Positions 1 through 64,000 of a DNA stretch of 64,000 nucleotides are shown here, piece after piece. Each line of letters begins with the position of its first letter. The stretch's first letter is position 1. Source of the stretch: a bacterium (lineage in GTDB: Bacteria > Desulfobacterota > Desulfocorpusculales > Desulfocorpusculum); assembly GCA_037481695.1 (NCBI GenBank), contig JBBFLE010000004.1, forward strand, positions 1-64,000, read 5' to 3'. The translations under genes and the position numbers were made by a program. A model generated the notes under the pieces. It did not search any database, had not been told where the DNA came from, and saw only the letters and a list, made by a program, of their open reading frames with translations.

Positions 1-22
1 GCACACTAACTTCGATCTTCAT
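1..22 (-). CDS. Start of an unidentified gene (cut by window edge)
   Basis: Only seven codons are visible (MKIEVSV). The reading rests on the ATG at 22-20 and a strong Shine-Dalgarno stretch, AAGGAAGGAG, ending 8 nt before it. It would be the next gene downstream of the polysaccharide cluster on the same strand. Nothing can be said about its function. A ~230-bp gap separates it from the cluster, so it may have its own promoter. Confidence 0.4.
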
Positions 23-83
23 AGGCGCTTCTCCTTCCTTCGAGGTGTTTTTGGGTCACCCCCTCTTTAAAGGAAAAGCGCCT
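23..83 (-). promoter_or_regulatory. Inverted repeat covering the start site of the edge gene
   Basis: AAGCGCCT (30-23 on the minus strand), lying exactly between the Shine-Dalgarno and the ATG of the edge gene, is a perfect 8-base complement of AGGCGCTT at 83-76. In the mRNA the two arms would pair and close off the translation start; GGTG/CACC can add an inner stem. This is seen in sequence; a regulatory role is inference. Confidence 0.3.
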
Positions 84-253
84 TTTTTTCTAGCACTTAA
101 AATTTTACACAAAACTTTTTACACCACCATGAGAACCGAATGGAACGGGACCGTGAGCAAGAGCAGTAGTAACCCCCATTGGAGGAGGGGCATCAACCCG
201 GCTTGTTTTTAGCATATATGTTTGGGCCAGGTAAGGCACTGGGAGCCCTGACG

Positions 254-563
254 TCACTCATTGGTTTCCGTCCGATCGGCGGACAACCCGGGACACTTCA
301 ACCAACTTCTCTTCCGCCGATTACGAGGCGGAACTCGCTTGGACACAAGCTTCTCCATCTCACGCAACTCTTGTTCTAATCGCTCATCCCAGGATTGTAA
401 GTGTTGCCAAGCCCACTCTCTTGCATTTGCACCAAGCTTTTCTCGCAACGGTTGGTTCTCAAGTATAGGAACACGTCGGCAGCACCGTGTTGCATCACCT
501 CCACCGGACCGAACATGACCGGCAATGCCAAGTCCTCGGGCACGTTTCAGCAAGGTAGTAGGG
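254..563 (-). pseudogene. Glycosyltransferase C-terminal remnant
   Basis: The open frame contains a stretch typical of GT4 glycosyltransferase C-termini (ENQPLREKLGANAREWAW, then SWDERLEQELREMEKLV). It has no start of its own and lacks both the donor-binding and acceptor domains. The preceding residues are rich in Arg/Cys and do not fit the family, suggesting decay. It lies just 3' of the intact glycosyltransferase, in the same orientation. It is most simply the tail of a lost second glycosyltransferase. Confidence 0.5.
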
Positions 564-566
564 TCA

Positions 567-1865
567 TTAATAATCTGCAAGGTTGCTTCCTGTGACTTCG
601 TCCAGTAGATGCGCAAACTTTCGTGCCATCTCCCGATGGCTGTATTTTTGAACAGCCTCCCACTGCCCCTTATATCTGACTTCTCCCTCCAGCTTATACT
701 CTTGGTACCACGACCTGAGCAAAGCCTTTAGATAATCGAGCGATTCAACATGAACACCAGTCCCTGTTTCTTTAAGAAGTTGTGCAACCACACCACCTGG
801 ACCCCCTAAAGCAAGGATAGGTCTTTTTGCTGCTAAGTACTCAAAGATCTTCCCTGTATAAACGCCCTTCTCTCTAGAATCGTCCCAGTTGAGAAGCAAG
901 AGCACCTGGGACTCGCGCTGCTTGGACAAGGCGACATCCCGCGGCACTTTATAGTGCAAACTAACTATTTCCCCTAGTTGGTAATGCCTGACCTGCCGCT
1001 CAAGCCAATAGGGCGTTTCTCCACAGAAGCGAATCCTGATATTCAGGGGATCGATAGTGCCGTCAGCGATCAGCTCGTGGACAGCTTGAAAAAGAAGAGC
1101 AGGATCTCGCTTCCCTTCATAGAGTGCTCCGGTATACGTGATGGTGAACTCCTTGGTCAAGGGAACTGAAGCAACTTCATCTGGATCAAAGCCGTTTGTG
1201 ATAGCCAATACTTGCTTGTTTCGATGCAGAGATTTTAATTCTTCAGCTAAAGGCTCTGAAACCGTCACCAACGCATCGGCTAGTTCAAGTGTCTTCAACT
1301 CAAGCCGCCTCTCAAACAGCCGCCTTACTAGCCCATGTGGGTAATAATGGTTTTGGGTCCAGAGGTCCCGGAGGTCAGCAACCCACGGAATTCCATGCCT
1401 TCTCTTCAGCTCTCTAGCGATGAGGTGACAGGTAGCAGGCCCGGAACTGCTAAGGAGCGCATCGAACCGCTCCCTTTTCAACAGATCGTGCCCTGCGCTT
1501 ACGGCAAACGGACACCAACCCTTCTGCTCGTCGGGGTAAGCGATAATTGCTTTAGCAAGGCTGACCACTCTACTTGTAAAGGAAGCCCTGCCTTCGCGGA
1601 GAGCACGAGGAATCCCGATTTGCTGTTGGAATCCCTTGCCTGGTGCCAAGCCCAGCTTTCTTTTCCAACGAGCTGAGGCATCCCCGGGATAAAGTGTCTG
1701 GACAACGTTAAAGCGAGGCTCCGGCTCTCCTGGCAAGGCCGCTGTGAGTACAACTGGCTCCCAGCCGTACTGCGGCAGGTATTTGGCCAGCCCTCTCAAC
1801 CTAATCGACGCCACGCCGGGACGTGGAGGAAAGTAGTAGGTGATTATTAATACTCGTTTACCCAT
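567..1865 (-). CDS. Glycosyltransferase, GT4-like, for surface polysaccharide
   Basis: 432 aa. The N-terminus (VLIITYYFPPRPGVASIRL) is the usual opening of WbuB/WcaI-like GT4 enzymes, with the Rossmann strand followed by PP-G. The C-terminal half has the donor-site region with KIFEYLAAKRPILALGG, the conserved helix that contacts the nucleotide. It should transfer a sugar from an NDP donor to a lipid-linked glycan on the cytoplasmic face. It follows the flippase gene by 15 bp and is probably co-transcribed. Donor and acceptor cannot be read from sequence. Confidence 0.85.
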   Translation of the reverse strand: MGKRVLIITYYFPPRPGVASIRLRGLAKYLPQYGWEPVVLTAALPGEPEPRFNVVQTLYPGDASARWKRKLGLAPGKGFQQQIGIPRALREGRASFTSRVVSLAKAIIAYPDEQKGWCPFAVSAGHDLLKRERFDALLSSSGPATCHLIARELKRRHGIPWVADLRDLWTQNHYYPHGLVRRLFERRLELKTLELADALVTVSEPLAEELKSLHRNKQVLAITNGFDPDEVASVPLTKEFTITYTGALYEGKRDPALLFQAVHELIADGTIDPLNIRIRFCGETPYWLERQVRHYQLGEIVSLHYKVPRDVALSKQRESQVLLLLNWDDSREKGVYTGKIFEYLAAKRPILALGGPGGVVAQLLKETGTGVHVESLDYLKALLRSWYQEYKLEGEVRYKGQWEAVQKYSHREMARKFAHLLDEVTGSNLADY

Positions 1866-1880
1866 AATCCTGCTACCTCC

Positions 1881-3221
1881 TCACAACACTGCCCTCGCTT
1901 TAGCCCAGGCCCACCGGCAGAGAGCTTTGCTTGTCTGCCAGTACAGAGCCCAATCGCCCCGCTGGGGGAAAATGACCTTGATCCACCGGTTGCCGGAGAG
2001 TTGGCAGTAGAAGAAGAGTGCGCCGAGGAAAGAGACCGTATATGAGACCGTCGAGGCCCAGGCCGCACCCGTGATCCCGTAGCGTGGAATCCACAAAAGA
2101 TTCAAAACTACATTGCTGGCCACAGCGGCTATTCCGGTGTAAATGTTTAGGCGCGGAAATCCACGCCCAGCGATGTCGTTCGCCAGCACCCTCCAAGCGC
2201 TAAGCGTCACCACCCCGACCAGCAACGCCTGCAACGCGCCGACTGCCGGCAAAAAAGCCTCGGAATAAAGCAGGAGCACGATCCAGCGACTGAGAAGCAC
2301 CAGTGCCAGGGCTCCAAGCGCCGTCGTCCAGAGGAGCGTGCGGGCCACCAGGGGAGTGAACTCCTTGCGCCTTTGCTCATCGGTCTCCGCCGCCACCCGG
2401 GGGAAGAGAACCGTGCTGGCTGCGTGGGAGATCATCCAGAGCTTCTCGGCCAGCCCAACTCCCACGGCATAAAGCCCCACCGCGGCCGGCCCTAAGAAAC
2501 CGTTGACGAGGAACATATCCACACGATAGTTGAGAAACCCCAGGATGTTCGAAAGGTGCGCCTGAACGCCGTATGTAGTTGTCTGCTTTATGTAAGCGAT
2601 ATTGGGTTTGAGGTCAATCCCCCCGGCAACCGTTTTAGCTAGGCGGAACACCAAGGCATCAACCACCAACCAAGTGATCAGCCCGGCGAGTATGGCTCCG
2701 GTCACTTCGGCCTTCAGTCCCAGCAGGGCAAGCCCGATGAACCCAAGAAAAAGCATTGAATGGGCGATCTGGACGTAGTTGAACTCTTTGATGCGCTGGG
2801 CCCCAAGCAACATATAATTGACATACGAGAAGAACATCTCTATGGGCACGAAAGCCAGAGCCAAGAGAAGATAGCCAGGGGAAACGCCGGGGAAGACAAT
2901 CTCCCGGAAGAAAAGGATCACAATCAGCCCGGCGAGGACTCCAATGGCACCGACGCCCAGGCTAAGCAGGACGTTATTCCCCAGGACCTCCTGGCGTCGG
3001 AAATCACCACGGGCAACATAGTAGACGGTAGCAGGGCCGATCCCCAAATTGCCAAAGGTTACGATAAGAGAGGGCAGAAGCATGGCGAGAGCATAGACTC
3101 CCCTGCCCTCCGGGCCCAGAACCCTGGCTAGAATGACGGAGGTTACGAGTCCAATAAGGAGGTTTACGACACCGCTAATAAACGTAACCGTTGTTCCCCT
3201 AATGAATTTACCGGCGCTCAT
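1881..3221 (-). CDS. Wzx-type polysaccharide flippase
   Basis: 446 aa, almost entirely hydrophobic with about 12-14 predicted membrane spans, and basic N-terminal RGTTVTFISG typical of the MATE/MOP superfamily. Such proteins flip undecaprenyl-linked oligosaccharides across the inner membrane. The ATG shares one base with the stop of the preceding glycosyltransferase remnant, so the original operon was translationally coupled. Neighbouring glycosyltransferase and nucleotide-sugar genes support O-antigen or capsule export rather than drug efflux. Confidence 0.85.
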   Translation of the reverse strand: MSAGKFIRGTTVTFISGVVNLLIGLVTSVILARVLGPEGRGVYALAMLLPSLIVTFGNLGIGPATVYYVARGDFRRQEVLGNNVLLSLGVGAIGVLAGLIVILFFREIVFPGVSPGYLLLALAFVPIEMFFSYVNYMLLGAQRIKEFNYVQIAHSMLFLGFIGLALLGLKAEVTGAILAGLITWLVVDALVFRLAKTVAGGIDLKPNIAYIKQTTTYGVQAHLSNILGFLNYRVDMFLVNGFLGPAAVGLYAVGVGLAEKLWMISHAASTVLFPRVAAETDEQRRKEFTPLVARTLLWTTALGALALVLLSRWIVLLLYSEAFLPAVGALQALLVGVVTLSAWRVLANDIAGRGFPRLNIYTGIAAVASNVVLNLLWIPRYGITGAAWASTVSYTVSFLGALFFYCQLSGNRWIKVIFPQRGDWALYWQTSKALCRWAWAKARAVL

Positions 3222-3372
3222 TACCCTATCCTCAAAACAGCTCTATAAAGCCGGCCCAATTCTCTCCCCACCGCTTGGTACCTGTAGCGAGCCTGGGCAT
3301 GCCTGGCGATGCTCGTGGGCACTCAGAATATTTGCTACAACCCGTGAAAGAGGTTCCTTAGCGAACTGGCTC
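3221..3372 (-). pseudogene. Second glycosyltransferase C-terminal remnant
   Basis: One frame reads ARHAQARYRYQAVGREL then GRLYRAVLRIG and stops, a standard GT4 C-terminal helix, but it is out of frame with the upstream piece (MSQFAKEPLSRVVANILSA) that begins at the stop of the methyltransferase gene. Both ends still overlap the neighbouring genes by a few bases, as in an intact operon, so the body of the gene appears to have been deleted and the rest frameshifted. The family assignment from such a short tail is tentative. Confidence 0.5.
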
Positions 3373-4186
3373 ATGGTTGCTCCACCAGATCTTTTCTGAC
3401 ATATAGGGCGAGTAACCATCGGTGGCGCCATTGTGGGCGCCAAATGGCTTTTGCAAACGGCTTAAACAACCTTAGCGCATAAGGTAGCAGGCCATCCGAC
3501 TTTGCAGTAGCAACAGATAATTGACCCTCAGTCGACTGGTGACCACATTGAGGGCATACAGCCGTACTGGGGGGAGGGGCATTTCTCCATAGGCGATAAG
3601 CTGCGTATAAGAACCGATTATATTGGGGCCGCGGCTCTAAGGGGCCCAGCTCCTTAAGTTCGGACAGCGCAAAATGTTCAAACAGAGTTTTCAACTTCGC
3701 TGAATCGAAGCTTCGCACATGGCGGTGTGGATTGTACCAACAGCGGCACGCAGGGCAGATAACGAGGTAGTAATCTAAATCCTCGTTGTTAGGGACCGAA
3801 ATTATAATATACTTCTTGCTTACTCGCTGAAGCTCAGACAGAGCTTTCTCAAAGGTTTCATAAGGAAGATGTTCAAGAACTTCCAAACACGTAACTAGAT
3901 CGAAACTCGCCGGTTCGAAGGGTAGCGCGGCAATGTCACCATGGACCGCTTTGGTCTTGACGTATTTCAGCGCTTCCTGACTGAAATCTAAGCCCACAGC
4001 TTGGTATATACTCGGCAACGAGTTCAGAAAAGCGCCATTCCCACAACCTACATCAAGAACGGTTCGAACATCTGAGGAAATGAGTTCGATCGTGCTGGTG
4101 ATCCTTTCTCGCTCTATCGGTATGGTTAGAAAATCCCTCTCCCATATCTGTGCCTGCTCATAATACTTCCGTTCATAGCTTGCCAT
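3371..4186 (-). CDS. Class I SAM-dependent methyltransferase
   Basis: 271 aa. Motif I (VLDVGCGNGAFL) near residue 60 binds SAM; the post-motif LVTCLEVLEHLPYE is typical of the Methyltransf_11/UbiE-like fold. A central CPACRCWYNPH and a later CPQC suggest a zinc-binding or structural Cys segment, which is seen in some polysaccharide-cluster methyltransferases. It sits 5 bp after wbpI and likely methylates a sugar or terminates the glycan chain; the exact substrate is unknown. Confidence 0.75.
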   Translation of the reverse strand: MASYERKYYEQAQIWERDFLTIPIERERITSTIELISSDVRTVLDVGCGNGAFLNSLPSIYQAVGLDFSQEALKYVKTKAVHGDIAALPFEPASFDLVTCLEVLEHLPYETFEKALSELQRVSKKYIIISVPNNEDLDYYLVICPACRCWYNPHRHVRSFDSAKLKTLFEHFALSELKELGPLEPRPQYNRFLYAAYRLWRNAPPPSTAVCPQCGHQSTEGQLSVATAKSDGLLPYALRLFKPFAKAIWRPQWRHRWLLALYVRKDLVEQP

Positions 4187-4191
4187 AAGAA

Positions 4192-5277
4192 CTACCTTCC
4201 GCTCACTAAGTTCACAATCCTCTCCGCCGCCCGGCCGTCGCCAAAGGGCCAGACCGATTCTACCCCCGGCCGGGCCTCCAAGACCGCCCGGAGAATCCGT
4301 TCCGGATCACAGCCTGCGAGGACGTTCCAGCCTGCCTCCACCGTCTCCACCCACTCGGTCTCCTCCCGGAGGGTCACGCAGGGGACGCGGAAGAAGAAGG
4401 CCTCCTTCTGCACGCCGCCGGAGTCGGTGACGATCACCCGCGCCTTCTTTTCCAGGAGGACCATATCCAGATACGAGACCGGATCCATTATCCGGATAGA
4501 GTTAGGAGCGATCCCCAGCCTTTGCATCTCCTTTTCCGTGCGGGGATGCAGGGGCAGAATAACGGGCAACCCTTCACAAGCAACTCCTTCCAGCCCCGAA
4601 AGGATGGCGCGTAACCGCTCCGGGTCATCGGTGTTCTCTGCCCGATGGACGGTGGCTAGCGCGTAACCTTCCTTCTCCAGGCCCAATTCCTCCAGAATCC
4701 GCGACTTCCTCTCCGCCAGTTCGGCATATTGTAGGACGGCATCGTACATCACGTCGCCCACCCAATGCACGCCCTGTGCAATCCCTTCCCGCCTCAGGTT
4801 TTCCACCGCCCTTTCGGTTGGGCAGAAGAGGAGGTCGCAGAGGTGGTCGGTGAGCACCCGGTTGATCTCCTCGGGCATCCTGCGGTTAAAGGAGCGTAGC
4901 CCGGCCTCCACGTGAGCCACCGGGATATGCAGTTTCGCCGCTGCCAGAGCCCCGGCCAGCGTGCTGTTGGTATCGCCATAGACAATCACTCTATCGGGCT
5001 TTTCCCGCAAAAGGACCTGCTCGATTCGCCGGAGCATCTCGCCGGTCTGAGCGCCGTGGGGTCCGGAACCCACGCCCAGGTCCTCGTCCGGCGCTTTCAG
5101 ACCCAGTTCCTCAAAGAACACACCGGACATCTCATAGTCGTAATGCTGGCCGGAATGGAGCAGAACCTCCTGGATACGATCTCCATCAGCCTCTTTATTA
5201 TAAAGGTCGATTGCCTTTAAAATTGGCGCCAGTTTTATAAACTGGGGCCGAGCACCCACGATGTTAATGAGCTTCAC
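4192..5277 (-). CDS. wbpI: UDP-N-acetylglucosamine 2-epimerase family (WbpI-like)
   Basis: 361 aa, GTG start overlapping the stop of the aminotransferase remnant (GTGA). Family marks: IVGARPQFIK, HVEAGLRSFNRRMPEEINR with the catalytic Glu residues, VHRAEN with catalytic His, and DSGGVQKEA. The non-hydrolysing epimerases include WecB (UDP-GlcNAc) and WbpI (UDP-2,3-diacetamido-glucuronate). The WbpB- and WbpD-like neighbours favour WbpI, giving UDP-ManNAc3NAcA. Between the two specificities the sequence alone is not decisive. Confidence 0.85.
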   Translation of the reverse strand: MKLINIVGARPQFIKLAPILKAIDLYNKEADGDRIQEVLLHSGQHYDYEMSGVFFEELGLKAPDEDLGVGSGPHGAQTGEMLRRIEQVLLREKPDRVIVYGDTNSTLAGALAAAKLHIPVAHVEAGLRSFNRRMPEEINRVLTDHLCDLLFCPTERAVENLRREGIAQGVHWVGDVMYDAVLQYAELAERKSRILEELGLEKEGYALATVHRAENTDDPERLRAILSGLEGVACEGLPVILPLHPRTEKEMQRLGIAPNSIRIMDPVSYLDMVLLEKKARVIVTDSGGVQKEAFFFRVPCVTLREETEWVETVEAGWNVLAGCDPERILRAVLEARPGVESVWPFGDGRAAERIVNLVSGR

Positions 5278-5494
5278 CGCTTTCCCCCCTCGCTCATCTC
5301 AAAGAATCGCTTGATCTCGCCGGCTACGGAACTCTGCTGCTCTTCGGTAAATTCAGGAAACATAGGTAGCAAAAAACCGCACGATTTCCCCGTTCTTCTT
5401 CCGCCATCTCTCCAGGTTTATAACCAAGAAAACCAAAGCGCGGCTGAATAGGAGCACCCTGAGCCTTAAGGTTCGCTAAAGTCACATATTTCAT
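5274..5494 (-). pseudogene. DegT-family aminotransferase (WbpE-like), internally deleted
   Basis: An ATG 6 nt after the acetyltransferase stop opens MKYVTLANLKAQ, which resembles a DegT N-terminus. It joins directly to QPRFGFLGYKPG, the C-terminal signature of these PLP enzymes, then shifts frame into LPMFPEFTEEQ, the family's last helix. About 300 residues including the PLP-lysine region are missing. The stop overlaps the next gene's GTG. In related pathways this position holds WbpE, which transaminates the 3-keto sugar made by WbpB. Confidence 0.7.
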
Positions 5495-5499
5495 TGAGA

Positions 5500-6117
5500 T
5501 CATAGACTCTTTAAGGGTTTATCTTCAGGCCAATCAAGACATCTCAAAACACCCGGCTTAATTTCTTGGTAGCGCCAATGACTTTCCGGACAGAGATAGA
5601 TACCATGACTATCCGGATTAACAAGTCGATGCCCATGTCTGCTCACCCAGCCTTTTTGCTTGGCAGGAACCCCCATCATAAGGGCGTAATCGGGAACATC
5701 AGAAATAACAACAGACCCAGCCGCAATAAACGCATACATTCCTATTGTAATACCGCACACGATAGTTGCATTAGCGCCTATAGAGACCCCCCTTTTCACA
5801 AGAGTTTTTTGAAAAATGTGATGTCTAATAATTTCTGCTCGGGGATTTGATACATTGGTAAATACACATGAAGGCCCACAAAAAACATAATCATCTAGAG
5901 TCACGCCTTCATAAACTGAAACATTATTTTGAATTTTGCAAAAATTGCCTATTGTCACGTTTTTTCCAATGTTCACATTTTGACCAATCACACAAAAGTT
6001 ACCAATTCTGGCTCCGCTTTGGATATGGCTAAAATACCATATCCGTGTTCCTTCTCCTATTTCTACTCCTTCATCGATGAAGCTGCTTGGATGAACAAAA
6101 TATTTATTTTGGCTCAT
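5500..6117 (-). CDS. wbpD: UDP-amino-sugar N-acetyltransferase (WbpD/WlbB-like)
   Basis: 205 aa left-handed beta-helix protein: repeated hexapeptides ([24 protein letters not shown]), then [17 protein letters not shown], a hallmark of the WbpD/WlbB group, and [13 protein letters not shown]. It acetylates the 3-amino group of UDP-GlcNAc3NA from acetyl-CoA in the cytoplasm. The active-site Asn in the FTNVxNPRAE loop is present. It stands next to WbpB and the WbpE remnant in canonical order. Confidence 0.85.
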
Positions 6118-6149
6118 ATTTGTCCTTTTTAAGGTCGCTCATTCATTAT

Positions 6150-7109
6150 TCAGACTTCGCCTAAAAGTTTAACGGCCTTGGGATGAACGTCGCCAGCTCT
6201 CGGCCTTATTTCTCCCTTTCTAATGTTATAAACTATATTTGTAGCATCCCTATTGTCATCGAGACGAAACCCGTTTCCCTTTAAGACCTCTTCATAAATT
6301 CTGGTGTGGAGGTCCAGGAAACCATCGGTAAAATCAAACGGCTCGCCATTGATCTCTATCCAGCGATAGGATCTTTTACGATTTGATAGAGTTTCTTGCG
6401 GCAAATCTTCAAATCTCAACGATAAAAACCATCTGACTCGAGCTTTTTTTAGCTCAAGATAACCGGCAGCAACGTTGGGTCGCCTCAAATGAACAATATT
6501 TTTCAAAGGCGGGCCAAAAATCCAGCTCAGCATATCAAAGAAATGAACTCCTATATTGGTTGCGATTCCGCCCGATTTATCTTCTATCCCCTTCCAGGAA
6601 TAAAAATACCAGCGACCACGAGCTGTTACATAGGTCAGGTCAATATCATAAAGTGAATCAGTCTTGTTCTGCTCTATTTGTTCCTTCAATTTCAATATTT
6701 CCGGGTGCAATCGAAGTTGAAGAACTGTATATATCTTATGGCCATATTCTTCCTCAGCGTCTTTTAGAGCATCTATGTTCCAAGGGTTAAGAACCAAAGG
6801 TTTCTCACAGATAGCATCAGCTCCAATACGGAGAGCGAACCGGCAGTGTGCGTCGTGAAGGTAATTGGGGGAGCAGATGCTTACGTAATGTACCGCTCTT
6901 TCCGGCTCTTTGCGACGTAGCCTTTCCAAATGCCTATCAAATCGCTCAAACTCGGTGAAAAAATCCGCGTCCGGGAAAAATGAATCGATAATCCCGACAG
7001 AATCGCTCTTATCGAGCGCCGCCACCAATTGATTATTTGTGTCCTTGATGGCTTTAAGGTGACGAGGGGCTATGTAGCCGGCAACCCCGATGATGGCAAA
7101 ATTTTTCAT
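6150..7109 (-). CDS. wbpB: UDP-N-acetylglucosaminuronate 3-dehydrogenase (WbpB/WlbA-like)
   Basis: About 319 aa, Gfo/Idh/MocA fold. IIGVAGYIAPRHLKAIKD is the WbpB/WlbA N-terminus. The DSFFPDADFFTEFERFDRHL and SICSPNYLHDAH segments and the catalytic EKP (CEKPLVLNPWN) are characteristic. It oxidises C3 of UDP-GlcNAcA using NAD. I chose the ATG at 7109 because GAGAGGA lies 6 nt upstream; an ATG five codons earlier is possible. The UDP-GlcNAc 6-dehydrogenase (WbpA) that should feed it is not in this window. Confidence 0.85.
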   Translation of the reverse strand: MKNFAIIGVAGYIAPRHLKAIKDTNNQLVAALDKSDSVGIIDSFFPDADFFTEFERFDRHLERLRRKEPERAVHYVSICSPNYLHDAHCRFALRIGADAICEKPLVLNPWNIDALKDAEEEYGHKIYTVLQLRLHPEILKLKEQIEQNKTDSLYDIDLTYVTARGRWYFYSWKGIEDKSGGIATNIGVHFFDMLSWIFGPPLKNIVHLRRPNVAAGYLELKKARVRWFLSLRFEDLPQETLSNRKRSYRWIEINGEPFDFTDGFLDLHTRIYEEVLKGNGFRLDDNRDATNIVYNIRKGEIRPRAGDVHPKAVKLLGEV

Positions 7110-7171
7110 TTTCGTCCTCTCCAATGCATCTCTTTTGAGTGAACATAATTGTAAAAGAAGTGACGATTCGA

Positions 7172-8170
7172 TTAGTTTAATCTAAATGTGGGTAAAAGCT
7201 CCTGAATGGCCGCCACTAAGTCTTGTCTATTCGGATTGTTAAGACTCTTTTCAATCGAAAGATCGATTTTCTTTAAGAGCCATCTTTCGTCTTTGCCATT
7301 GAGGCCATTATTGGTCATGTGAGACCTGGCTGTAAATATTTTGGGATGTTCCGTTGGTTCCGAGCCTTCTTCCGCTTCTAATAGTTCTTCAAACAGCTTT
7401 TCCCCGGGCCTTATGCCCGTAAACTCTATTTTGATATCCATGTCCGGTTCAAATCCGCTCAATCTGATCATTTCTCTCGCCAGGTCAATGATTTTTATCG
7501 GCTCTCCCATATCAAGAATGAACACTTCTCCACCTTCTCCGTTGGCGGCAGCCTGCAAGACCAAAAGGACAGCCTCTGAGACAACCATGAAATACCTTTT
7601 CATCTCCGGGTGTGTCACAGCCACAGGTCCCCCCCCCCCCCTTTTGATCTGTTCTTCAAAAAGAGGAATGACACTGCCCCGGCTTCCCAGGACATTACCA
7701 AATCGCACCGAAATAAACCTCGTGCTGTTCATTTTATTCAAAACCTTGAGCAGTTCCTCACTGACTCTTTTGGTGGCGCCCATGATGCTCGTCGGGTTGA
7801 TAGCCTTATCAGTGGAGATGTTTATGAATCTCTCCGTTCCATATTGAATGGCCAGCTCAGCTAGATTCTTAGTGCCGAGAACGTTTGTTTTAATAGCTTC
7901 ATCAGGGGAATCTTCAATGATTGGCACATGTTTATAAGCCGCAGAATGCACGATGACTTCAGGCCTGCAGGTTCTAAATATGTGCTCAAGCTTCTTCTTA
8001 TCTCTTATATCTGCGATAACTGGAAGAACATCGCAAGGTGCTTTCGGCAATTTATTCTTTAGGTTAAAAAGATCTGTTTCATCGATGTCGAGGGCTATGA
8101 CTTTTCTCGGTTGAAATTGAAGGATGGTTTTGACCACTTCACTTCCGATGGACCCTCCTGCTCCCGTCAC
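7172..8170 (-). CDS. CapD/WbpM-type nucleotide-sugar dehydratase, catalytic half
   Basis: 332 aa SDR domain: TGAGGSIGSE nucleotide-binding loop, STDKAINPTSIMGATKR with the catalytic region, and GIRPGEKLFEEL. It would convert UDP-GlcNAc to a 4-keto-6-deoxy sugar. The frame stays open upstream to about 8335 and reads the linker expected between membrane and SDR domains (RILPGILDLIDGRV), so this is the back half of one ~620-aa protein and its N-terminal half is now in another frame. The GTG at 8170 lies inside the nucleotide-binding strand and is unlikely to be a natural start. Confidence 0.85.
   Translation of the reverse strand: MTGAGGSIGSEVVKTILQFQPRKVIALDIDETDLFNLKNKLPKAPCDVLPVIADIRDKKKLEHIFRTCRPEVIVHSAAYKHVPIIEDSPDEAIKTNVLGTKNLAELAIQYGTERFINISTDKAINPTSIMGATKRVSEELLKVLNKMNSTRFISVRFGNVLGSRGSVIPLFEEQIKRGGGGPVAVTHPEMKRYFMVVSEAVLLVLQAAANGEGGEVFILDMGEPIKIIDLAREMIRLSGFEPDMDIKIEFTGIRPGEKLFEELLEAEEGSEPTEHPKIFTARSHMTNNGLNGKDERWLLKKIDLSIEKSLNNPNRQDLVAAIQELLPTFRLN
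7629..7641 (-). repeat. G13 homopolymer inside the CapD-like coding sequence
   Basis: Thirteen consecutive C on the plus strand (G on the coding strand). It encodes KRGGGGPVAV where relatives normally have KGGPV, so the tract is about two codons longer than the protein needs. In the assembled sequence it is in frame. Slipped-strand change by one base would truncate the dehydratase. Long G tracts in surface-glycan genes are a classic phase-variation device; its use here is inference. Confidence 0.85.
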
Positions 8171-8253
8171 GAGAATGCATCTTCCGTTAAGAAACCGACT
8201 TATCTTCTTAAAATCAGTTGATACAGGCTCTCTCGACAGAAGATCTTCAATCC

Positions 8254-9108
8254 TTATTTCTTTAATATCTTTAAGACCGACCCGACCGTCGATGAGATCA
8301 AGGATTCCCGGGAGAATTCGTATCTTTTTTTCCAGCCTGCTTCTTTGATCAATGTTACCAACTTTCTTATTTGTTTAGAGTCGGCGCTCGGAATGGCGAT
8401 CAAAATCTCATCGATGTCGTTATGTTTCAAGACAGTGGGAAGGACCTCCCTGCCGCCGAGAACCCTCACTCCGTGAATGTTCAAACCATGCTTTCCTTTG
8501 TCATCGTCGATAAATCCAGTCGGAACATACGGAGATCTGGGATTTCTCATCATTTCATCGACGATACTGGTGCCGGCTTCTCCCGCTCCGACAATAAGCA
8601 TTCTTAGCATATCTTTCTCCAGTTTGCTTCGATTCCTCAAATACTCTCTGAATGCTCTCTTTGAAATGCGCAAGGACGTCATCATAGAAATGGTCATCAC
8701 GAAATCAATTAAGAGAACTGATCGAGGCATACCCCCGATGTACGGACTCGCCTTAAAAGCCAAAAAAATTCCAGTTAATGTTGATAATGACATGACAAGT
8801 GCGATAAACAGGCTGACCGAATTAAGAATGCTAAAAAATCTCCAGGAACAGCTATACATTCCAAATAAATACAGGAAACCCACTTTAACTAGGGTTGCTG
8901 TTAATAAATAATAAGGATATTTAGTCAGATACGACTTAGGTATCTGCCCATCAAACCTTAGCCAGAAGGATGCGTATAACGATAAAATGATAATAAAAAG
9001 GTCAGATACTAGGAAGAAGGCTCTCCGCTTCCAGGCATTTACCTTCAATAGGCTTCCTGAGAATCTTCCTAGGTTGGTCAAATGCCCACCTTTTTTGTTC
9101 ATGAGCAC
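8254..9108 (-). CDS. CapD/WbpM-type protein, membrane and CoA-binding-like half (frameshifted)
   Basis: 284 aa. Four hydrophobic segments (roughly residues 30-130) anchor it in the inner membrane; a Rossmann-like domain follows (MLIVGAGEAGTSIVDEM) up to IAIPSADSKQIRKLV. After EAGWKK the residues no longer match the family, whereas the next frame continues correctly. One added base in the A7 run at 8325-8331 (coding strand), or one added C just upstream, would rejoin the two halves. Start is GTG at 9108 or ATG at 9102; both overlap the upstream aminotransferase remnant. Confidence 0.8.
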   Translation of the reverse strand: MLMNKKGGHLTNLGRFSGSLLKVNAWKRRAFFLVSDLFIIILSLYASFWLRFDGQIPKSYLTKYPYYLLTATLVKVGFLYLFGMYSCSWRFFSILNSVSLFIALVMSLSTLTGIFLAFKASPYIGGMPRSVLLIDFVMTISMMTSLRISKRAFREYLRNRSKLEKDMLRMLIVGAGEAGTSIVDEMMRNPRSPYVPTGFIDDDKGKHGLNIHGVRVLGGREVLPTVLKHNDIDEILIAIPSADSKQIRKLVTLIKEAGWKKRYEFSRESLISSTVGSVLKILKK

Positions 9109-9224
9109 CTATCTTTGTGGACCTTTTTTATGACTTCAGTTACTATTTCGATATCGGCATCGCTCATGGCGGTGCTGGATGGAAGACACAGCCCTTTCTC
9201 GAATATCTCTTCAGCCACTCTTCC
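9099..9224 (-). pseudogene. DegT/DnrJ/EryC1 aminotransferase C-terminal remnant
   Basis: A frame opening just after a TGA reads GRVAEEIFEKGLCLPSST then AMSDADIEIVTEVIKKVHK and stops at 9101-9099, overlapping the next gene's start. LFE(K/R)GLCLPSG followed by a D-x-D helix is the standard C-terminus of sugar aminotransferases such as PglE. No catalytic region is found upstream, where the sequence becomes AT-rich and non-coding to 9360. Confidence 0.6.
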
Positions 9225-9359
9225 TCAGGGCATCTGCCGGGCGAAATTGGGACAGGAAACCCTAGAGCACAGAAGCGAATGAAATATAATACGATACCTG
9301 CGGCATGATACTTTTATATATAGACGCAATCTCACGGATTAAGGTTTTTGTAGTAAACC

Positions 9360-9770
9360 TTACACTGTCTGGATGACACCTTTTACGAAGCTCACAATCT
9401 CCTCCGCAAGCCGGACGGCCTCCCTGGCCGCATCTTGAGTATATACGCGGGCCGGGATGCTATCAGGAAGGCTGTTTGGATACCGGGTCGGTACATAGTA
9501 TCCGTCAAGGATAGACCATCTTTTTACACGCTCACCGAATTCAGCCTCCCAGCGAGAAGCACTACTACACAACCGCTCGATGGAATGCCCAATCACGATC
9601 TCGAGCCCTTGTGCGTACAGAAAAGCCTTCAAGGCCTTCTCCCCAACCTGCTGCGCGAGAAAACAGGCGATGTGATAGCCGCCCCGCTCGGCCAGGTCCT
9701 TGGCCCACTTGAGGTCCTCTTGGGCCTGCTCTAACCATCTTGCACCTTCTTCAAGTGCGCTTTTTCTCAT
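9360..9770 (-). CDS. HEPN domain protein (toxin candidate of HEPN/MNT pair)
   Basis: 136 aa, all-helical. [15 protein letters not shown] and [18 protein letters not shown] are the paired core helices of HEPN proteins; [13 protein letters not shown] is the conserved C-terminal segment of this subgroup. In known HEPN/MNT modules the HEPN partner is an RNase-type toxin or effector and the nucleotidyltransferase neutralises it. A clear R-x4-6-H active motif is not obvious, so activity is uncertain. Its start overlaps the upstream MNT gene by 20 bp, indicating coupled translation. Confidence 0.8.
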
Positions 9771-10131
9771 AAAGCACCTTCTCCTCTTGGAGGATGCGCT
9801 TCAAGAAAGGTCTCTCCTTCAAGGTTTGGAACTCCCTCGGAGTATAGCACAGGATGTCCACATCCACCGCCACGGCCAAGAGCCCGTACAGGTAGCGCAG
9901 TCTGTCCAAAAAGGCTCTATCAGTGTCCATCACCACGAGAATATCCAGGTCAGTGAAAAGGTCAGCCCGTCCGCGGGCGTATGAGCCGAAAAGACTCACC
10001 CTTTCCACCTCTTCCACAGAGGAGAGCACATCCACGATTCGCCCAAGCGCTTGCTCAAGCTCCCTCACGTAGGCCAGGCGATCCTCATCCTTGAAGATAT
10101 TTGGTTCTGGCTGCATGCGTTCCTCATCCAT
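9751..10131 (-). CDS. MNT-type nucleotidyltransferase (antitoxin candidate)
   Basis: 126 aa. The minimal nucleotidyltransferase signature is complete: [11 protein letters not shown] followed by DLDILV (GS-x-DxD), then a third acidic position in VDVDIL. Such proteins can AMPylate or otherwise modify their HEPN partner. The ATG at 10131 gives a standard-length protein with a ~35-residue N-terminal helix. It is the first gene of the pair. Confidence 0.8.
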
Positions 10132-10161
10132 GTCTTGGGGACAGCACTAAGCCGATAAAAC

Positions 10162-10274
10162 CAGCACAGAGCAAAAGAGAAACTCCTTAAAACCCAGAAA
10201 AGCGGCACAGAGCCCAGGGCGCAAAACAACAAAGAGCGAGAAAACCGTCAAAACTGGAAAGAGGGGCACAGGGG
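10162..10274. repeat. Outlying copy of the GCACAGAGC repeat family
   Basis: This stretch contains GCACAGAGC units and a ~50-bp segment (10164-10216) closely resembling 14053-14105 in the same orientation, including the CTTAAA...GAAAAGCGGCACAG core. It is the left edge of the island whose right edge is the large array at 13.55-14.26 kb. Confidence 0.7.
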
Positions 10275-10281
10275 AAGCTAG

Positions 10282-10917
10282 AGCAGTCGGAAGGTGCGCA
10301 GCACCTCGGCCAGCCTGGGGTCTTCCAGGGCCAGTTTTCTCAGGGCACGGACCAGATCCTGCAACCTGCCTTACTTCTCAATGGCCTCCACAGCCTCGTC
10401 TCTGGCCTTTCGAATGATGGTGCGTCGGTCCCAATAAGCAAACCCAATGACAAACACAGTCAAGGAGGTGAAGATTGCAACCAGCATCCATAAAAAGGCC
10501 GTGAGCTGTTCAAAACGTTTGTTCATATCATCACGCAGCTCCTCAAAGCGCTTGTCCACAGCCTCGAAACGTCTGTCCACCTGCTCAAAGCGCTTATCCA
10601 CCTGCTGCATGAAGACCTGGAGGGTGGCCTCGAGCCTCATGAGCCTGTCGCGATCCTCCTGGGTAAAGCCAGGCTCTTGAGCCCATACACCACTTCCCCC
10701 CAAAAGCATGAAACCCAAAACCAAAATTATGGTCCCAAACCATCTCATGGTGTGTAAGCCCCCTTTCAAACTATACAACATGAGGGCCCTGAGGTCTATT
10801 AAAGAAACATCTAGAATGCACAAGCAACATCCAAACAAAAAACCAGATTTTCGCAAGCAGAGCCAGGGATTTCAAAGAAAATTTACCCAAAACAGCTTTG
10901 AGCTGAAATGAGTAAAA
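10282..10917. repeat. Large direct repeat, copy A (about 636 bp)
   Basis: It matches 12015-12650 at a constant offset of 1733 bp. The central part, including the whole 125-aa gene, appears identical. Single-base differences are confined to the edges (for example GGAAGGTGCGCA against AGAAGGTGCACA on the left, and a few changes after the CAGGGATTTCAA on the right). No terminal inverted repeats or transposase are visible. Confidence 0.9.
10371..10748 (-). CDS. Small coiled-coil membrane protein, copy A
   Basis: 125 aa from the ATG at 10748, which has AAAGGGGG about 10 nt upstream; the open frame extends further but without such a site. Signal peptide (residues 1-23, ending VWAQ), then a heptad coiled coil built on VDKRFEQVDRRFEAVDKRF, then one membrane span (AFLWMLVAIFTSLTVFVIGF) and a basic/acidic tail. 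This resembles small coiled-coil membrane proteins of unknown function that are common near toxin-antitoxin and defence loci. An identical protein is encoded at 12104-12481. Confidence 0.7.
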   Translation of the reverse strand: MRWFGTIILVLGFMLLGGSGVWAQEPGFTQEDRDRLMRLEATLQVFMQQVDKRFEQVDRRFEAVDKRFEELRDDMNKRFEQLTAFLWMLVAIFTSLTVFVIGFAYWDRRTIIRKARDEAVEAIEK

Positions 10918-11316
10918 GAGCTCTAATAGGTTGAAGTCATTGCCTTTTTCATGATTATGTGCGAAGCCATGCCGTCCGCTCTACCGGGCCTCGGCCGACC
11001 TGCCCCGGTTGCATGCCGCGGCCCATAGGCTGGAGGTCCTGCCTATCCACACAAACCTCGCCCTGCCGGGGGGCGGCTAGGTGATGGCCTCCGTGCACCC
11101 CGCTAACAGGCGCAGCTCAGCTACCCCTCCATAACGTTACTCCAGTTTTCTCCTACACCGGTCGCAACAGGTCTTCGTGTCATAAGATTACCAATCTCCG
11201 CCCCGGCTCCAACCCCCAAAGGCCAAGCCTACGGTGCCTGAAACGGGCCTGCATGAGGCTGCACACGTCTACAATGCACGTAAAGCGAAACCTGGGGCAA
11301 TCCGTCGTAAGAAGAA
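10918..11316. other. Non-coding GC-rich block with stem-loops
   Basis: No credible gene is seen. The block has many dyads, for example ATAGGC/GCCTAT (about 11025-11046) enclosing a 10-base loop, and CGGCC-GAG-GCC near 10995. Base composition differs from the AT-rich flanks. It could be the structured end of a mobile element or an RNA gene. I could not match it to tRNA, tmRNA, RNase P or SRP RNA by eye. Confidence 0.35.
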
Positions 11317-11541
11317 TTAAGCCGGCACAGCGGCCAGTTCCAACGGCATCAGCACTTCCACCCGCGCCAGATCCTTTAATTGGAAGCGGCTCGATGCTTC
11401 CAGGATCTCTATCCCCAGCAGTGCGTCATTTTCACCGATGTCTAGGATAACCCCTTCAGCTACCTCCTGATTACGGACGAATTCCCCTTCACTCAATTGT
11501 ATATATAGGGCATCGGCCTGAGTATCGTAAGTGACTCTCAT
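11317..11541 (-). CDS. DUF2283 protein, likely antitoxin partner
   Basis: 74 aa. RVTYDTQADALYIQLSEG and GVILDIGENDALLGIEILEAS are the DUF2283 signature, with the two beta strands around the D-ALYI motif. DUF2283 genes very commonly sit next to DUF4258 genes and the pair is annotated as a toxin-antitoxin module. It follows the DUF4258 gene by one base. Confidence 0.8.
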   Translation of the reverse strand: MRVTYDTQADALYIQLSEGEFVRNQEVAEGVILDIGENDALLGIEILEASSRFQLKDLARVEVLMPLELAAVPA

Positions 11542-11542
11542 G

Positions 11543-11785
11543 CTAATCCTCCTCCCACATAACGGTAATCACAACTATTCGGCCCTGGTCTTCCGCGTAA
11601 ACCACCTTGATGCGGCCTTCCGGAAAACGCCGATAAGCCAAAGACCTATGCCGATAGCCCGTTCCCTGCTCCTCCGGCATCTCCAGAGTCCGGCGAACCA
11701 TCTCATCGGTGATTTTTCTCAGAGCCATCCGCTGCCTGGCATGAGTTGTGTAAACGGTTTCAAGCATCAGCGCATAGTTCCTCAC
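11543..11785 (-). CDS. DUF4258 protein, likely toxin partner
   Basis: 80 aa, or 74 aa if the second ATG is used. YTTHARQRMALRKITDEMV and the C-terminal strand pair IKVVYAEDQGRIVVITVMW are typical of DUF4258, a RelE-like small fold. It is first in a two-gene operon with the DUF2283 gene. The 230 bp upstream, to the second large repeat, hold no recognisable gene. Confidence 0.75.
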   Translation of the reverse strand: MRNYALMLETVYTTHARQRMALRKITDEMVRRTLEMPEEQGTGYRHRSLAYRRFPEGRIKVVYAEDQGRIVVITVMWEED

Positions 11786-12014
11786 CCAAAGAGGGCAACT
11801 CGAAAGGAAGATACTTGCCTCCCTACATCCGCACGCCGCGCCGCCAAGGAGCCATTTTTTTGTCTCCTTTTAACTTTGGAGCCTTTGCGTGATCCCATAA
11901 ACCCCTTCATCGTGGCCTGGTCTAGGCTGACAGATGCCTTGCCTGCGAAGCATCTTGGCCAGGGTAAGAAAGACGATCTAGAGGTCAAGCACCAGAGACC
12001 GTTGATCCATTCAC

Positions 12015-12650
12015 AGCAGTCAGAAGGTGCACAGCACCTCGGCCAGCATGGGGTCTTCCAAGGCCAGTTTTCTCAGGGCATGGACCAGATCCTGCAACCT
12101 GCCTTACTTCTCAATGGCCTCCACAGCCTCGTCTCTGGCCTTTCGAATGATGGTGCGTCGGTCCCAATAAGCAAACCCAATGACAAACACAGTCAAGGAG
12201 GTGAAGATTGCAACCAGCATCCATAAAAAGGCCGTGAGCTGTTCAAAACGTTTGTTCATATCATCACGCAGCTCCTCAAAGCGCTTGTCCACAGCCTCGA
12301 AACGTCTGTCCACCTGCTCAAAGCGCTTATCCACCTGCTGCATGAAGACCTGGAGGGTGGCCTCGAGCCTCATGAGCCTGTCGCGATCCTCCTGGGTAAA
12401 GCCAGGCTCTTGAGCCCATACACCACTTCCCCCCAAAAGCATGAAACCCAAAACCAAAATTATGGTCCCAAACCATCTCATGGTGTGTAAGCCCCCTTTC
12501 AAACTATACAACATGAGGGCCCTGAGGTCTATTAAAGAAACATCTAGAATGCACAAGCAACATCCAAACAAAAAACCAGATTTTCGCAAGCAGAGCCAGG
12601 GATTTCAAGGAGAACTTACCCAAAACAGCTTTGAGCTCAAATGGGTAAGA
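12015..12650. repeat. Large direct repeat, copy B (about 636 bp)
   Basis: Second copy of the block at 10282-10917. The two copies bracket the non-coding block and the DUF2283/DUF4258 pair. Identity in the centre with divergence only at the ends is what gene conversion or selection on the coding part would leave; simple neutral decay after duplication would scatter differences evenly. Confidence 0.9.
12104..12481 (-). CDS. Small coiled-coil membrane protein, copy B
   Basis: 125 aa from the ATG at 12481, identical to the protein at 10371-10748: signal peptide, RFEQVDRRFEAVDKRFEEL coiled coil, one transmembrane helix and a charged tail. Upstream sequence, including the Shine-Dalgarno, is also the same. 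It sits between the DUF2283/DUF4258 pair and the second HEPN/MNT pair. Confidence 0.7.
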   Translation of the reverse strand: MRWFGTIILVLGFMLLGGSGVWAQEPGFTQEDRDRLMRLEATLQVFMQQVDKRFEQVDRRFEAVDKRFEELRDDMNKRFEQLTAFLWMLVAIFTSLTVFVIGFAYWDRRTIIRKARDEAVEAIEK

Positions 12651-12680
12651 GTGCCCCCGGTGGGTGTCTTTTAATCCTTT

Positions 12681-13052
12681 TCACATCAGTTCTTTCCAAA
12701 TCCTGTTGTCACCGCTTAGTGGAACCAGTTCCCGCAAGGCGCCACGCAAAAAACCGGAATGTTCTGATAGCATCCTCCTTAGCTCCTCCACGGTATAAGC
12801 AAAAACCTCTACCGGCAAGGAGCAGGACCCAAAGGCATCTGCATACTCAGAGATGCGTTCGAACCAGAGCCCCATGGAATGCTCCTTTAGCACTATGAGC
12901 AGGTCGGCATCGCTGCTGGGTACAGCCTCTCCACGGGCCAGGGAACCGAACAATCCCACGCACAGGACCCTGTGGTCCTCCACCATAAGTCTCTGGGCAC
13001 ACTGGATCAGTTCGGCTACGGCCCGATTTTTATCTAGAAAGGCGATCCGCAC
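12681..13052 (-). CDS. MNT-type nucleotidyltransferase, second HEPN/MNT module
   Basis: About 124 aa from the GTG at 13052; the frame extends upstream but that part lies inside the HEPN gene and does not fit the family. Signature [11 protein letters not shown] then SDADLLIV gives GS-x-DxD. It overlaps the HEPN gene end by about 23 bp, so translation is probably coupled. Here MNT is the second gene, opposite to the module at 9.4-10.1 kb. Confidence 0.75.
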
Positions 13053-13422
13053 AGAACCGAAGGATCGCCTCTGCACAGCAGATGGCCTCCTGGCTGTCGG
13101 ATTCAATGTAGTAGTCAGCCGGTTTGCCATAATCAAATCCATTGGGGTAGCGCGTGGGAATGTAAAAGCGATCCAAAATGCGGCCGCAATTTACCAGGTC
13201 CTGCGTAACTCCAGACTCAGGAGGCAATTCTTCCAGAAAACGCTTTATGGAATGCCCCCAGGCTTCACCACCTAGGTGCTGGTACAGGGCCCTCAGGGCC
13301 TTCTCGGCGGCCTGCTGAGCACTGAAGCAGGCCCACTCATGGTATCCTTCGGTCAGGTCGTGACGCGCGTGATCAAGGTCACGCTGTGCCTGCTCGAACC
13401 AGTCTCTTGCCCGGCTGCCCAC
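13030..13422 (-). CDS. HEPN domain protein, second HEPN/MNT module
   Basis: 130 aa from the GTG at 13422, chosen for the GGGAGAGG directly upstream. [16 protein letters not shown] and [17 protein letters not shown] are the HEPN core helices; [19 protein letters not shown] is the conserved C-terminal part. About the same length as the first HEPN protein but clearly divergent from it, so the two modules are not recent duplicates. Confidence 0.8.
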
Positions 13423-13550
13423 ACCTCTCCCTCTGTTTCTCCGAGTTCCCAGGCCCTGAGATTGTTCCTTGAAACTGAATGGTAACCCCAATGTCTCTCG
13501 GGATCAAGGAAAGATCACCAACCAGCAACTTAGGGCACCCGCTACAGAAT

Positions 13551-14257
13551 CAGCACAGAGCACGTTAAATCAGCACAGAGCACAGGGCACAGAGCAGGCT
13601 AAAGCGGCACAGAGCCAGCTAAAGCAGCACAGGGCACAGAGCACGGAGCAAGCTGAATCAGCACATAGCACAGAGCACAGAGCAAACAAAAACGGCACAG
13701 GGCACGGAGCCAACAAAAGCGGCACAGAGCAAGTTAAATCAGCACAGAGCACGGAGCACAGAGCAGGCTAAAGCGGCACAGAGCCAGCTAAAGCAGCACA
13801 GAGCACAGAGCACAGAGCAGGCTAAAGCGGCACAGAGCCAGCTAAAGCAGCACAGAGCACAGAGCACAGAGCAGGCTAAAGCGGCACAGAGCCCGTTAAA
13901 GCAGCACAGAGCACAGAGCACAGAGCCAGCTAAAGCGGCAGAGGGCCGACAAAAGCAGCACAGAGCACGGAGCACAGAGCAGGCTAAAACAGCACAGGGC
14001 ACAGAGCCACCAAAAGCAGCACAGAGCAAGTTAAATCAGCACAGAGCACGGAGCACAGAGCAAAAGAGAAAACCTTAAAGCCCTGAAAAGCGGCACAGGG
14101 CCCGTTAAATCGGCACAGAGCACATGGCACAGAGCCACCAAAAGCAGCACAGAGCCAGCTAAAGCAGGGAAAACCTTAAAAACGAAGAAGCAGCACATGG
14201 CACGGGGCAAGAGAGAAAAACCTTAAAACACTGGAAAGCAGCACGGAGCACGGGGCT
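13551..14257. repeat. Tandem array of GCACAGAGC-type repeats
   Basis: About 0.7 kb built from a 9-base core GCACRGAGC joined by short linkers such as CAGCTAAAGC, AGGCTAAAGC and AAGTTAAATC. In the middle (about 13760-13930) a higher-order unit near 54 bp recurs with few changes. The right part contains longer linkers with CCTTAAA. Open frames across it are low-complexity (Cys/Ala/Leu) and not credible genes. Spacers are themselves repeats, so it is not a CRISPR array. Confidence 0.9.
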
Positions 14258-14768
14258 TTGGGGCCTGAGAAAAGAAAGGCTCCGCCCGTTGAGGTACGCC
14301 ATCTGTAACCCAACATATTGTAATTACTGGGTTTATTTTCAGAATGGCCCTCTTTGTTGCATCTTTCCGACAGGAAATGCATCTTAGAAAAACCTTCCCG
14401 AATTGTCAACTCCAATCCTGTTGCCTCCTGCTCCATCCCCTAGAAGACCTTCCCCGGATCAATCCGATCCTTGGAGCCCAAAGCCAAGAGTGGCCATAAG
14501 CATTCCAAGGGCAAGAAACTCATGAGTTATCAGGAAAACCTCTCAACTGGATTTGCAGCTTGGGCCCCTCCATAGTCCATGCCCTCCCCCTGTGCCCACC
14601 ACTGGCCCAAAGCCACTTAGCCTTTTCATGCAATCCTGCCTGGAGCCATATGCCCTTTGTTGCCTTTGATCCAAGCTCGTGGTAAGGTTTGCCAAACTTC
14701 GGTCCCTGCCTTGCTTTTTTCTATGGATAATGAGGGCCGAGGCTCCATTGCTGGATGGAGGGGTTCTA
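14258..14768. other. Intergenic stretch without a recognisable gene
   Basis: This stretch follows the repeat array and precedes the first gene of the SPFH trio. Short open frames on both strands have no recognisable motif. The last bases carry the GGAGGGG Shine-Dalgarno of the next gene. No consensus promoter or terminator stands out. Confidence 0.4.
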
Positions 14769-15278
14769 ATGGCATCCGGAAGCCATCTTGTGGACAAGCT
14801 GGAGAAATGGGTTTCCCGGATCCCGGGGCTCAGGACCTACCAGGAGCGGGAGCACCGCCGGGAAACAGACAAGCGGGTCCGAGAACAACTCAACTCCAGG
14901 CTGAGGCTGGTCCTGGAGGAGCTCCGGGTACTGGAAAGGCGTATTGCGGATTCAGGAGCCCTGGAGCTTCTGCCAGAGCTTGACAGGCTCTGCTCCAGCT
15001 TGCAACAGCTCTCTGATACCATCCTCTATGCAGCCTACGGGTACGGAGGTCTCCTGGACCTGGAGAAGATCAGGGAGGAGCAACTGGCCAGGCTATATGA
15101 GTTTGATCTTTACCTCATGGATGATGTGCAGGCCATGGAGGAGGAGGCCCGTTGCCTGGCGAGCGCAGCCCCGGGCAAGGAGGGTTTCAGGCGCTCCTTG
15201 ACCGAACTGGAAACCAGATGCCGTCTCCTGCAGGAGCGCTTCGAGAGAAGACGCGATTACATGACCAGAGTCGAATAG
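14769..15278 (+). CDS. Coiled-coil protein of unknown function, first of SPFH trio
   Basis: 169 aa. The ATG at 14769 is preceded by GGAGGGG; the longer open frame has no ribosome site. The protein is almost all helix: charged N-terminal segment ([19 protein letters not shown]), then Arg/Glu/Leu heptads ([20 protein letters not shown]), a small Gly/Tyr break ([20 protein letters not shown]) and a C-terminal coiled coil. It has no signal peptide or membrane span, so it is cytoplasmic or peripheral. I do not recognise the family. Its position ahead of an SPFH protein recalls PspA-type partners of YdjI, but the sequence is not clearly PspA. Confidence 0.7.
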
Positions 15279-15318
15279 ACTGCCCCCCAAGGAGGGAAGA
15301 GGCTTCAGGGAGGTTCCC

Positions 15319-16464
15319 ATGAGTCAGTTCCTGGAGGTCATAGAATGGTTCGATGAAACAGGCACAGAGATGGTGCACAGGATTCCCGAGAGCGGTTCCG
15401 CAGAGGTCAAGTTCGGGGCTCAACTCATTGTCAGGGAAAACCAGGCCGCGGTCTTTTTCAGGGACGGCAAAGGCTATGATGTCATAGGCCCTGGACGCCA
15501 CACCCTGTCCACCTTGAATTTGCCTGTTCTGACCAAGATGTTGAGCCTGCCCTTCGGGTTCAAGAGTCCTTTCAGGGTTGAGGTGCTCTTCGTGAACCTG
15601 AAGGTCTTCACACATCTCAAATGGGGGACCAGGGAGCCTGTGGCCTTCAGGGACAAAGAGCTTGGGGTCCTGCGCTTGAGGGCCTTTGGCCGTTACACCC
15701 TCAGAGTGGTTCAGCCCCTCCTGTTTGTAAATACCCTGGTGGGAACCCAGGGCATTTTCACCACAGAAGACATCTCCGATTACCTCAGAGATGTCATAGT
15801 CTCCAGGTTCAACGATCTTTTGGGGGAACAGCTTTCCTCGGTCTTTCAACTGCCAGAGCGTTACGATGAACTTGGTGTTGCCCTCAAGACAAGGGTTACC
15901 CAGGATTTCAACAAGTACGGGGTTGAATTGCTGGACCTCTTCATAAACAGCATCACACCCCCCGATGAAGTACAACGCATAATCGACGAACGAAGCTCCA
16001 TGGAGGCCGTGGGAGACCTAAATGCCTTCTTGAAGTTCAAAGCCGCCAAGGCCCTGGAAGAGGCAGCCAGAGGAGCAGGCACTGCAGAGGGAGCCGCTAC
16101 GGCAGCCTCATCGGGCATGGGGCTGGGGGTGGGGGCAGGCATGGGAATGATGCTTCCCGGCATACTGCTCAAGAGCATGAAGCAACAAGGTGATCTTCAG
16201 GTCCCAAGCATCCAGTGTCCCAAGTGCTTTGCCACCACCTCTGCTGAGGCCAGGTTTTGCCCGGCCTGCGGGTATCAGCTTCTCAAGGCCAATGCCTGTT
16301 TGCGTTGCGGGGCTGACCTGCCCCCAGAGGCCAATTACTGCATGCTTTGCGGGGCCAAGGTGGAGAGGGTTCAAAGAAGCTGTCCCAAGTGTGGAGCCGC
16401 TGCCCTGGCAGAAGCCGTTTTCTGCAATCAGTGCGGGGAAAAACTACCTGAACTGACTCCATGA
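15319..16464 (+). CDS. SPFH-domain protein with three C-terminal zinc ribbons (YdjI-like)
   Basis: 381 aa. Residues ~1-250 form an SPFH/Band-7-type domain of the virion-core/YdjI group ([35 protein letters not shown]). Then comes an Ala/Gly-rich hydrophobic linker with [16 protein letters not shown]. From residue 300 there are three zinc ribbons (CPKC...CPAC, CLRC...CMLC, CPKC...CNQC). Bacillus YdjI works with PspA in a membrane-stress response; a similar membrane-scaffold role is likely here. Its stop overlaps the next gene by 4 bp. Confidence 0.8.
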
Positions 16465-17918
16465 TGCGCCTTGTTCTTTCTTGTCCCCACTGCGGAGCCC
16501 AGATCGACTCCCTGGAAGAGGAGCATGTGGTCAGATGCAGCTTTTGCTCCTCCAAGCTCCTGGCCTCGGTTCAGGGAGGTTCACCGGCTTACAGCATTTC
16601 CCCCAATCTCACCGAGCCTGGAAGGGTCAGTACCATGCTGGCCCAGCGCCTAAGAAAAGAGAGCATGGACCCTTCTGGGCTGACCCAGGTGATGCTCACT
16701 CATCTGCCCTTCTGGAGGCTCCAAGCGATCTCCTACAGATGGATCTTCGGGACAAGAAGCATGGGCAAACCCGATCCCTCAGAGCTATTGCCTCCTGCTT
16801 CCGAAAGGGTGAGGGAGCTTGTGGTGCGGCCCCTGGACCACACCATAGCGGCCTCCAGACTCAAGCTGGTGGAATTGCCCAGTCTGGGGGTCAGGGCCCA
16901 GGTTCTACCCCTGAATCCTCTGACACCGGGGGAGGTTAAGGAATCCTTCCTGCCTGTGGAAACATCTCGCCAAGAGGCCCTCGAGGCCTTGAAGAGACTC
17001 GCTCAGGCCTACCCTCAGCCCCATGGGCTCAACCCGGAAATGGTATCTGAGAGCCTGGTGGGAGCAAGGCTTACCCTGATCTTCTTGCCTGTCTGGAAGG
17101 GGGTGGTGCACACAAGAGAAGATGAGCATCATTTTTTTCTGGATGGGGTGGATGGAAGATTCCTGGGCAAGTCAAAGGCCTCTTCTCTTAGGCCCCCGAG
17201 CTCACAACCAAAGACTCGAAACTTGCAGCTGGGAGAGCTCAAATTGCTTCCCTTTCGATGCCCCATTTGCGGATGGGATCTGCCTTTCCGCCCCCAGAGC
17301 CTGCTGCATCTATGTCCCAGCTGTTTGAGGCTGTGGGAAGGACATGAGGGGAGCTGGAGGCAGGTGGCCTATGAGGTGGCATCACCCCCGCAGGGGCAGG
17401 CCTGGGACAAGATGCTTTGGGTGCCCTTTTGGTGCATAAGGTGCAGGTTCTCAGATGGTAAGAAGTCTGTTCAGAGCGCCTCTGAACTGAGGGGACTGGC
17501 CCTGCAGAGCAGATGGGCCTCTGGCCAAACACCCAGCCAGGAGCCGGCCCGACTATATGTGCCGGCCATGCGCCTTCCAGACCCCAAGGTGAGCATGAAC
17601 CTGGCAGTCAAAATCACAGGGGCCCAGCCCAGCATGCAACTGTGCAGATTCCCCCAGGGACTCAAGGTGGACTCTGCAGGGGCCAGCCTTGCTGCCCGAG
17701 ACGCGCTCCAGATGGCCCTGCCGGTCCTGGCAGGCCTGCTGCCTTTCAGGAACCGACAGCTCCTGGAATGGCTGGCAGCAGTGAAGCCTCAAATGGGGGA
17801 GCCCCAAGTAAGGTTTTTGCCATTTATTAGAAAGGACATCTTCTGGGTCCAGGTACACACCAATGCCAGCTTTCCTCATAACCCAAGGTGTGCGGACCTG
17901 ATGGTGGAAAAGCGGTGA
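16461..17918 (+). CDS. Multi-zinc-ribbon protein of unknown function, third of SPFH trio
   Basis: 485 aa. N-terminal zinc ribbon (CPHCGAQI...CSFCSSKLL), a long middle region with [10 protein letters not shown], and a second ribbon (CPICGWDL...CPSCLRLW) at about residue 268. Then [11 protein letters not shown] and a C-terminal domain ending in [15 protein letters not shown]. There is no signal peptide and no clear membrane span. The ATGATG start overlaps the SPFH stop, so the two are almost certainly made together. It may play the part of B. subtilis YdjG, also a zinc-ribbon neighbour of YdjI, but I cannot claim homology. Confidence 0.7.
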
Positions 17919-18853
17919 ACAGGACACACTCCTGGTCAGAGACATGGATTTCAGCAGAGGATTTTTTCTCCAGATACTCCGGGATCATACCGGATTTCGA
18001 TTCATTTTTGGCCAGCCTCAAGGCCCCAATTCCCCAGAGCATCAGGATAAATACCCTGATGGGAAGCCCGGAAGCAACCCTCAGGACCCTGGTGGCAGAA
18101 GGCCTCAAGCCCATCTCCACCCCCTTGGGCCCGGAGTTTGTGGTGGTGGAGGGCCTGGAAAGCCCCGGGCGGCTTCTGCTTCACTTCACAGGCCACATAT
18201 ACTCCCAGAGCCTGGGCTCTGGAATTCCGGCCCTGGCCCTGGCCCCTGGGCCCGGGGATCTGGTCCTGGACATGTGTGCAGCTCCTGGAAGCAAGACCAC
18301 CCAGATGGCGGCCATGATGAAAAACCAGGGTAGGATAGTGGCCAATGAACCCTACACCAAGCGCCATCCAGGCCTGCTGGCCAACCTGCACCGTATGGCG
18401 GTAACCAATACCGTGGTGACCGCTTACTCGGGCCAGGATTTCCCCATGAGAGTCCGTTTCAGCAAGGTTCTGGTGGATGCACCATGCTCCGGAGAGGGAA
18501 ACGGCCGAGTGGATTCCCAGGGCCGTCTGGTGGGCACAACCCCGCGCCAGGGCGATCTACAGGAATTACAGTACAGGCTGCTTTTGAGGGGATTCGAGCT
18601 TCTGGAGCAGGGAGGGGTCTTGGTTTATTCCACATGCTCCTATGATCCTGGGGAAAATGAAGCTGTGGTGGACAGGCTCTTGAGGGAGAGGGAGGCCAAG
18701 CTGCTTCCCATAGAGCTTCCCATTGCCCACGACCCCGGAATAAGTCAGTGGAAGGGATTCCAATTCAGTAAGGAGCTCACCAATGCCTGGAGGATCTATC
18801 CCCACAGGCTGGACACAGTGGGATTCTTCCTGGCCAAGCTCACTAGAGCCTGA
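17915..18853 (+). CDS. rsmF: 16S rRNA cytosine-C5 methyltransferase, RsmF/NOP2 family, catalytic part
   Basis: 312 aa, GTG start overlapping the previous stop (GTGA), with GGTGGAAAA upstream. SAM-binding motif DMCAAPGSKTTQMA, the releasing Cys in VDAPCSGEG (motif IV) and the nucleophile Cys in YSTCSYDPGENE (motif VI) are all present. It adds a methyl group to C5 of cytosine in 16S rRNA. RsmF is usually ~460-480 aa with a C-terminal PUA-like domain; here that domain is a separate, overlapping gene. Confidence 0.85.
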   Translation: MNRTHSWSETWISAEDFFSRYSGIIPDFDSFLASLKAPIPQSIRINTLMGSPEATLRTLVAEGLKPISTPLGPEFVVVEGLESPGRLLLHFTGHIYSQSLGSGIPALALAPGPGDLVLDMCAAPGSKTTQMAAMMKNQGRIVANEPYTKRHPGLLANLHRMAVTNTVVTAYSGQDFPMRVRFSKVLVDAPCSGEGNGRVDSQGRLVGTTPRQGDLQELQYRLLLRGFELLEQGGVLVYSTCSYDPGENEAVVDRLLREREAKLLPIELPIAHDPGISQWKGFQFSKELTNAWRIYPHRLDTVGFFLAKLTRA

Positions 18854-19295
18854 GGCCAGAAGATCCCTAGAGGCGTATTTCCTGGATCGCTTCGGAGTGA
18901 GGCCCCAGGCCCTGGCCGGGCTTTCCTTCATGAGCAAGGGCCAAACTGTTTACGCTCTTTCCGCCCTTCCAGAAAGCCAGGAAGTTTCGGCCAGGCTGCG
19001 GGTGGTATCAGTGGGGCTTCCCTTTGTGAGAATCGTGGGACGCTACATGAAGCCCACCTCTGCTGCACTGAGGCTCCTGGCAAAAGAGATCTGTTGCAAC
19101 AGGATGAGCCTGGAGTTGAACCAGGCCTTGGAGCTGGTACGGGCCGGCCAGATAGAGTTGGCCCACTCCCTGAAAGAGGGTTACGTACTTTTGGAGATTC
19201 CAGGCCTGGTCCTGGGATGTGGCCTGGCGCTACCTGGCAGAATCAAGTCCCAGATCCCCCGCAGGGAAATCAGAGCCCTGCTGGGAGGAAGATGA
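18783..19295 (+). CDS. PUA-like RNA-binding domain of RsmF, as a separate gene
   Basis: 170 aa, offset by one frame and overlapping the methyltransferase gene by 71 bp. AAGGAG sits 7 nt before the ATG, a good reason to treat it as a real start. From residue ~25, ARRSLEAYFLDRFGV, then GQTVYALSALPES, VGLPFVRIVGRYMKP and GLVLGCGLALPGRIKSQIP match the layout of the C-terminal domain of RsmF-like enzymes. It probably binds rRNA together with the catalytic subunit. A simple frameshift of a fused gene is the alternative. Confidence 0.65.
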   Translation: MPGGSIPTGWTQWDSSWPSSLEPEARRSLEAYFLDRFGVRPQALAGLSFMSKGQTVYALSALPESQEVSARLRVVSVGLPFVRIVGRYMKPTSAALRLLAKEICCNRMSLELNQALELVRAGQIELAHSLKEGYVLLEIPGLVLGCGLALPGRIKSQIPRREIRALLGGR

Positions 19296-19331
19296 AAAGG
19301 TACTCAAAGGGGGCTTAAAGGCTCACGGGGC

Positions 19332-20303
19332 TCATGAGCTTTGAGCTTGTGGAATCAAAAGATCGTAGGACTGCTGGGCCTCTCCGCCCTGGCCGTCGCT
19401 TACTCTAATGTCCACGTGCACGGGTTCTTGGGGCGCCTCGGTGAAATCCCACTCCAGAAGCCCTGTGGCAGGATGGATCCTCATCTGGGCCGGAGGGCTC
19501 CCTTCCAGCCTGAAGCTTAGACGGTCATTGTCCGGATCCACGGCCTTCACCGCATACCTGTATTTCCCAGGGGCCCAGAGCCTCTCAGGAGGATTGGAAG
19601 TGATCTTAGGAGGCCTGTTCTGAAGTACGATTTCCCCGGAGAGGATGGTGACAGACTCCCCGCCCGAGACCTCCATCTGGATTTCCGCCTGGACCTTGTC
19701 ACCCCTGGCAAGCCCTTGGCTGGAAAACTCCAGGGAATCCCCTTCCTGCACCACCTCCCCGTTCACCATCCATTTGCACTGCAGCAAGATCCCTTCGGAG
19801 CCGGCCGACTCCTGCACGATGCTGGCCTTGAGAAGGTCCCCGGGGAGAGCTGGTTGAGGCCATATCTGGACCCTGGCCTTGGGTGGCAAGGGGCCCAGAA
19901 TCACCCTGGGCTGAGACTCCATGGGCTCCCCCCAGGTCTTGCCGTCAAAGGGGAAAACCCTCACGACCACCCTGTCTCCTGGATTCAAATCTTCTGAGCT
20001 CAAAGTCTCATCATTTTCCCCTTCCAGTTGGGATTCATTCACCTCCCACTGGTATGCCAGCTCCACCTTGTCTCCGTCCGGATCCACTGCCTGGACACTG
20101 GCCCGCAACTGCTGACCCAGTCTTGGGCTGTAGGGGTATATCTCCACCCTTGTCACCACAGGAGGGCGGTTTTCTCTGGCAGCCTTACCTCCTGACTCCT
20201 TGCGCTCTGAGCAGCCGGTGAAAAGCACCATGATGAGAGCCAGCAAGAACACAGAGCATGCCTCTGGCATCCCAGCCAGCCTTTTTTTGGGGTAGCTCCT
20301 CAT
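19332..20303 (-). CDS. Secreted lipoprotein with Ig/PKD- and cadherin-like repeats
   Basis: 323 aa. Basic N-terminus, hydrophobic stretch and lipobox LFTGC (Cys about residue 31) mark a lipoprotein. Two PKD/Ig-like repeats follow (NRPPVVTRVEIYPYSP, AVDPDGDKVELAYQW), and a C-terminal cadherin/putative-Ig repeat (AVDPDNDRLSFRLEG, ATGLLEWDFTEAPQ). Such domains mediate calcium-dependent adhesion or assembly outside the cell. The start overlaps the stop of the beta-helix gene by 4 bp, so the two are translated together. Confidence 0.8.
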   Translation of the reverse strand: MRSYPKKRLAGMPEACSVFLLALIMVLFTGCSERKESGGKAARENRPPVVTRVEIYPYSPRLGQQLRASVQAVDPDGDKVELAYQWEVNESQLEGENDETLSSEDLNPGDRVVVRVFPFDGKTWGEPMESQPRVILGPLPPKARVQIWPQPALPGDLLKASIVQESAGSEGILLQCKWMVNGEVVQEGDSLEFSSQGLARGDKVQAEIQMEVSGGESVTILSGEIVLQNRPPKITSNPPERLWAPGKYRYAVKAVDPDNDRLSFRLEGSPPAQMRIHPATGLLEWDFTEAPQEPVHVDIRVSDGQGGEAQQSYDLLIPQAQSS

Positions 20304-21364
20304 CCCTGGATGATCTCTTTTATGTCCTCGGGATCCTCGGCAAAAAGATATCCGCTTTCCCTCAGGCTCACATATTTTAGTCCTATGTCTCCGCCAATGG
20401 ATCGCACCACTCTTTTGTAAAAGGGTGTGCTCTTCTTGTTGAGATATATGAATCCCCCTTGATTGTCAGCCACCTGGATCTGGCCGTGGACCTTGCCCCA
20501 GATCAACACCTTGGCTATCTCCATGTTGGAGCCTATGTTTCCCCAGACATCTCCCCCTATCAAAACAACGCTGTTTCTACTCAATCCTGCAGCCATATCC
20601 ACCAGCTTGCCGCTCTTTCGGTATTTCATTCCAACATTGCCGCAAACCTTTATGAAGCAGTCAAACTGATTCTCCCCTATGCTCCAGTGCACGTCCCCTC
20701 CCACCAGGATCTTGCAGCCGGAGTTGTCCTTCTGGATCCTTCCCACGCTTCCATCCACCTCCAGGCGAGTGTTGTGGGTACCTCCGGCCAGACCCCCTGC
20801 CACATCCCCTTCCACTCTGATGAACCCCTCCCCCACGGCCATGCCCACCCTGTCCCTGGCAGATCCCCTTACCTCCACAGAGGCCCTGGCCGAGCGATAG
20901 GCCAGATAATCCCCCACATTGCCCTCCACCAGGATCCTGCATTCGGGGCTGGAGGCCTGCATCCCCATTCCTATGTAAGAGGGCAAAAACTCCTGTGAGG
21001 AATTGACGAGCTTGAGCTCCCCTCGGCTGAGATAACACCCTGCGTAATCAACACATGGAAACTCCAGAGGACCCCGGGCAGCCTCTGCAGCCATGGTGGC
21101 CAGGTAACCCCTTACTATCTTTTGTTTCTCGTTTTCTGGCAAAGCCTCCTGGAAGATCTCCAGGATGGTGCTGATGTCCTTGAGCTGCTTTACCTTTTGT
21201 AGCAGCGCCCTCCACCCAGGGTCTTCCACAAAGGCCTGGTCGTCCTGCTCCAGGTAGGGCCTAAGCGCCGGGATACTTAGCAATTTCTGGAAAAGCCCCA
21301 TGACCCCTCTCCATTGAGCTAAATATTCTGCGGAGCCCAGAAGCTCTTGGAGATCCGCCTTCAA
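20300..21364 (-). CDS. Beta-helix protein with GXGXG/bactofilin-like rungs
   Basis: 354 aa. The N-terminal ~120 residues are helical (LKDISTILEIFQEAL). From residue ~150 to 320 there are repeated rungs of ~20-25 residues with the pattern V-x-G-x-V/A-x-G: VEGNVGDYLAY, VRGSARDRVG, VEGDVAGGLAGG, VDGSVGRI, VGGDVHWSIG, VCGNVGMKY, IGGDVWGNIG, WGKVHGQI. This resembles the GXGXG beta-helix of glutamate synthase/FwdC or a bactofilin, but none of those enzymes' other domains is present. There is no signal peptide. A cytoplasmic scaffold is a fair guess. Confidence 0.65.
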   Translation of the reverse strand: MKADLQELLGSAEYLAQWRGVMGLFQKLLSIPALRPYLEQDDQAFVEDPGWRALLQKVKQLKDISTILEIFQEALPENEKQKIVRGYLATMAAEAARGPLEFPCVDYAGCYLSRGELKLVNSSQEFLPSYIGMGMQASSPECRILVEGNVGDYLAYRSARASVEVRGSARDRVGMAVGEGFIRVEGDVAGGLAGGTHNTRLEVDGSVGRIQKDNSGCKILVGGDVHWSIGENQFDCFIKVCGNVGMKYRKSGKLVDMAAGLSRNSVVLIGGDVWGNIGSNMEIAKVLIWGKVHGQIQVADNQGGFIYLNKKSTPFYKRVVRSIGGDIGLKYVSLRESGYLFAEDPEDIKEIIQG

Positions 21365-21606
21365 AGAAGAAGATCTTCTCCACCTCCAATGTCCAGAGCC
21401 TCTAACCTTTTTCAGGCTTCCTCATATCACAGGGAAAGCACGGAATCAATCCCAGGGGATCAGAGCCCCAGATAAGATTTTCTTGACTTCAAGTGGCGGA
21501 TACTTGGGCTGCGCCCCCAATTTTCTTCTGCCAGTTCTCAAGCCCAGACTGCACAAAGACGCCATGGGGAAAAAATCACGTTTCATGGAGCATGAATGGA
21601 TTCAGC

Positions 21607-23178
21607 TTAGGATTTGGTAAACTTAGCCCTGGCAGACTCATAGGTCTTCCTGAATGCAGCCACCACATCCCTGTCGAACTGGGTGCCTGCCAGCCCCTGG
21701 ATCTCCTTTAGAGCCTCTTGGGGGGGCATGGCCCTTCGGTACACCCTGTCCGAGGTCATGGCGTCAAAGCCGTCGGCCACTGCCAGGATTCTGGCCGGAA
21801 GAGGTATTTCGAGCCCTCTTAGGCCGTCGGGATATCCTTTCCCATCCCAGCGTTCATGGTGGTGTCTGATCACCGAGCGTTCCAGAGGGAGCAAACCCAG
21901 GGGTTTCACGATGCGTTCACCGATGATGGGATGGGTCCGAATAACAGAGATTTCCTCCTCGCTGAGTGCTTCTGGCTTCATGAGGATGGAGTCCCGGATA
22001 CCTATCTTGCCGATGTCGTGCACGTATCCGGCAAAACGAAGCATGTCCAGATCCTCCCTTTCAAGCCCCATGCTCCTGGCTATGCTGACAGCCCACTGGG
22101 TGACTCTCTGGGAATGGTCCCTGGTATAGGGATCCCTGGCCTCTATGGTTGAAACCAGGGACACCAGGGTGTCTGTCAGTGTGGCATAGAGGCTTTCATG
22201 GAGGGCCTGGTTCTCCAGTGCCAGGGCAGCCTTTCGCGCCAGGGCGCTGAGCAAGGTGAGGTCTTCCCTGCAAAAACCCCTTGCTGAGATCTTGTCTTTA
22301 ACGTTTAGCACGCCAAAGAGCTCTCCGGCCATGCTGAGGGGAACCGAGATAAAGGAAGCACCCCTGGAGCCTTGCAGCCTCTGGAAGTCAATTTGCTTCT
22401 TACCTCTCATGATCAGAGGCCTTCCTTCCATGGCCGCCTTGGCAACAGGGCTCTCTCCCAGAGGAACTGTGAGCCTCTCTTGCACCTCTTTTCCCATGCC
22501 CACGGCCGCCTTGGTCACCAGGCACTTTGTTTCTTCATCCAGGAGCATCAGGGAGGCTCCTGTGGCCTCTGTGACCTCTGCGGCCATGTCCACTATCTTC
22601 TGAAACAGGTCTTGGCCTTCCCACTGGCCTGGCTGCATGGACTCACTTATGGCATAGAGCTTGGAGAGTTCTTCCAGCTTTCTTTGGAGCTGCCCGTTTA
22701 GCTTTTTTATTTCCCTTTTCTGGGCCAGCTCCTTGCTGAGGAGGGAATTTTGCACCAGGAGAGTTCTTTCCTTTACTGCACGGTGCAAGGGAAGCTCCAC
22801 CTGCTGGAGCCTGAAGGGTTTCACTATGAAATCCGAGGCGCCTCTTTTCATGGCATCCACGGCGGTCTCTATGGTGGGATATCCTGTCATGACCAGCACG
22901 GGTACTGTGGTCCACTTCTCTTTGACCCTCTCTAAGAGCTCCATACCGTCCATTATTGGCATGTGGATGTCCGTGAGAAGCACATCCACCACCTGGTTCT
23001 CAAGAACCCTTAAGGCCTCCTGACCATGGGAAGCCTCCTTTACATCTCCCACTCCCAAACGTACCAGCATGGCCTTGAGGGTCTCGCGGGTCAAAACATC
23101 GTCATCCACTATGAGCATCCTGAACTCATGGAGACTGCCATGGGCATTCTTGCCAAAGGATCCTGCACATGGATCCAT
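21607..23178 (-). CDS. Response regulator with GAF and HD-GYP domains (c-di-GMP phosphodiesterase)
   Basis: About 524 aa from the ATG at 23178; a TTG six codons earlier has GGAGGAG at good spacing and may be the true start. Receiver domain first (LIVDDD, phosphorylated Asp in LLTDIH, Lys in VKPF), short coiled coil, GAF domain (~200-340), then HD-GYP: HDIGKIGIRD, HPIIGERI, HHHERWDGKGYPDG. The full metal-ligand set suggests it degrades c-di-GMP when phosphorylated. The sigma-54 activator just upstream may be in the same signalling unit. Confidence 0.9.
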   Translation of the reverse strand: MDPCAGSFGKNAHGSLHEFRMLIVDDDVLTRETLKAMLVRLGVGDVKEASHGQEALRVLENQVVDVLLTDIHMPIMDGMELLERVKEKWTTVPVLVMTGYPTIETAVDAMKRGASDFIVKPFRLQQVELPLHRAVKERTLLVQNSLLSKELAQKREIKKLNGQLQRKLEELSKLYAISESMQPGQWEGQDLFQKIVDMAAEVTEATGASLMLLDEETKCLVTKAAVGMGKEVQERLTVPLGESPVAKAAMEGRPLIMRGKKQIDFQRLQGSRGASFISVPLSMAGELFGVLNVKDKISARGFCREDLTLLSALARKAALALENQALHESLYATLTDTLVSLVSTIEARDPYTRDHSQRVTQWAVSIARSMGLEREDLDMLRFAGYVHDIGKIGIRDSILMKPEALSEEEISVIRTHPIIGERIVKPLGLLPLERSVIRHHHERWDGKGYPDGLRGLEIPLPARILAVADGFDAMTSDRVYRRAMPPQEALKEIQGLAGTQFDRDVVAAFRKTYESARAKFTKS

Positions 23179-23198
23179 CTTCAGGGCCGCATCCAAGC

Positions 23199-23399
23199 TC
23201 ACTTCTCCTCCAATGCCTTTTCTATGAGTCGGCGCCTGATCTGGGTACACACCCTGCGCTCTATGAGCCTGCGAGTGCCTGGGTTGGATAGGCTGTCCAG
23301 TATTTGGGCCAAGGGGACCTCCTGCTCCAGATCCGTAAGTCTGGAGCTCTCTGCCTTGAGGCTGAAGCTCCTAAGTAGTTTTCGGGGCCTGTTCATCAT
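23199..23399 (-). CDS. Small basic protein ahead of the HD-GYP regulator
   Basis: 66 aa: MNRPRKLLRSFSLKAESS then acidic/helical LEQEVPLAQILDSLSNPG and a basic C-terminus (RRLIERRVCTQIRRRLIEK). It ends 20 bp before the HD-GYP start, and its last codons contain the GGAGGAG that would serve as that gene's ribosome site. No family is recognised. The amphipathic, regular composition favours a real protein, but no Shine-Dalgarno is obvious for its own start. Confidence 0.45.
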   Translation of the reverse strand: MMNRPRKLLRSFSLKAESSRLTDLEQEVPLAQILDSLSNPGTRRLIERRVCTQIRRRLIEKALEEK

Positions 23400-23564
23400 A
23401 TAAAGAAGCCTTTGGGAGCTTTTCCAGGCCTGTTTTTTCTTGCAAGGAACATGCCCCGGATGAGGCCCAGGCTAGAGCAAGGACTCCTGAAGAAATCTCT
23501 TATACTGGGCCGAAAAAACTCTTCCCAAAAGGGATCTGGGTTGGGAGCCATGGAAGAATAATCG

Positions 23565-24992
23565 TCAAGACCTTGACGATATCTTTCTGCTTTCGTCAGA
23601 AATTCCTCTATTTTTCAAGCCCAGGCCCAGCCTTCGCATCTTTTCCACCAAGGTGGTGCGTTGGATACCCAAGAGGCTGGCTGCCTTGTTTTTAACGCCC
23701 CCTGCACGCTCCAATGCCTGAAGGATAAAGCTTCGCTCGGCATCTCTTATCCAGGCTGGCAGATCCATGCCTTCCTCGGGCAAAACAGGACCTGTGTGGG
23801 TCTTTTTCCCACGGGCATCTACATAAGGAGGCGGCAGATGAGAGGCCTCCACCATGCCTTCGCCTTGGAGGATGACCATTCTCTCCACCAAGTGTTCCAA
23901 CTCCCTGACATTTCCTGGCCAGGAATAGTTCATAAGGATTTCCACTGCCACCTGGCTGAAGCCTGCCAGTCTCTTGGCCCTGGCAACATTGAACCGTTGC
24001 ACGAAGTGCTGGATCAAAAGGGGAATGTCTGATTTACGCTCCCTGAGGGGAGGCACCCTGATGGGAATCACATTGAGGCGGTAATAGAGATCCTCTCTGA
24101 ATCGGCCTTCCTTGATGGCCTCCTCCAGGTTTCTGTGTGTGGCTGCTATTATCCTTACATCCACCCTGATGGGACTGCCTCCCCCCAGGCGTTCTATCTC
24201 GTGTTCCTGCAAGACCCTCAGGAGTTTGGCTTGAAGCTGGGGGCTCATATCGCCGATCTCATCCAAGAACACCGTGCCTCCCTGGGCTGACTCGAACTTG
24301 CCTATACGGGTCCTGACAGCTCCGGTAAAGGCCCCCTGTTCATGGCCGAAAAGCTCGCTTTCCAGAAGGTCTTGGGGGATGGCGCTGCAGTTTACCACCA
24401 CCAGAGGCCTATCCCTCCTGTGGCTGTTATAATGCAGGGCCCTGGCCACGAGTTCCTTGCCTGTGCCACTTTCTCCATAAATGAGCACAGTGCTGTCGGT
24501 GTCGGCTACCTTCTCCACCATTCTCTGGACAGATTGCATGGCCTGGCTGTGGCCGATGAGGTTTTCAAAGCGGTACTTGTCCCTGAGTTGCTGCCGAAGC
24601 TGCAGATTCTCCCTTCTGAGCTGACCGAAACCAAGGGCCTTTTTGAGCACAATCCTGATCTCTTCCAAATGAAGGGGCTTGGTGATGTAGTCGAATGCAC
24701 CCAGCCTCATGGCCCTCACCGCTGACTCTATGGAGCCATGCCCGGTCAATACCACGGCCACAGGCGGCATGGGCATGCGGCCCAGGCTCTCCAGCAACTC
24801 CAGGCCGTCGATTCCTGGAAGCACCAGATCAGTAAGAAGTACGTCCAGATCCCCTTTTTCTATGATAGCCAGGGCATCGGGGCCCGTGGCAGCGGTGATG
24901 ACCTCAAGGCCCATGCGCTGCAGGAATTCCCTGAGCAGCTCCAGTACCCTTCGGTCATCATCCACCACCAGGACTTTTTTCTTCTCGCCCAT
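23565..24992 (-). CDS. NtrC-family sigma-54-dependent response regulator
   Basis: 476 aa. Receiver domain ([19 protein letters not shown] with the phospho-Asp, ITKPL), AAA+ domain with Walker A GESGTGKE, the sigma-54 contact loop GAFTGA and Walker B VFLDEIG. The C-terminal Fis-type helix-turn-helix is [18 protein letters not shown]. It activates transcription from -24/-12 promoters. It begins 8 bp after metG, an unusual pairing. A matching sigma-54 promoter motif lies at 63.43 kb. The ATG at 24992 replaces a longer frame that runs into metG. Confidence 0.9.
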
Positions 24993-24999
24993 CACTCCT

Positions 25000-26928
25000 C
25001 TAGGAAACCTTTGTGCCGGAAGGGACATCTCCGTGTACGGTGAGGATCCTGGGGCCCGCCTCCCCCACTGCCGCAAGGAGCATGCCCTGGGAGACCTGCC
25101 CGAAGATGCGCGCGGGTTTCAGGTTGGCCACAACCACCACCATCTTGCCCCTTATTTCTTCAGGGGAATAATTGGAGGCAATGCCGGCCACCAAGACCCT
25201 TGTCTGACCTGCCATGTCCACAACCAGTTTGAGCAGCTTCTCCGAGCCCTTTAGCCTCTCGGCCTGGATCACCCTGGCCAGCCTAAGATCCACCCTTCTA
25301 AATTCATCCAGGGTTATCTCAGCAACAGGCTCCGGCTGCCCGGAACCTGCTTTTTGAGAGCCTTGGCCCCCTGCTTGCGCCAGGCCGGCCCTTTCCATGT
25401 CCACTCTTGGAAAAAGTGCCTTGGGCCTGCCCAAGCAGGTCCCTGGCTCAAGCAGGCCCCATTTTCCAAGCTCCAGAAGTTCCCCTTTTTTCCCAGGGGC
25501 TGGAAGCCCCAGCTGGGAAGCCATCTGCTGCGAGGCTGCTGGCATCACGGGCCAAAGCACAAGGGAAATCAACCTGTTGACCTCCATTACATAGTACAGG
25601 ACGCTCTGCAATCTTTCCCTTCTTGAGGGATCCTTGGCCAGACGAAAGGGTTCTGTTCTGTCTATGTACCTGTTGGCCAGCCCTATGAGCTCCCACACAG
25701 CCATGAGAGCCCGGTGAGTCCCCAGTTGAGCCATTTCCCTCTGGTAAGTCCCCAGCATCTCCTGGGCCTTGAGGCGCAGCTCTGCATCCAGGCTCTCCTC
25801 TGTATGGGGCCTTGGGACTCTTGCATCACAGTACCGACCTGCCATGCTCAAGGTGCGCTGAAGCAGGTTGCCCAGATCATTGGCCAGATCTGCGTTTAGT
25901 CTCTGCACCAGGGCCACTTCGCTGAAGTTGGCATCCAGGCCAAAGGCCATTTCCCTGAGCAGGAAATACCTGAAGGCGTCCACCCCGTACTTTTCTACCA
26001 GATCCAGAGGCTTTACCACATTTCCCAGGCTCTTGGACATCTTGGAGGCCTCCACATTCCAGTAACCGTGCACGTTGAGGCTGCTGTAAGGTGGCAAACC
26101 CGCAGCCTTGAGCATGGTGGGCCAGTAGATGCCGTGTGGCTTCAGGATATCCTTGGCTATGAGGTGCTGGGCATAGGGCCAAAGCCCGGAGAAACGCTCG
26201 TGGTCCGGATAGCCCAGGGCACTCACATAGTTGATGAGGGCATCGAACCACACATAGGTCACGAAATTGGGATCAAATGGCAGGGGAATTCCCCAATCCA
26301 GCCTTGCTCTGGGTCTGGATATGCAAAGGTCCTCCAGAGGCTCCCTCAGCATGGAGAGTGCCTCGTTCCTGTATCTCTCGGGTCTTATGAAATCTGGGTT
26401 CTCTTGAATATGTGTCTTGAGCCAGTCCTGGTAACGGCTCATTCTGAAGAAGTAGTTCTCCTCCGCCCTCTTCTCGGGCTGTACCCTGTGCTGGGGGCAA
26501 AGCCCATCTTCCAGCTCCTTTTCCGTGTAAAACCTCTCGCAACCCGTGCAATAAAGACCTTCATACCTTCCGAAATAGATGTCCCCGTTTTCGTAAACCC
26601 TCTGGAGTATGCTCTGTACCACCTTCACATGGCGCGGCTCTGTGGTGCGGATGAAGCAATCAGGCTCACAGTGAAGCCTGGGCCAGAGCTGCCTGAATGA
26701 CTCGCTCACCCTGTCCACGTATTGCTTTGGATCCATGCCATGATCCTTGGCCGCCTGCAGCACCTTGTCCCCATGCTCATCGGTGCCAGTGACAAAGAAG
26801 GTCTCATAGCCCATGAGGTGATGGAAACGCCTCATCACATCAGCCAGGATCGTTGTGTACGCATGGCCCAGATGAGGCTCGGCATTTACGTAATAGATGG
26901 GCGTTGTAATGTAGAATTTCTTTTCCAT
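25000..26928 (-). CDS. metG: Methionyl-tRNA synthetase
   Basis: 642 aa. Class I signature PHLGHAYTT (HIGH) and KMSKSLGN (KMSKS), with a zinc knuckle CTGCERFY...CPQH. After the anticodon-binding helices there is a low-complexity linker and a C-terminal EMAP/Trbp111-type tRNA-binding domain (VDLRLARVIQAERLKGSEKLL). It charges tRNA-Met in the cytoplasm. The order holB-ricT-metG is common in many bacteria. Confidence 0.95.
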   Translation of the reverse strand: MEKKFYITTPIYYVNAEPHLGHAYTTILADVMRRFHHLMGYETFFVTGTDEHGDKVLQAAKDHGMDPKQYVDRVSESFRQLWPRLHCEPDCFIRTTEPRHVKVVQSILQRVYENGDIYFGRYEGLYCTGCERFYTEKELEDGLCPQHRVQPEKRAEENYFFRMSRYQDWLKTHIQENPDFIRPERYRNEALSMLREPLEDLCISRPRARLDWGIPLPFDPNFVTYVWFDALINYVSALGYPDHERFSGLWPYAQHLIAKDILKPHGIYWPTMLKAAGLPPYSSLNVHGYWNVEASKMSKSLGNVVKPLDLVEKYGVDAFRYFLLREMAFGLDANFSEVALVQRLNADLANDLGNLLQRTLSMAGRYCDARVPRPHTEESLDAELRLKAQEMLGTYQREMAQLGTHRALMAVWELIGLANRYIDRTEPFRLAKDPSRRERLQSVLYYVMEVNRLISLVLWPVMPAASQQMASQLGLPAPGKKGELLELGKWGLLEPGTCLGRPKALFPRVDMERAGLAQAGGQGSQKAGSGQPEPVAEITLDEFRRVDLRLARVIQAERLKGSEKLLKLVVDMAGQTRVLVAGIASNYSPEEIRGKMVVVVANLKPARIFGQVSQGMLLAAVGEAGPRILTVHGDVPSGTKVS

Positions 26929-27096
26929 GACCCATGTACCTCAGTTTATTTCAGTTCCCGGCTCTCAGGCCCTTATCATCCACCAGGCAGTAAAAAAGCC
27001 AGCCCACAGAAGCCCTAAAGTCCGGTGAAGCTCTGTTTCCCAAAGGCCGGGCAATGAATCCTCCAGAGAATCAGGCCCCAAGAGCTTCAATGCATC

Positions 27097-27918
27097 TCAT
27101 GTTTCCTCGGGTTTGGAAGGTAGAACCTCCAGGATCTCCCCCAGCTCCACTTCCAGCTCCTGCCCCTGAGAGTTCTCTATGACCAGCTTATCCGTCAACA
27201 CATTGACGCGCTTTACCTTTCCGGGCCCTTTAGAGGTATTGACCCACTTGCGCACCGGGGGAAACCTTCTCTTGAGTTCCTGATACATCTTGTGCTCGTA
27301 GGCCAGGCAGCACATGAGCCTGCCGCAAACTCCCGAGAGCTTCAGGGGATTCAAGGAGAGGTTCTGGTCCTTGGCCATGCGCACAGATACTGGCTCGAAT
27401 TCCTGCAGAAAAGAGGCGCAGCAAAGTTCCCTTCCACAGCTTCCAAGCCCGCCCAGCATCTTGGCCTCGTTTCTTACACCAATCTGTCTCATCTCCACCC
27501 TGGATTTGAATCTCCTGGCCAGCTCCTTGACCAGTTTTCTGAAATCCACCCTGTTTTCGGCTGTGAAATAGAAAATTATCTTGCTCCCGTCGAAAAGCGG
27601 CTCCACCTCCACCAGCTTCATGGGTAACTGGAATTCCTTTATGAGGTTCAAACATTCCTGTCTGGCCCTTTGCTTTTGTTCCTTGAGCCTTTGGGCCTGC
27701 TCCAGGTCAGCCTTGTCAGCCCTTCGCAAAACCTTCTTCAAGGCGGCTGTGTTGCCTTCCTGTTGATCCAGCTCCCAGGGCTCCACCGCTACCCATCCCA
27801 GGGCTGGGCCCTGTTCGGTCTCCACGATCACCCATTCCTGCAGGGGACACTCAAGCTCCCCACACTCGAAAACATATATCTTGCCGTTTTCCCTGAATCT
27901 GACACCCAAGACCCTCAT
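27097..27918 (-). CDS. ricT: PSP1-domain protein RicT (YaaT)
   Basis: 273 aa. LGVRFRENGKIYVFECGEL opens the PSP1 domain. The conserved Cys set LGSCGRELCCASFL and KLSGVCGRLMCCLAYEH matches RicT/YaaT, a subunit of the Fe-S-containing RicAFT complex that influences mRNA processing and phosphorelay in Bacillus; the role in proteobacteria is less clear. It starts 7 bp after holB, as in many genomes. Confidence 0.9.
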   Translation of the reverse strand: MRVLGVRFRENGKIYVFECGELECPLQEWVIVETEQGPALGWVAVEPWELDQQEGNTAALKKVLRRADKADLEQAQRLKEQKQRARQECLNLIKEFQLPMKLVEVEPLFDGSKIIFYFTAENRVDFRKLVKELARRFKSRVEMRQIGVRNEAKMLGGLGSCGRELCCASFLQEFEPVSVRMAKDQNLSLNPLKLSGVCGRLMCCLAYEHKMYQELKRRFPPVRKWVNTSKGPGKVKRVNVLTDKLVIENSQGQELEVELGEILEVLPSKPEET

Positions 27919-27925
27919 GAATCTT

Positions 27926-28930
27926 TTACCCTACTTTCCGGGTTGCGCCTGGCTCTGGAAGCAGCTGCCCTGCCCTTGCCTTGATCCCAGCCAGCAGATT
28001 CTCCAGCAAGAGCTGGGGGTTGATGTTTCGCTCCAGGGCCTCCAGGGCCCTCCCGCTCATTTCCCAAACCTCCAGGAGCCACTTGCGCCGCCCCAGGGAA
28101 TAAGATCTCTTGGAAATGTTCTCATCTGTATCTTCTGCACCCAGCTCTTCCAGGAGCATCTCCCTTGTGGTTGACCTCATGGCCTCCAACCTGGCCGAGG
28201 CCTCCTGGCGACTCAAGGCCCACATCTTGGCCTTCTCCAGCAGTTCCACAAGGCCCAGCCCCTGGATGGAGTAAAGAAGCTCCCTGGCCTCATTTCTCAG
28301 GAGTTCCACATCCTCCTTTTCAAGAAGCAAGGCCCTTCCTATGCTGCCCTGGGCCGCCCGAGCTGCCTGGGCCGCCCTTTGAGGCTCCCATCCCAGCCGT
28401 TGGATCAAATAAGCCGACACAGTTGCTTCAGGCAGGGGAGCAAACCTTAATTTCTGGCAGCGTGACACCACAGTGGGCAGCAGGGATTGCTCTGAGACGG
28501 CCAGAAGCACCATGACGGTGTCAGCAGGCGGCTCTTCCAAGAGCTTGAGAAGGGCATTGCCTGCCTGGAGAGTCAGATCCTGGGCATCCTGGAGAATCGC
28601 TACCCTGTGAACCCCTTCCAGGGGCCTATACATGAGCCTGCGCTGAAGCTCTCTGACCTGTTCCACCAAGATCTGTTTACCCTGGCGCTCCAACCATATG
28701 ACATCAGGATGCGTCCCGTCCCTTACCTTCCTGCAGGCAATACAATGCTCACAGGCCTCCTGGCTGCGGGATACGCACTGAATGGCTTTGGCAAACTCCC
28801 GGGCTGTGGTGCTCTTGCCAACTCCCTGGGGCCCCACGAAAAGATAGGCATGGGCCAGCCGAGAGGCCCCCAGAGCCTTTTTCAAGACAGCTATTATTCT
28901 TTGGTGACCCACTATGTCAGAAAAAGACAA
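27926..28930 (-). CDS. holB: DNA polymerase III, delta-prime subunit
   Basis: 334 aa. SDIVGHQRIIAVLKKAL and the P-loop VGPQGVGKST start an AAA+ clamp-loader domain; CEHCIACRKVRDGTHPD is the zinc module typical of DnaX/HolB proteins; NALLKLLEEPP is the conserved sensor region. It helps load the beta clamp at replication forks. It follows tmk by 3 bp. Confidence 0.9.
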   Translation of the reverse strand: MSFSDIVGHQRIIAVLKKALGASRLAHAYLFVGPQGVGKSTTAREFAKAIQCVSRSQEACEHCIACRKVRDGTHPDVIWLERQGKQILVEQVRELQRRLMYRPLEGVHRVAILQDAQDLTLQAGNALLKLLEEPPADTVMVLLAVSEQSLLPTVVSRCQKLRFAPLPEATVSAYLIQRLGWEPQRAAQAARAAQGSIGRALLLEKEDVELLRNEARELLYSIQGLGLVELLEKAKMWALSRQEASARLEAMRSTTREMLLEELGAEDTDENISKRSYSLGRRKWLLEVWEMSGRALEALERNINPQLLLENLLAGIKARAGQLLPEPGATRKVG

Positions 28931-28933
28931 GTT

Positions 28934-29623
28934 TCAAACCCCCAGGTGTTTCATGACCTGATCAGAAACCGCCCTTGCCACCACCTCGGCAGGGGCAGAG
29001 GCATCCAGCACCTTTATCCTCTCGGGATCTTCCCTGGCCAGCTCCAGATATCCCTGCCTCACCCTTTGGTGAAAAGACCTCTCCTCCTGTTCAAATCTCC
29101 CCTCACTCAAGAACTTCCCCTCTGCAGCCAATCTCTTGCGGGAGCGCTCCAGGCCCATTTCCACGGGACAGTCCAGCAATATGGTAAGGCCCGGTTGCAT
29201 TCCACCTGAGGCCAGGCAACTGACTTCCCTGACCAGGCTCAGATCCAAGCCCCTACCATAGCCCTGGTAAGCCAAGGTGGCGTCCGTGAATCTGTCGCAC
29301 AGGACCACCTCGCCCATTTCCAGGGCAGGCCCGATCACCTCGGTCACGTGCTGGGCCCGGCAGGCCGCTATCAAGAAGAGCTCTGTCATGGGTGCCATGC
29401 CCTTGCCCTGGGAGCCCAGAATTATGGAGCGCAGGAGATCACCCACAGGAGTCCCCCCGGGTTCTCTAGTGACCCTGACCCTGATCCCCCTCCCCCTCAA
29501 ATCCTGGGCCAGCAAGGCCAGTTGGCTGGTCTTGCCGCTTCCCTCTATGCCCTCGAAGGTAATGAAGCCCTTCTTACCATCCTGGTGCCGGCTCTCTATG
29601 ACCGCCCTCCTCTGCTCTTCCAA
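28934..29623 (-). CDS. tmk: Thymidylate kinase
   Basis: 229 aa. P-loop FEGIEGSGKTSQ, TREPGGTPVG, and the DRFTDATLAYQGYGRG substrate loop are all present. It phosphorylates dTMP to dTDP. The only usable in-frame start before the P-loop is TTG at 29623, overlapping ribD by about 50 bp and without a clear Shine-Dalgarno, so translation may depend on ribD. Confidence 0.9.
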   Translation of the reverse strand: MEEQRRAVIESRHQDGKKGFITFEGIEGSGKTSQLALLAQDLRGRGIRVRVTREPGGTPVGDLLRSIILGSQGKGMAPMTELFLIAACRAQHVTEVIGPALEMGEVVLCDRFTDATLAYQGYGRGLDLSLVREVSCLASGGMQPGLTILLDCPVEMGLERSRKRLAAEGKFLSEGRFEQEERSFHQRVRQGYLELAREDPERIKVLDASAPAEVVARAVSDQVMKHLGV

Positions 29624-30737
29624 AGGCCCCGAGGCCAGATTTATTTTCCCTGGGCAAGAAAGCCTCCAGAGCCAGATCTGGCCCGAGTCGCCTTATGCGC
29701 CAATTCAAGAGGGGAACAGCCTGAGAAACTCTTTCCAGACCCAGGTCCCCCACCGCCCCCACTCCCTCGCCCAAGAGCATGGGCGCCACGAAGCAAACCA
29801 CCCTCTGCGCCACTGCAGCCCTCAAGAAGGAGGTGATGGTGTACCCTCCTCCTTCCACCAAGATGGAGGAGATCCCCTCTTGGGAAAGCTCCTTGAGCAT
29901 TTGATTGAGTTCCACTCCCCCCTGGGGATGCCTGGAGCAAATAAGCAGGCGGGCGCCTCTTTTCTCCAGAGCCGAGGCCTTGTTTTGATCCACAGGCTGG
30001 CTGCAGACCACCCAACAGGCTCTGTCTTTAGACCCTTTGTCCAGGACCTTTGCATCCAGGGGGATATTCAAATCCGAGGCCAGGATCACCCTCAGAGGAT
30101 CACGGCCTCTTACGTGTCTTACGGTGAGACTGGGATTGTCTTTGCGCACGGTTCCAGCTCCCACCAGCACAGCATCATGCTCTGCTCTCAAAGCATGGGC
30201 CATTTTTCTGGAGGCTTCAGAGGATATCCAGCGGGAGTCCCCAGCTCTTGTGGCTATGCGCCCGTCCAGGGACTGCGCCCACTTGAGGGTCACCCATGGG
30301 AGGGAATTTTCCATCCAGTGGAAGAACACGCGATTGAGTTCCCTGCAACGCTCCTCCAGGACCCCCACCGTGACCTCCACCCCATGTTTGCGAAGCTCTT
30401 CAACCCCCTTTCCTCGAACCAGGGGATTGGGATCCATGACACCCACCACCACCCGCCTGACCCCTGCCTGCACTATCCTCTGGGTACAGGGTGGGGTTTT
30501 CCCATGGTGACAACAAGGCTCCAGGTTCACGTATAGGACAGCATCCTTGGGGCAGCGCTCAAAGCCTCTGAGGGCCTCGACCTCCGCGTGCGCCCCTCCG
30601 AAACGCCTGTGATATCCTTGAGCTATGATCCTTCCCCCACTGACCAACACAGCTCCCACCATGGGATTGGGGCTCACCCATCTTCGGCCTCTGGCTGCAA
30701 GGGCCAGGGCTCGGCTCATGAAAGACTCACTCTCCAT
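29574..30737 (-). CDS. ribD: Bifunctional riboflavin deaminase/reductase RibD
   Basis: 387 aa from the ATG at 30737 (GTGGAAG just upstream). Deaminase domain: GAHAEVEAL and PCCHHGKTPPC zinc ligands. Reductase domain: WVTLKWAQSLDGRIA, GAGTVRKDNPSL, ILVEGGG. It catalyses two early steps of riboflavin synthesis. It is the first gene of the ribD-tmk-holB-ricT run; no other rib genes are nearby. The C-terminal tail beyond FLPREN is Gly-rich and not part of the fold. Confidence 0.92.
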   Translation of the reverse strand: MESESFMSRALALAARGRRWVSPNPMVGAVLVSGGRIIAQGYHRRFGGAHAEVEALRGFERCPKDAVLYVNLEPCCHHGKTPPCTQRIVQAGVRRVVVGVMDPNPLVRGKGVEELRKHGVEVTVGVLEERCRELNRVFFHWMENSLPWVTLKWAQSLDGRIATRAGDSRWISSEASRKMAHALRAEHDAVLVGAGTVRKDNPSLTVRHVRGRDPLRVILASDLNIPLDAKVLDKGSKDRACWVVCSQPVDQNKASALEKRGARLLICSRHPQGGVELNQMLKELSQEGISSILVEGGGYTITSFLRAAVAQRVVCFVAPMLLGEGVGAVGDLGLERVSQAVPLLNWRIRRLGPDLALEAFLPRENKSGLGAFGRAEEGGHREPAPGW

Positions 30738-30802
30738 GCTCTTCCACCCGGGACTTGGGGCCAGCCTGCACTTTTGAGCCAAAAAACACAAAGGGCCAAC
30801 TC

Positions 30803-30831
30803 ATTATAGAGAAGCCTACACCATTTACCAA
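30803..30831 (-). promoter_or_regulatory. Sigma-70-type promoter for the ribD operon
   Basis: On the minus strand TTGGTA (30831-30826), 17 bases, then a perfect TATAAT (30808-30803). The predicted transcript start is near 30796, giving a ~60-nt leader before ribD, too short for an FMN riboswitch. Confidence 0.6.
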
Positions 30832-31012
30832 GGCCAAGGGGTTTGAGTAACTCCAGGCAGCAAAGGGGTTACTCGCCCTGCCCGGGTCAACTGATCAGAA
30901 AGCTGATGGCCTGGTTTGAACATGAGAACTACTGATTGTAACATGGGTTTTGGGGGCTAGGTTCCTGCTTGAAGTTTTCATTCAAGGCTTGAGGGTTCAG
31001 GAGATCTCTTCC

Positions 31013-32023
31013 ATGGAGCTTTCCATAGGTGCTTTGAGGCTGGCAAATCCTCTTGTTTTGGCTCCCATGACCAGCTTCACGGATCATCCCTTCAGGGAGA
31101 TCTGCGCCAGCATGGGGGCAGGCCTTCTGGTCACCGAGATGCTAAGCGCCGAGGGCCTTGTGCGGGCAAAAAAGCCCGGCAGGGACCTCCTGCCACCATC
31201 CAAGCGCCATGGGCCTGTGGCTGTTCAGCTCTTCGGAGGCTTTCCAAATCTCCTGGCCGAGGCTGCCCGCATCTGCCAGGAAGAAGGGGCCGACCTGGTG
31301 GATTTGAATATGGGCTGTCCGGTTCCCAAGGTGGTTCGAAGGGGGGCTGGAGCAGCCTTGCTCAAAGACCTGCCCCTGGCAGCCCGCATTCTGCGGGCCA
31401 TGCGCAAGAAGCTGAGCATCCCCCTTACGGTGAAGATCCGATCAGGCTGGACATCTCAAGAAAACGTGGTCTTAGAGATGAGAAGGATTGCCTGGGACTG
31501 CGGTGTGGATGCCATGACACTGCACCCAAGGGCCAGATCCGAAACTTATGCCCAACCGGCCAGATGGGAACTGCTGCGAGCTCTGGCGGAAAACTCTCCC
31601 ATTCCAGTGATAGGCAATGGCGATGTACGCATTGCACAGGACGCCTTGCACATGCTCAAAGCCACGGGTTGTCAAGGCGTCATGATAGGCAGGGGGGCCA
31701 TTGGAAATCCCTGGATCTTTAGGCAGGCACTGGGGCTTTTGGCCTCAGAGCCTTGCTTGCCCGGGCCGGACAGTGAAGAGATCTGGAGGGTCTTAAAGAT
31801 GCATCTTGAAAAGATTCTGGAGCACTACGGTCCCCAAAGGGCACTGGCCCCTGCCAAGCTTCACGCCTCCAAATATATCAGAGGCCTGGAAGGAAGCGCC
31901 TTTGTGCGTTGGAGATTAAGTGGCAGCCGCGAGCTGGGGGAACTGGAGCAGATCCTGGAAGGTTTCCTGACGCAGAAACACCATGGCAGAGGGGGGATTT
32001 CAGAGGGTTTCAACCTGGCATGA
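31013..32023 (+). CDS. dusB: tRNA-dihydrouridine synthase, DusB-like
   Basis: 336 aa. The ATG at 31013 follows CAGGAG at good spacing. LAPMTSFTDHPFREIC (FMN phosphate region), DLNMGCPVPKVVRRGAGAALL with the catalytic Cys, KIRSGW and GNGDVRIAQDAL are the Dus signatures. It reduces uridine to dihydrouridine in the tRNA D-loop using FMN and NADPH. It is transcribed away from ribD. Confidence 0.92.
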   Translation: MELSIGALRLANPLVLAPMTSFTDHPFREICASMGAGLLVTEMLSAEGLVRAKKPGRDLLPPSKRHGPVAVQLFGGFPNLLAEAARICQEEGADLVDLNMGCPVPKVVRRGAGAALLKDLPLAARILRAMRKKLSIPLTVKIRSGWTSQENVVLEMRRIAWDCGVDAMTLHPRARSETYAQPARWELLRALAENSPIPVIGNGDVRIAQDALHMLKATGCQGVMIGRGAIGNPWIFRQALGLLASEPCLPGPDSEEIWRVLKMHLEKILEHYGPQRALAPAKLHASKYIRGLEGSAFVRWRLSGSRELGELEQILEGFLTQKHHGRGGISEGFNLA

Positions 32024-32073
32024 ATCCCTTGGGAGCAAGCTCTTTAGCCGTGGATCTGCTCCCCATTGTTTTC

Positions 32074-32101
32074 TTGACATTACAAAGGGTTCTTCTATAA
32101 T
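32074..32101 (+). promoter_or_regulatory. Strong sigma-70-type promoter for zapB-zapA
   Basis: TTGACA (32074-32079), 16 bases, TATAAT (32096-32101): both boxes match the consensus perfectly. It lies just after dus and before the zap genes. Confidence 0.8.
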
Positions 32102-32167
32102 AATTTCAAGTTATCCTTGAAGAGTTCCAGTGTGCGTGTGCGTATGCTCAAGGGGACGGACGCGGCC

Positions 32168-32389
32168 ATGGACTTGGGGGAAATGAAGCTCCTGCGGGAA
32201 AGAATCCAGGCCTTGATCCGATCCAACGATGAATTGCGCAAAGAAAAGCAGAATATGGCAGAGTCCCTTAGGCTTCGCGAAAAACAGCTCCTGGAGTTGA
32301 GGCAAAAGTGCGATCTCTATGAGAGAACTCGCAAGGAGGCCTACCAGCGCATAACTGCCATCATAGAGAAGATAGAGGCCATAACATGA
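32168..32389 (+). CDS. ZapB-like cell-division coiled-coil protein
   Basis: About 73 aa, a single coiled coil (LLRERIQALIRSNDELRKEKQ then MAESLRLREKQLLELRQK), ending KIEAIT. ZapB-type proteins bridge ZapA/FtsZ at the division site. The stop overlaps the zapA start (ATGA), which strongly links the two. The start could also be the ATG eight codons upstream; neither has an ideal ribosome site. Confidence 0.7.
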   Translation: MDLGEMKLLRERIQALIRSNDELRKEKQNMAESLRLREKQLLELRQKCDLYERTRKEAYQRITAIIEKIEAIT

Positions 32390-32700
32390 AGCAGGACTCC
32401 TCTCTCAAGCGTGTTCCCATTGAAGTGCTGGGACATCAGTATTTTGTTAGAACCGACGGAGATGAGGAGCATGTGCGAAGGGTAGCCGATTACGTCAACA
32501 ACAAAAGCAGGGAGATAATGGAGGCCACACACACCATCAGCACAGTGGATCTTTTCATCAAGGTGGCCATAAACCTGGCTGACGAGCTCTTGCAGGAAAG
32601 ATCGGCCAGGGAGATGCTCAGAGAGCAGGTGGCCCAGGAAGTGCAGGATTTGATAAGGGGAATAGACTTGCACTTAAAGGAGGTCTCGGAAAAACCATGA
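32386..32700 (+). CDS. zapA: Cell division protein ZapA
   Basis: 104 aa. VPIEVLGHQYFVRTDGDEEHV is the ZapA beta-hairpin head; VADYVNNKSREIM and LFIKVAINLADELLQER are the following helix and coiled coil. It bundles FtsZ filaments at mid-cell. Translational overlap with the ZapB-like gene. Confidence 0.9.
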   Translation: MKQDSSLKRVPIEVLGHQYFVRTDGDEEHVRRVADYVNNKSREIMEATHTISTVDLFIKVAINLADELLQERSAREMLREQVAQEVQDLIRGIDLHLKEVSEKP

Positions 32701-32770
32701 GGCATGAAACAGGGCCCGTTTCAGCACTCCTCGCGGGCCCGGCCCCTGACCCAAGATGAGGGCAAGCCTC

Positions 32771-32798
32771 TTGGCAGGAGGAGTTGACAAAATATACA
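32771..32798 (+). promoter_or_regulatory. Promoter for the RNA candidate between zapA and rny
   Basis: TTGGCA (32771-32776), 16 bases, TATACA (32793-32798). An overlapping TTGACA at 32784 has no good -10 partner. A start near 32805 would begin with GGGAG. Confidence 0.45.
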
Positions 32799-32804
32799 GG
32801 TGTG

Positions 32805-32980
32805 GGAGAAAGGTCTGGAGTGTAAGTTCCCTGCCGGGTCATAATTCAGTGGCCCGAGAGGGCAGCTAGGTTGTAAAGGGCGTATGGGCAAGAGGCTTAG
32901 CAGCCTTTGGCCCTCGACCCTGGAAGATATGTTGGATCCAAGAGCAAGCATGGAATAGTCGCATGGGGCAAGGCCTTTTA
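32805..32980 (+). ncRNA. Candidate structured RNA (6S RNA position)
   Basis: A 475-bp gap lies between zapA and rny, the spot where 6S RNA (ssrS) is found in many proteobacteria. The sequence folds well by eye: GGGC-AA-GAGGCT-TAGC-AGCCTT-TG-GCCC is a long hairpin, GCCC-GAGA-GGGC has a GNRA loop, and CCGGGTC can pair with GACCC(T)GG further on. No open frame is credible here. I could not match the 6S consensus in detail, and the ends are guesses. Confidence 0.35.
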
Positions 32981-33175
32981 AGAAAATGGAGATCCATGGA
33001 ACCCCTTGGGGGTCTCCTTGAGAGCTGAGGCCTTTTCACCGAGGCGATAGTCAAGCCGCCCCTGCTCCTTTCCTTCTGTTTTGCACTCCGCCTACTCTCC
33101 CCTGCCATAATATACCGTCCTCTGGCACGAGCTTAGGGTTTTGCTAAGGGGACCTGGATCGGGAGGTAGGGCATC

Positions 33176-34744
33176 GTGTTCATATCCACACATTGGCTCA
33201 TGGTGGTGGCCTTGGCTGTTTTGGCCCTGGCCGCAGCAGTGGGTTACCTTGTCTTCAGGCTGCTGAACGCCAAGAGAGCTTCTGGCTCTGCCGAGGCCGC
33301 GTATCAAGCCCAGGAGGAGGCCAGGCGCGAGGCAGAATCTCTGCTCAAGGAGGCCAGGCTCCAAGCCAAAGAAATCCTTTATCAGTCCAAACAGGAATTT
33401 GAACGGGAGAGCAAAGAGCGAAGGGCAGAGCTTCAAAAACTGGAACAGAGGCTTCTTCAGAAAGAGGAGAACCTGGACAGAAAGGTAGAGCTTCTGGACC
33501 AGAAAGAGATGAACCTGGCCCGAAGGGAAAAGGCCCTGCTCCAGGCCGAAAGGGTTCAGGAAGAAAAGTCACAGGAGCTGGAAAAATTGCTGGCAGAGCA
33601 CAGGAGCCGCCTGGAGCGTCTGGCAGGCATGACCGCCGAACAGGCAAAAGAGGAACTCATCCAGAGCATAGAGGCAGATGCCAAGGAAAGGGCGGCAAGA
33701 TTTCTCAAGCGGCTGGAGGAGGAGACCAGGGCGGCTGCGGACAAGAAGGCCAAGGAGATCATATCCCTGGCCATACAAAGATGCGCTTCGGAATATGTAA
33801 GTGAGAAGACGGTTTCTGTGGTGGCCCTTCCCAACGACGAGATGAAAGGCCGCATAATAGGCAGAGAGGGAAGGAACATCAGGGCCTTGGAAGCAGCCAC
33901 GGGCATAGACCTCATAATAGATGACACCCCCGAGGCGGTGATCCTTTCGGGGTACAATCCGGTCAGGCGGGAGGTGGCCAGGCTCTCACTGGAAAGGCTC
34001 ATCAGCGATGGCCGCATCCATCCGGCCAGGATCGAAGAGGTGGTGGAGAAGGTCAAACAAGAAATAGAGGTGACCATAAGGGAAGCCGGAGAGCAGGCGG
34101 CTTTTGATGTGGGGGTCCACGGCATTCACCCCGAGTTGATAAGGATGCTGGGGGTGCTCAAGTTCCGAACCAGCTTTGCCCAAAACGTGCTCCAGCATTC
34201 CCTGGAAGTGGCATTTCTTTGCGGGATAATGGCCGCTGAGCTGGGCCTGAGCGTGCGCCAGGCCAAGCGGGCAGGGCTTCTCCATGACATAGGCAAGGCT
34301 GTGGACCATGAGGTGGAGGGCTCCCATGCTGCCATTGGTGCAGAGCAGGCCAAGCGCTACGGGGAGTCCCCCAGGATAGTCAATGCCATAGCAGCCCACC
34401 ACGACGAGGAGCCTCCTCAGAGCAGCCTGGCGGTTCTGGTTCAGGCCGCCGATGCCCTCTCGGCTGCCAGACCAGGGGCCAGGAAAGAGATGCTGGAAAG
34501 CTATGTGAAACGTCTGGAGGAGCTGGAACGCATAGCCAACTCCTTCCCTGGGGTGAGCAAGTCTTACGCCATCCAGGCAGGCAGGGAGGTGCGCATAGTT
34601 GTGGAAAGCGACAAGGTCACCGACGAGGGAATCTCCCTCTTGAGCTATGACATAGCCCGCAAGATAGAAAAGGAGCTCACATACCCAGGACAGGTGAAGG
34701 TCACAGTGATAAGGGAAACCAGGGCCGTGCAGTATGCCCGCTGA
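33176..34744 (+). CDS. rny: Ribonuclease Y
   Basis: 522 aa, the usual length. GTG start with GGGAGGT upstream. One N-terminal membrane span ([18 protein letters not shown]), a long Arg/Glu coiled coil (to ~200), a KH domain ([20 protein letters not shown]) and an HD domain ([30 protein letters not shown]). It makes initial endonucleolytic cuts in mRNA at the membrane. A strong hairpin follows the stop. Confidence 0.95.
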
Positions 34745-34748
34745 GCCT

Positions 34749-34785
34749 GGCCCGCATGATTCACCATAAATGAACAATGCGGGCC
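34749..34785 (+). terminator. Hairpin just after rny
   Basis: GGCCCGCAT and ATGCGGGCC form a perfect 9-bp stem 4 bp after the rny stop; TTCA/TGAA extends it inside. No U-tract follows, so it may be an mRNA-end stabiliser or factor-dependent terminator rather than an intrinsic one. Confidence 0.55.
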
Positions 34786-34916
34786 TGTTCCAGCATTTCC
34801 TGGGATAACTGATCCACCCCAAGCCCAGGCCTGATGGGTTAAGTTAGGGGCAACCCGGAGATTTGACTGCCAAGCTCACTGCTTCTGGGCAAGAATCCTG
34901 GCTGGGAGGGGCCTTT

Positions 34917-35873
34917 TCATCCGGGGCTGCTTGGACCCAGCAGCCTGGGGGTGCTGAAGGCCCTTTGATGGGCCTGGCCATCATAATGCAAAAGACCCCT
35001 TACTCCCAGACGGCTTAAGACTTGGTCCACCTCTTTCCAAGAGATCTCAAGGGGTCTTAAGGAAGCCAGTGTGATGCTCCACATGGCCTCAAAGGAAGGC
35101 ACGAATTCATAGGCCGCAGCCACATGGGGAAAGCACTCCTTGATCCCCCGCAGGATCTCCATGTGGTATTGGTCATAATGGGATTGATATAAGACCCCAC
35201 CGCTTTGGCACACAAATACCCCCCCTGGGGCCAGCCTTTTTTTGATCAAAGCATAAGCCTCTGGGGAGTAAAGGTGGGCTGAAAGGTCCCCCGCCCTTTC
35301 GGCTGGATCAAAGGGCTCTGTTAGATCAGATATTATGATGTCATATGTCGTCTTGGCTTGTTTCAGGAACTCCATGGCGTCCCTGGGCACCACCTTGACT
35401 CTTGGGTCCTCCAGGGAACCACAGTTTAGCTCCCGGAAACGCTCCCGGAAAACAGCCACAACCTCCTCATCTATGTCCACGATCACTATCTCATGGATTC
35501 CCTCATATCGGAGCAACTCCCTGGCAGCACAGCCGTCTCCTCCCCCCAATATCAGAACCGAGCAAGGGCTTCCATGGATGACACAGGCCGGATGAACCAG
35601 CAGTTCGTGGTATATTCTCTCATCGCTGGCTGCCAGCTGGACCTTCCCATCCAGGATCAAACAAAGGCCATAGCCCTCAAGTTCCACCAGTTCCATCTGT
35701 TGGTAACGGGTACGAAGCAAAAAGGGACTGCCCTTGACCCTCTTGAAGCTGATGCGGAAAGGCCCATCCTTGTCCAGGAACCAGGCCCCTCCCCAAGAAC
35801 TAAGCATGCTTCTTAGCTCTTCCAATGCATCCTGCGGTTCAAGCACGCTACGGGAAGGCACCACCTCGACCAT
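34917..35873 (-). CDS. speE: Spermidine synthase-like aminopropyltransferase
   Basis: 318 aa from the ATG at 35873, preceded by AAGGAGG. SAM-fold motif LILGGGDGCAARELL, acidic IVDIDEEVV, then YDIIISDLTEPFDP and LYSPEAYALIKKRL. The family transfers an aminopropyl group from decarboxylated SAM to putrescine or another amine. The active-site Asp motif is usually D-S/T-S/T-D-P in spermidine synthases; here it is D-L-T-E-P, so the acceptor may be another polyamine or agmatine. Confidence 0.8.
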   Translation of the reverse strand: MVEVVPSRSVLEPQDALEELRSMLSSWGGAWFLDKDGPFRISFKRVKGSPFLLRTRYQQMELVELEGYGLCLILDGKVQLAASDERIYHELLVHPACVIHGSPCSVLILGGGDGCAARELLRYEGIHEIVIVDIDEEVVAVFRERFRELNCGSLEDPRVKVVPRDAMEFLKQAKTTYDIIISDLTEPFDPAERAGDLSAHLYSPEAYALIKKRLAPGGVFVCQSGGVLYQSHYDQYHMEILRGIKECFPHVAAAYEFVPSFEAMWSITLASLRPLEISWKEVDQVLSRLGVRGLLHYDGQAHQRAFSTPRLLGPSSPG

Positions 35874-36174
35874 GGACCATGCCTCCTTGAATCCAGCGCC
35901 GCACCCATCCTCCAGGCACACCCAATCCCGTCAGCAAACTCCCTTTGGCCCCGAAACCTTCCCAATGGTGCATGTTTTGATATCAATGGTCAAGGCCAGG
36001 CTCATGAAACCCACCTGCACTTTACCCTGCAGCTTTTCTCATCAAAAGGGTCAACTCATGGCAAGCTTCTTTTTTTGCCATGCATTCCATAGAATCCCCT
36101 GGGAAGAACCTCCAAGATCTTTCCATTGCTTTGCACTAAAAGAAGCGGATGCCAGAAGCCAAGGGATCTACTTG

Positions 36175-36203
36175 TTGACCCAGGCCAAAAGAGAGCATAC
36201 CAT
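36175..36203 (+). promoter_or_regulatory. Possible sigma-70 promoter ahead of a long leader
   Basis: TTGACC (36175-36180), 17 bases, TACCAT (36198-36203). The following ~200-nt leader ends in a terminator-like hairpin and then the gene at 36411. Confidence 0.4.
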
Positions 36204-36355
36204 AGCCAAAACAGCTGGCCTTCCATGGCAAGGCAGGCTTTTGGGATCTGCGGGCTTTGAGCCATGCTCTGAAGGGTCTGTTCCTGGCCTTGTCTGGATG
36301 GAGGTACAGTCTTTTTCAAAGGGTAGAGTCAGCTTCTCAAGCATACTATCTGCCT

Positions 36356-36394
36356 GGCCTGCTTTGTGCAGGGCTTTTTTTGGATAAGCAGGCC
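36356..36394 (+). terminator. Intrinsic terminator with a competing stem, in a leader
   Basis: CCTGC-TTTGT-GCAGG followed by GC and seven T (36358-36381) is a compact rho-independent terminator. The same 5' arm can instead form a 9-bp stem GGCCTGCTT (36356-36364) with AAGCAGGCC (36386-36394), which lies beyond the T run and next to the ribosome site. It would end upstream transcripts or attenuate the downstream gene. Confidence 0.6.
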
Positions 36395-36410
36395 CATGAG
36401 GTAAGAAGGC

Positions 36411-36752
36411 ATGGACATTAACGGAGTCCTTTGGGGTGTATTACTTCTGGCCTTGGCCCTGGCAGCGGTTCTTTACCTTCCTGCCAGACTCACAAGAAGA
36501 GCCATGCACGAGGTGATAAGAAGATTCTATGAGCAGCAGGCCCTGGCCCCCGAGAAGGCAAGGACAATTGCCGAGCTGGGGCTGACCCCGCCTAGCTTCG
36601 TGGAGAAGCTTGCAAAACCGAGGGACTACAAGCCTACGGCCCTCAAGCTGCTCCAGCAGATGGATGCAGTTCAGATGACACAGGAAGGCAAGCTCTTTCT
36701 GGTGGAAGAAAACCTCCACCCAAGCCTAAAGATCACCTCCAGGGCATCTTGA
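36411..36752 (+). CDS. Small single-span membrane protein of unknown function
   Basis: 113 aa. One N-terminal membrane helix (LLLALALAAVLYLPARL), then a basic-amphipathic segment (RRAMHEVIRRFYEQQAL) and a compact domain with TIAELGLTPPSFVEKL, KPTALKLLQQMDAV and EGKLFLVEENL. The last part resembles a small winged-helix layout. AAGAAGG precedes the ATG. No family is recognised. The leader upstream may control it. Confidence 0.65.
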   Translation: MDINGVLWGVLLLALALAAVLYLPARLTRRAMHEVIRRFYEQQALAPEKARTIAELGLTPPSFVEKLAKPRDYKPTALKLLQQMDAVQMTQEGKLFLVEENLHPSLKITSRAS

Positions 36753-36858
36753 GCACTCACGCTCTCAACTCAAAAACCTGCTCTCATCCCTTTAATTCTG
36801 GTCTTTTCACTCAAGAGCGCCTTCCCGGATCAAGGAAATCAGGCTATGGGGCAGCTCT

Positions 36859-37935
36859 TCATGGGGCCTCAGCCAGAATCTCCAGAGCATATCTGCTACT
36901 ACCCATGCCCAGAGCCTCTGCCTCAGAAATCTGGACCATGGGATCCAAAAGGGGATAACTCAGGGCCCCCAAATCTGCCCCGGATCTTTCCCTGACCATA
37001 TCCAGTGTTGCCTTATCCAGAGCCACGGGATCCTGTGAAGCCATTATGCCTATGTCAGGCACCATCTTTGTTTGAGGCACATTAAAGCAATCGCAGTCCT
37101 TGGTCATGTCCATCAAGACATTGAAAAAGAAACATTTTCCTTTTTTCCCTAGAACTACCCCCATGGCATGCCGCGCCATTTCCCTTTGTAGCTGGGGTGA
37201 TTCCTTTCCAAAATTGTACCTGACCGCATCGAAACGACACACGGCCAGGCACTCCCCGCAGCCTATGCAAAGCTTTGCCATTATATGGGAAACCCCCTCC
37301 TTCTCAAAAATGGCCTGGGTGGGACACCATCTTCTACACTTGCCGCAGTTCTGGCAACGCTCGGCAATCACCTGGGGCATCACCGAGGAATGCTGTCTCA
37401 TCTTGCCTGCCCTGGAAGCCAGACCCATGCCCAGGTTCTTGATGCATCCTCCCATGCCTGTGCCGGGATGCCCAGTGGGGTGCGAAACCACCAAGAGAGC
37501 ATCGGCAGCCAGGATCTCCCTGGCGATCTTCACCCTGTATCCCTGGGGAAGGCTCACCTCGGCCTCGGTGTTTCCCACCAGTCCGTCGGCCAGTATGAAG
37601 GGAGCGCCTACCTTCTCTATGGAGAACCCGTGACCATGAGCCAACAAGATATGCTTTACAGCATTGTCCCTCTGCCCCTTGTAGAGAGTGGCGGTCTCTG
37701 TCAAGAAGGGGAGAGCCCTGCTTTTCTTGACCCATCGAACCAGCTCGGCCACTATCTGAGGCTTCACGTGGGTGGTATTGCCCTTTTCCCCCACATGCAC
37801 CTTGATGGCCACCAGATCCCTTCTGGAGATGCACCTGGAGACTCCAGCTGCCTCCCAAAGTCTTGCCACGGCTCTGGCCTGGGCCCTGGGAGTCGTTCCA
37901 TCGGGAAGTTCCATCAGGTAGACCTTGGATTCCAT
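36859..37935 (-). CDS. DUF362 protein with two 4Fe-4S clusters
   Basis: 358 aa from the ATG at 37935, with GGAGGAGGTC upstream. DUF362 core (VAIKVHVGEKGNTTHVKP, HPTGHPGTGMGGCIKNLGMG) with two ferredoxin motifs inserted near residue 190: CQNCGKCRRWCP and CIGCGECLAVC. Proteins of this type are common in strict anaerobes. The substrate is unknown; a redox or metal-binding role is usual. Confidence 0.85.
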   Translation of the reverse strand: MESKVYLMELPDGTTPRAQARAVARLWEAAGVSRCISRRDLVAIKVHVGEKGNTTHVKPQIVAELVRWVKKSRALPFLTETATLYKGQRDNAVKHILLAHGHGFSIEKVGAPFILADGLVGNTEAEVSLPQGYRVKIAREILAADALLVVSHPTGHPGTGMGGCIKNLGMGLASRAGKMRQHSSVMPQVIAERCQNCGKCRRWCPTQAIFEKEGVSHIMAKLCIGCGECLAVCRFDAVRYNFGKESPQLQREMARHAMGVVLGKKGKCFFFNVLMDMTKDCDCFNVPQTKMVPDIGIMASQDPVALDKATLDMVRERSGADLGALSYPLLDPMVQISEAEALGMGSSRYALEILAEAP

Positions 37936-38139
37936 GACCTCCTCCAAAAAAAACTTGGTTCTCTTGCAAGATCCCTATCCTACCCTGCTTCTTTTACCAA
38001 TGCGAGAGTGGGCATAAATTGAAGGCCGATGCAAATATGGGGTTCAGGACACATGAGGCCTCTTGAAGCCCCTATTGGGCTGCTTTCGCTTTCCTTGGGG
38101 AAGCCCAAGAGTTTCCTGTTTCATGAACATCGAAAATCC

Positions 38140-38168
38140 TTGCACAAGATCTGCATCTGGGTTATAGT
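38140..38168 (+). promoter_or_regulatory. Sigma-70-type promoter for rpsU
   Basis: TTGCAC (38140-38145), exactly 17 bases, TATAGT (38163-38168). It gives a ~130-nt leader containing a CTCCTTT/AAAGGAG hairpin near 38190-38210. Confidence 0.65.
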
Positions 38169-38305
38169 GATGGGCACCCTTTGGGGGAAGATCTCCTTTT
38201 TAAAGGAGCAAAAGGGGCACGAGACCTCCCCTTGAGAGCAAGGAAGGCTAGGGAGGCTCACCTGCAAGATCGAGGCCTTGTGGGCATGCCCAGACAGAAA
38301 GGAAG

Positions 38306-38533
38306 GTGAACGGCTTGACATCTTATAGAGCCCTCGAAGTGGAGGTCCACGACAACGACGTGGAAAAGGCCCTCCGCCAGCTCAAGAAAAAGATCAACGA
38401 CGAGGGACTGTTCAAGACCCTCAAGCTCAAGAGAAGCTACGAGAAGCCCAGCGAATACCGCCGGCGTAAGGAAAGAGAAAGTCGAAGGCGCAGAAACAGG
38501 ATGCTGGCCCGCAGAAGACAGCGGGAGCGCTGA
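38306..38533 (+). CDS. rpsU: 30S ribosomal protein S21
   Basis: 75 aa, GTG start with AAAGGAAG upstream. VEVHDNDVEKALRQLKKKI is the S21 core; FKTLKLKRSYEKPSEYRRRK and the long Arg-rich tail are typical. It helps mRNA recognition by the 30S subunit. Single-gene unit with its own promoter and downstream hairpin. Confidence 0.93.
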   Translation: MNGLTSYRALEVEVHDNDVEKALRQLKKKINDEGLFKTLKLKRSYEKPSEYRRRKERESRRRRNRMLARRRQRER

Positions 38534-38555
38534 GCTTTCAAGAACCCAGCCTGCC

Positions 38556-38594
38556 TACCCCACATTGTCCAGGATTGGGGGATAATGTGGGGTA
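38556..38594 (+). terminator. Strong hairpin after rpsU
   Basis: TACCCCACATT (38556-38566) and AATGTGGGGTA (38584-38594) form an 11-bp perfect stem with a 17-base loop. No T run follows. A second small stem, GTCCCC/GGGGAC, lies at 38715-38733 ahead of the next gene. Confidence 0.6.
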
Positions 38595-38768
38595 ACTTCA
38601 CAAGATACTGGGTCAAATTCATTTGTGCTAAAACATAGCGGGATTCTTCCTCCGGGATCTGCCATGGGCTTGAATTTGAAAATGGCAAGTAGCACCGGGG
38701 GAGATTGGGGTATTGTCCCCAAGGCCAGGGGACCTGGCTATAAAACCAAAGGGTAAAAAGGGGGAAGA

Positions 38769-39533
38769 ATGCCCCGAGGCGGCCGAATAATCTTCTTGGA
38801 CGTGGGCAATGTCCTCATCGATGACGATCCCTTTGTTTGCGAGGCTTTTCGTCTCATACACCGGGCCCTTCCCCCACAGAGTCCCAGGGCTCAGATGGAT
38901 CGTTTCCTGGGAGATGCAGAAAGGGCCTTGCGCTCCCATAGGCACATGGCAGTGGAGCGCATGGGCATGCGCTGCCTGAAAAAACAATGGCCCAAGGTTC
39001 GCAGAGCCATCCAGGAGGAGCTGGGCAGACGCTGGTTGCGCCTGGTAAGAGCTTTGCCTGGCGCCCTGGAGGCCGTAAGAGCCCTCCACGAGCATTTCAG
39101 GCTGGGCATAATAGCCAATCAGCCGGCACAGGCCTTGGATTTCCTTGAGCAACAGGATTTCCTGAGTCTGTTTGATGTGGTGATCCTTGACTCAAACCAT
39201 CCCGTGAGCAAACCCAACACCGCCATATACCGCATAGCCCTGGAGGAGGCCAGGGTGGATCCCCAGGAGAGCCTCATGGTGGGAGACCGGCTGGACAATG
39301 ACATCATCCCTGCCAGGCGCACCGGCATGAGAGCAGTGCTTCTTTGGCTCAGCACCAAAGAAAAGGGCTGGGATCCCAAGGACCACTGGGGGCAGATCAT
39401 GCGACCCATCCTTGAGAGGCTTCCTGCCCCCCGCTGGGACAATATCCCACCACAGGAAAGGCCCTTGGCCATGGCCGCAGGCTGGAACCAGCTTCAGGGA
39501 GCCCTGGATAGAGCCTGGCAGGCATCCATCTGA
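38769..39533 (+). CDS. HAD-superfamily hydrolase
   Basis: 254 aa. Motif I is FLDVGNVLID, so the second Asp of the usual DxD is Gly, as in the 'DxGN/DxGG' HAD subgroup. Motif II is near LGIIANQP, motif III Lys in HPVSKPNTAIY, and motif IV MVGDRLDNDI. Probably a phosphatase or related enzyme; substrate unknown. GGGGGAAG precedes the ATG. Confidence 0.8.
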   Translation: MPRGGRIIFLDVGNVLIDDDPFVCEAFRLIHRALPPQSPRAQMDRFLGDAERALRSHRHMAVERMGMRCLKKQWPKVRRAIQEELGRRWLRLVRALPGALEAVRALHEHFRLGIIANQPAQALDFLEQQDFLSLFDVVILDSNHPVSKPNTAIYRIALEEARVDPQESLMVGDRLDNDIIPARRTGMRAVLLWLSTKEKGWDPKDHWGQIMRPILERLPAPRWDNIPPQERPLAMAAGWNQLQGALDRAWQASI

Positions 39534-39582
39534 ACCCGAGTCAACCAAGAGCAAACTAGCATCATGAGAATCTGGGCAGACC

Positions 39583-39999
39583 TCATGGGCAGGCCGAGTC
39601 CCCACCAGCTCTTGGAGGAGGCCACTGCCCTCTGTCCTGAAGCACCTCCCTCAGACTCTTCAGTGCGCAGTTCATTGCCGGGACCCCGCCGTACACAGCA
39701 GTCTGGAAGATTACTTCAGCCACCTCCTCCACGCTACAACCCACGTTCAGAGCCGCATGCATGTGTAACTTGAGCTCTTCTTGCCTCTCCAGGACCGTCA
39801 ATGCAGCCACGGTGATCAGCTGACGAACCTTGTGGGGTATCCGTTCCCTCGCGTAAACCTGCCCGGTCACAAACAAGGAAAGCTCTTTGGCGAAATTCTC
39901 GTCAAAAGACCTCCAAAGCTCAAAAGGCTTTTCCCCTTTCCAACCATCAAAATACATCGAGGCTATTCTCTTTGTCTTTTCTCTCACTTCCTGGGACAT
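39583..39999 (-). CDS. Carboxymuconolactone decarboxylase-family protein
   Basis: 138 aa, all-helical CMD/AhpD-like fold: FVTGQVYARERIPHKVRQLI, LKLHMHAALNVGCSVEEVAEVI, and TAVYGGVPAMNCALK. A CxxC pair as in AhpD peroxidases is missing, so it is closer to gamma-carboxymuconolactone decarboxylases or uncharacterised members. It lies 14 bp after tatD in the run that starts with the SDR gene. Confidence 0.85.
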   Translation of the reverse strand: MSQEVREKTKRIASMYFDGWKGEKPFELWRSFDENFAKELSLFVTGQVYARERIPHKVRQLITVAALTVLERQEELKLHMHAALNVGCSVEEVAEVIFQTAVYGGVPAMNCALKSLREVLQDRGQWPPPRAGGDSACP

Positions 40000-40012
40000 G
40001 AACCTCTCCTTC

Positions 40013-40819
40013 CTACGCCAAGAGCTTTGGCTTTGGGTTCAATACATCTGCCTTTTCCAGCCCGAAGAGCTCCAAGGCATTTTTTCTGGTGCATCTGGCC
40101 ACTTCTTCGGGGGTCTTCCTGAGGGTCCTGGCCACCCTTTCGGCCGTGTACCTGAGATAAGATGGCTCGTTTCTTTTCCCCCTGAAAGGCACGGGCGCCA
40201 GGAATGGACTGTCGGTCTCCAAGAGCATCCTCTCCAAAGGAATGCAGGAAAGCACGCTCCTGAGCAAGGTGGCGTTGCGAAAGGTCACAGAGCCGGGAAT
40301 GGACAGATACATCCCCATTTCCAGGCATCTCTTGGCCATGGAAGAATCCCCGCTGAAGCAGTGAAGCACCCCCCCAACTTCCTGTGCTCTTTCCTCCTGA
40401 AGAATCCTTAGCACCAGTCCATGGGCCTCCCTGTCGTGGACCACTAAGGGTTTGCCCAGGTCTCTGGCCAAACGGATCTGTTTTCTAAATGCCTGGATCT
40501 GAACCTCCTGAGGGCAGAGGTTGCGGTAAAAATCCAATCCCATCTCCCCAATTGCCACCACCCTGGGATGAGAAGCCATGGAGCTCAGCATGGCCAATGC
40601 TTCTTCAGAGCACTCTTGGGCATCATGGGGATGAATTCCCACTGCAGCGAAAACACCTGGGAATCGTTGGGCTATTTCCAGGGCCTTCTTGGAGGATTTA
40701 AGACTCGTGGCGCAGCTCACCACTGCTTCCACACCAGCTTGCCTGGCCCTCTCCAGAACCTCTGGCAGATCCTCCTCGAACTGGGGCATGTCCAGGTGGG
40801 CATGGGAATCTACCAACAT
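40013..40819 (-). CDS. tatD: TatD-family metal-dependent hydrolase
   Basis: 268 aa. Metal ligands and motifs: DSHAHLD, GIHPHDA, GEMGLDFYR, VHDREAH, LHCFSGD, ETDSPFLAP. TatD enzymes are Mg-dependent DNases/exonucleases with possible roles in DNA repair. Typical length. Its place between a dehydratase and a CMD protein appears coincidental. Confidence 0.9.
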   Translation of the reverse strand: MLVDSHAHLDMPQFEEDLPEVLERARQAGVEAVVSCATSLKSSKKALEIAQRFPGVFAAVGIHPHDAQECSEEALAMLSSMASHPRVVAIGEMGLDFYRNLCPQEVQIQAFRKQIRLARDLGKPLVVHDREAHGLVLRILQEERAQEVGGVLHCFSGDSSMAKRCLEMGMYLSIPGSVTFRNATLLRSVLSCIPLERMLLETDSPFLAPVPFRGKRNEPSYLRYTAERVARTLRKTPEEVARCTRKNALELFGLEKADVLNPKPKLLA

Positions 40820-40884
40820 TTAAGCACAACCCCTGGCCCGCCTGGGCTCCCCTTGCCAGCAAGGCTTTGCCTTAGCCAGGTCCA

Positions 40885-42327
40885 TCACTCTATCCCTACT
40901 ATCTTTTTGGCCCAGCGCTTCTTTTGCTCCAGGTTCCCCAAACGGGCGTACATGACCTTCTGTGTTTGAGGGGATCCTGCTCCATGCATGGACTCTACCA
41001 GGGCAGTCCCCCCGCTCATGTTCTCTATGAGCCTCAAGATCTTGAGCCTGGCCTCCACTGGAACCCCCTCTGCCCCGGCCAGGTACTTGCGCACCAGGTG
41101 GCCCACCTCGGTGCTCCTTAGGTCCCCTTCGAAGGGCATGGTGGCCAGGATCCCTCCAGCCACATCGTGGGCCAGCCTAGCGATTTCATAAATGTGCCTG
41201 GTTACGTTGTGCTTTGTGGTGTTGGCCAGCAGGGGATCAGGATAGAAAGCCCCTGAGGGAGTCCTGGATCCCATGGCAGAACAAGCCACAGAGCCTGACC
41301 AAATGGTCTCTGCCAGATGCATCATCTCAGCCAGTTTCTCCTTGATATGGGAGGCCCCTGCTGTCCCCTGGAACTCAGCAGCAAGGGCAGTTGCTCCCAC
41401 CAAAACGTCGGAAACACCCCCCTTGCAGCCCCCATAGTTCTGCCTGTGCAGGGTGGCGAACCGCTCCACCAGAAGGGAGGCCATATCTGTCTCTCCACAC
41501 AGAAAGACCCTATCCCAGGGCACGAATACATCCTGGAATACGACCAGGGCCTCTCCCCCCACCAGGCCGTAGCGCGGGTTGCCCACATCGATGCCGCCCT
41601 CGAACTTGCGCTCCTCATTGGTTTGGCGGCCGAAGATCAGAACCACCCCAGGAGCATTCAAGGGCACGGCGCAGGACACGGCGTACTGTTTCTCCTCAGG
41701 CCGCAGGGCCTGGGTGGGCATGATCAGAATCTCGTGGGAATTCACGGCCCCTGTCTGATGGGCCTTGGCTCCTCGGATCACTATGCCGTCCGAGCGGGTC
41801 TCCACCACATGGGTGAACAGATCCGGATCAGTCTGACGCCCCGGAGGCAAGGAGCGGTCCCCCTTGGGATCTGTCATGCCCCCCACCAACATGATGTTAC
41901 TGTCCTGGACGTACTTGAGGTAATCACAGAAGCGTTGGAAATAGCTCGTGTTATACTTCTGGTCTGTGTCGTACGAGGTCATATAAACTGCGTTTAGTCC
42001 GTCAAAACCCACGCATCTTTGAAAGCAGGTTCCTGTCTCGTGGGCTATGAGCCTAAGCATCTGGACCTTTTTTATGAGATCCTCCACGCTTTGATGAATA
42101 TGTGTGAAGCGGTTTATTCTCTTACCCGTCAGGTGGGACACGGCGGTCATGAGATCCTCATGCTCGGGCCGAAGGGCCAGTTCGTACGTCATGGCTGCGG
42201 CGTTCACATGGGGTCTCAAAGCCGGGTGTTCCGTCACGTCGTCCACCCTGCGGCCGTTGTAATACACCATGTGGTGTTGCTCCTTGAGGCTGCGGATGTA
42301 GTCCTGAGAGGTGACTATTGGTTTCAT
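40885..42327 (-). CDS. 4-hydroxybutyryl-CoA dehydratase family enzyme
   Basis: 480 aa from the ATG at 42327, with GGAAAGGGG upstream. The FAD-binding HpaB/acyl-CoA-dehydrogenase fold is clear. The 4Fe-4S ligand set of 4-hydroxybutyryl-CoA dehydratase is complete: Cys101 and Cys105 (CFQRC), His294 and Cys301 (HRQNYGGC), all offset by two from the Clostridium enzyme (C99, C103, H292, C299). That enzyme converts 4-hydroxybutyryl-CoA to crotonyl-CoA by a radical mechanism and is oxygen-sensitive. It overlaps the acyl-CoA ligase gene by 4 bp. A close relative with another 4-hydroxyacyl-CoA is possible. Confidence 0.85.
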   Translation of the reverse strand: MKPIVTSQDYIRSLKEQHHMVYYNGRRVDDVTEHPALRPHVNAAAMTYELALRPEHEDLMTAVSHLTGKRINRFTHIHQSVEDLIKKVQMLRLIAHETGTCFQRCVGFDGLNAVYMTSYDTDQKYNTSYFQRFCDYLKYVQDSNIMLVGGMTDPKGDRSLPPGRQTDPDLFTHVVETRSDGIVIRGAKAHQTGAVNSHEILIMPTQALRPEEKQYAVSCAVPLNAPGVVLIFGRQTNEERKFEGGIDVGNPRYGLVGGEALVVFQDVFVPWDRVFLCGETDMASLLVERFATLHRQNYGGCKGGVSDVLVGATALAAEFQGTAGASHIKEKLAEMMHLAETIWSGSVACSAMGSRTPSGAFYPDPLLANTTKHNVTRHIYEIARLAHDVAGGILATMPFEGDLRSTEVGHLVRKYLAGAEGVPVEARLKILRLIENMSGGTALVESMHGAGSPQTQKVMYARLGNLEQKKRWAKKIVGIE

Positions 42328-44018
42328 GGATTTCCCCTTTCCTGCGGCATTTCTCGCAAGGCCCTTCTCAAGAACTTCCCGGTTGGGGTCTTGGGCACCT
42401 CCTCCACAAACTCCACGCACCTGGGATACTTGTATGCGGCCATGCGTTCCTTGCAAAACTCTATGAGCTCTTCGGGGCTAAGCCTTCCTTTGAACTGGTC
42501 TCTTAGGGCCACAAAGGCCTTGACCGTCTCTCCACGGTAAGGGTCTGGGACACCCACTACTGCGGCCTCCTTTACCCCAGGGTGCAGATAAAGCACATCT
42601 TCCACCTCCCTGGGCCAGACCTTGAACCCAGAGGCGATGATCATGTCCTTTTTCCTGTCCAGAATGTAGAACCAACCTTCTTCATCCATTGTACCGACGT
42701 CTCCGGTAAAAAGCCAACCTTCCTGGATGGCATGGGCCGTTTCTTCGGGCTTGTTCCAATAGCCAGACACGATTCCCGGGCCCTTCACTGCCAGCTCTCC
42801 CACCTGCCCTGGAGGTAGCTCCTGGGAGCGATCTTCCAGATCCACTATCTTGGCCAGATGTCCGGGGATGGGAAGTCCTATGGAAAGGGCCCCTGTGGAT
42901 GGATCCACTGGCGCCCTGAGCCCCAAAGGAACCAGGTGGGTGGGTGAGGTGCTCTCTGTGAGACCGTACACGTTGTGGATGTAGCATCCTGTCAAGGACT
43001 CGAACCTCTCGACTATGGCTGGACTCACGGGGGCCCCACCGCTGAAGGCCTTCCTGAAGCTGGAGATGTCCCTGCTTCCCACAGCCTGATCGTTCATCAA
43101 GGCTATGAACACCGTGATGGAGCCCATGATGAGGCTCACCCTCCATTTCTCCACCATCTCCCAGGCTGTGGATGTGTCGAAGCGGTGAAAAAGCACCAAT
43201 GGTATGCCTGAACAAAGAGCAGCACCTATATGGGCTACCATGCCCGTGACGTGAAACAAAGGAGCCACCCCCAAGAGCACATCCGAGGGCCCAAGCTCCC
43301 AGCATCGGCAATAGACCTCGGAGTTGAAAACCACGTTCCCATGAGAGTTCATGGCCCCCTTGGGGGGACCTGTGGTACCTGAGGTATAGGTCAGGTAGGC
43401 CACCTCGTGGGGTTCCAAGCTGACCTCAGGAGGCTTCTGCCCCGAGTGTTTTTCCAAAAGATGGAGAAAGTCCTCTGTTGCCAGCCCCAATCCCTTTACT
43501 GCGCTCTTGAGGGCCTCAGGCACAGGGCTTGCGGAGTCCAAAAAATCCAGTTCCGAAGTTGTGATGATTCTCTGTAGGCCTGATCCTTTAGCTGCCTTGC
43601 AGGCCACATCCCTGTACAGAGACTCCAGGCAGATCAGGACTCTTGCACCCGAGTCCTTGAAATAATATTGGAGTTCCCTCTCCTTGTACATGGGATTGAG
43701 GGGCACCACGATTCCTCCTGCCTTCCATACCCCCAATTGGGCTATGACAAACTGGGGCACGTTCTGAAGATAAAAAGCCACCCTGTCTCCTTTTTTCAAG
43801 CCCCCCTCCAGTAGGGCGCAGGCAAAGGCATCGCTCATCTCCTCCAGATCCCTGTAAGATAGGGTCCCATTGAAGTAGTGAATAGCCGGCTTCCCTCCCC
43901 CATGCTCCAATGCCTGCCTGAGATGTTCCAGCTGGGATCGGGCTTGGGGTTCCAACTCAGGCTCGTACTGACGGGGACAAAGACGAATCCAGGGCCTGTC
44001 ATGCACCAATGAAGCCAT
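42324..44018 (-). CDS. Acyl-CoA synthetase (AMP-forming)
   Basis: 564 aa. P-loop YTSGTTGPPKGAM, adenine motif VYGLTESTSPTH, hinge region FTGDVGTMDEEGWFYILDR and the catalytic Lys in PTGKFLRR. It activates a carboxylic acid to its CoA ester. Coupled by overlap to the dehydratase gene, it could supply 4-hydroxybutyryl-CoA or a similar hydroxyacyl-CoA; chain length is not predictable from sequence. Confidence 0.88.
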   Translation of the reverse strand: MASLVHDRPWIRLCPRQYEPELEPQARSQLEHLRQALEHGGGKPAIHYFNGTLSYRDLEEMSDAFACALLEGGLKKGDRVAFYLQNVPQFVIAQLGVWKAGGIVVPLNPMYKERELQYYFKDSGARVLICLESLYRDVACKAAKGSGLQRIITTSELDFLDSASPVPEALKSAVKGLGLATEDFLHLLEKHSGQKPPEVSLEPHEVAYLTYTSGTTGPPKGAMNSHGNVVFNSEVYCRCWELGPSDVLLGVAPLFHVTGMVAHIGAALCSGIPLVLFHRFDTSTAWEMVEKWRVSLIMGSITVFIALMNDQAVGSRDISSFRKAFSGGAPVSPAIVERFESLTGCYIHNVYGLTESTSPTHLVPLGLRAPVDPSTGALSIGLPIPGHLAKIVDLEDRSQELPPGQVGELAVKGPGIVSGYWNKPEETAHAIQEGWLFTGDVGTMDEEGWFYILDRKKDMIIASGFKVWPREVEDVLYLHPGVKEAAVVGVPDPYRGETVKAFVALRDQFKGRLSPEELIEFCKERMAAYKYPRCVEFVEEVPKTPTGKFLRRALREMPQERGNP

Positions 44019-44028
44019 GGTTCACCTC

Positions 44029-44787
44029 CTACCAAACGGTCCATCCGCCGTCAACAAAGATGGTCTGCCCTGTTATGAAATCAGAGGCTCGCGAGGCCAA
44101 GAAAACCACTATGCCTTCCAGTTCTTCTGGCTGACCCCATCTTCCCATGGGGGTTCTCTCCACGATGAACCTGTAGCGCTCAGGGTCGTTTTTCAGTGCT
44201 GCCACCAGCGGGGTTTCAAAATAGGTAGGTGCTATGGCATTAACATTAATATGATAGGGTGCCCACTCCAGGGCCATAACCTTTGTCATCTGTATCACCC
44301 CACCTTTGCTGGAGGCATACGCCACCTGATTGGGCAGTCCCACGGCTCCCAGGATGGAAGCCACATTTATCACTTTTCCCCCGCCGCGGGCCATCATGTG
44401 TCTTCCAACGGCGCGCCCCACCAGAAAATAGCCCTTCAAATTCGTATCTAGTACCTTATCCCATTCTTCCTCGGCCAGCTCCACCACGCTCTTTCTGATG
44501 TTTACGCCTGCATTGTTCACGAGAATGTCTATGCTGCCCATCTGCTGCAATGACCGCTCGAGCATTTTTTCCACACTCTGTGCATTCAAAACATCCAGGT
44601 ACACAGACATGGCCCTTCTACCCATGGCCATTATCTCCTGAGCAACAGTGGCCAGATCCGCCTCGCTCCTGGCACAAAGAACCAAATCCGCTCCAGCCCT
44701 GGCTAGCCCCTTGGCCATGGCCCGACCCAGCCCCCTGGAAGCCCCTGTCACCAATGCCACCTTCCCCCTAAGATCAAAGAGATCCAT
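44029..44787 (-). CDS. Short-chain dehydrogenase/reductase
   Basis: 252 aa from the ATG at 44787 with GAGGAGG upstream. VTGASRGLGRAMA cofactor loop, NNAG, Ser in VASILGAVG, and YASSK catalytic pair, plus VDGGW C-terminal end. FabG-like; it would act on a hydroxy- or keto-acid or acyl-CoA. It is the first gene of the SDR-ligase-dehydratase operon. Confidence 0.88.
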   Translation of the reverse strand: MDLFDLRGKVALVTGASRGLGRAMAKGLARAGADLVLCARSEADLATVAQEIMAMGRRAMSVYLDVLNAQSVEKMLERSLQQMGSIDILVNNAGVNIRKSVVELAEEEWDKVLDTNLKGYFLVGRAVGRHMMARGGGKVINVASILGAVGLPNQVAYASSKGGVIQMTKVMALEWAPYHINVNAIAPTYFETPLVAALKNDPERYRFIVERTPMGRWGQPEELEGIVVFLASRASDFITGQTIFVDGGWTVW

Positions 44788-44809
44788 GGCACACCTCCTC
44801 ATCTGGGAG

Positions 44810-44838
44810 ATTTTAGCACCAAGAGCTTATGCCCCCAA
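44810..44838 (-). promoter_or_regulatory. Candidate promoter for the SDR-ligase-dehydratase operon
   Basis: On the minus strand TTGGGG (44838-44833), 17 bases, TAAAAT (44815-44810), about 20 bp before the SDR start. Confidence 0.35.
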
Positions 44839-44971
44839 TCAATTCCTTTTCAAGCTCTCCAGGCCATGGTGCGCTCCGGGGGGGGCATGCTGGAAGCAGG
44901 CTTGGGTGGGAGTCAGGCCAACCCAGAGGTAAGGGTTTTTTTGAGAAAGACATCTCTGCAAGGTTTTGCTG

Positions 44972-45000
44972 TTGACAAGTCTCATAGGCTTTGTTACATC
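44972..45000 (+). promoter_or_regulatory. Candidate promoter for the first ABC-importer operon
   Basis: TTGACA (44972-44977), 17 bases, TACATC (44995-45000). The -35 is perfect, the -10 weak. It is divergent from the SDR operon, so one regulator between could control both. Confidence 0.5.
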
Positions 45001-45067
45001 CTCAGCCATCCGCACAATTAAATCCAGGGGAAGGCCAACAGAGGCCTAGCAGAAAGGAGGGGGCGTC

Positions 45068-46351
45068 ATGGCTCGACGGATCACCAGGAGGTCTCTTCTC
45101 AAGGGAGGAGTAGCAGGGGGTCTGGTGTTGGGGGCAAGCCTGGGCGGTCTTGGCATAAGCCGGGCAAAGCCTTCCAAGGGCAAGGAGCCTATCCGCATAG
45201 GCGGACAGGGGGCAACCTCAGGGGCCCACGCTGACTACGGATGGCAGATGATGGCCGGGGCCACCTTGGCCATAGAGGAAATAAACGCCAAAGGAGGTGT
45301 ATTGGGAAGAAAGCTGGAGCTCAAATTCATGGACGAGGAGCTCAAGCCAGCCACGGCAGTGAAAAACGCCAGGTACCTGGTGACGGACTGGGGGGCTGAT
45401 TTCCTTTTCGGAATAGACTCCAGCGGAAGCGCCATGGCAGTGGGCCCTGTGCTGCCCGAGCTGAACAAGCTTTGTTTTTTCTGCCATGCAGCAACTCACC
45501 GCCTCACAGAAGAATTGGTCACGGCCAAGGGGATCAAGCAGATCTTCCGAATGGTGGCCCCGGTATACCAGGACGCCTTGGCAGCATGGGTTTTCAAGGA
45601 TGACTCCAACATAAAGCGATGGGCAGGCATCAACTGCGACTACGAGTATGGGTACGTAGCCTGGAACCTTTTCAAGCAAAACATGAAAAAATTCAGGCCG
45701 GATGTAGAGTTCGTGGCCGCAGCCTGGGCTCCTTTCTGGACCATGGATTTCTCCTCCCATATCTCGGCGGTCATGGCCGAGAAACCCGATGCCATCTTTG
45801 CCACCCCTTGGGCTGGGGAAGGAGTGATGCTCTTGAGGCAAGCGCTTCTTTTGGGGGTCTTCGACAAGATCCAGGTATGGTGGCAGGGCATGGGGGGTTC
45901 AGTAGACCTGTTGGAGGGCATCTCCAGGGAGGTGGAAGGCAACAAGTTCCAGGGAAAGCTTTGGGCCACAGCCAGGTACATACACAATTATCCCGATACC
46001 CCGGAGAACAAGAAGTTCGTAGAGGCCTTCAGGAAACGCTGGGGCAAGTTCCCCAACTATTCCGCCGAGAGCAGTTATTCCACGATTTACGCCATCAAGG
46101 CAGGGGTGGAGAAGGCACAGAGCGTGGAGACCGCCAAGGTGGCTGCGGCTTTGGAGGGAATGGAGTTGAAAACTCCCGCCGGTTCAAGGCTCATCCGAAA
46201 GGAAGATCACCAGGCCATCTACACAGTGCCCGCAGGAAGGGTCATAAAGACTCCTGACTACCCTCTTCCCATCCTGGGGGATCTCAAGGTGATTCCGGCC
46301 AAGGATTATTTCCGCAACCCGCCCTTTGAGCCGGTGGCCGCCACCAAGTGA
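45068..46351 (+). CDS. ABC-transporter substrate-binding protein, LivJ-like, Tat-exported
   Basis: 427 aa. Twin-arginine signal TRRSLLKGGVAGGLVLG. The mature part is a Periplasmic-binding-type-1 fold (ATSGAHADYGWQMMAGATLAIEEI, then EINAKGGVLGRKLELKFMDE). The ligand of such proteins can be a branched-chain amino acid, amide, or aromatic or hydroxy acid. It is first in the operon; AAAGGAGGGGG precedes the ATG. Confidence 0.88.
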   Translation: MARRITRRSLLKGGVAGGLVLGASLGGLGISRAKPSKGKEPIRIGGQGATSGAHADYGWQMMAGATLAIEEINAKGGVLGRKLELKFMDEELKPATAVKNARYLVTDWGADFLFGIDSSGSAMAVGPVLPELNKLCFFCHAATHRLTEELVTAKGIKQIFRMVAPVYQDALAAWVFKDDSNIKRWAGINCDYEYGYVAWNLFKQNMKKFRPDVEFVAAAWAPFWTMDFSSHISAVMAEKPDAIFATPWAGEGVMLLRQALLLGVFDKIQVWWQGMGGSVDLLEGISREVEGNKFQGKLWATARYIHNYPDTPENKKFVEAFRKRWGKFPNYSAESSYSTIYAIKAGVEKAQSVETAKVAAALEGMELKTPAGSRLIRKEDHQAIYTVPAGRVIKTPDYPLPILGDLKVIPAKDYFRNPPFEPVAATK

Positions 46352-46420
46352 GGACAAAGCCGCCTCAGGCCAATCCCTGGGGCGGCATTTTGATTGCGAC
46401 CAGGAAGGAGTGAGGATTAA

Positions 46421-47281
46421 GTGCTTGAGAAGCTTGTGTTCCAAGGGCTGATAGGCTTGAGCCTGGCCATGTATCTATGGCTGCTTTCAGCCGGGCTCAC
46501 GCTGGTGTTCGGGGTGCTGGGGGTACTCAATTTCGCCCACGGAAGCCTTTTCATGCTGGGGGCCTATCTGGCATTCACCTTTTATGGAAAGATGGGCTGG
46601 AACTTCGGACTCTCTGTGATCTTGAGCCTGGTAGGGGTCGGACTCATAGGAGCCATCCTGGAACGTTTTTTCTTCCGAAGGATCTACCACCTGGAGGTTC
46701 CATATCAGCTAATTTTGACCTTCGGATTCATTCTCATCTTCGACGACTTGGTAAAGATGATATGGGGAGGTGTGGCCATGATCCCCCCCGTGCCTTCTTT
46801 CTTGGATGGAAACCTTCTGGTCATGGGAAGGCCCTTCCCGCTTTACAATCTCTTCATCATCCTCTTCGGGATAGGGGTGGCAGTTTTTCTTTGGCTCGCC
46901 CTGGAGCGCACCTGGTGGGGCAGGACGGTGCGTGCCTCTGCCTTTGACCGGGAGATGGCCAGCGCCATAGGTGTGGACATTCCCAAGATATTCACACTGG
47001 TCTTCGTGCTGGCTGCTATGCTGGCAGCCTTGGGAGGAGCCCTTGGAACTCCTGTGAGGGTGGTTGCACCTGGTATAGGCACGGCCATGATCATTCAGGC
47101 CTTTGTCATAACCGTGATAGGAGGTTTGGGGAATCTGAAAGGGGCTTTTGTAGGAGCCCTCATAGTAGGAGTCTTGACCGCATATGGAATCCTGCTTTTT
47201 CCGGTCTTCGAGCTTTTCATAATCTTCGTGGTCATGGGAGTAGTCTTGATGGTCAAGCCCGAGGGGCTGTTTGCTAGGTGA
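46421..47281 (+). CDS. livH: ABC-transporter permease, LivH-like
   Basis: 286 aa, GTG start. About eight membrane spans; VLGVLNFAHGSLFMLGAYL is the LivH signature and VIGGLGNLKGAFVGALIVG the ATPase-contact (EAA-like) loop. It forms half of the inner-membrane channel with LivM. Confidence 0.88.
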   Translation: MLEKLVFQGLIGLSLAMYLWLLSAGLTLVFGVLGVLNFAHGSLFMLGAYLAFTFYGKMGWNFGLSVILSLVGVGLIGAILERFFFRRIYHLEVPYQLILTFGFILIFDDLVKMIWGGVAMIPPVPSFLDGNLLVMGRPFPLYNLFIILFGIGVAVFLWLALERTWWGRTVRASAFDREMASAIGVDIPKIFTLVFVLAAMLAALGGALGTPVRVVAPGIGTAMIIQAFVITVIGGLGNLKGAFVGALIVGVLTAYGILLFPVFELFIIFVVMGVVLMVKPEGLFAR

Positions 47282-47368
47282 GTCTCGAGTTTTAGCCTGG
47301 CTCCTACCGCAGGGCAGGGGGCCATGGCGCAAGCCAAGGGATAGGGAATCTTTGGAGGAGGGTTGGGA

Positions 47369-48352
47369 ATGCCGGGCGACCGATTGGGCAGGGTGCTACT
47401 GGGAGCCCTCATATTGTTTCTTGTGGTTCTTCCTATTTTTTCAGGCAGGTATCTACCTTATATGGTGATTCAAATCCTGATATTGGCTCTTTTTGCCATG
47501 GGATTCAACCTGCTACTAGGTTACACTGGGCTTTTGTCTTTTGGGCAAGCAGGCTTTTTTGCCATAGGTGCCTATGCCTGCGCCAAGGTGCTCTTGGTGA
47601 TCCCATCGCTCCTTTTGGGAATAGCGGCAGGGGTCCTGGCAGGAGCATTGGGAGCAGCATTTCTAGGCGTGCTGTGTGTGAGACATACCAGAATATATTT
47701 TTCCATGCTGACTCTCTCCTTTGGAATGATGATATACTCCTTGGCCTGGAAATGGAGAGAAGTCACCGGCGGAGATGATGGGCTGGTGGGCATCCCCAGG
47801 GCACCTTTGGGGATCCCTGCGTTTTTCGAGATCTCCATGGAACCTATGATCCATTATTATTATTTGGTGTTGGCCGTGAGTGTGGGGGCAATCCTGCTGC
47901 TGCGGCGAATGGTGCGATCCCCTTTTGTGCTGGTCTTAAAGGGAATAAGGGACAGCGAGAACAGAGCCGGCTTCTCAGGAATCCCAGTTCGCAGATACAA
48001 GCTTGCAGCCTTTGTGGTGGCAGGGGCTTATGCGGCCTTGGCAGGCTCTTTGGTGCCACCACTTGAGAACACCGTAACGCCTCCTTTGGCGCACTGGACT
48101 CACTCGGCAGAGCCCGTGCTGGTAACCCTTCTGGGCGGCATCTACAGTTTTTCAGGGCCCATGGTGGGAGCCGCATGCTTTTACCTTCTAAAGGATCTAA
48201 TCGTGAGGTTCACTCATTACTGGCTCATCTGCTTCGGCTCCATAATCGTGTTGTTGGTATTGCTCTTTCGAGGAGGTCTGGTGGTCTTCTTCCAGGAAAA
48301 GGTGCTGGGCCTATTGGGTAGCAAGGATCAAAGGGAGGGAGGCCGTGGGTGA
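47369..48352 (+). CDS. livM: ABC-transporter permease, LivM-like
   Basis: 327 aa from the ATG at 47369, which has GGAGGAGGG upstream. NLLLGYTGLLSFGQAGFFAIGA is the LivM signature and LLGGIYSFSGPMVGAACFY the coupling loop. Overlaps the next gene by 8 bp. Confidence 0.88.
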   Translation: MPGDRLGRVLLGALILFLVVLPIFSGRYLPYMVIQILILALFAMGFNLLLGYTGLLSFGQAGFFAIGAYACAKVLLVIPSLLLGIAAGVLAGALGAAFLGVLCVRHTRIYFSMLTLSFGMMIYSLAWKWREVTGGDDGLVGIPRAPLGIPAFFEISMEPMIHYYYLVLAVSVGAILLLRRMVRSPFVLVLKGIRDSENRAGFSGIPVRRYKLAAFVVAGAYAALAGSLVPPLENTVTPPLAHWTHSAEPVLVTLLGGIYSFSGPMVGAACFYLLKDLIVRFTHYWLICFGSIIVLLVLLFRGGLVVFFQEKVLGLLGSKDQREGGRG

Positions 48353-49100
48353 GCTGCTTCGCACAGAAAGACTCACTAAGTACTATGGGGTGGTAAGCGC
48401 AGCCTCGGATCTGGAGCTTGGATTCCAGGAAGGGGTGCTCACCTCCATAATCGGGCCCAACGGGGCTGGGAAAACCACGTTCATCCACCTTCTCACAGGC
48501 CATGTGAAGCCCGACAGGGGAAAGATCTTCTTCCTAGGCGAGAACATCACCAAGCTTCCCACTCATCTCAGGGTTCAGAAGGGTATTTCCCGCTCTTTTC
48601 AAATAGGAGACATCTTTCCCAGGTTGAGTGTGAGAGAAAACATACAGATCCCTGTGGTGGCAAGCTTGGGACTGGGCATGCGTTTCTTTAAGCTCTTGGA
48701 CAGGGATTCGGTAGTGCAGGACCGAGTGGCTTCTTTGTTGGAAGAGGTGGGATTGAGGGACAAATCTGAAGTGCCCGCCGGTTCCCTCTCCCATGGGGAC
48801 CAGAGGCTCTTGGAAATAGCCTTGGCCATGGCTCCAGAGCCTAAACTGCTTTTTCTGGATGAGCCCACAGCCGGAATGAATCCTGTGGAAAGGGTGCGCA
48901 TCCTGGAAAACATAAGAAAGCTCTCCCAGAGGCGAAGCACAACCTTTGTGATAGTTGAGCACGACATGGACATTGTTTTCGCCCTTTCAGACCGCATAGT
49001 GGTACTGCACCGAGGTTCTGTAATAGCCGATGGAAGGCCTGAAGAGATAAAGGAGAACAGGGAGGTCAGGGAGATCTACCTTGGGGAGGAATTCCTGTGA
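48345..49100 (+). CDS. livG: ABC-transporter ATPase, LivG-like
   Basis: 251 aa, GTG start. Walker A GPNGAGKTTF, signature LSHGDQRLLEIALAM (LSxGD as in LivG) and Walker B LLFLDEPTAGMNP, with switch His in VEHDMDIVF. Energises import together with LivF. Confidence 0.9.
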   Translation: MGELLRTERLTKYYGVVSAASDLELGFQEGVLTSIIGPNGAGKTTFIHLLTGHVKPDRGKIFFLGENITKLPTHLRVQKGISRSFQIGDIFPRLSVRENIQIPVVASLGLGMRFFKLLDRDSVVQDRVASLLEEVGLRDKSEVPAGSLSHGDQRLLEIALAMAPEPKLLFLDEPTAGMNPVERVRILENIRKLSQRRSTTFVIVEHDMDIVFALSDRIVVLHRGSVIADGRPEEIKENREVREIYLGEEFL

Positions 49101-49801
49101 TCCTTCAAGTCAAAGACATAGACACTTATTACGGTAACAGCCATATTCTCCAGGAAGTCTCCCTGGAGGTGGAAGAGGCGAGGGTCGTGGGTCTCTTGGG
49201 TCGAAACGGGGTTGGCAAGACCACAACGCTTCGCACCATAATGGGCCTGGTGCCTCCCCGCCGTGGCGAGATCCTTTTGCAGGGGGTAAACATAGCCGGG
49301 AAACCCGCCTATGAAACGGCCCGCATGGGGATAGCATATGTACCTGACGACCGCAGAATTTTCTCAGAGCTCACCACTTACGAAAACATGGAAATAGCAC
49401 GAAGAAGCGGCGGCCGCAAAACGGGTCCCTGGAGTTACCAGAAGATCTTCCAGCTTTTTCCCATACTGGAAACCTACCGGGACAGGAAGGGAAGTCATTT
49501 GAGCGGTGGGGAGCAGAAGATGTTGGCCATAGCCAGGGGGTTAATAGCCAACCCGATTCTGCTGTTGCTGGATGAGCCATCCGAGGGTCTGGCTCCGCTC
49601 ATTGTGCGAAATCTGGCAGAGGTCACCCTTCGCATAAGAGAGGAGGGAGTCACGGTTCTGTTGGCTGACCAGAACTTCAAATTCTGCCGACAGGTGGCCA
49701 GTGTTGGATATATTCTGGAGAAGGGTAGAATTCAGTATCATGCCAGCATGGAAGAAATCTGGCAGAACGAGGAAGTGGTCAGCAAGTACTTGGTGCTCTA
49801 A
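49097..49801 (+). CDS. livF: ABC-transporter ATPase, LivF-like
   Basis: 234 aa, GTG start overlapping livG (GTGA). Walker A GRNGVGKTTT, signature LSGGEQKMLAIARGL, Walker B LLLLDEPSEGL; the switch position is Asp-Gln (VLLADQN) where LivF often has Glu-Gln. Last gene of the first importer; its stop abuts the stop of the convergent dehydrogenase gene. Confidence 0.9.
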   Translation: MILQVKDIDTYYGNSHILQEVSLEVEEARVVGLLGRNGVGKTTTLRTIMGLVPPRRGEILLQGVNIAGKPAYETARMGIAYVPDDRRIFSELTTYENMEIARRSGGRKTGPWSYQKIFQLFPILETYRDRKGSHLSGGEQKMLAIARGLIANPILLLLDEPSEGLAPLIVRNLAEVTLRIREEGVTVLLADQNFKFCRQVASVGYILEKGRIQYHASMEEIWQNEEVVSKYLVL

Positions 49802-50962
49802 TCAGAGAACCTTCCTGTAGATTTCTTCGGCGTCCCTCTGAGTCATGCTCCTTGGGTTGTTGGCCAAGAGACGGGTCACTTTCATCACCCCTGCAGCCAG
49901 TCTGGGAATGTCTTCGGTTCCCACACCAAAATCCCCCAGGTTGCCCGGAAGACGCAAATCTCTTCTTAGCTGCTCCATGGCCTCCACGGCCTTATGTGCC
50001 AAAGCCCTTGTGGACAAACCAGCGGACTTCTCCTGGAAGATGCAGGCCATGTGGGCAAAGCGTTCCATGGCCCCCAACATGTTGAACTCCATTACTGGTG
50101 TCAGCATTATTGAATTGGCTATCCCATGGGGAATATGGAACTCAGCCCCTATTGGATAGGCAAAGGCGTGAACTGCTGTGACTCCGGCATTGGCAAAGGC
50201 CATGCCTGCAAGAAGGCTCCCCTCCAGCATCTTAGACCTGGCTTCCAAATTGGTGCCCTGGGCAAAGGCAGTGCGGATGTTGTGGTAGAGAAGCTCCATT
50301 GCTCGGCAGGCCAAAAGGTCGCTCATGGAGGTGGCGTTCAAAGAAGTGAAGGCCTCTATGGCGTGGATAAGTGCATCCATTCCTGTGGCCGCCGTGACCG
50401 AAGGGGGCAGCCCCATAGTCAGTTCAGGATCCAGGATAGCCAATGATGGGATCAGGTAGGAACTCACCACCCCCTTCTTGAGCTTTTCCTGTTCATCGGA
50501 AAGAATGGCAATGGGGGTCACCTCGCTGCCAGTGCCGGCCGTGGTGGGCACAAGGACCAAGGGCAAACCCGGCCTGGGAACCAGCTCTATACCGAAATAA
50601 TCACAGATGGTGCCCTTGTTGGTTGCCATCACCGAGGCGGCTTTGGCTATGTCCAAGGCGCTTCCCCCTCCCAGGCCCAAGACACAATGCGGTCTTTGAC
50701 CCTGTGCAGCTTCCAGACATTTTTCCACCAGTTCGTAACGGGGGTCAGGCTCCACCCCGTCGAATACCAGGATCTTGATTCCAAAAGATTTGAGGGGTTT
50801 CACCACCCTTTCCAATAGGCCAGCCTTCAAGATGCCCTGATCTGTGACCACCAACACCCTCTTGGCCCCCAGCCTGGAGATCTCCTCGCCTATTCGGCTT
50901 GCTGCCCCAGGGCCCATGAGGATTCTGGGCGTTGTCCTGAACATGGATACCTTTGCCCACAT
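49802..50962 (-). CDS. Iron-containing alcohol dehydrogenase
   Basis: 386 aa. NAD-binding GLGGGSALDIAKAAS, then TTAGTGSEVTPIAIL, and the iron ligands Asp/His in MDALIHAIEAF, HAFAYPIGAEFHIPHG. The family includes 4-hydroxybutyrate dehydrogenase and lactaldehyde or butanol dehydrogenases. It follows the second importer's livF by 17 bp and is likely its last gene. With the 4-hydroxybutyryl-CoA dehydratase nearby, a 4-hydroxybutyrate/succinic semialdehyde role is worth considering. Confidence 0.87.
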   Translation of the reverse strand: MWAKVSMFRTTPRILMGPGAASRIGEEISRLGAKRVLVVTDQGILKAGLLERVVKPLKSFGIKILVFDGVEPDPRYELVEKCLEAAQGQRPHCVLGLGGGSALDIAKAASVMATNKGTICDYFGIELVPRPGLPLVLVPTTAGTGSEVTPIAILSDEQEKLKKGVVSSYLIPSLAILDPELTMGLPPSVTAATGMDALIHAIEAFTSLNATSMSDLLACRAMELLYHNIRTAFAQGTNLEARSKMLEGSLLAGMAFANAGVTAVHAFAYPIGAEFHIPHGIANSIMLTPVMEFNMLGAMERFAHMACIFQEKSAGLSTRALAHKAVEAMEQLRRDLRLPGNLGDFGVGTEDIPRLAAGVMKVTRLLANNPRSMTQRDAEEIYRKVL

Positions 50963-50979
50963 GGGATTCCCCCCTTTTG

Positions 50980-51696
50980 TTACCTTCCTACTATCATCAT
51001 GAGCTTTCTGTCCTCCTGGATCTTCTCAGGAGGACCCTCGAAAATGACCTCCCCCCTCTCCACCACGTAGGCCCTGTCTGCCACCAAGGAGGCGTTACGG
51101 AGGTTGGACTCCGCCAGCAGTATGGATATTCCCTTTTCTTTTATCTGCTTCATGGCCTCTATGAAATGTCTCACCACCAAAGGAGCTAGCCCTTCAAAGG
51201 ACTCATCCAGCAAAAGGAGATTGGGGCTCAAGCTCAAGGCTCTGGCAATGGAGACCATCTTTTTTTCGCCTCCGCTTAGCTGAGTCCCATTCCTGGAGAG
51301 TAGCTTCTTCAAGGCTGGAAATATCTCCAGGGCCGTGTCCATGGTTACCTGAGGAACTCTGCCCGCCCCTTCCAGCACCCAGGCTCCCAGCCTTATGTTC
51401 TCCTCCACGGTGAGTTCAGGGAACACTCTTGTGTCCTCAGGGGAATAGGCCAGACCTTCCAGGACCCTCTTCCTGGCTGGCCATTGTGTGATGTCCTTGC
51501 CTTTGAAGCTGACTTTTCCCCCCGTGGGCCTGTAAAGCCCTATGAGATTCTTGAGAATGGAACTCTTGCCAGAGCCGTTTCTCCCCAGCAATCCGGTAAC
51601 CTCACCGGCCTCCACACCCAAGTTCACCTTTCTCAGGATCTGGGTCTTGCCCACCCGGAACTCCAGTGTCTGCGCCTCCAGGAGCATGAGCCTCAC
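50980..51696 (-). CDS. livF: ABC-transporter ATPase, LivF-like (second importer)
   Basis: 238 aa, GTG start overlapping the livG stop. GRNGSGKSSILKNL Walker A, LSGGEKKMVSIARAL signature, LLLLDESFEGL Walker B (Ser for the usual Pro), and LAESN switch. It is not a close copy of the LivF at 49.1 kb. Confidence 0.9.
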   Translation of the reverse strand: MRLMLLEAQTLEFRVGKTQILRKVNLGVEAGEVTGLLGRNGSGKSSILKNLIGLYRPTGGKVSFKGKDITQWPARKRVLEGLAYSPEDTRVFPELTVEENIRLGAWVLEGAGRVPQVTMDTALEIFPALKKLLSRNGTQLSGGEKKMVSIARALSLSPNLLLLDESFEGLAPLVVRHFIEAMKQIKEKGISILLAESNLRNASLVADRAYVVERGEVIFEGPPEKIQEDRKLMMIVGR

Positions 51697-52436
51697 TCCT
51701 CTATGCCAAAGAGGGTTGCCCTGACCTCCGTGTCTTCCATGACTTCCTGGGGTCTTCCATCGGCCATTATGGTCCCTTCTCTGAGCACCAGTACTCTGTC
51801 CGTGTAGTCAAAGACTATGTCCATGTCATGTTCCACTATCATGGCCGCCATCCTGCTGCGATCTATGGCGGCTATTATGGTATCCATGATCTTGAACTTG
51901 TCTGCTGTGGCCACTCCACTTGTGGGCTCGTCCAAGAGCAGGAACCTGGATTCCAAGGCATAGGCCATTGCAATGTCGAGCACCTTGCGGTCCCCCTCGG
52001 AAAGGTTCAAGGGCAGTTCATTTTCCAAATGTGCGATGTGGAAGATCTCCAGGATGCGGGTCGCCGACTCTGTGGCCTCTGCGTACGAGCCAGCAGGCTT
52101 AAGCCACCTCCTGCTCATTCCTCGGATGGAGAAGATGCAGTTGCGCACATTGTCCAGTACAGATAGCTCCTGAAAGAGTTGAGTGATCTGGAAATTGCGG
52201 GCTATGCCCATACGGATTCTCACATGGGGCGCACAGGCAGTGATGTCGCGCCCCAGAAATTCGATTTTTCCCTTGTTGGGCTTGATATGGCCGCTTATGA
52301 GATTTACAAGTGTGGTCTTGCCCGCACCATTGGGCCCTACCAAGGAGACTATCTCGCCTTCCCTCACCTCAAAAGAGGCCTTGTTGATCACCCTCATCCT
52401 TCCGAAGTCCTTTACCAGATCTGTTACCTGAAGCAT
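51693..52436 (-). CDS. livG: ABC-transporter ATPase, LivG-like (second importer)
   Basis: 247 aa from the ATG at 52436, which overlaps the livM stop (TGATG). GPNGAGKTTLVNLISGHI Walker A, NLSEGDRKVLDIAMAY signature, FLLLDEPTSGVATA Walker B, VEHDMDIVF switch. Confidence 0.9.
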   Translation of the reverse strand: MLQVTDLVKDFGRMRVINKASFEVREGEIVSLVGPNGAGKTTLVNLISGHIKPNKGKIEFLGRDITACAPHVRIRMGIARNFQITQLFQELSVLDNVRNCIFSIRGMSRRWLKPAGSYAEATESATRILEIFHIAHLENELPLNLSEGDRKVLDIAMAYALESRFLLLDEPTSGVATADKFKIMDTIIAAIDRSRMAAMIVEHDMDIVFDYTDRVLVLREGTIMADGRPQEVMEDTEVRATLFGIEE

Positions 52437-53428
52437 CAGATCTTCCTTGTTCCCAAGCTCCTGAGCCGGGCAGCCCAGGAGGCCATGGCCCCTGTTATGC
52501 CTGATGGCAACAGCAGCACCAATCCTATGAGCGTCACCCCGATGATTAGCATCCAATACTCGGTGCCGCTTATGGCGTATAACTTGAGAAAAGTGAAAAG
52601 CACGGCCCCCACCACAGGACCTGCGAATGTCTTGAATCCGCCCAAGAGAGTCATGTACACCACCTCCCCTGAGAAAACCCAGTGGGCCACCTCAGGGGTA
52701 ACATGTCCGTTCACAAAGCTCCACAACCCGCCGGCCAAACCGCAGTACATACCAGAGATCACAAAGGCCATCCATCTGAACTGCCTGACCCGGATCCCTA
52801 TCATCTCCGCCCTCACCTCATTGTCACGAACAGACTGAAGCGCTTTCCCAAAGGGAGAGTGTATCAACGCGTACATCAGCGCTGTGGCCACCAGGAAAGC
52901 AGCCAGTAGAAAATGGTAATAGAAACCGCTCAGGAACTGGGGTCTTCGCATTCCCTGGAAGCTGTGCCCCAAAATGGACGGTATGGGTGCCCGGATCCCG
53001 TCCGAACCACCCGTGAGGTAATACAGCTTAACCAGCAGAGCAAAGACCAACATGGAAAGAGCCAAGGTCAGGATGGAGAAGAAGATTCGGGTATGCCGTA
53101 CGCACACGAAGCCAAATATGGCAGCCACCACAGCCGAGGCAGCCACGGCCCCAGGCAAGAGGATCTCCATCCTGTAAAGACCTGGCAAGTATCTGCCTAT
53201 GATGGCCACGGTATAAGCCCCCACTGCAAAGTACGCACCGTGACCAAAGGACAATAATCCTGTGTGGCGCAAAAGCAGATTGAAACCCAGGCCCATTATG
53301 CCGAAGCATAGACCTGTCTCAAAAAGAATCAGCTGGTATGATGGCAGAACCCAGCGCAGCAAAACCAAGAGGACCACCCCAGCACAGATGGCCACTCCAC
53401 GCACCCAGATTCCTCCTTTGATCCCCAT
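52436..53428 (-). CDS. livM: ABC-transporter permease, LivM-like (second importer)
   Basis: About 330 aa. NLLLRHTGLLSFGHGAYFAVGA signature, FGFVCVRHTRIFFSILTLAL and the coupling region LLGGFKTFAGPVVGAVLF. Either the ATG at 53428 or the adjacent GTG could start it; GGAG lies upstream. Confidence 0.88.
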   Translation of the reverse strand: MGIKGGIWVRGVAICAGVVLLVLLRWVLPSYQLILFETGLCFGIMGLGFNLLLRHTGLLSFGHGAYFAVGAYTVAIIGRYLPGLYRMEILLPGAVAASAVVAAIFGFVCVRHTRIFFSILTLALSMLVFALLVKLYYLTGGSDGIRAPIPSILGHSFQGMRRPQFLSGFYYHFLLAAFLVATALMYALIHSPFGKALQSVRDNEVRAEMIGIRVRQFRWMAFVISGMYCGLAGGLWSFVNGHVTPEVAHWVFSGEVVYMTLLGGFKTFAGPVVGAVLFTFLKLYAISGTEYWMLIIGVTLIGLVLLLPSGITGAMASWAARLRSLGTRKI

Positions 53429-53443
53429 CACCTGGACTCCATC

Positions 53444-54313
53444 TCAGGCTCTTCCGAAAAGCCCCTGAGGCCTTGCCACCAGAATCAACACTGCTATCAG
53501 GAAAAGCACGGGCATTTCCAGTTCCGGGAAAAACCCGACCCCAAAGGAACGGGTCTGACCCACTATCAATGAGCCCAGTACAGCTCCCTTGAGGCTCCCC
53601 AGACCCCCGATGACCACGACTATGAAGGCCATTATGAGAGGCTCCATGCCGATACCCAGCAGAGCCGGTGAGGTGGGCACCATGAGCCCGCCGGCCAGAC
53701 CAGCCAGGGAAGCTCCCAACATGAAGGCCAGTATGGTCAGCTTACGCATGGGAATACCCATTGCCTCGGCCATGTCCCTGTCCATGGCTATGGCCCTGAG
53801 CATGATGCCCAACTTGGTTCTGGCCATAAAAAGCCATATACAAAGTCCGCAGGCCGCAGTTACCCCCATGACAAATAAAAAATAAGCCGGATACTCGCCT
53901 CCCAAGATGTTTACCCTTCCCATCATGTCAAAGGGACCCGACGCGTAGTAAGCCTCCCCTCCCCAGGTAAGCTTTATCAAGTCCTCTATGACCAAAAGGG
54001 CTCCGAAGGTAATTAGAAGCTGATATTCCAGGGGACGCCGGTACATGGGCCTGATTATGGTGTTTTCCAACACAAAACCCACTGCTGCGGCCAAGAGCAT
54101 GGCTGCCACAAAACCGCCTATCATTCCTACGGTGGGCCCGGCATTTACACAGACTCCTATCACCCAGGCCGCCATGAAGGCTCCTAGGGCGAAAAGAGAG
54201 CCATGGGCCAGGTTCAATATGCCCATGACCCCCAATATGATGCTCAAACCAAGGGAAGTCAGGAACAGAAATGCCGAGAAGTAAAGCCCGTTAAGAACAT
54301 ATACAATTCCCAT
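53444..54313 (-). CDS. livH: ABC-transporter permease, LivH-like (second importer)
   Basis: 289 aa from the ATG at 54313. VMGILNLAHGSLFALGAFM signature; VIGGLGSLKGAVLGSLIVG coupling loop. The open frame extends 15 codons upstream without ribosome site or fitting residues. Confidence 0.88.
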   Translation of the reverse strand: MGIVYVLNGLYFSAFLFLTSLGLSIILGVMGILNLAHGSLFALGAFMAAWVIGVCVNAGPTVGMIGGFVAAMLLAAAVGFVLENTIIRPMYRRPLEYQLLITFGALLVIEDLIKLTWGGEAYYASGPFDMMGRVNILGGEYPAYFLFVMGVTAACGLCIWLFMARTKLGIMLRAIAMDRDMAEAMGIPMRKLTILAFMLGASLAGLAGGLMVPTSPALLGIGMEPLIMAFIVVVIGGLGSLKGAVLGSLIVGQTRSFGVGFFPELEMPVLFLIAVLILVARPQGLFGRA

Positions 54314-54381
54314 GGGTCCCCGTTTGTGTGGCACCCCAAGAGGGGTGCCACTTCCCAATGATCATTCAGGACATCTTGGGT

Positions 54382-55716
54382 TCAAACCTTCCAGCTCTGG
54401 ATCCAATCCTCTGTGCGAATGCCGGCAGGGGCGTTGACCATGTGTGCAGGAAACACTTCCATTCTCTTGGGATCCAGGATCGGGAATGGATATCCCTCCA
54501 CCTTCTTGGAGAAACCCACCAGAACGTCTTCTCTCCCGTTGTGGTCTTGATCTATGTGGAGGTAGCCCGATGGGGTCTCCACCGAGATGCCCTTCATGGC
54601 AGCGGATATTTCTTCTGGAGTGGGCCATCCGCCTACCAAAGCAGAGGCTTTTTCCACTGCGGCCTTGTAAACTGCAAAGGCTTGGTATGCATGATAACAG
54701 GGATAGGTGGGGTACTTGTTGTAGCGCTTGTAGTACTCTTCCACAAACCACTTGTTTAGAGGCCAGCGGTCGTGGGCTGGATAAAGAAAATAATGGGTGC
54801 CTGCACAGCAAATGATCTGCTCTTCGGGGAACTCAGCTCCGATCTCCTGGGGGTAAGGCTCCCCTCTGGAGTAGGCCATCCTGGTCTTCTGGAACAGCCC
54901 CATGCCCAGAGCCTGCTTGGTAAAGGTGACCGCATCTCCGCCCCACAGGGAGGAGTGCACGATGTCGGCTCCGGAGTTCATAAGGGTGGTGATGTGAGCA
55001 GTATAATCGGTGCTTCCCAAAGCAGGCCACAGAGTCACCCCCACCTCTATGGTGGGGAAAAGCTTTTTCATCGCCACCTCGAATACCCGCCAGCTCTCCC
55101 TTCCCCATGCATAATCGGGGTTTATACCGGCAATTTTTTTGACATTGGGAACATACTTCTTGATCATCAAGGCCATCCCGATGTTGTCTATCCCCAGGTG
55201 AGCGGCGCTTCTGAATCCCAGGCCATGCTTGGGATACTTGAATGGGCTCTTTTCTCCCTCCAGCAATTCATGGGATCCGCAATCATATGCCACCATGAGG
55301 CCTCCTAGCTCGTCCGAAAGCGGCAGCACAGCCTTGCAGTCCCCCGAGGAGATGTAACCCAGGATCACGTCCACTTTGTCTTCCATGAGGAGCTTTCGGG
55401 CCAGTTTCACCTGGGCGTCGGCCCCGCCGGCCTCATCATAGCTTTTGAGTTCTATTTTTCTGCCCAGAATTCCTCCCTTCTGGTTGTACACATCAGCCAT
55501 CATCTTGAAGGTATTGTCTCCCGGAATACCAAAGGGCGCAGCCGCAGCCCCTGTCAAGAAGCTGACCGCTGCGATGCGCACAGGCCCCTTGGGAATCTCC
55601 TTCTTTGAGGCTGCCCCAGCCCCTGACACTAGGCCAACGCCGGACAAGGCGCCAGCCCCCAATGCACCCATTGAAGTGCCCTTCAAGAACTCCCTCCTCT
55701 TGATTCCACCAGCCAT
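54382..55716 (-). CDS. ABC-transporter substrate-binding protein, Tat-exported (second importer)
   Basis: 444 aa from the ATG at 55716 with AAGGAGGG upstream. Classic Tat signal KRREFLKGTSMGALGAG. Type-1 periplasmic-binding fold (VYNQKGGILGRKIELKSYDE, EDKVDVILGYISSGD). First gene of a SBP-livHMGF-dehydrogenase operon that converges on the first importer. Confidence 0.88.
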   Translation of the reverse strand: MAGGIKRREFLKGTSMGALGAGALSGVGLVSGAGAASKKEIPKGPVRIAAVSFLTGAAAAPFGIPGDNTFKMMADVYNQKGGILGRKIELKSYDEAGGADAQVKLARKLLMEDKVDVILGYISSGDCKAVLPLSDELGGLMVAYDCGSHELLEGEKSPFKYPKHGLGFRSAAHLGIDNIGMALMIKKYVPNVKKIAGINPDYAWGRESWRVFEVAMKKLFPTIEVGVTLWPALGSTDYTAHITTLMNSGADIVHSSLWGGDAVTFTKQALGMGLFQKTRMAYSRGEPYPQEIGAEFPEEQIICCAGTHYFLYPAHDRWPLNKWFVEEYYKRYNKYPTYPCYHAYQAFAVYKAAVEKASALVGGWPTPEEISAAMKGISVETPSGYLHIDQDHNGREDVLVGFSKKVEGYPFPILDPKRMEVFPAHMVNAPAGIRTEDWIQSWKV

Positions 55717-55828
55717 GGCACCCTCCTTTTTGGTCTTTGATGACTCTTGATCAAAAAGCAGCCTCACCGGGCCTCACACAAAAGCTCAACCCGACCATCC
55801 ACGGGGCCCAAAGCAAAAAGATCTTTCT

Positions 55829-55841
55829 TTGCAAAATGCAA
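55829..55841 (-). promoter_or_regulatory. Short inverted repeat upstream of the second importer
   Basis: TTGCA-AAA-TGCAA, a perfect 5+3+5 dyad about 110 bp before the binding-protein start, in an otherwise gene-free ~230 bp. It could be a repressor site; no other copy was noticed nearby. Confidence 0.25.
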
Positions 55842-55945
55842 TAAGGATGGAGCAGTGCTTATCACAGGAAGCTCACCCTGGTCAAGAGTCAGAAAAAGGC
55901 TGGCTGGATATCCCTGCTATGGACTCATCTTGGAAGGTTCAATTC

Positions 55946-56470
55946 TCAGTCCAGAGGCCAGAACTGCGCTTCATTCCAGATTTCCTCGCGCATGGCACGC
56001 TCCAGGGCCATGAGGCGGTCCAGATGTGCCTTTTCCCACTCGGCCAACCATCCGAAGAGCTCTTTCACGGCTTTGTCTGTGGAGGCCAGTTGCCTCTTGC
56101 GGTAGTAATCCATGGCCTTCTTTTCCAGCATGATCCCGATGGACAGGGCAGCTGAATCGAACCAGGTCTCCTCAACCCTCTGTTTCAGATCAGGCCCTAT
56201 TACCGGATCCTTGAATCTAAGGTCCTTATGAGGAGCCTCCCCAGTGAATTCCGCTTTTTCACCCTTCAGTAGATGCTTGAACTGCCTTTGAAGTTCCTGC
56301 CTGTGGCGTACCTCATCCTGGGCTAGATCCTTGAAAAGCTCCCTGGCCACCTCATTGGTGCACCTCTGGGCAGCCACTTCGTAGAATCTGAGGCCGTGGA
56401 TTTCCAGCATTATGGCCCTTTTTACCGCATCCAGCTGAGCTCTCTGAGAGATCTTGGAGTTTCTTGCCAT
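55946..56470 (-). CDS. Ferritin-like/rubrerythrin-type protein
   Basis: 174 aa, four-helix bundle with diiron ligands: EIHGLRFYE, DEVRHRQEL, EKKAMDYYR and EWEKAHLDRL. It lacks the C-terminal rubredoxin Cys pair of full rubrerythrins. Such proteins protect anaerobes from peroxide, which suits an oxygen-sensitive dehydratase nearby. Good Shine-Dalgarno (AAGGAAGGGAT) before the ATG. Confidence 0.85.
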   Translation of the reverse strand: MARNSKISQRAQLDAVKRAIMLEIHGLRFYEVAAQRCTNEVARELFKDLAQDEVRHRQELQRQFKHLLKGEKAEFTGEAPHKDLRFKDPVIGPDLKQRVEETWFDSAALSIGIMLEKKAMDYYRKRQLASTDKAVKELFGWLAEWEKAHLDRLMALERAMREEIWNEAQFWPLD

Positions 56471-56729
56471 GAGATCCCTTCCTTATTTGGATTGAGTCGG
56501 CCCCCACGAGCTGACCCCATGATCTTAACCCAAAACGGCCAGCTCCCAAAGCCACGACTCTAGCCCATACAACCTCGGACCAGTCAGCCTGGCCTCCATT
56601 GCCCAAATCAACGCAATAGCCGGAAATGCCCAAAGACCTTGATTCCCCCTCCATCTCAAGATCAGCTCTCTTTTCTTAAAATCCAGGCCCCACTGCCTTC
56701 CCTCAATCAATTAACCTCTTCTGCCCCGC

Positions 56730-57512
56730 TCAAGAGTTCCCTGTGGAACCTCCCATTCTCTTTATCCTGCCCAGGAATTCCTTCATCTGAATTGTCTCTC
56801 CGCAGAGGGCTTGAGCATGAGATTCTCTCTCCAGCATGTCCTCCAGAGAATTCTCCACCCCCATATAGACCGAGCGCTTTGTAAGCTCCAGAACAACTGA
56901 GGAAGCGGCTGTTATTTCTTTAAGCAAACTCATGGCTTCGCTCAAAAGCCTCCCAGGCTCCACCAAACGGCTCACTATACCCAGGGCAAGAGCCTGCTTT
57001 GCGCTCAGGGGCTTTCCTGCCCAGAGGATCTCCAGAGCCCTGGAGGTCCCCAACAACCTGGGCAGGAAATAGGTGGCCCCCATTCCAGGATGGACACCTA
57101 TCTTCACAAAGTTGGCATGAAATGTGGCATCCTTGCTGGCCAGCCTCATGTCGCAGGCCAAGGCCAGGCTGAAACCTGCCCCTACTGCTGGCCCGTTTAC
57201 AGCCGCCAGAGTTGGGATGCGAAGATGGACCAAGCCCAGGAATCGGGAGTAAAATTCTCTGAGCCTGGGCTGTAGCTCCACAGCAGGTTTGGAAAACTCT
57301 GAAATGATGCTGTGGTAATCCCCACCAGCACAAAAGGCTGGGCCAGCTCCGGTCAAGATCAGGCCTCTTGCATGCTCCTTTCGGGCTACCTCACCTATGG
57401 CCCTCTGGAACTCCTGGGCCATTTCGTAACTTAGGGCATTTCTACTCTCGGGTTGATTTAAAGTCAGAGTGAAAATGCCTTCTTGTTCCTCCAGGATCAA
57501 AGTTCTGTACAA
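56730..57512 (-). CDS. Enoyl-CoA hydratase/isomerase family (crotonase)
   Basis: 260 aa, TTG start with GGAGAGGAA upstream. LNQPESRNALSYEM, oxyanion-hole region FCAGGDYHS and AAVNGPAVGAGFSLALACD, then HPGMGATYFLPRLLG. The second catalytic Glu position of true hydratases (usually in the PGxG/E region) reads VHPGMGA, so an isomerase or other crotonase activity is also possible. It could take the crotonyl-CoA expected from the dehydratase. Confidence 0.85.
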   Translation of the reverse strand: MYRTLILEEQEGIFTLTLNQPESRNALSYEMAQEFQRAIGEVARKEHARGLILTGAGPAFCAGGDYHSIISEFSKPAVELQPRLREFYSRFLGLVHLRIPTLAAVNGPAVGAGFSLALACDMRLASKDATFHANFVKIGVHPGMGATYFLPRLLGTSRALEILWAGKPLSAKQALALGIVSRLVEPGRLLSEAMSLLKEITAASSVVLELTKRSVYMGVENSLEDMLERESHAQALCGETIQMKEFLGRIKRMGGSTGNS

Positions 57513-57684
57513 GGCTTCCTCTCCCTAGGTACGCAATGCAAAACGTGGATCATGGGAGTCGGGAAGATGACCCCATCAAGATTTGACTGATCTTCCAATG
57601 CCCAACCCCCTCAGATCTGCGGGCTCCAGAACCACAGTCTTGGCTTTGATTCAAGACATTCAGGGGCTTGGGCCAAGACCGCTT

Positions 57685-58977
57685 TCAGTGCCGAAAGGCC
57701 CTTTGGCCTGTAAATACCATGGCCACTGGGGGCCGGGCCTCATTGCAGGCCTGAATGGACTCGTAGTCCCTCTCTGATCCTCCAGGATGGGCTATGGCAG
57801 TGACACCATGGGCAATGGCCACATCCACCCCATCCCTGAAGGGGAAAAAGGCGTCCGAGACCATTATTGAACCTTTGAGCCCTGCCTTCTCTCTTAGGGT
57901 TTCATGCTCTATCTCCTCCAAAGATGACCTTTCCCTCTTCCCCGAAGCCACCTCTGCCTCCAGGAGCTTGTAGGGTATTGAATGAAGTTTGTATGAGAGG
58001 GCATCTTTAAACTTTGTATAAGCTTTGAAAACAGCTATCTCCACCACTCCTACCCTGTCCTGTTCGCCTGTTCCAATGGCCACTGTGGCCCCCTGTTTGG
58101 CGAAAAGAACCGAATTGGATGTAACCCCCTGTTCCACTGCCCACCCGAATACGATGTCCTCAAGTTCCTGCCTGGTTGGTTCCCGGCTTGATCTGAACTC
58201 TTCCCCTCGGTAATAGGCCACTGCGGGCTTGAGATCCTCGGGGGAGAGGATAGCATTCAAGGCGGACTGCTGTAGAATGAGCCCTCCGTCCAGCAAGGAG
58301 GTAAACTCCAAGAACCTGACCTTGGCGTAATCCTCCAGCCGATCCATCCTGGGTATGCGAATGATCCTGAGATTCTTCCTTCTCCCCAGGATTTCCAGCA
58401 CATCCTCTTCATACTCAGGTGCAGCCACAACTTCAAGGTATTGGGAAGCTATGGCTTCAGCCGTGGATCGATCCACCACTCTGTTGAGTGCCAAGGCCCC
58501 CCCGAAGGCCGCTATTCTGTCGGCCCAGAAGGCTCTTTCATAGGCCTGGCAAAGAGTGTCTCCGTACGCCACTCCTGAGGGGTTGTTGTGCTTCATGATG
58601 GCTGCAGCAGGTCTCTTGGTCAGAAATCTCAGTATCTGGAGGGCTCGGTCCACATCGGTCAGATTGATCTTCCCGGGATGCTTGCCTCCTTGAAGCAGGT
58701 CCTCGTCGGAAATGGCGCTCACAAGTCCTTTGTTGGGCTCCAGCCACTGGGCATTACCCAGCCTGAGGTTGCCACCCACCCACTCGTACAAGGCAGCTTC
58801 CTGGCCCGGATTCTCACCGTAGCGAAGCCCTTTTTCTATGACCTCCCCCAGATCAGGATCCATGATCTTCCAGGTTCGCTTGCGAAACAAAAGCTTCTCA
58901 TTTCCCAGGTTGATGCTGAATTCCTGGGGAAAATGATCTTCCATCACAGTCCTGTATGCTTTGCGAAGCTCCTCCAT
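57685..58977 (-). CDS. purH: AICAR transformylase without the IMP-cyclohydrolase domain
   Basis: 430 aa matching only the C-terminal two thirds of PurH: RYGENPGQEAALYEW, KHNNPSGVAYGD (catalytic Lys-His), EFTSLLDGGLILQQ, SNSVLFAKQGATVAIGTGEQ, SDAFFPFRDGVD and IAHPGGSERD. It formylates AICAR to FAICAR in purine synthesis. The ~190-residue MGS-like cyclohydrolase domain is missing and no open frame for it lies upstream, so ring closure must be done by a separate protein. Confidence 0.9.
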   Translation of the reverse strand: MEELRKAYRTVMEDHFPQEFSINLGNEKLLFRKRTWKIMDPDLGEVIEKGLRYGENPGQEAALYEWVGGNLRLGNAQWLEPNKGLVSAISDEDLLQGGKHPGKINLTDVDRALQILRFLTKRPAAAIMKHNNPSGVAYGDTLCQAYERAFWADRIAAFGGALALNRVVDRSTAEAIASQYLEVVAAPEYEEDVLEILGRRKNLRIIRIPRMDRLEDYAKVRFLEFTSLLDGGLILQQSALNAILSPEDLKPAVAYYRGEEFRSSREPTRQELEDIVFGWAVEQGVTSNSVLFAKQGATVAIGTGEQDRVGVVEIAVFKAYTKFKDALSYKLHSIPYKLLEAEVASGKRERSSLEEIEHETLREKAGLKGSIMVSDAFFPFRDGVDVAIAHGVTAIAHPGGSERDYESIQACNEARPPVAMVFTGQRAFRH

Positions 58978-59207
58978 TTCAGCTTTCTCCCATGGCTCTA
59001 TACACTTTGTAAGAATCTACAACATTGCCCAAGATTAGATAGCTGCTGCCCCAAGTATCGCCCAAAGCCTTTCACCTCCATTGAAAAGGCACTCATATAC
59101 TTCCCAAGCCCATAAAAACGCAAGACCTAAAGGCCTTAAAAAAGATCACCACCCCCATTGGAGCCCTCATTTCATGAGGTCTCACAGCTCGGCCAAAAAA
59201 ATTTTTT

Positions 59208-59618
59208 TCAGGGATTCAGGAGCCTCCTGTGTTCCTTGAGCATGCACCTGTCCTGTACCACCGAAATCCCTGCCTCCATTGCTCTTTGGGCAGCCTCTTC
59301 ATTTACAATGCCTTCTTGAAGCCACAAAACCTTTGCCCCCCGCTCTATGGTCTCTTGCGCTATGGGAGGCACATCCTGGGGCCTTCGGAACACATCCACT
59401 ATGTCCACCTTTATGTCCTCAGGAATATCCAGCAAAGAAGCATAGGCCTTCTCACCCAGAATCTCTTGCACCCCTGGATTGACAGGCACTATTTTATAGC
59501 CCTGGGCCTGAAGGTAAGAGGCCACTCTATAGCTTGGCCTGTCTTGCTTTGGGGAGAGGCCTACAACTGCTATGACCCGGCATGTTTCCAGTATTTCCTT
59601 GAGTCTTGAATCCTCCAT
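59208..59618 (-). CDS. CoA-binding domain protein (YccU-like)
   Basis: 136 aa from the second ATG (59618), preceded by GGGGGT. CRVIAVVGLSPKQDRPSYRVA, YKIVPVNPG and KVLWLQEGIVNEEAA define the succinyl-CoA-synthetase-like CoA-binding fold found alone in many bacteria. Function unknown; may sense CoA or acyl-CoA. Confidence 0.88.
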   Translation of the reverse strand: MEDSRLKEILETCRVIAVVGLSPKQDRPSYRVASYLQAQGYKIVPVNPGVQEILGEKAYASLLDIPEDIKVDIVDVFRRPQDVPPIAQETIERGAKVLWLQEGIVNEEAAQRAMEAGISVVQDRCMLKEHRRLLNP

Positions 59619-59716
59619 GGCTACCCCCATACAAAGCTGTTGTCCACTGAGAAGCCGAAATCAACCCAACCTGGGTCCCTCTGGTACCGCTAAAGCAAGT
59701 ATCAGCAGTACAAAGT

Positions 59717-59752
59717 GCGGGCCCCGTCCCAGACTCTTGAGACAGGGCCCGC
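59717..59752 (-). terminator. Strong hairpin between the FecR-type gene and the CoA-binding gene
   Basis: GCGGGCCC (59717-59724) and GGGCCCGC (59745-59752) make an 8-bp all-GC stem with further inner pairing, 14 bp after the FecR-type gene. No U-tract follows. Confidence 0.55.
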
Positions 59753-59765
59753 AAATTAACCATTT

Positions 59766-61976
59766 TTAGTCCTTGTCTTTTTCTCCTTTTTGCTTAGCTT
59801 TGCCTTTTTGAGCATCTTTAGGCCCGTGCTGTACATGGCCTGACCCTGGCCCAGGACCATCAGGCCTTGGAGGTTGCACACCCCCCGAGGCCGGGCCGGG
59901 CTCCCTTTTGTGAAGTTCCCTCGGAGTCGGTCTTTTGTCAGCAGGAGGTCTCTCCCCTGCCCTGGGCGGTGGTGCCTCAAGCCTTCCAGGGCCTGCTCCT
60001 TCTTGGGCCTTGGGCTGCTTGGGTTTCACATCCTGGGATTCTGGTTTCACTGGTTTTCTGGGCGGGCCTCCCATTTCCTCCGGCTTCACGGGCGGCTTCA
60101 CCCTTTCAACGGTTCCAGGACGTGGAGGCTTGGGTCCAGATGGCTCTGCTGCTTCCGGCTTTGAAGGCGGCTTTACTGTTTTTGGTTTTTCAGGGCCTTC
60201 GGTTTTAGTGGTTGCCTCCGGACGATCAGGTCTTCCTGGAACTCCTGGCTTGGAAACCCCTGCTGGTTTTTGCTTTTCTTGTCCCGGAGGAACGGTTCCC
60301 TCCCAGCCCTGTTTTCGACCCTTATCCCATCCTGGGGGTCTTTCGCCGGCTGCCTTGCCCTTGGCCTCTCCCGGCAAAGCGGGCTTCACCTGGCTGGGGC
60401 CAGTGGCTTCCAGTTTAGGTTTGCCGGCCTTGGCCTTGGGCTTCAATTCCTCGAAGCCTGCCGCAGGCTTGTCTGCCAGATCCGCCTTGACCATCTTATT
60501 GGTCACCTTGGGCTCAGCAATGCGCTTAGACGGAGTCAGATCCCCCTTGGGCACTTTCTGGAGCTTCTCTCCAAGGAGGGAGGCCTTGGCAGGCTGAAGT
60601 TTCTGCTGCCTTTCCTTTATCTGATTTACCACCATCTTATGGGGTTTTATGGTCACATCCCTGTCCACAAAACGGTACTGATTCTTGGCAAAGGCCACAT
60701 TCTTGAATACTGTCTTGTGCACAACAGGTGAGGCCTTGAAGTTGTTTATTATCACGGTCTTGTTTATGTTTGTGACCCTAAGCCCATAATATCCGTGGTG
60801 ATGGTGAACTCCCCAAAAATGGTGGTGGTGCACACATATGGCATGATCCACGAAGGCCAGAGTGCCTATGGATATAGCAGGAATGACACCACCTGCCCAA
60901 ATTGTGACACCTGGCCCCCAGGCATGCACAGCATAGTAGGGTTCCCAGGGAGCCAGAGGCACCCAACCCACGTAAACGTCGGTATGGATCCAGGCCACCC
61001 TTCCGGGGTACCAGTAGAGCCTGGGCCAAGGCACACCCACGGAGACAGTGACCACAGGAGGCATCCAGTACCAGATTCCGCCCACAGGCACCCAATATCC
61101 ATAATGGTGGGTCACATATCCAAAAGGCTCGTACGGGATCCAGACCTGCTCTTCATACCAGGTGGTCCAACGACCCACCGTGTAAGGAGCCCATCCGGCC
61201 TCCACCACCGTGGGTCTCCAAAGAGTCCGGTACTCTCCGTCGTAGTAAACCCTTTCCCATCGGCCGTTTTCTTCCAGTACCGCTGCGTCTTCCTGAAGAG
61301 GTTCAGGAAGGTAATCTGATCTCACCCTCTGCCTCTGCCCCCAGATCCTGTCCCTTTCCCTGTTCCACTGATCCCAATCCGCGTCTACTGTGCCTTCTCC
61401 CCGGGCCGCTCCATCCCTGTCCACCAGCAATGAACTCCCCCCTGCCGAGATATCATACTTGGCCTCGTATCCATCACTGGTTCTCATGAACTGGACAGTG
61501 CCCTGAAGAGCCACGATCTCGGCGGATTCATCACCCACGTACAGGTCTGCAACAGTTCCCCTGGGGCCCACCATGTATCCAAAAGGAGTGGAAACCCTCA
61601 CATATGTATCCGAGCTTCGGTTATAGACCCTTATCTGGCCCGAGGCCACATACAGATCCGTGAGGTCGTCCTCCAGGCCCACTACCTCCAGCTGGGTTGC
61701 TGGCCCCAGCCTTCCCAAGGTCCTGTTGGGGAAGGAAATCTCTGCTCTGCCCGCCTTGTCCGAATAGAAAACATCCTTGGGACCCACCGGACTGTCCTTG
61801 ACCGTGGCCACCCAGTCCTCCTCTGCAGGCACATACCTGAGCAATTCCCCATCCACATAGGCCACCCTAGCCACAAGGGGAGGCGGGGGCTGAGAGGACT
61901 GTGCCTGCAAGGCGCCTCCTACTGGAATTCCCATCATTACAAGCACAACCATGGCAGCGATGCTTCTGAGTTTCAT
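59766..61976 (-). CDS. Exported FecR/DUF6600 protein with Pro/Lys-rich tail
   Basis: 736 aa. Signal peptide (MVVLVMMGIPVGGALQAQ). Residues ~30-180 are a FecR-type domain (VSTPFGYMVGPRGTVADLYV). Next come aromatic repeats rich in W-x-P-Y (WRPTVVEAGWAPYTVGRW, WIPYEPFGYVTHHYGYW) of the DUF6600 type. A His-rich segment follows (HHHHFWGVHHHHG), then ~250 residues of low complexity with Pro, Lys, Gly and Glu. Such proteins are periplasmic or surface-exposed; the His cluster may bind metal. Partner proteins are not in the window. Confidence 0.8.
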   Translation of the reverse strand: MKLRSIAAMVVLVMMGIPVGGALQAQSSQPPPPLVARVAYVDGELLRYVPAEEDWVATVKDSPVGPKDVFYSDKAGRAEISFPNRTLGRLGPATQLEVVGLEDDLTDLYVASGQIRVYNRSSDTYVRVSTPFGYMVGPRGTVADLYVGDESAEIVALQGTVQFMRTSDGYEAKYDISAGGSSLLVDRDGAARGEGTVDADWDQWNRERDRIWGQRQRVRSDYLPEPLQEDAAVLEENGRWERVYYDGEYRTLWRPTVVEAGWAPYTVGRWTTWYEEQVWIPYEPFGYVTHHYGYWVPVGGIWYWMPPVVTVSVGVPWPRLYWYPGRVAWIHTDVYVGWVPLAPWEPYYAVHAWGPGVTIWAGGVIPAISIGTLAFVDHAICVHHHHFWGVHHHHGYYGLRVTNINKTVIINNFKASPVVHKTVFKNVAFAKNQYRFVDRDVTIKPHKMVVNQIKERQQKLQPAKASLLGEKLQKVPKGDLTPSKRIAEPKVTNKMVKADLADKPAAGFEELKPKAKAGKPKLEATGPSQVKPALPGEAKGKAAGERPPGWDKGRKQGWEGTVPPGQEKQKPAGVSKPGVPGRPDRPEATTKTEGPEKPKTVKPPSKPEAAEPSGPKPPRPGTVERVKPPVKPEEMGGPPRKPVKPESQDVKPKQPKAQEGAGPGRLEAPPPRAGERPPADKRPTPRELHKREPGPASGGVQPPRPDGPGPGSGHVQHGPKDAQKGKAKQKGEKDKD

Positions 61977-62360
61977 GCCCTACCCCCTTTTTTTTTCCGA
62001 CCTCGTGCCTTTGTTTTGGGCCTCATGAGAGCTTGCCCGGTGTCGGCAGGTCGGAGTCAAACCGCCCCTTGGGCAAGCCCCTTAGAACCCCAGATAGCCA
62101 AGACTTCCTGCAAGACTCGAGGCCCATTATATTCCTCCATTGCCTCTCAAGGAACCCATGAATTCATGTTCCCCCTGTTGCGTGAGACACATGATCGTAT
62201 CAGCCAGTTTACAAGGCTTGCCCCAAGGCCCTGGGGCCGAGGTACGTGCAGAGGGTCCTTGTCAAATTAAATGGGGTGGGTTGACAGGTTTGGAATTCAT
62301 GCTTACTGGTAAAACAAAGGCAAATCGGGCGCGCCCACAAGCAAGAAAGGAGGTAAAAAC
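61977..62360. other. Divergent intergenic region between FecR-type gene and hsp20
   Basis: No gene is seen. A TTGACA at 62281 has only a weak -10 (TACTGG, 17-base spacing). The right end carries AAAGGAGGT, a full-strength ribosome site for hsp20. No CIRCE or other heat-shock operator was recognised. Confidence 0.4.
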
Positions 62361-62816
62361 ATGGCAATGATCAGATTCAACAGGCCCATGAGTGACATAT
62401 TTTCAGAGATGGAGAGAATCAGAAACGAGATAGACAGGATATTTCACCAGGGCTTCTCTGGTCCATCAGCAAGGGATGCCGCAGGTGTTTTCCCACCTGT
62501 CAACATTTATGAAGACAAAGAAAAGTACCTTTTGACCGCAGAGCTACCAGGTGTCAAGCCTGAAGACGTGGAAATAACAGCAACAGAAGATTCGGTGACA
62601 ATCAAAGGCGAAAGAAAACCCGAAGACGGAGGAGAGAAGGCCAGTTATCACAGAAGAGAGAGGGAATCGGGTTTTTTCCGCAGAGTGGTGAGCATACCGG
62701 ACAGGATAGACCCCAACAAGGTGGAAGCCACCAGCAGAGATGGAATACTTTACCTCACTCTGCCCAAAGCAGAAGACGTCAAGCCGAGGCAGATCAAGGT
62801 GAAGAGTTCTGAGTGA
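62361..62816 (+). CDS. Hsp20/alpha-crystallin small heat-shock protein
   Basis: 151 aa. Alpha-crystallin domain from PPVNIYEDKEKYLLTAELPG to GILYLTLPKAEDVKPR, with the A-x-x-x-G-V-L-type motif as GILYLTLPK. It is an ATP-independent holdase. First of a tandem pair. Confidence 0.92.
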   Translation: MAMIRFNRPMSDIFSEMERIRNEIDRIFHQGFSGPSARDAAGVFPPVNIYEDKEKYLLTAELPGVKPEDVEITATEDSVTIKGERKPEDGGEKASYHRRERESGFFRRVVSIPDRIDPNKVEATSRDGILYLTLPKAEDVKPRQIKVKSSE

Positions 62817-62878
62817 TGCGGCCTTAACAGGATTGGAGAGCATGGAGTTTCTTGGCATCTAAGAAGGAGGCGATGAAA

Positions 62879-63283
62879 ATGATGGAAAAGGAGCTTAGAC
62901 CAGCCCAGAAAAGGGAAGCCACAAGCACTTCGGCCGAGGGCACCAGGGGAGTTCCTTATTTCTCTCCAGCCGTGGACATATATGAAACAGAGACAGAATT
63001 GACCCTCGTGGCGGATATGCCAGGGGTGAAAAGCTCAGGAGTGGAAATAGACCTCAAGGACAATGTGCTCACCCTCCAGGGCCATTCGGACCAGACCAGA
63101 CCCGAAGGCATGACGCCCGTGTACAGGGAATACAAGGAGGGTGGTTATTATAGACAGTTCATCCTCTCGGAGATCGTGGACCAAGAGAAAATATCCGCAG
63201 AGATGTCAGCAGGAGTGCTGCGAATAAGCCTTCCCAAGGTGAGCAAGGCCAAGCCAAGGAAGATCCAGGTTCGCTCGGCCTGA
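62879..63283 (+). CDS. Hsp20-family protein, second of the pair
   Basis: 134 aa from the ATG at 62879, at ideal distance from AAGGAGG; a TTG nine codons earlier is less likely. VDIYETETELTLVADMPGVKS starts the alpha-crystallin domain, and GVLRISLPKVSKAKPRKI closes it. Clearly different from its neighbour, so the pair is old and may form mixed oligomers. Confidence 0.9.
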   Translation: MMEKELRPAQKREATSTSAEGTRGVPYFSPAVDIYETETELTLVADMPGVKSSGVEIDLKDNVLTLQGHSDQTRPEGMTPVYREYKEGGYYRQFILSEIVDQEKISAEMSAGVLRISLPKVSKAKPRKIQVRSA

Positions 63284-63425
63284 GCCTGAGCCCAGCTCAA
63301 AGGGGGGGAGAAAGGGCACTGCTCATAAAAACCTTCCCCTTTGAGCCCCAACCCCAATCCAGCAATCCCCAATACATGGAGCCTTATGACCTCAGGTTCC
63401 TTGTCCTGCCAGGAAAGCCCTTTTT

Positions 63426-63441
63426 TGGCATTTCTTTTGCT
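63426..63441 (+). promoter_or_regulatory. Sigma-54 (-24/-12) promoter motif
   Basis: TGGCATTTCTTTTGCT: GG at 63427-63428 and GC at 63439-63440 with exactly ten bases between, and TT before GC, match the consensus TGGCAC-N5-TTGCA closely. It points at the partial gene starting at 63628. Confidence 0.45.
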
Positions 63442-63627
63442 AGAGATTCGGCCGACTGAGGGAGTTTTTCTGGGCTCCTGAGAGTCTGTAACTGGGCCGT
63501 GAGATTCTCAGGGCCTGGGAATCCCAGCTGCAGGGGGGTCAGATTCATGGGGTTTCTTGTTGTATTTGAAATCTGGATGAGGTACAAAAGGCTTGGAATC
63601 ATTTTAAATTCATAGGGGGACCATCCC

Positions 63628-64000
63628 ATGGCTGAAAAAAAAGGGGCTGTGGTGGGCCTTAGAGTCCCTTCCATCAGGCTGGGAATCATAGGCCTTTCTC
63701 AATATCCCAGCTTGCTCAGAGAACTGGAGGGTACCAGCCTTGAGGTCAAGGCAGTGGCCGACTTTGATCTGCGACACGAGTCTATTCAGGAAGCCATGGC
63801 CAAGGGCATACAGGTGTCTCAGGATTACACCGAGCTGATAGAGAGGCCTGATCTGGACCTGATTCTGAATCTCATTCCAGACAAGACCGTAGAGGCCATC
63901 ATTCACCAGCTCAAGCCGGACAACACCAAGGTGGTACACGCTGCAACCCCTTCTTTCCTCCAGGCATTCTGCAAAGAGGCCACGGCCAGAAGAGCCCTTT
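63628..64000 (+). CDS. Rossmann-fold (Gfo/Idh-like) protein, N-terminal part
   Basis: 124 codons, cut by the window end. The ATG has GGGGGA upstream. After a short basic lead it reads IRLGIIGLSQYPSLLREL, a G-x-x-G type nucleotide-binding start, then VKAVADFDLRHESIQEAM and the Gfo/Idh-like DLILNLIPDKTVEAII and KVVHAATPSF. The canonical EKP motif of the dehydrogenases is replaced by HAATPSF. It could be a dehydrogenase-like sensor domain fused to something downstream. Confidence 0.6.
   Translation, partial: MAEKKGAVVGLRVPSIRLGIIGLSQYPSLLRELEGTSLEVKAVADFDLRHESIQEAMAKGIQVSQDYTELIERPDLDLILNLIPDKTVEAIIHQLKPDNTKVVHAATPSFLQAFCKEATARRAL

Follow-up and report, generated by a model that had tools for sequence, protein, structure and literature searches.

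The window, a stretch of 64,000 nucleotides from a bacterium of the genus Desulfocorpusculum (Desulfobacterota; contig JBBFLE010000004.1), contains three open reading frames in one direction at positions 14769-17918, here called CC, SPFH, and ZNR. The genes of this locus and the two that follow them are:

14769..15278, + strand: CC, 169 aa, all-helical, distant relative of NF047596 (LIMLP_15305 family)
15319..16464, + strand: SPFH, 381 aa, Band_7_1 (YdjI-type), three zinc ribbons
16461..17918, + strand: ZNR, 485 aa, unclassified family, two tandem zinc-ribbon/beta units
17915..18853, + strand: RsmB/F-type rRNA methyltransferase (PF01189, E 1e-45), GTG start
18783..19295, + strand: PUA-like domain protein (PF13636, slightly under the cut-off), after the methyltransferase

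The preliminary description had presented the first three genes as adjacent or overlapping and co-directional, and this arrangement was confirmed: CC and SPFH are separated by 40 bp, the SPFH stop and the ZNR start share 4 bp (ATGA), and all three lie on the + strand. The GTG start of the methyltransferase in turn overlaps the stop codon of ZNR (GTGA). This overlap, together with a weak likeness of the ZNR zinc ribbons to Rpo12 and ribosomal S27, could be taken as the mark of a translation or RNA module, with nucleic acid bound by the zinc ribbons and the coupled RsmF-type methyltransferase as functional partner. However, the ribosomal matches are generic and limited to the zinc-ribbon stretch, and the methyltransferase adjoins ZNR only in genomes of the window's own family, so that we consider this explanation very unlikely. 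For the same reason the methyltransferase was dropped as a fourth member; it is probably a neighbor of the module, and the PUA-like protein is a neighbor outside it.

In the surroundings of the operon, a simple consensus scan found no sigma-70-like promoter on its 5' side, and candidate Rfam elements at the locus were dropped. A defense system was ruled out, as PADLOC gave no match of weight, and clustering of neighbors beyond the trio was uninformative because antisense ORFs dominated. Just 5' of the trio, positions 13553-14167 hold a long degenerate minisatellite of GCACAGAGCA.. units with periods of ~54 and 169 and 80-83% matches. Overlapping ORFs at 12681-13491 (- strand) encode a HEPN protein and an MNT-type nucleotidyltransferase, likely a HEPN/MNT toxin-antitoxin pair, and another nucleotidyltransferase-like ORF is found at 9751-10131. 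A direct repeat (10282-10856 and 12015-12589; 98% identical, 1733 bp apart) carries a duplicated 161-aa ORF.

SPFH matched PF13421 (Band_7_1) with E 4e-65 and 219.8 bits, against a curated cut-off of 24. When the same profile was applied at E<=1e-20 to 14 control genomes, B. subtilis was the only one matched, which places SPFH, by profile, in the YdjI type and agrees with the resemblance to YdjI proposed earlier. The zinc ribbons ascribed to this protein were also found, three in number with six CxxC, at the C-terminus. A hydrophobic, Gly/Met-rich segment of low complexity spans about residues 262-285, its Gly/Met-rich part running from residue 266, and no transmembrane segment was detected in SPFH (maximum KD19 1.52). 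Flotillins and HflKC share the SPFH superfamily with this protein but belong to other SPFH families; the protein described here fits Band_7_1 best and has neither a membrane hairpin nor a transmembrane helix.

ZNR was assigned to no family of Pfam or NCBIfam and gave only generic zinc-ribbon matches. It consists of two tandem units, each combining a CxxC-x14-CxxC zinc ribbon with a beta-rich PYW/PFW domain. The earlier label of a multi-zinc-ribbon protein thus holds for the ribbons, with "multi" amounting to two; both are of the CxxC-CxxC form, and all eight cysteines are invariant across 44 homologues. The two halves of ZNR can be aligned with one another (hhalign E 1.2e-14), which marks the protein as a single zinc-ribbon and beta unit duplicated internally. 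None of 44 ZNR proteins exceeded KD19 1.67, and no transmembrane helix was seen in them. The predicted structure (pLDDT 90, pTM 0.88) matched no solved fold in a Foldseek search of the PDB, and a plasmid search with ZNR as query returned nothing informative. In one family (f14: L105, L106, L107, L117), ZNR is split, its place after CC and SPFH being taken by a tandem of three shorter genes.

The only family match of CC was to NCBIfam NF047596 (LIMLP_15305, E 5.6e-12), an uncharacterized family of Leptospira. The match covers most of CC but scores 45.9 bits, far under the cut-off of 210, and CC is therefore placed outside the family as a distant homologue by profile similarity. In the AlphaFold2 model (pLDDT 79), CC is predicted to fold as a four-helix bundle preceded by a short, amphipathic helix at the N-terminus; the helical nature assigned to this protein earlier was thus retained, while "coiled-coil" is, going by the model, a loose name. 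No PDB entry matched the model at E<=0.001 in Foldseek, and no transmembrane segment was found in CC. A relation to TelA was also considered and rejected (hhalign probability 0.3%, no detectable relation). Conserved motifs of CC comprise YxxRE..RExDK and DTIRxAsYGYxGxF, and the most conserved motif adjoins and enters a low-confidence loop of the model at residues 88-102. In a family in which CC occurs without SPFH (f46), 7 of 23 conserved positions were kept in the two sequences compared; because these copies have lost most conserved positions, the motifs may serve contact with SPFH, which the comparison weakly suggests. A wide CC alignment search of genome contigs gave nothing informative, and with a narrower alignment nearly all hits were Desulfobacterota MAGs.

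To describe the distribution of the three families, we surveyed 297 genomes of Desulfobacterota, three of which belong to the window's class, using profiles built here for ZNR (A6) and CC (A5) and PF13421 at E<=1e-20 for SPFH. SPFH was found in 104 genomes, ZNR in 94 (88 by a first single-sequence search), and CC in 24. SPFH and ZNR occurred together in 91 of the 297 genomes (Fisher 9e-58), and wherever the two lay on one contig they were adjacent and co-directional with SPFH upstream (83/83). CC and SPFH occurred together in 19 genomes, and in all 19 they were adjacent, with CC directly upstream. The association of SPFH with ZNR and with CC is thus far beyond chance. The named relatives are Desulfobacterota ("Deltaproteobacteria") MAGs. 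In two genomes (G027 and G078), ZNR lies on a contig other than that of CC-SPFH and among different neighbors, which shows that the two dyad genes are separable. It is the SPFH-ZNR dyad, and not the trio, that forms the invariant core. The co-occurrence anticipated by the preliminary description therefore stands for both gene pairs, whereas the trio as a core does not, since the larger clade has no CC.

A tree of 54 SPFH domains, constructed with IQ-TREE and including other phyla as outgroup, bears on how the two arrangements arose. The 29 SPFHs of loci lacking CC form one clade (98/79) nested within a grade of 19 SPFHs from trio loci, and the SPFHs of other phyla fall outside this Desulfobacterota grade. 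Because the trio SPFHs are basal and the CC-less pairs form a single nested clade, the simplest history is an ancestral trio from which CC was probably lost once; as the root depends on long outgroup branches, this direction is likely rather than certain. The core function does not require CC, which the larger clade lacks, and this protein is probably an ancestral yet dispensable addition. One genome carries what appears to be a scar of the trio (L141:6000-6260, also G221:C46:19375-19610), in which the first 35 CC codons are fused to the last ~55 ZNR codons where the two share a short sequence match, and SPFH and the remainder of both genes are gone; this may be a one-step deletion of the trio or a MAG misassembly.

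We further investigated the relation of the locus to PspA, which was called by PF04012 over the cut-off and found in 39 of the 297 genomes. Of the 91 dyad genomes, 84 lacked PspA, as did 23 of the 24 CC genomes; the window's genome, reported as 100% complete, is among those without a PF04012 match. The apparent anticorrelation with PspA was not significant (p 0.06-0.34), and the absence of PspA is therefore best described as independence, not replacement. The earlier suggestion of an independent scaffold accordingly fits in this respect. Of the two outcomes that the preliminary description had named as refuting it, rare co-occurrence of the families and a first protein that is ordinary PspA, neither was observed.

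In B. subtilis, YdjI links PspA to the membrane together with YdjG and YdjH (PMC8581546), and the Bacillus set comprises PspA, the zinc-ribbon protein YdjG, YdjH, and the SPFH protein YdjI, with the genes ydjFGHI (PMC8581546, PMC11237479). The locus described here shares with it a PF13421 SPFH protein that has a low-complexity region and ends in a zinc ribbon but has no transmembrane helix, as well as a zinc-ribbon partner and a helical protein encoded first. In contrast to Bacillus, the genome lacks PspA, the set includes no transmembrane gene of the YdjG/YdjH type, SPFH bears three zinc ribbons, the partner is soluble and tandemly duplicated, the first protein is predicted to be an unrelated four-helix bundle, and the gene order is not the same. 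YdjG is described as having two zinc ribbons, an NTF2/YpeB-like domain and a transmembrane segment; ZNR has two ribbons and no transmembrane segment.

These likenesses could be taken to mean that the locus is an ordinary Psp/YdjFGHI system with CC as a diverged PspA, given the same type of SPFH, a helical protein in first position and a zinc-ribbon partner in the published layout (PMC11237479, PMC8581546). However, PspA_IM30 (PF04012) was absent from the Pfam matches of CC and from those listed for 28 homologues, the long helical hairpin of PspA is replaced in the model by a four-helix bundle, and neither PspA nor Vipp1 appeared among the best 50 PDB matches of the CC model. In addition, no PspA/IM30 is linked to the locus, and CC and PspA occur independently, one genome (G134) holding both. 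CC was rejected as a PspA on these grounds, as the preliminary description had expected, and we regard an ordinary Psp system as highly improbable.

Relatives of the dyad were also found in other phyla. In Paracoccus, Vibrio, Comamonas, and Tsukamurella, the gene 3' of SPFH encodes a zinc-ribbon protein to which the first half of ZNR is homologous (hhalign E 2.3e-12 over 186 columns). This homology to the TFIIB-type SPFH partner extends beyond the zinc ribbon, and in these genera, as in Pseudorhodobacter, a PYW-domain zinc-ribbon protein directly follows a Band_7_1 SPFH, the position that ZNR holds here. These relatives carry a C-terminal transmembrane helix (KD19 2.2-2.8 for four of them), which ZNR lacks. 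By sequence comparison, therefore, membrane-anchored proteins related to ZNR follow SPFH in Proteobacteria and Actinomycetota. On plasmids of Paracoccus and Pseudorhodobacter (L143, L150, L151), the order TelA, DUF2927, SPFH, zinc-ribbon membrane protein is conserved; in these Rhodobacterales TelA and DUF2927 precede SPFH where CC does so here, and the Paracoccus SPFH (Band_7_1 + GYF_2) ends in GYF_2 rather than in zinc ribbons. Vibrio and Comamonas have only SPFH and the zinc-ribbon protein. Across these contexts and that of Bacillus, a Band_7_1 SPFH and a zinc-ribbon partner thus recur while the adjoining helical gene differs. Our literature search gave nothing of use on SPFH in combination with TelA or with zinc-ribbon proteins of the TFIIB type, and no paper linking SPFH with toxic anion resistance.

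Taken together, the locus holds a genuine gene module of deep conservation, one of whose families is unclassified. It is a variant of the YdjI kind and not a new kind of system; the original interpretation as a membrane-stress scaffold is partly supported. We consider it somewhat probable that the module is a PspA-independent, YdjI-like scaffold with the SPFH-ZNR dyad as its core and an exchangeable helical partner. As expected from the SPFH family, SPFH protomers with three zinc ribbons apiece would assemble into a ring or cage at the inner membrane, on its cytoplasmic side. ZNR, which is translationally coupled, would regularly accompany SPFH as a soluble protein, probably docking on the assembly or capping it. 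CC would be the ancestral helical adaptor, binding SPFH via its conserved N-terminal and loop motifs and occupying the slot beside SPFH that is taken by PspA in Bacillus and TelA in Rhodobacterales. Because CC, PspA, and TelA each adjoin SPFH, the helical partner appears exchangeable. Membrane attachment might be provided by the hydrophobic Gly/Met-rich segment of SPFH and the N-terminal helix of CC, and the complex might act in envelope stress. Counting against this reading are the lack of transmembrane segments in all three proteins, the negative promoter scan, the absence of CC from the larger clade and the genomes in which the dyad is split.

The lack of transmembrane segments in SPFH and ZNR also fits the main rival explanation, in which the dyad is a hub for protein quality control or assembly: the ribbons bind clients or a protease, the cage isolates them, and membrane stress is incidental. 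SPFH cages are known to organize proteases, as HflKC does with FtsH, and the tails of SPFH and ZNR are rich in zinc ribbons. In addition, the authors of a Psp survey proposed chaperone-like roles for band-7 partners (PMC11237479). However, no protease or chaperone was a conserved neighbor in the examined loci, where clustering was noisy and dominated by antisense ORFs, and we consider such a hub rather unlikely.

A broader pattern may be tentatively considered, in which the SPFH-zinc-ribbon dyad is constant across a class of bacterial SPFH systems and the helical slot is swapped among the unrelated PspA, TelA, and CC. PspA would then be one of several partners of YdjI-type proteins, and CC with the duplicated ZNR would represent a new PspA-free branch. 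Within this branch, the structure of ZNR would be informative, as the family is unclassified, confidently modeled, and has no solved relative. YdjI has so far been studied as a helper of PspA, while its relatives described here occur widely, mostly without PspA, and have another partner that hardly varies. A scaffold separated from PspA would thus offer a clean system for asking what the SPFH-zinc-ribbon dyad does alone.
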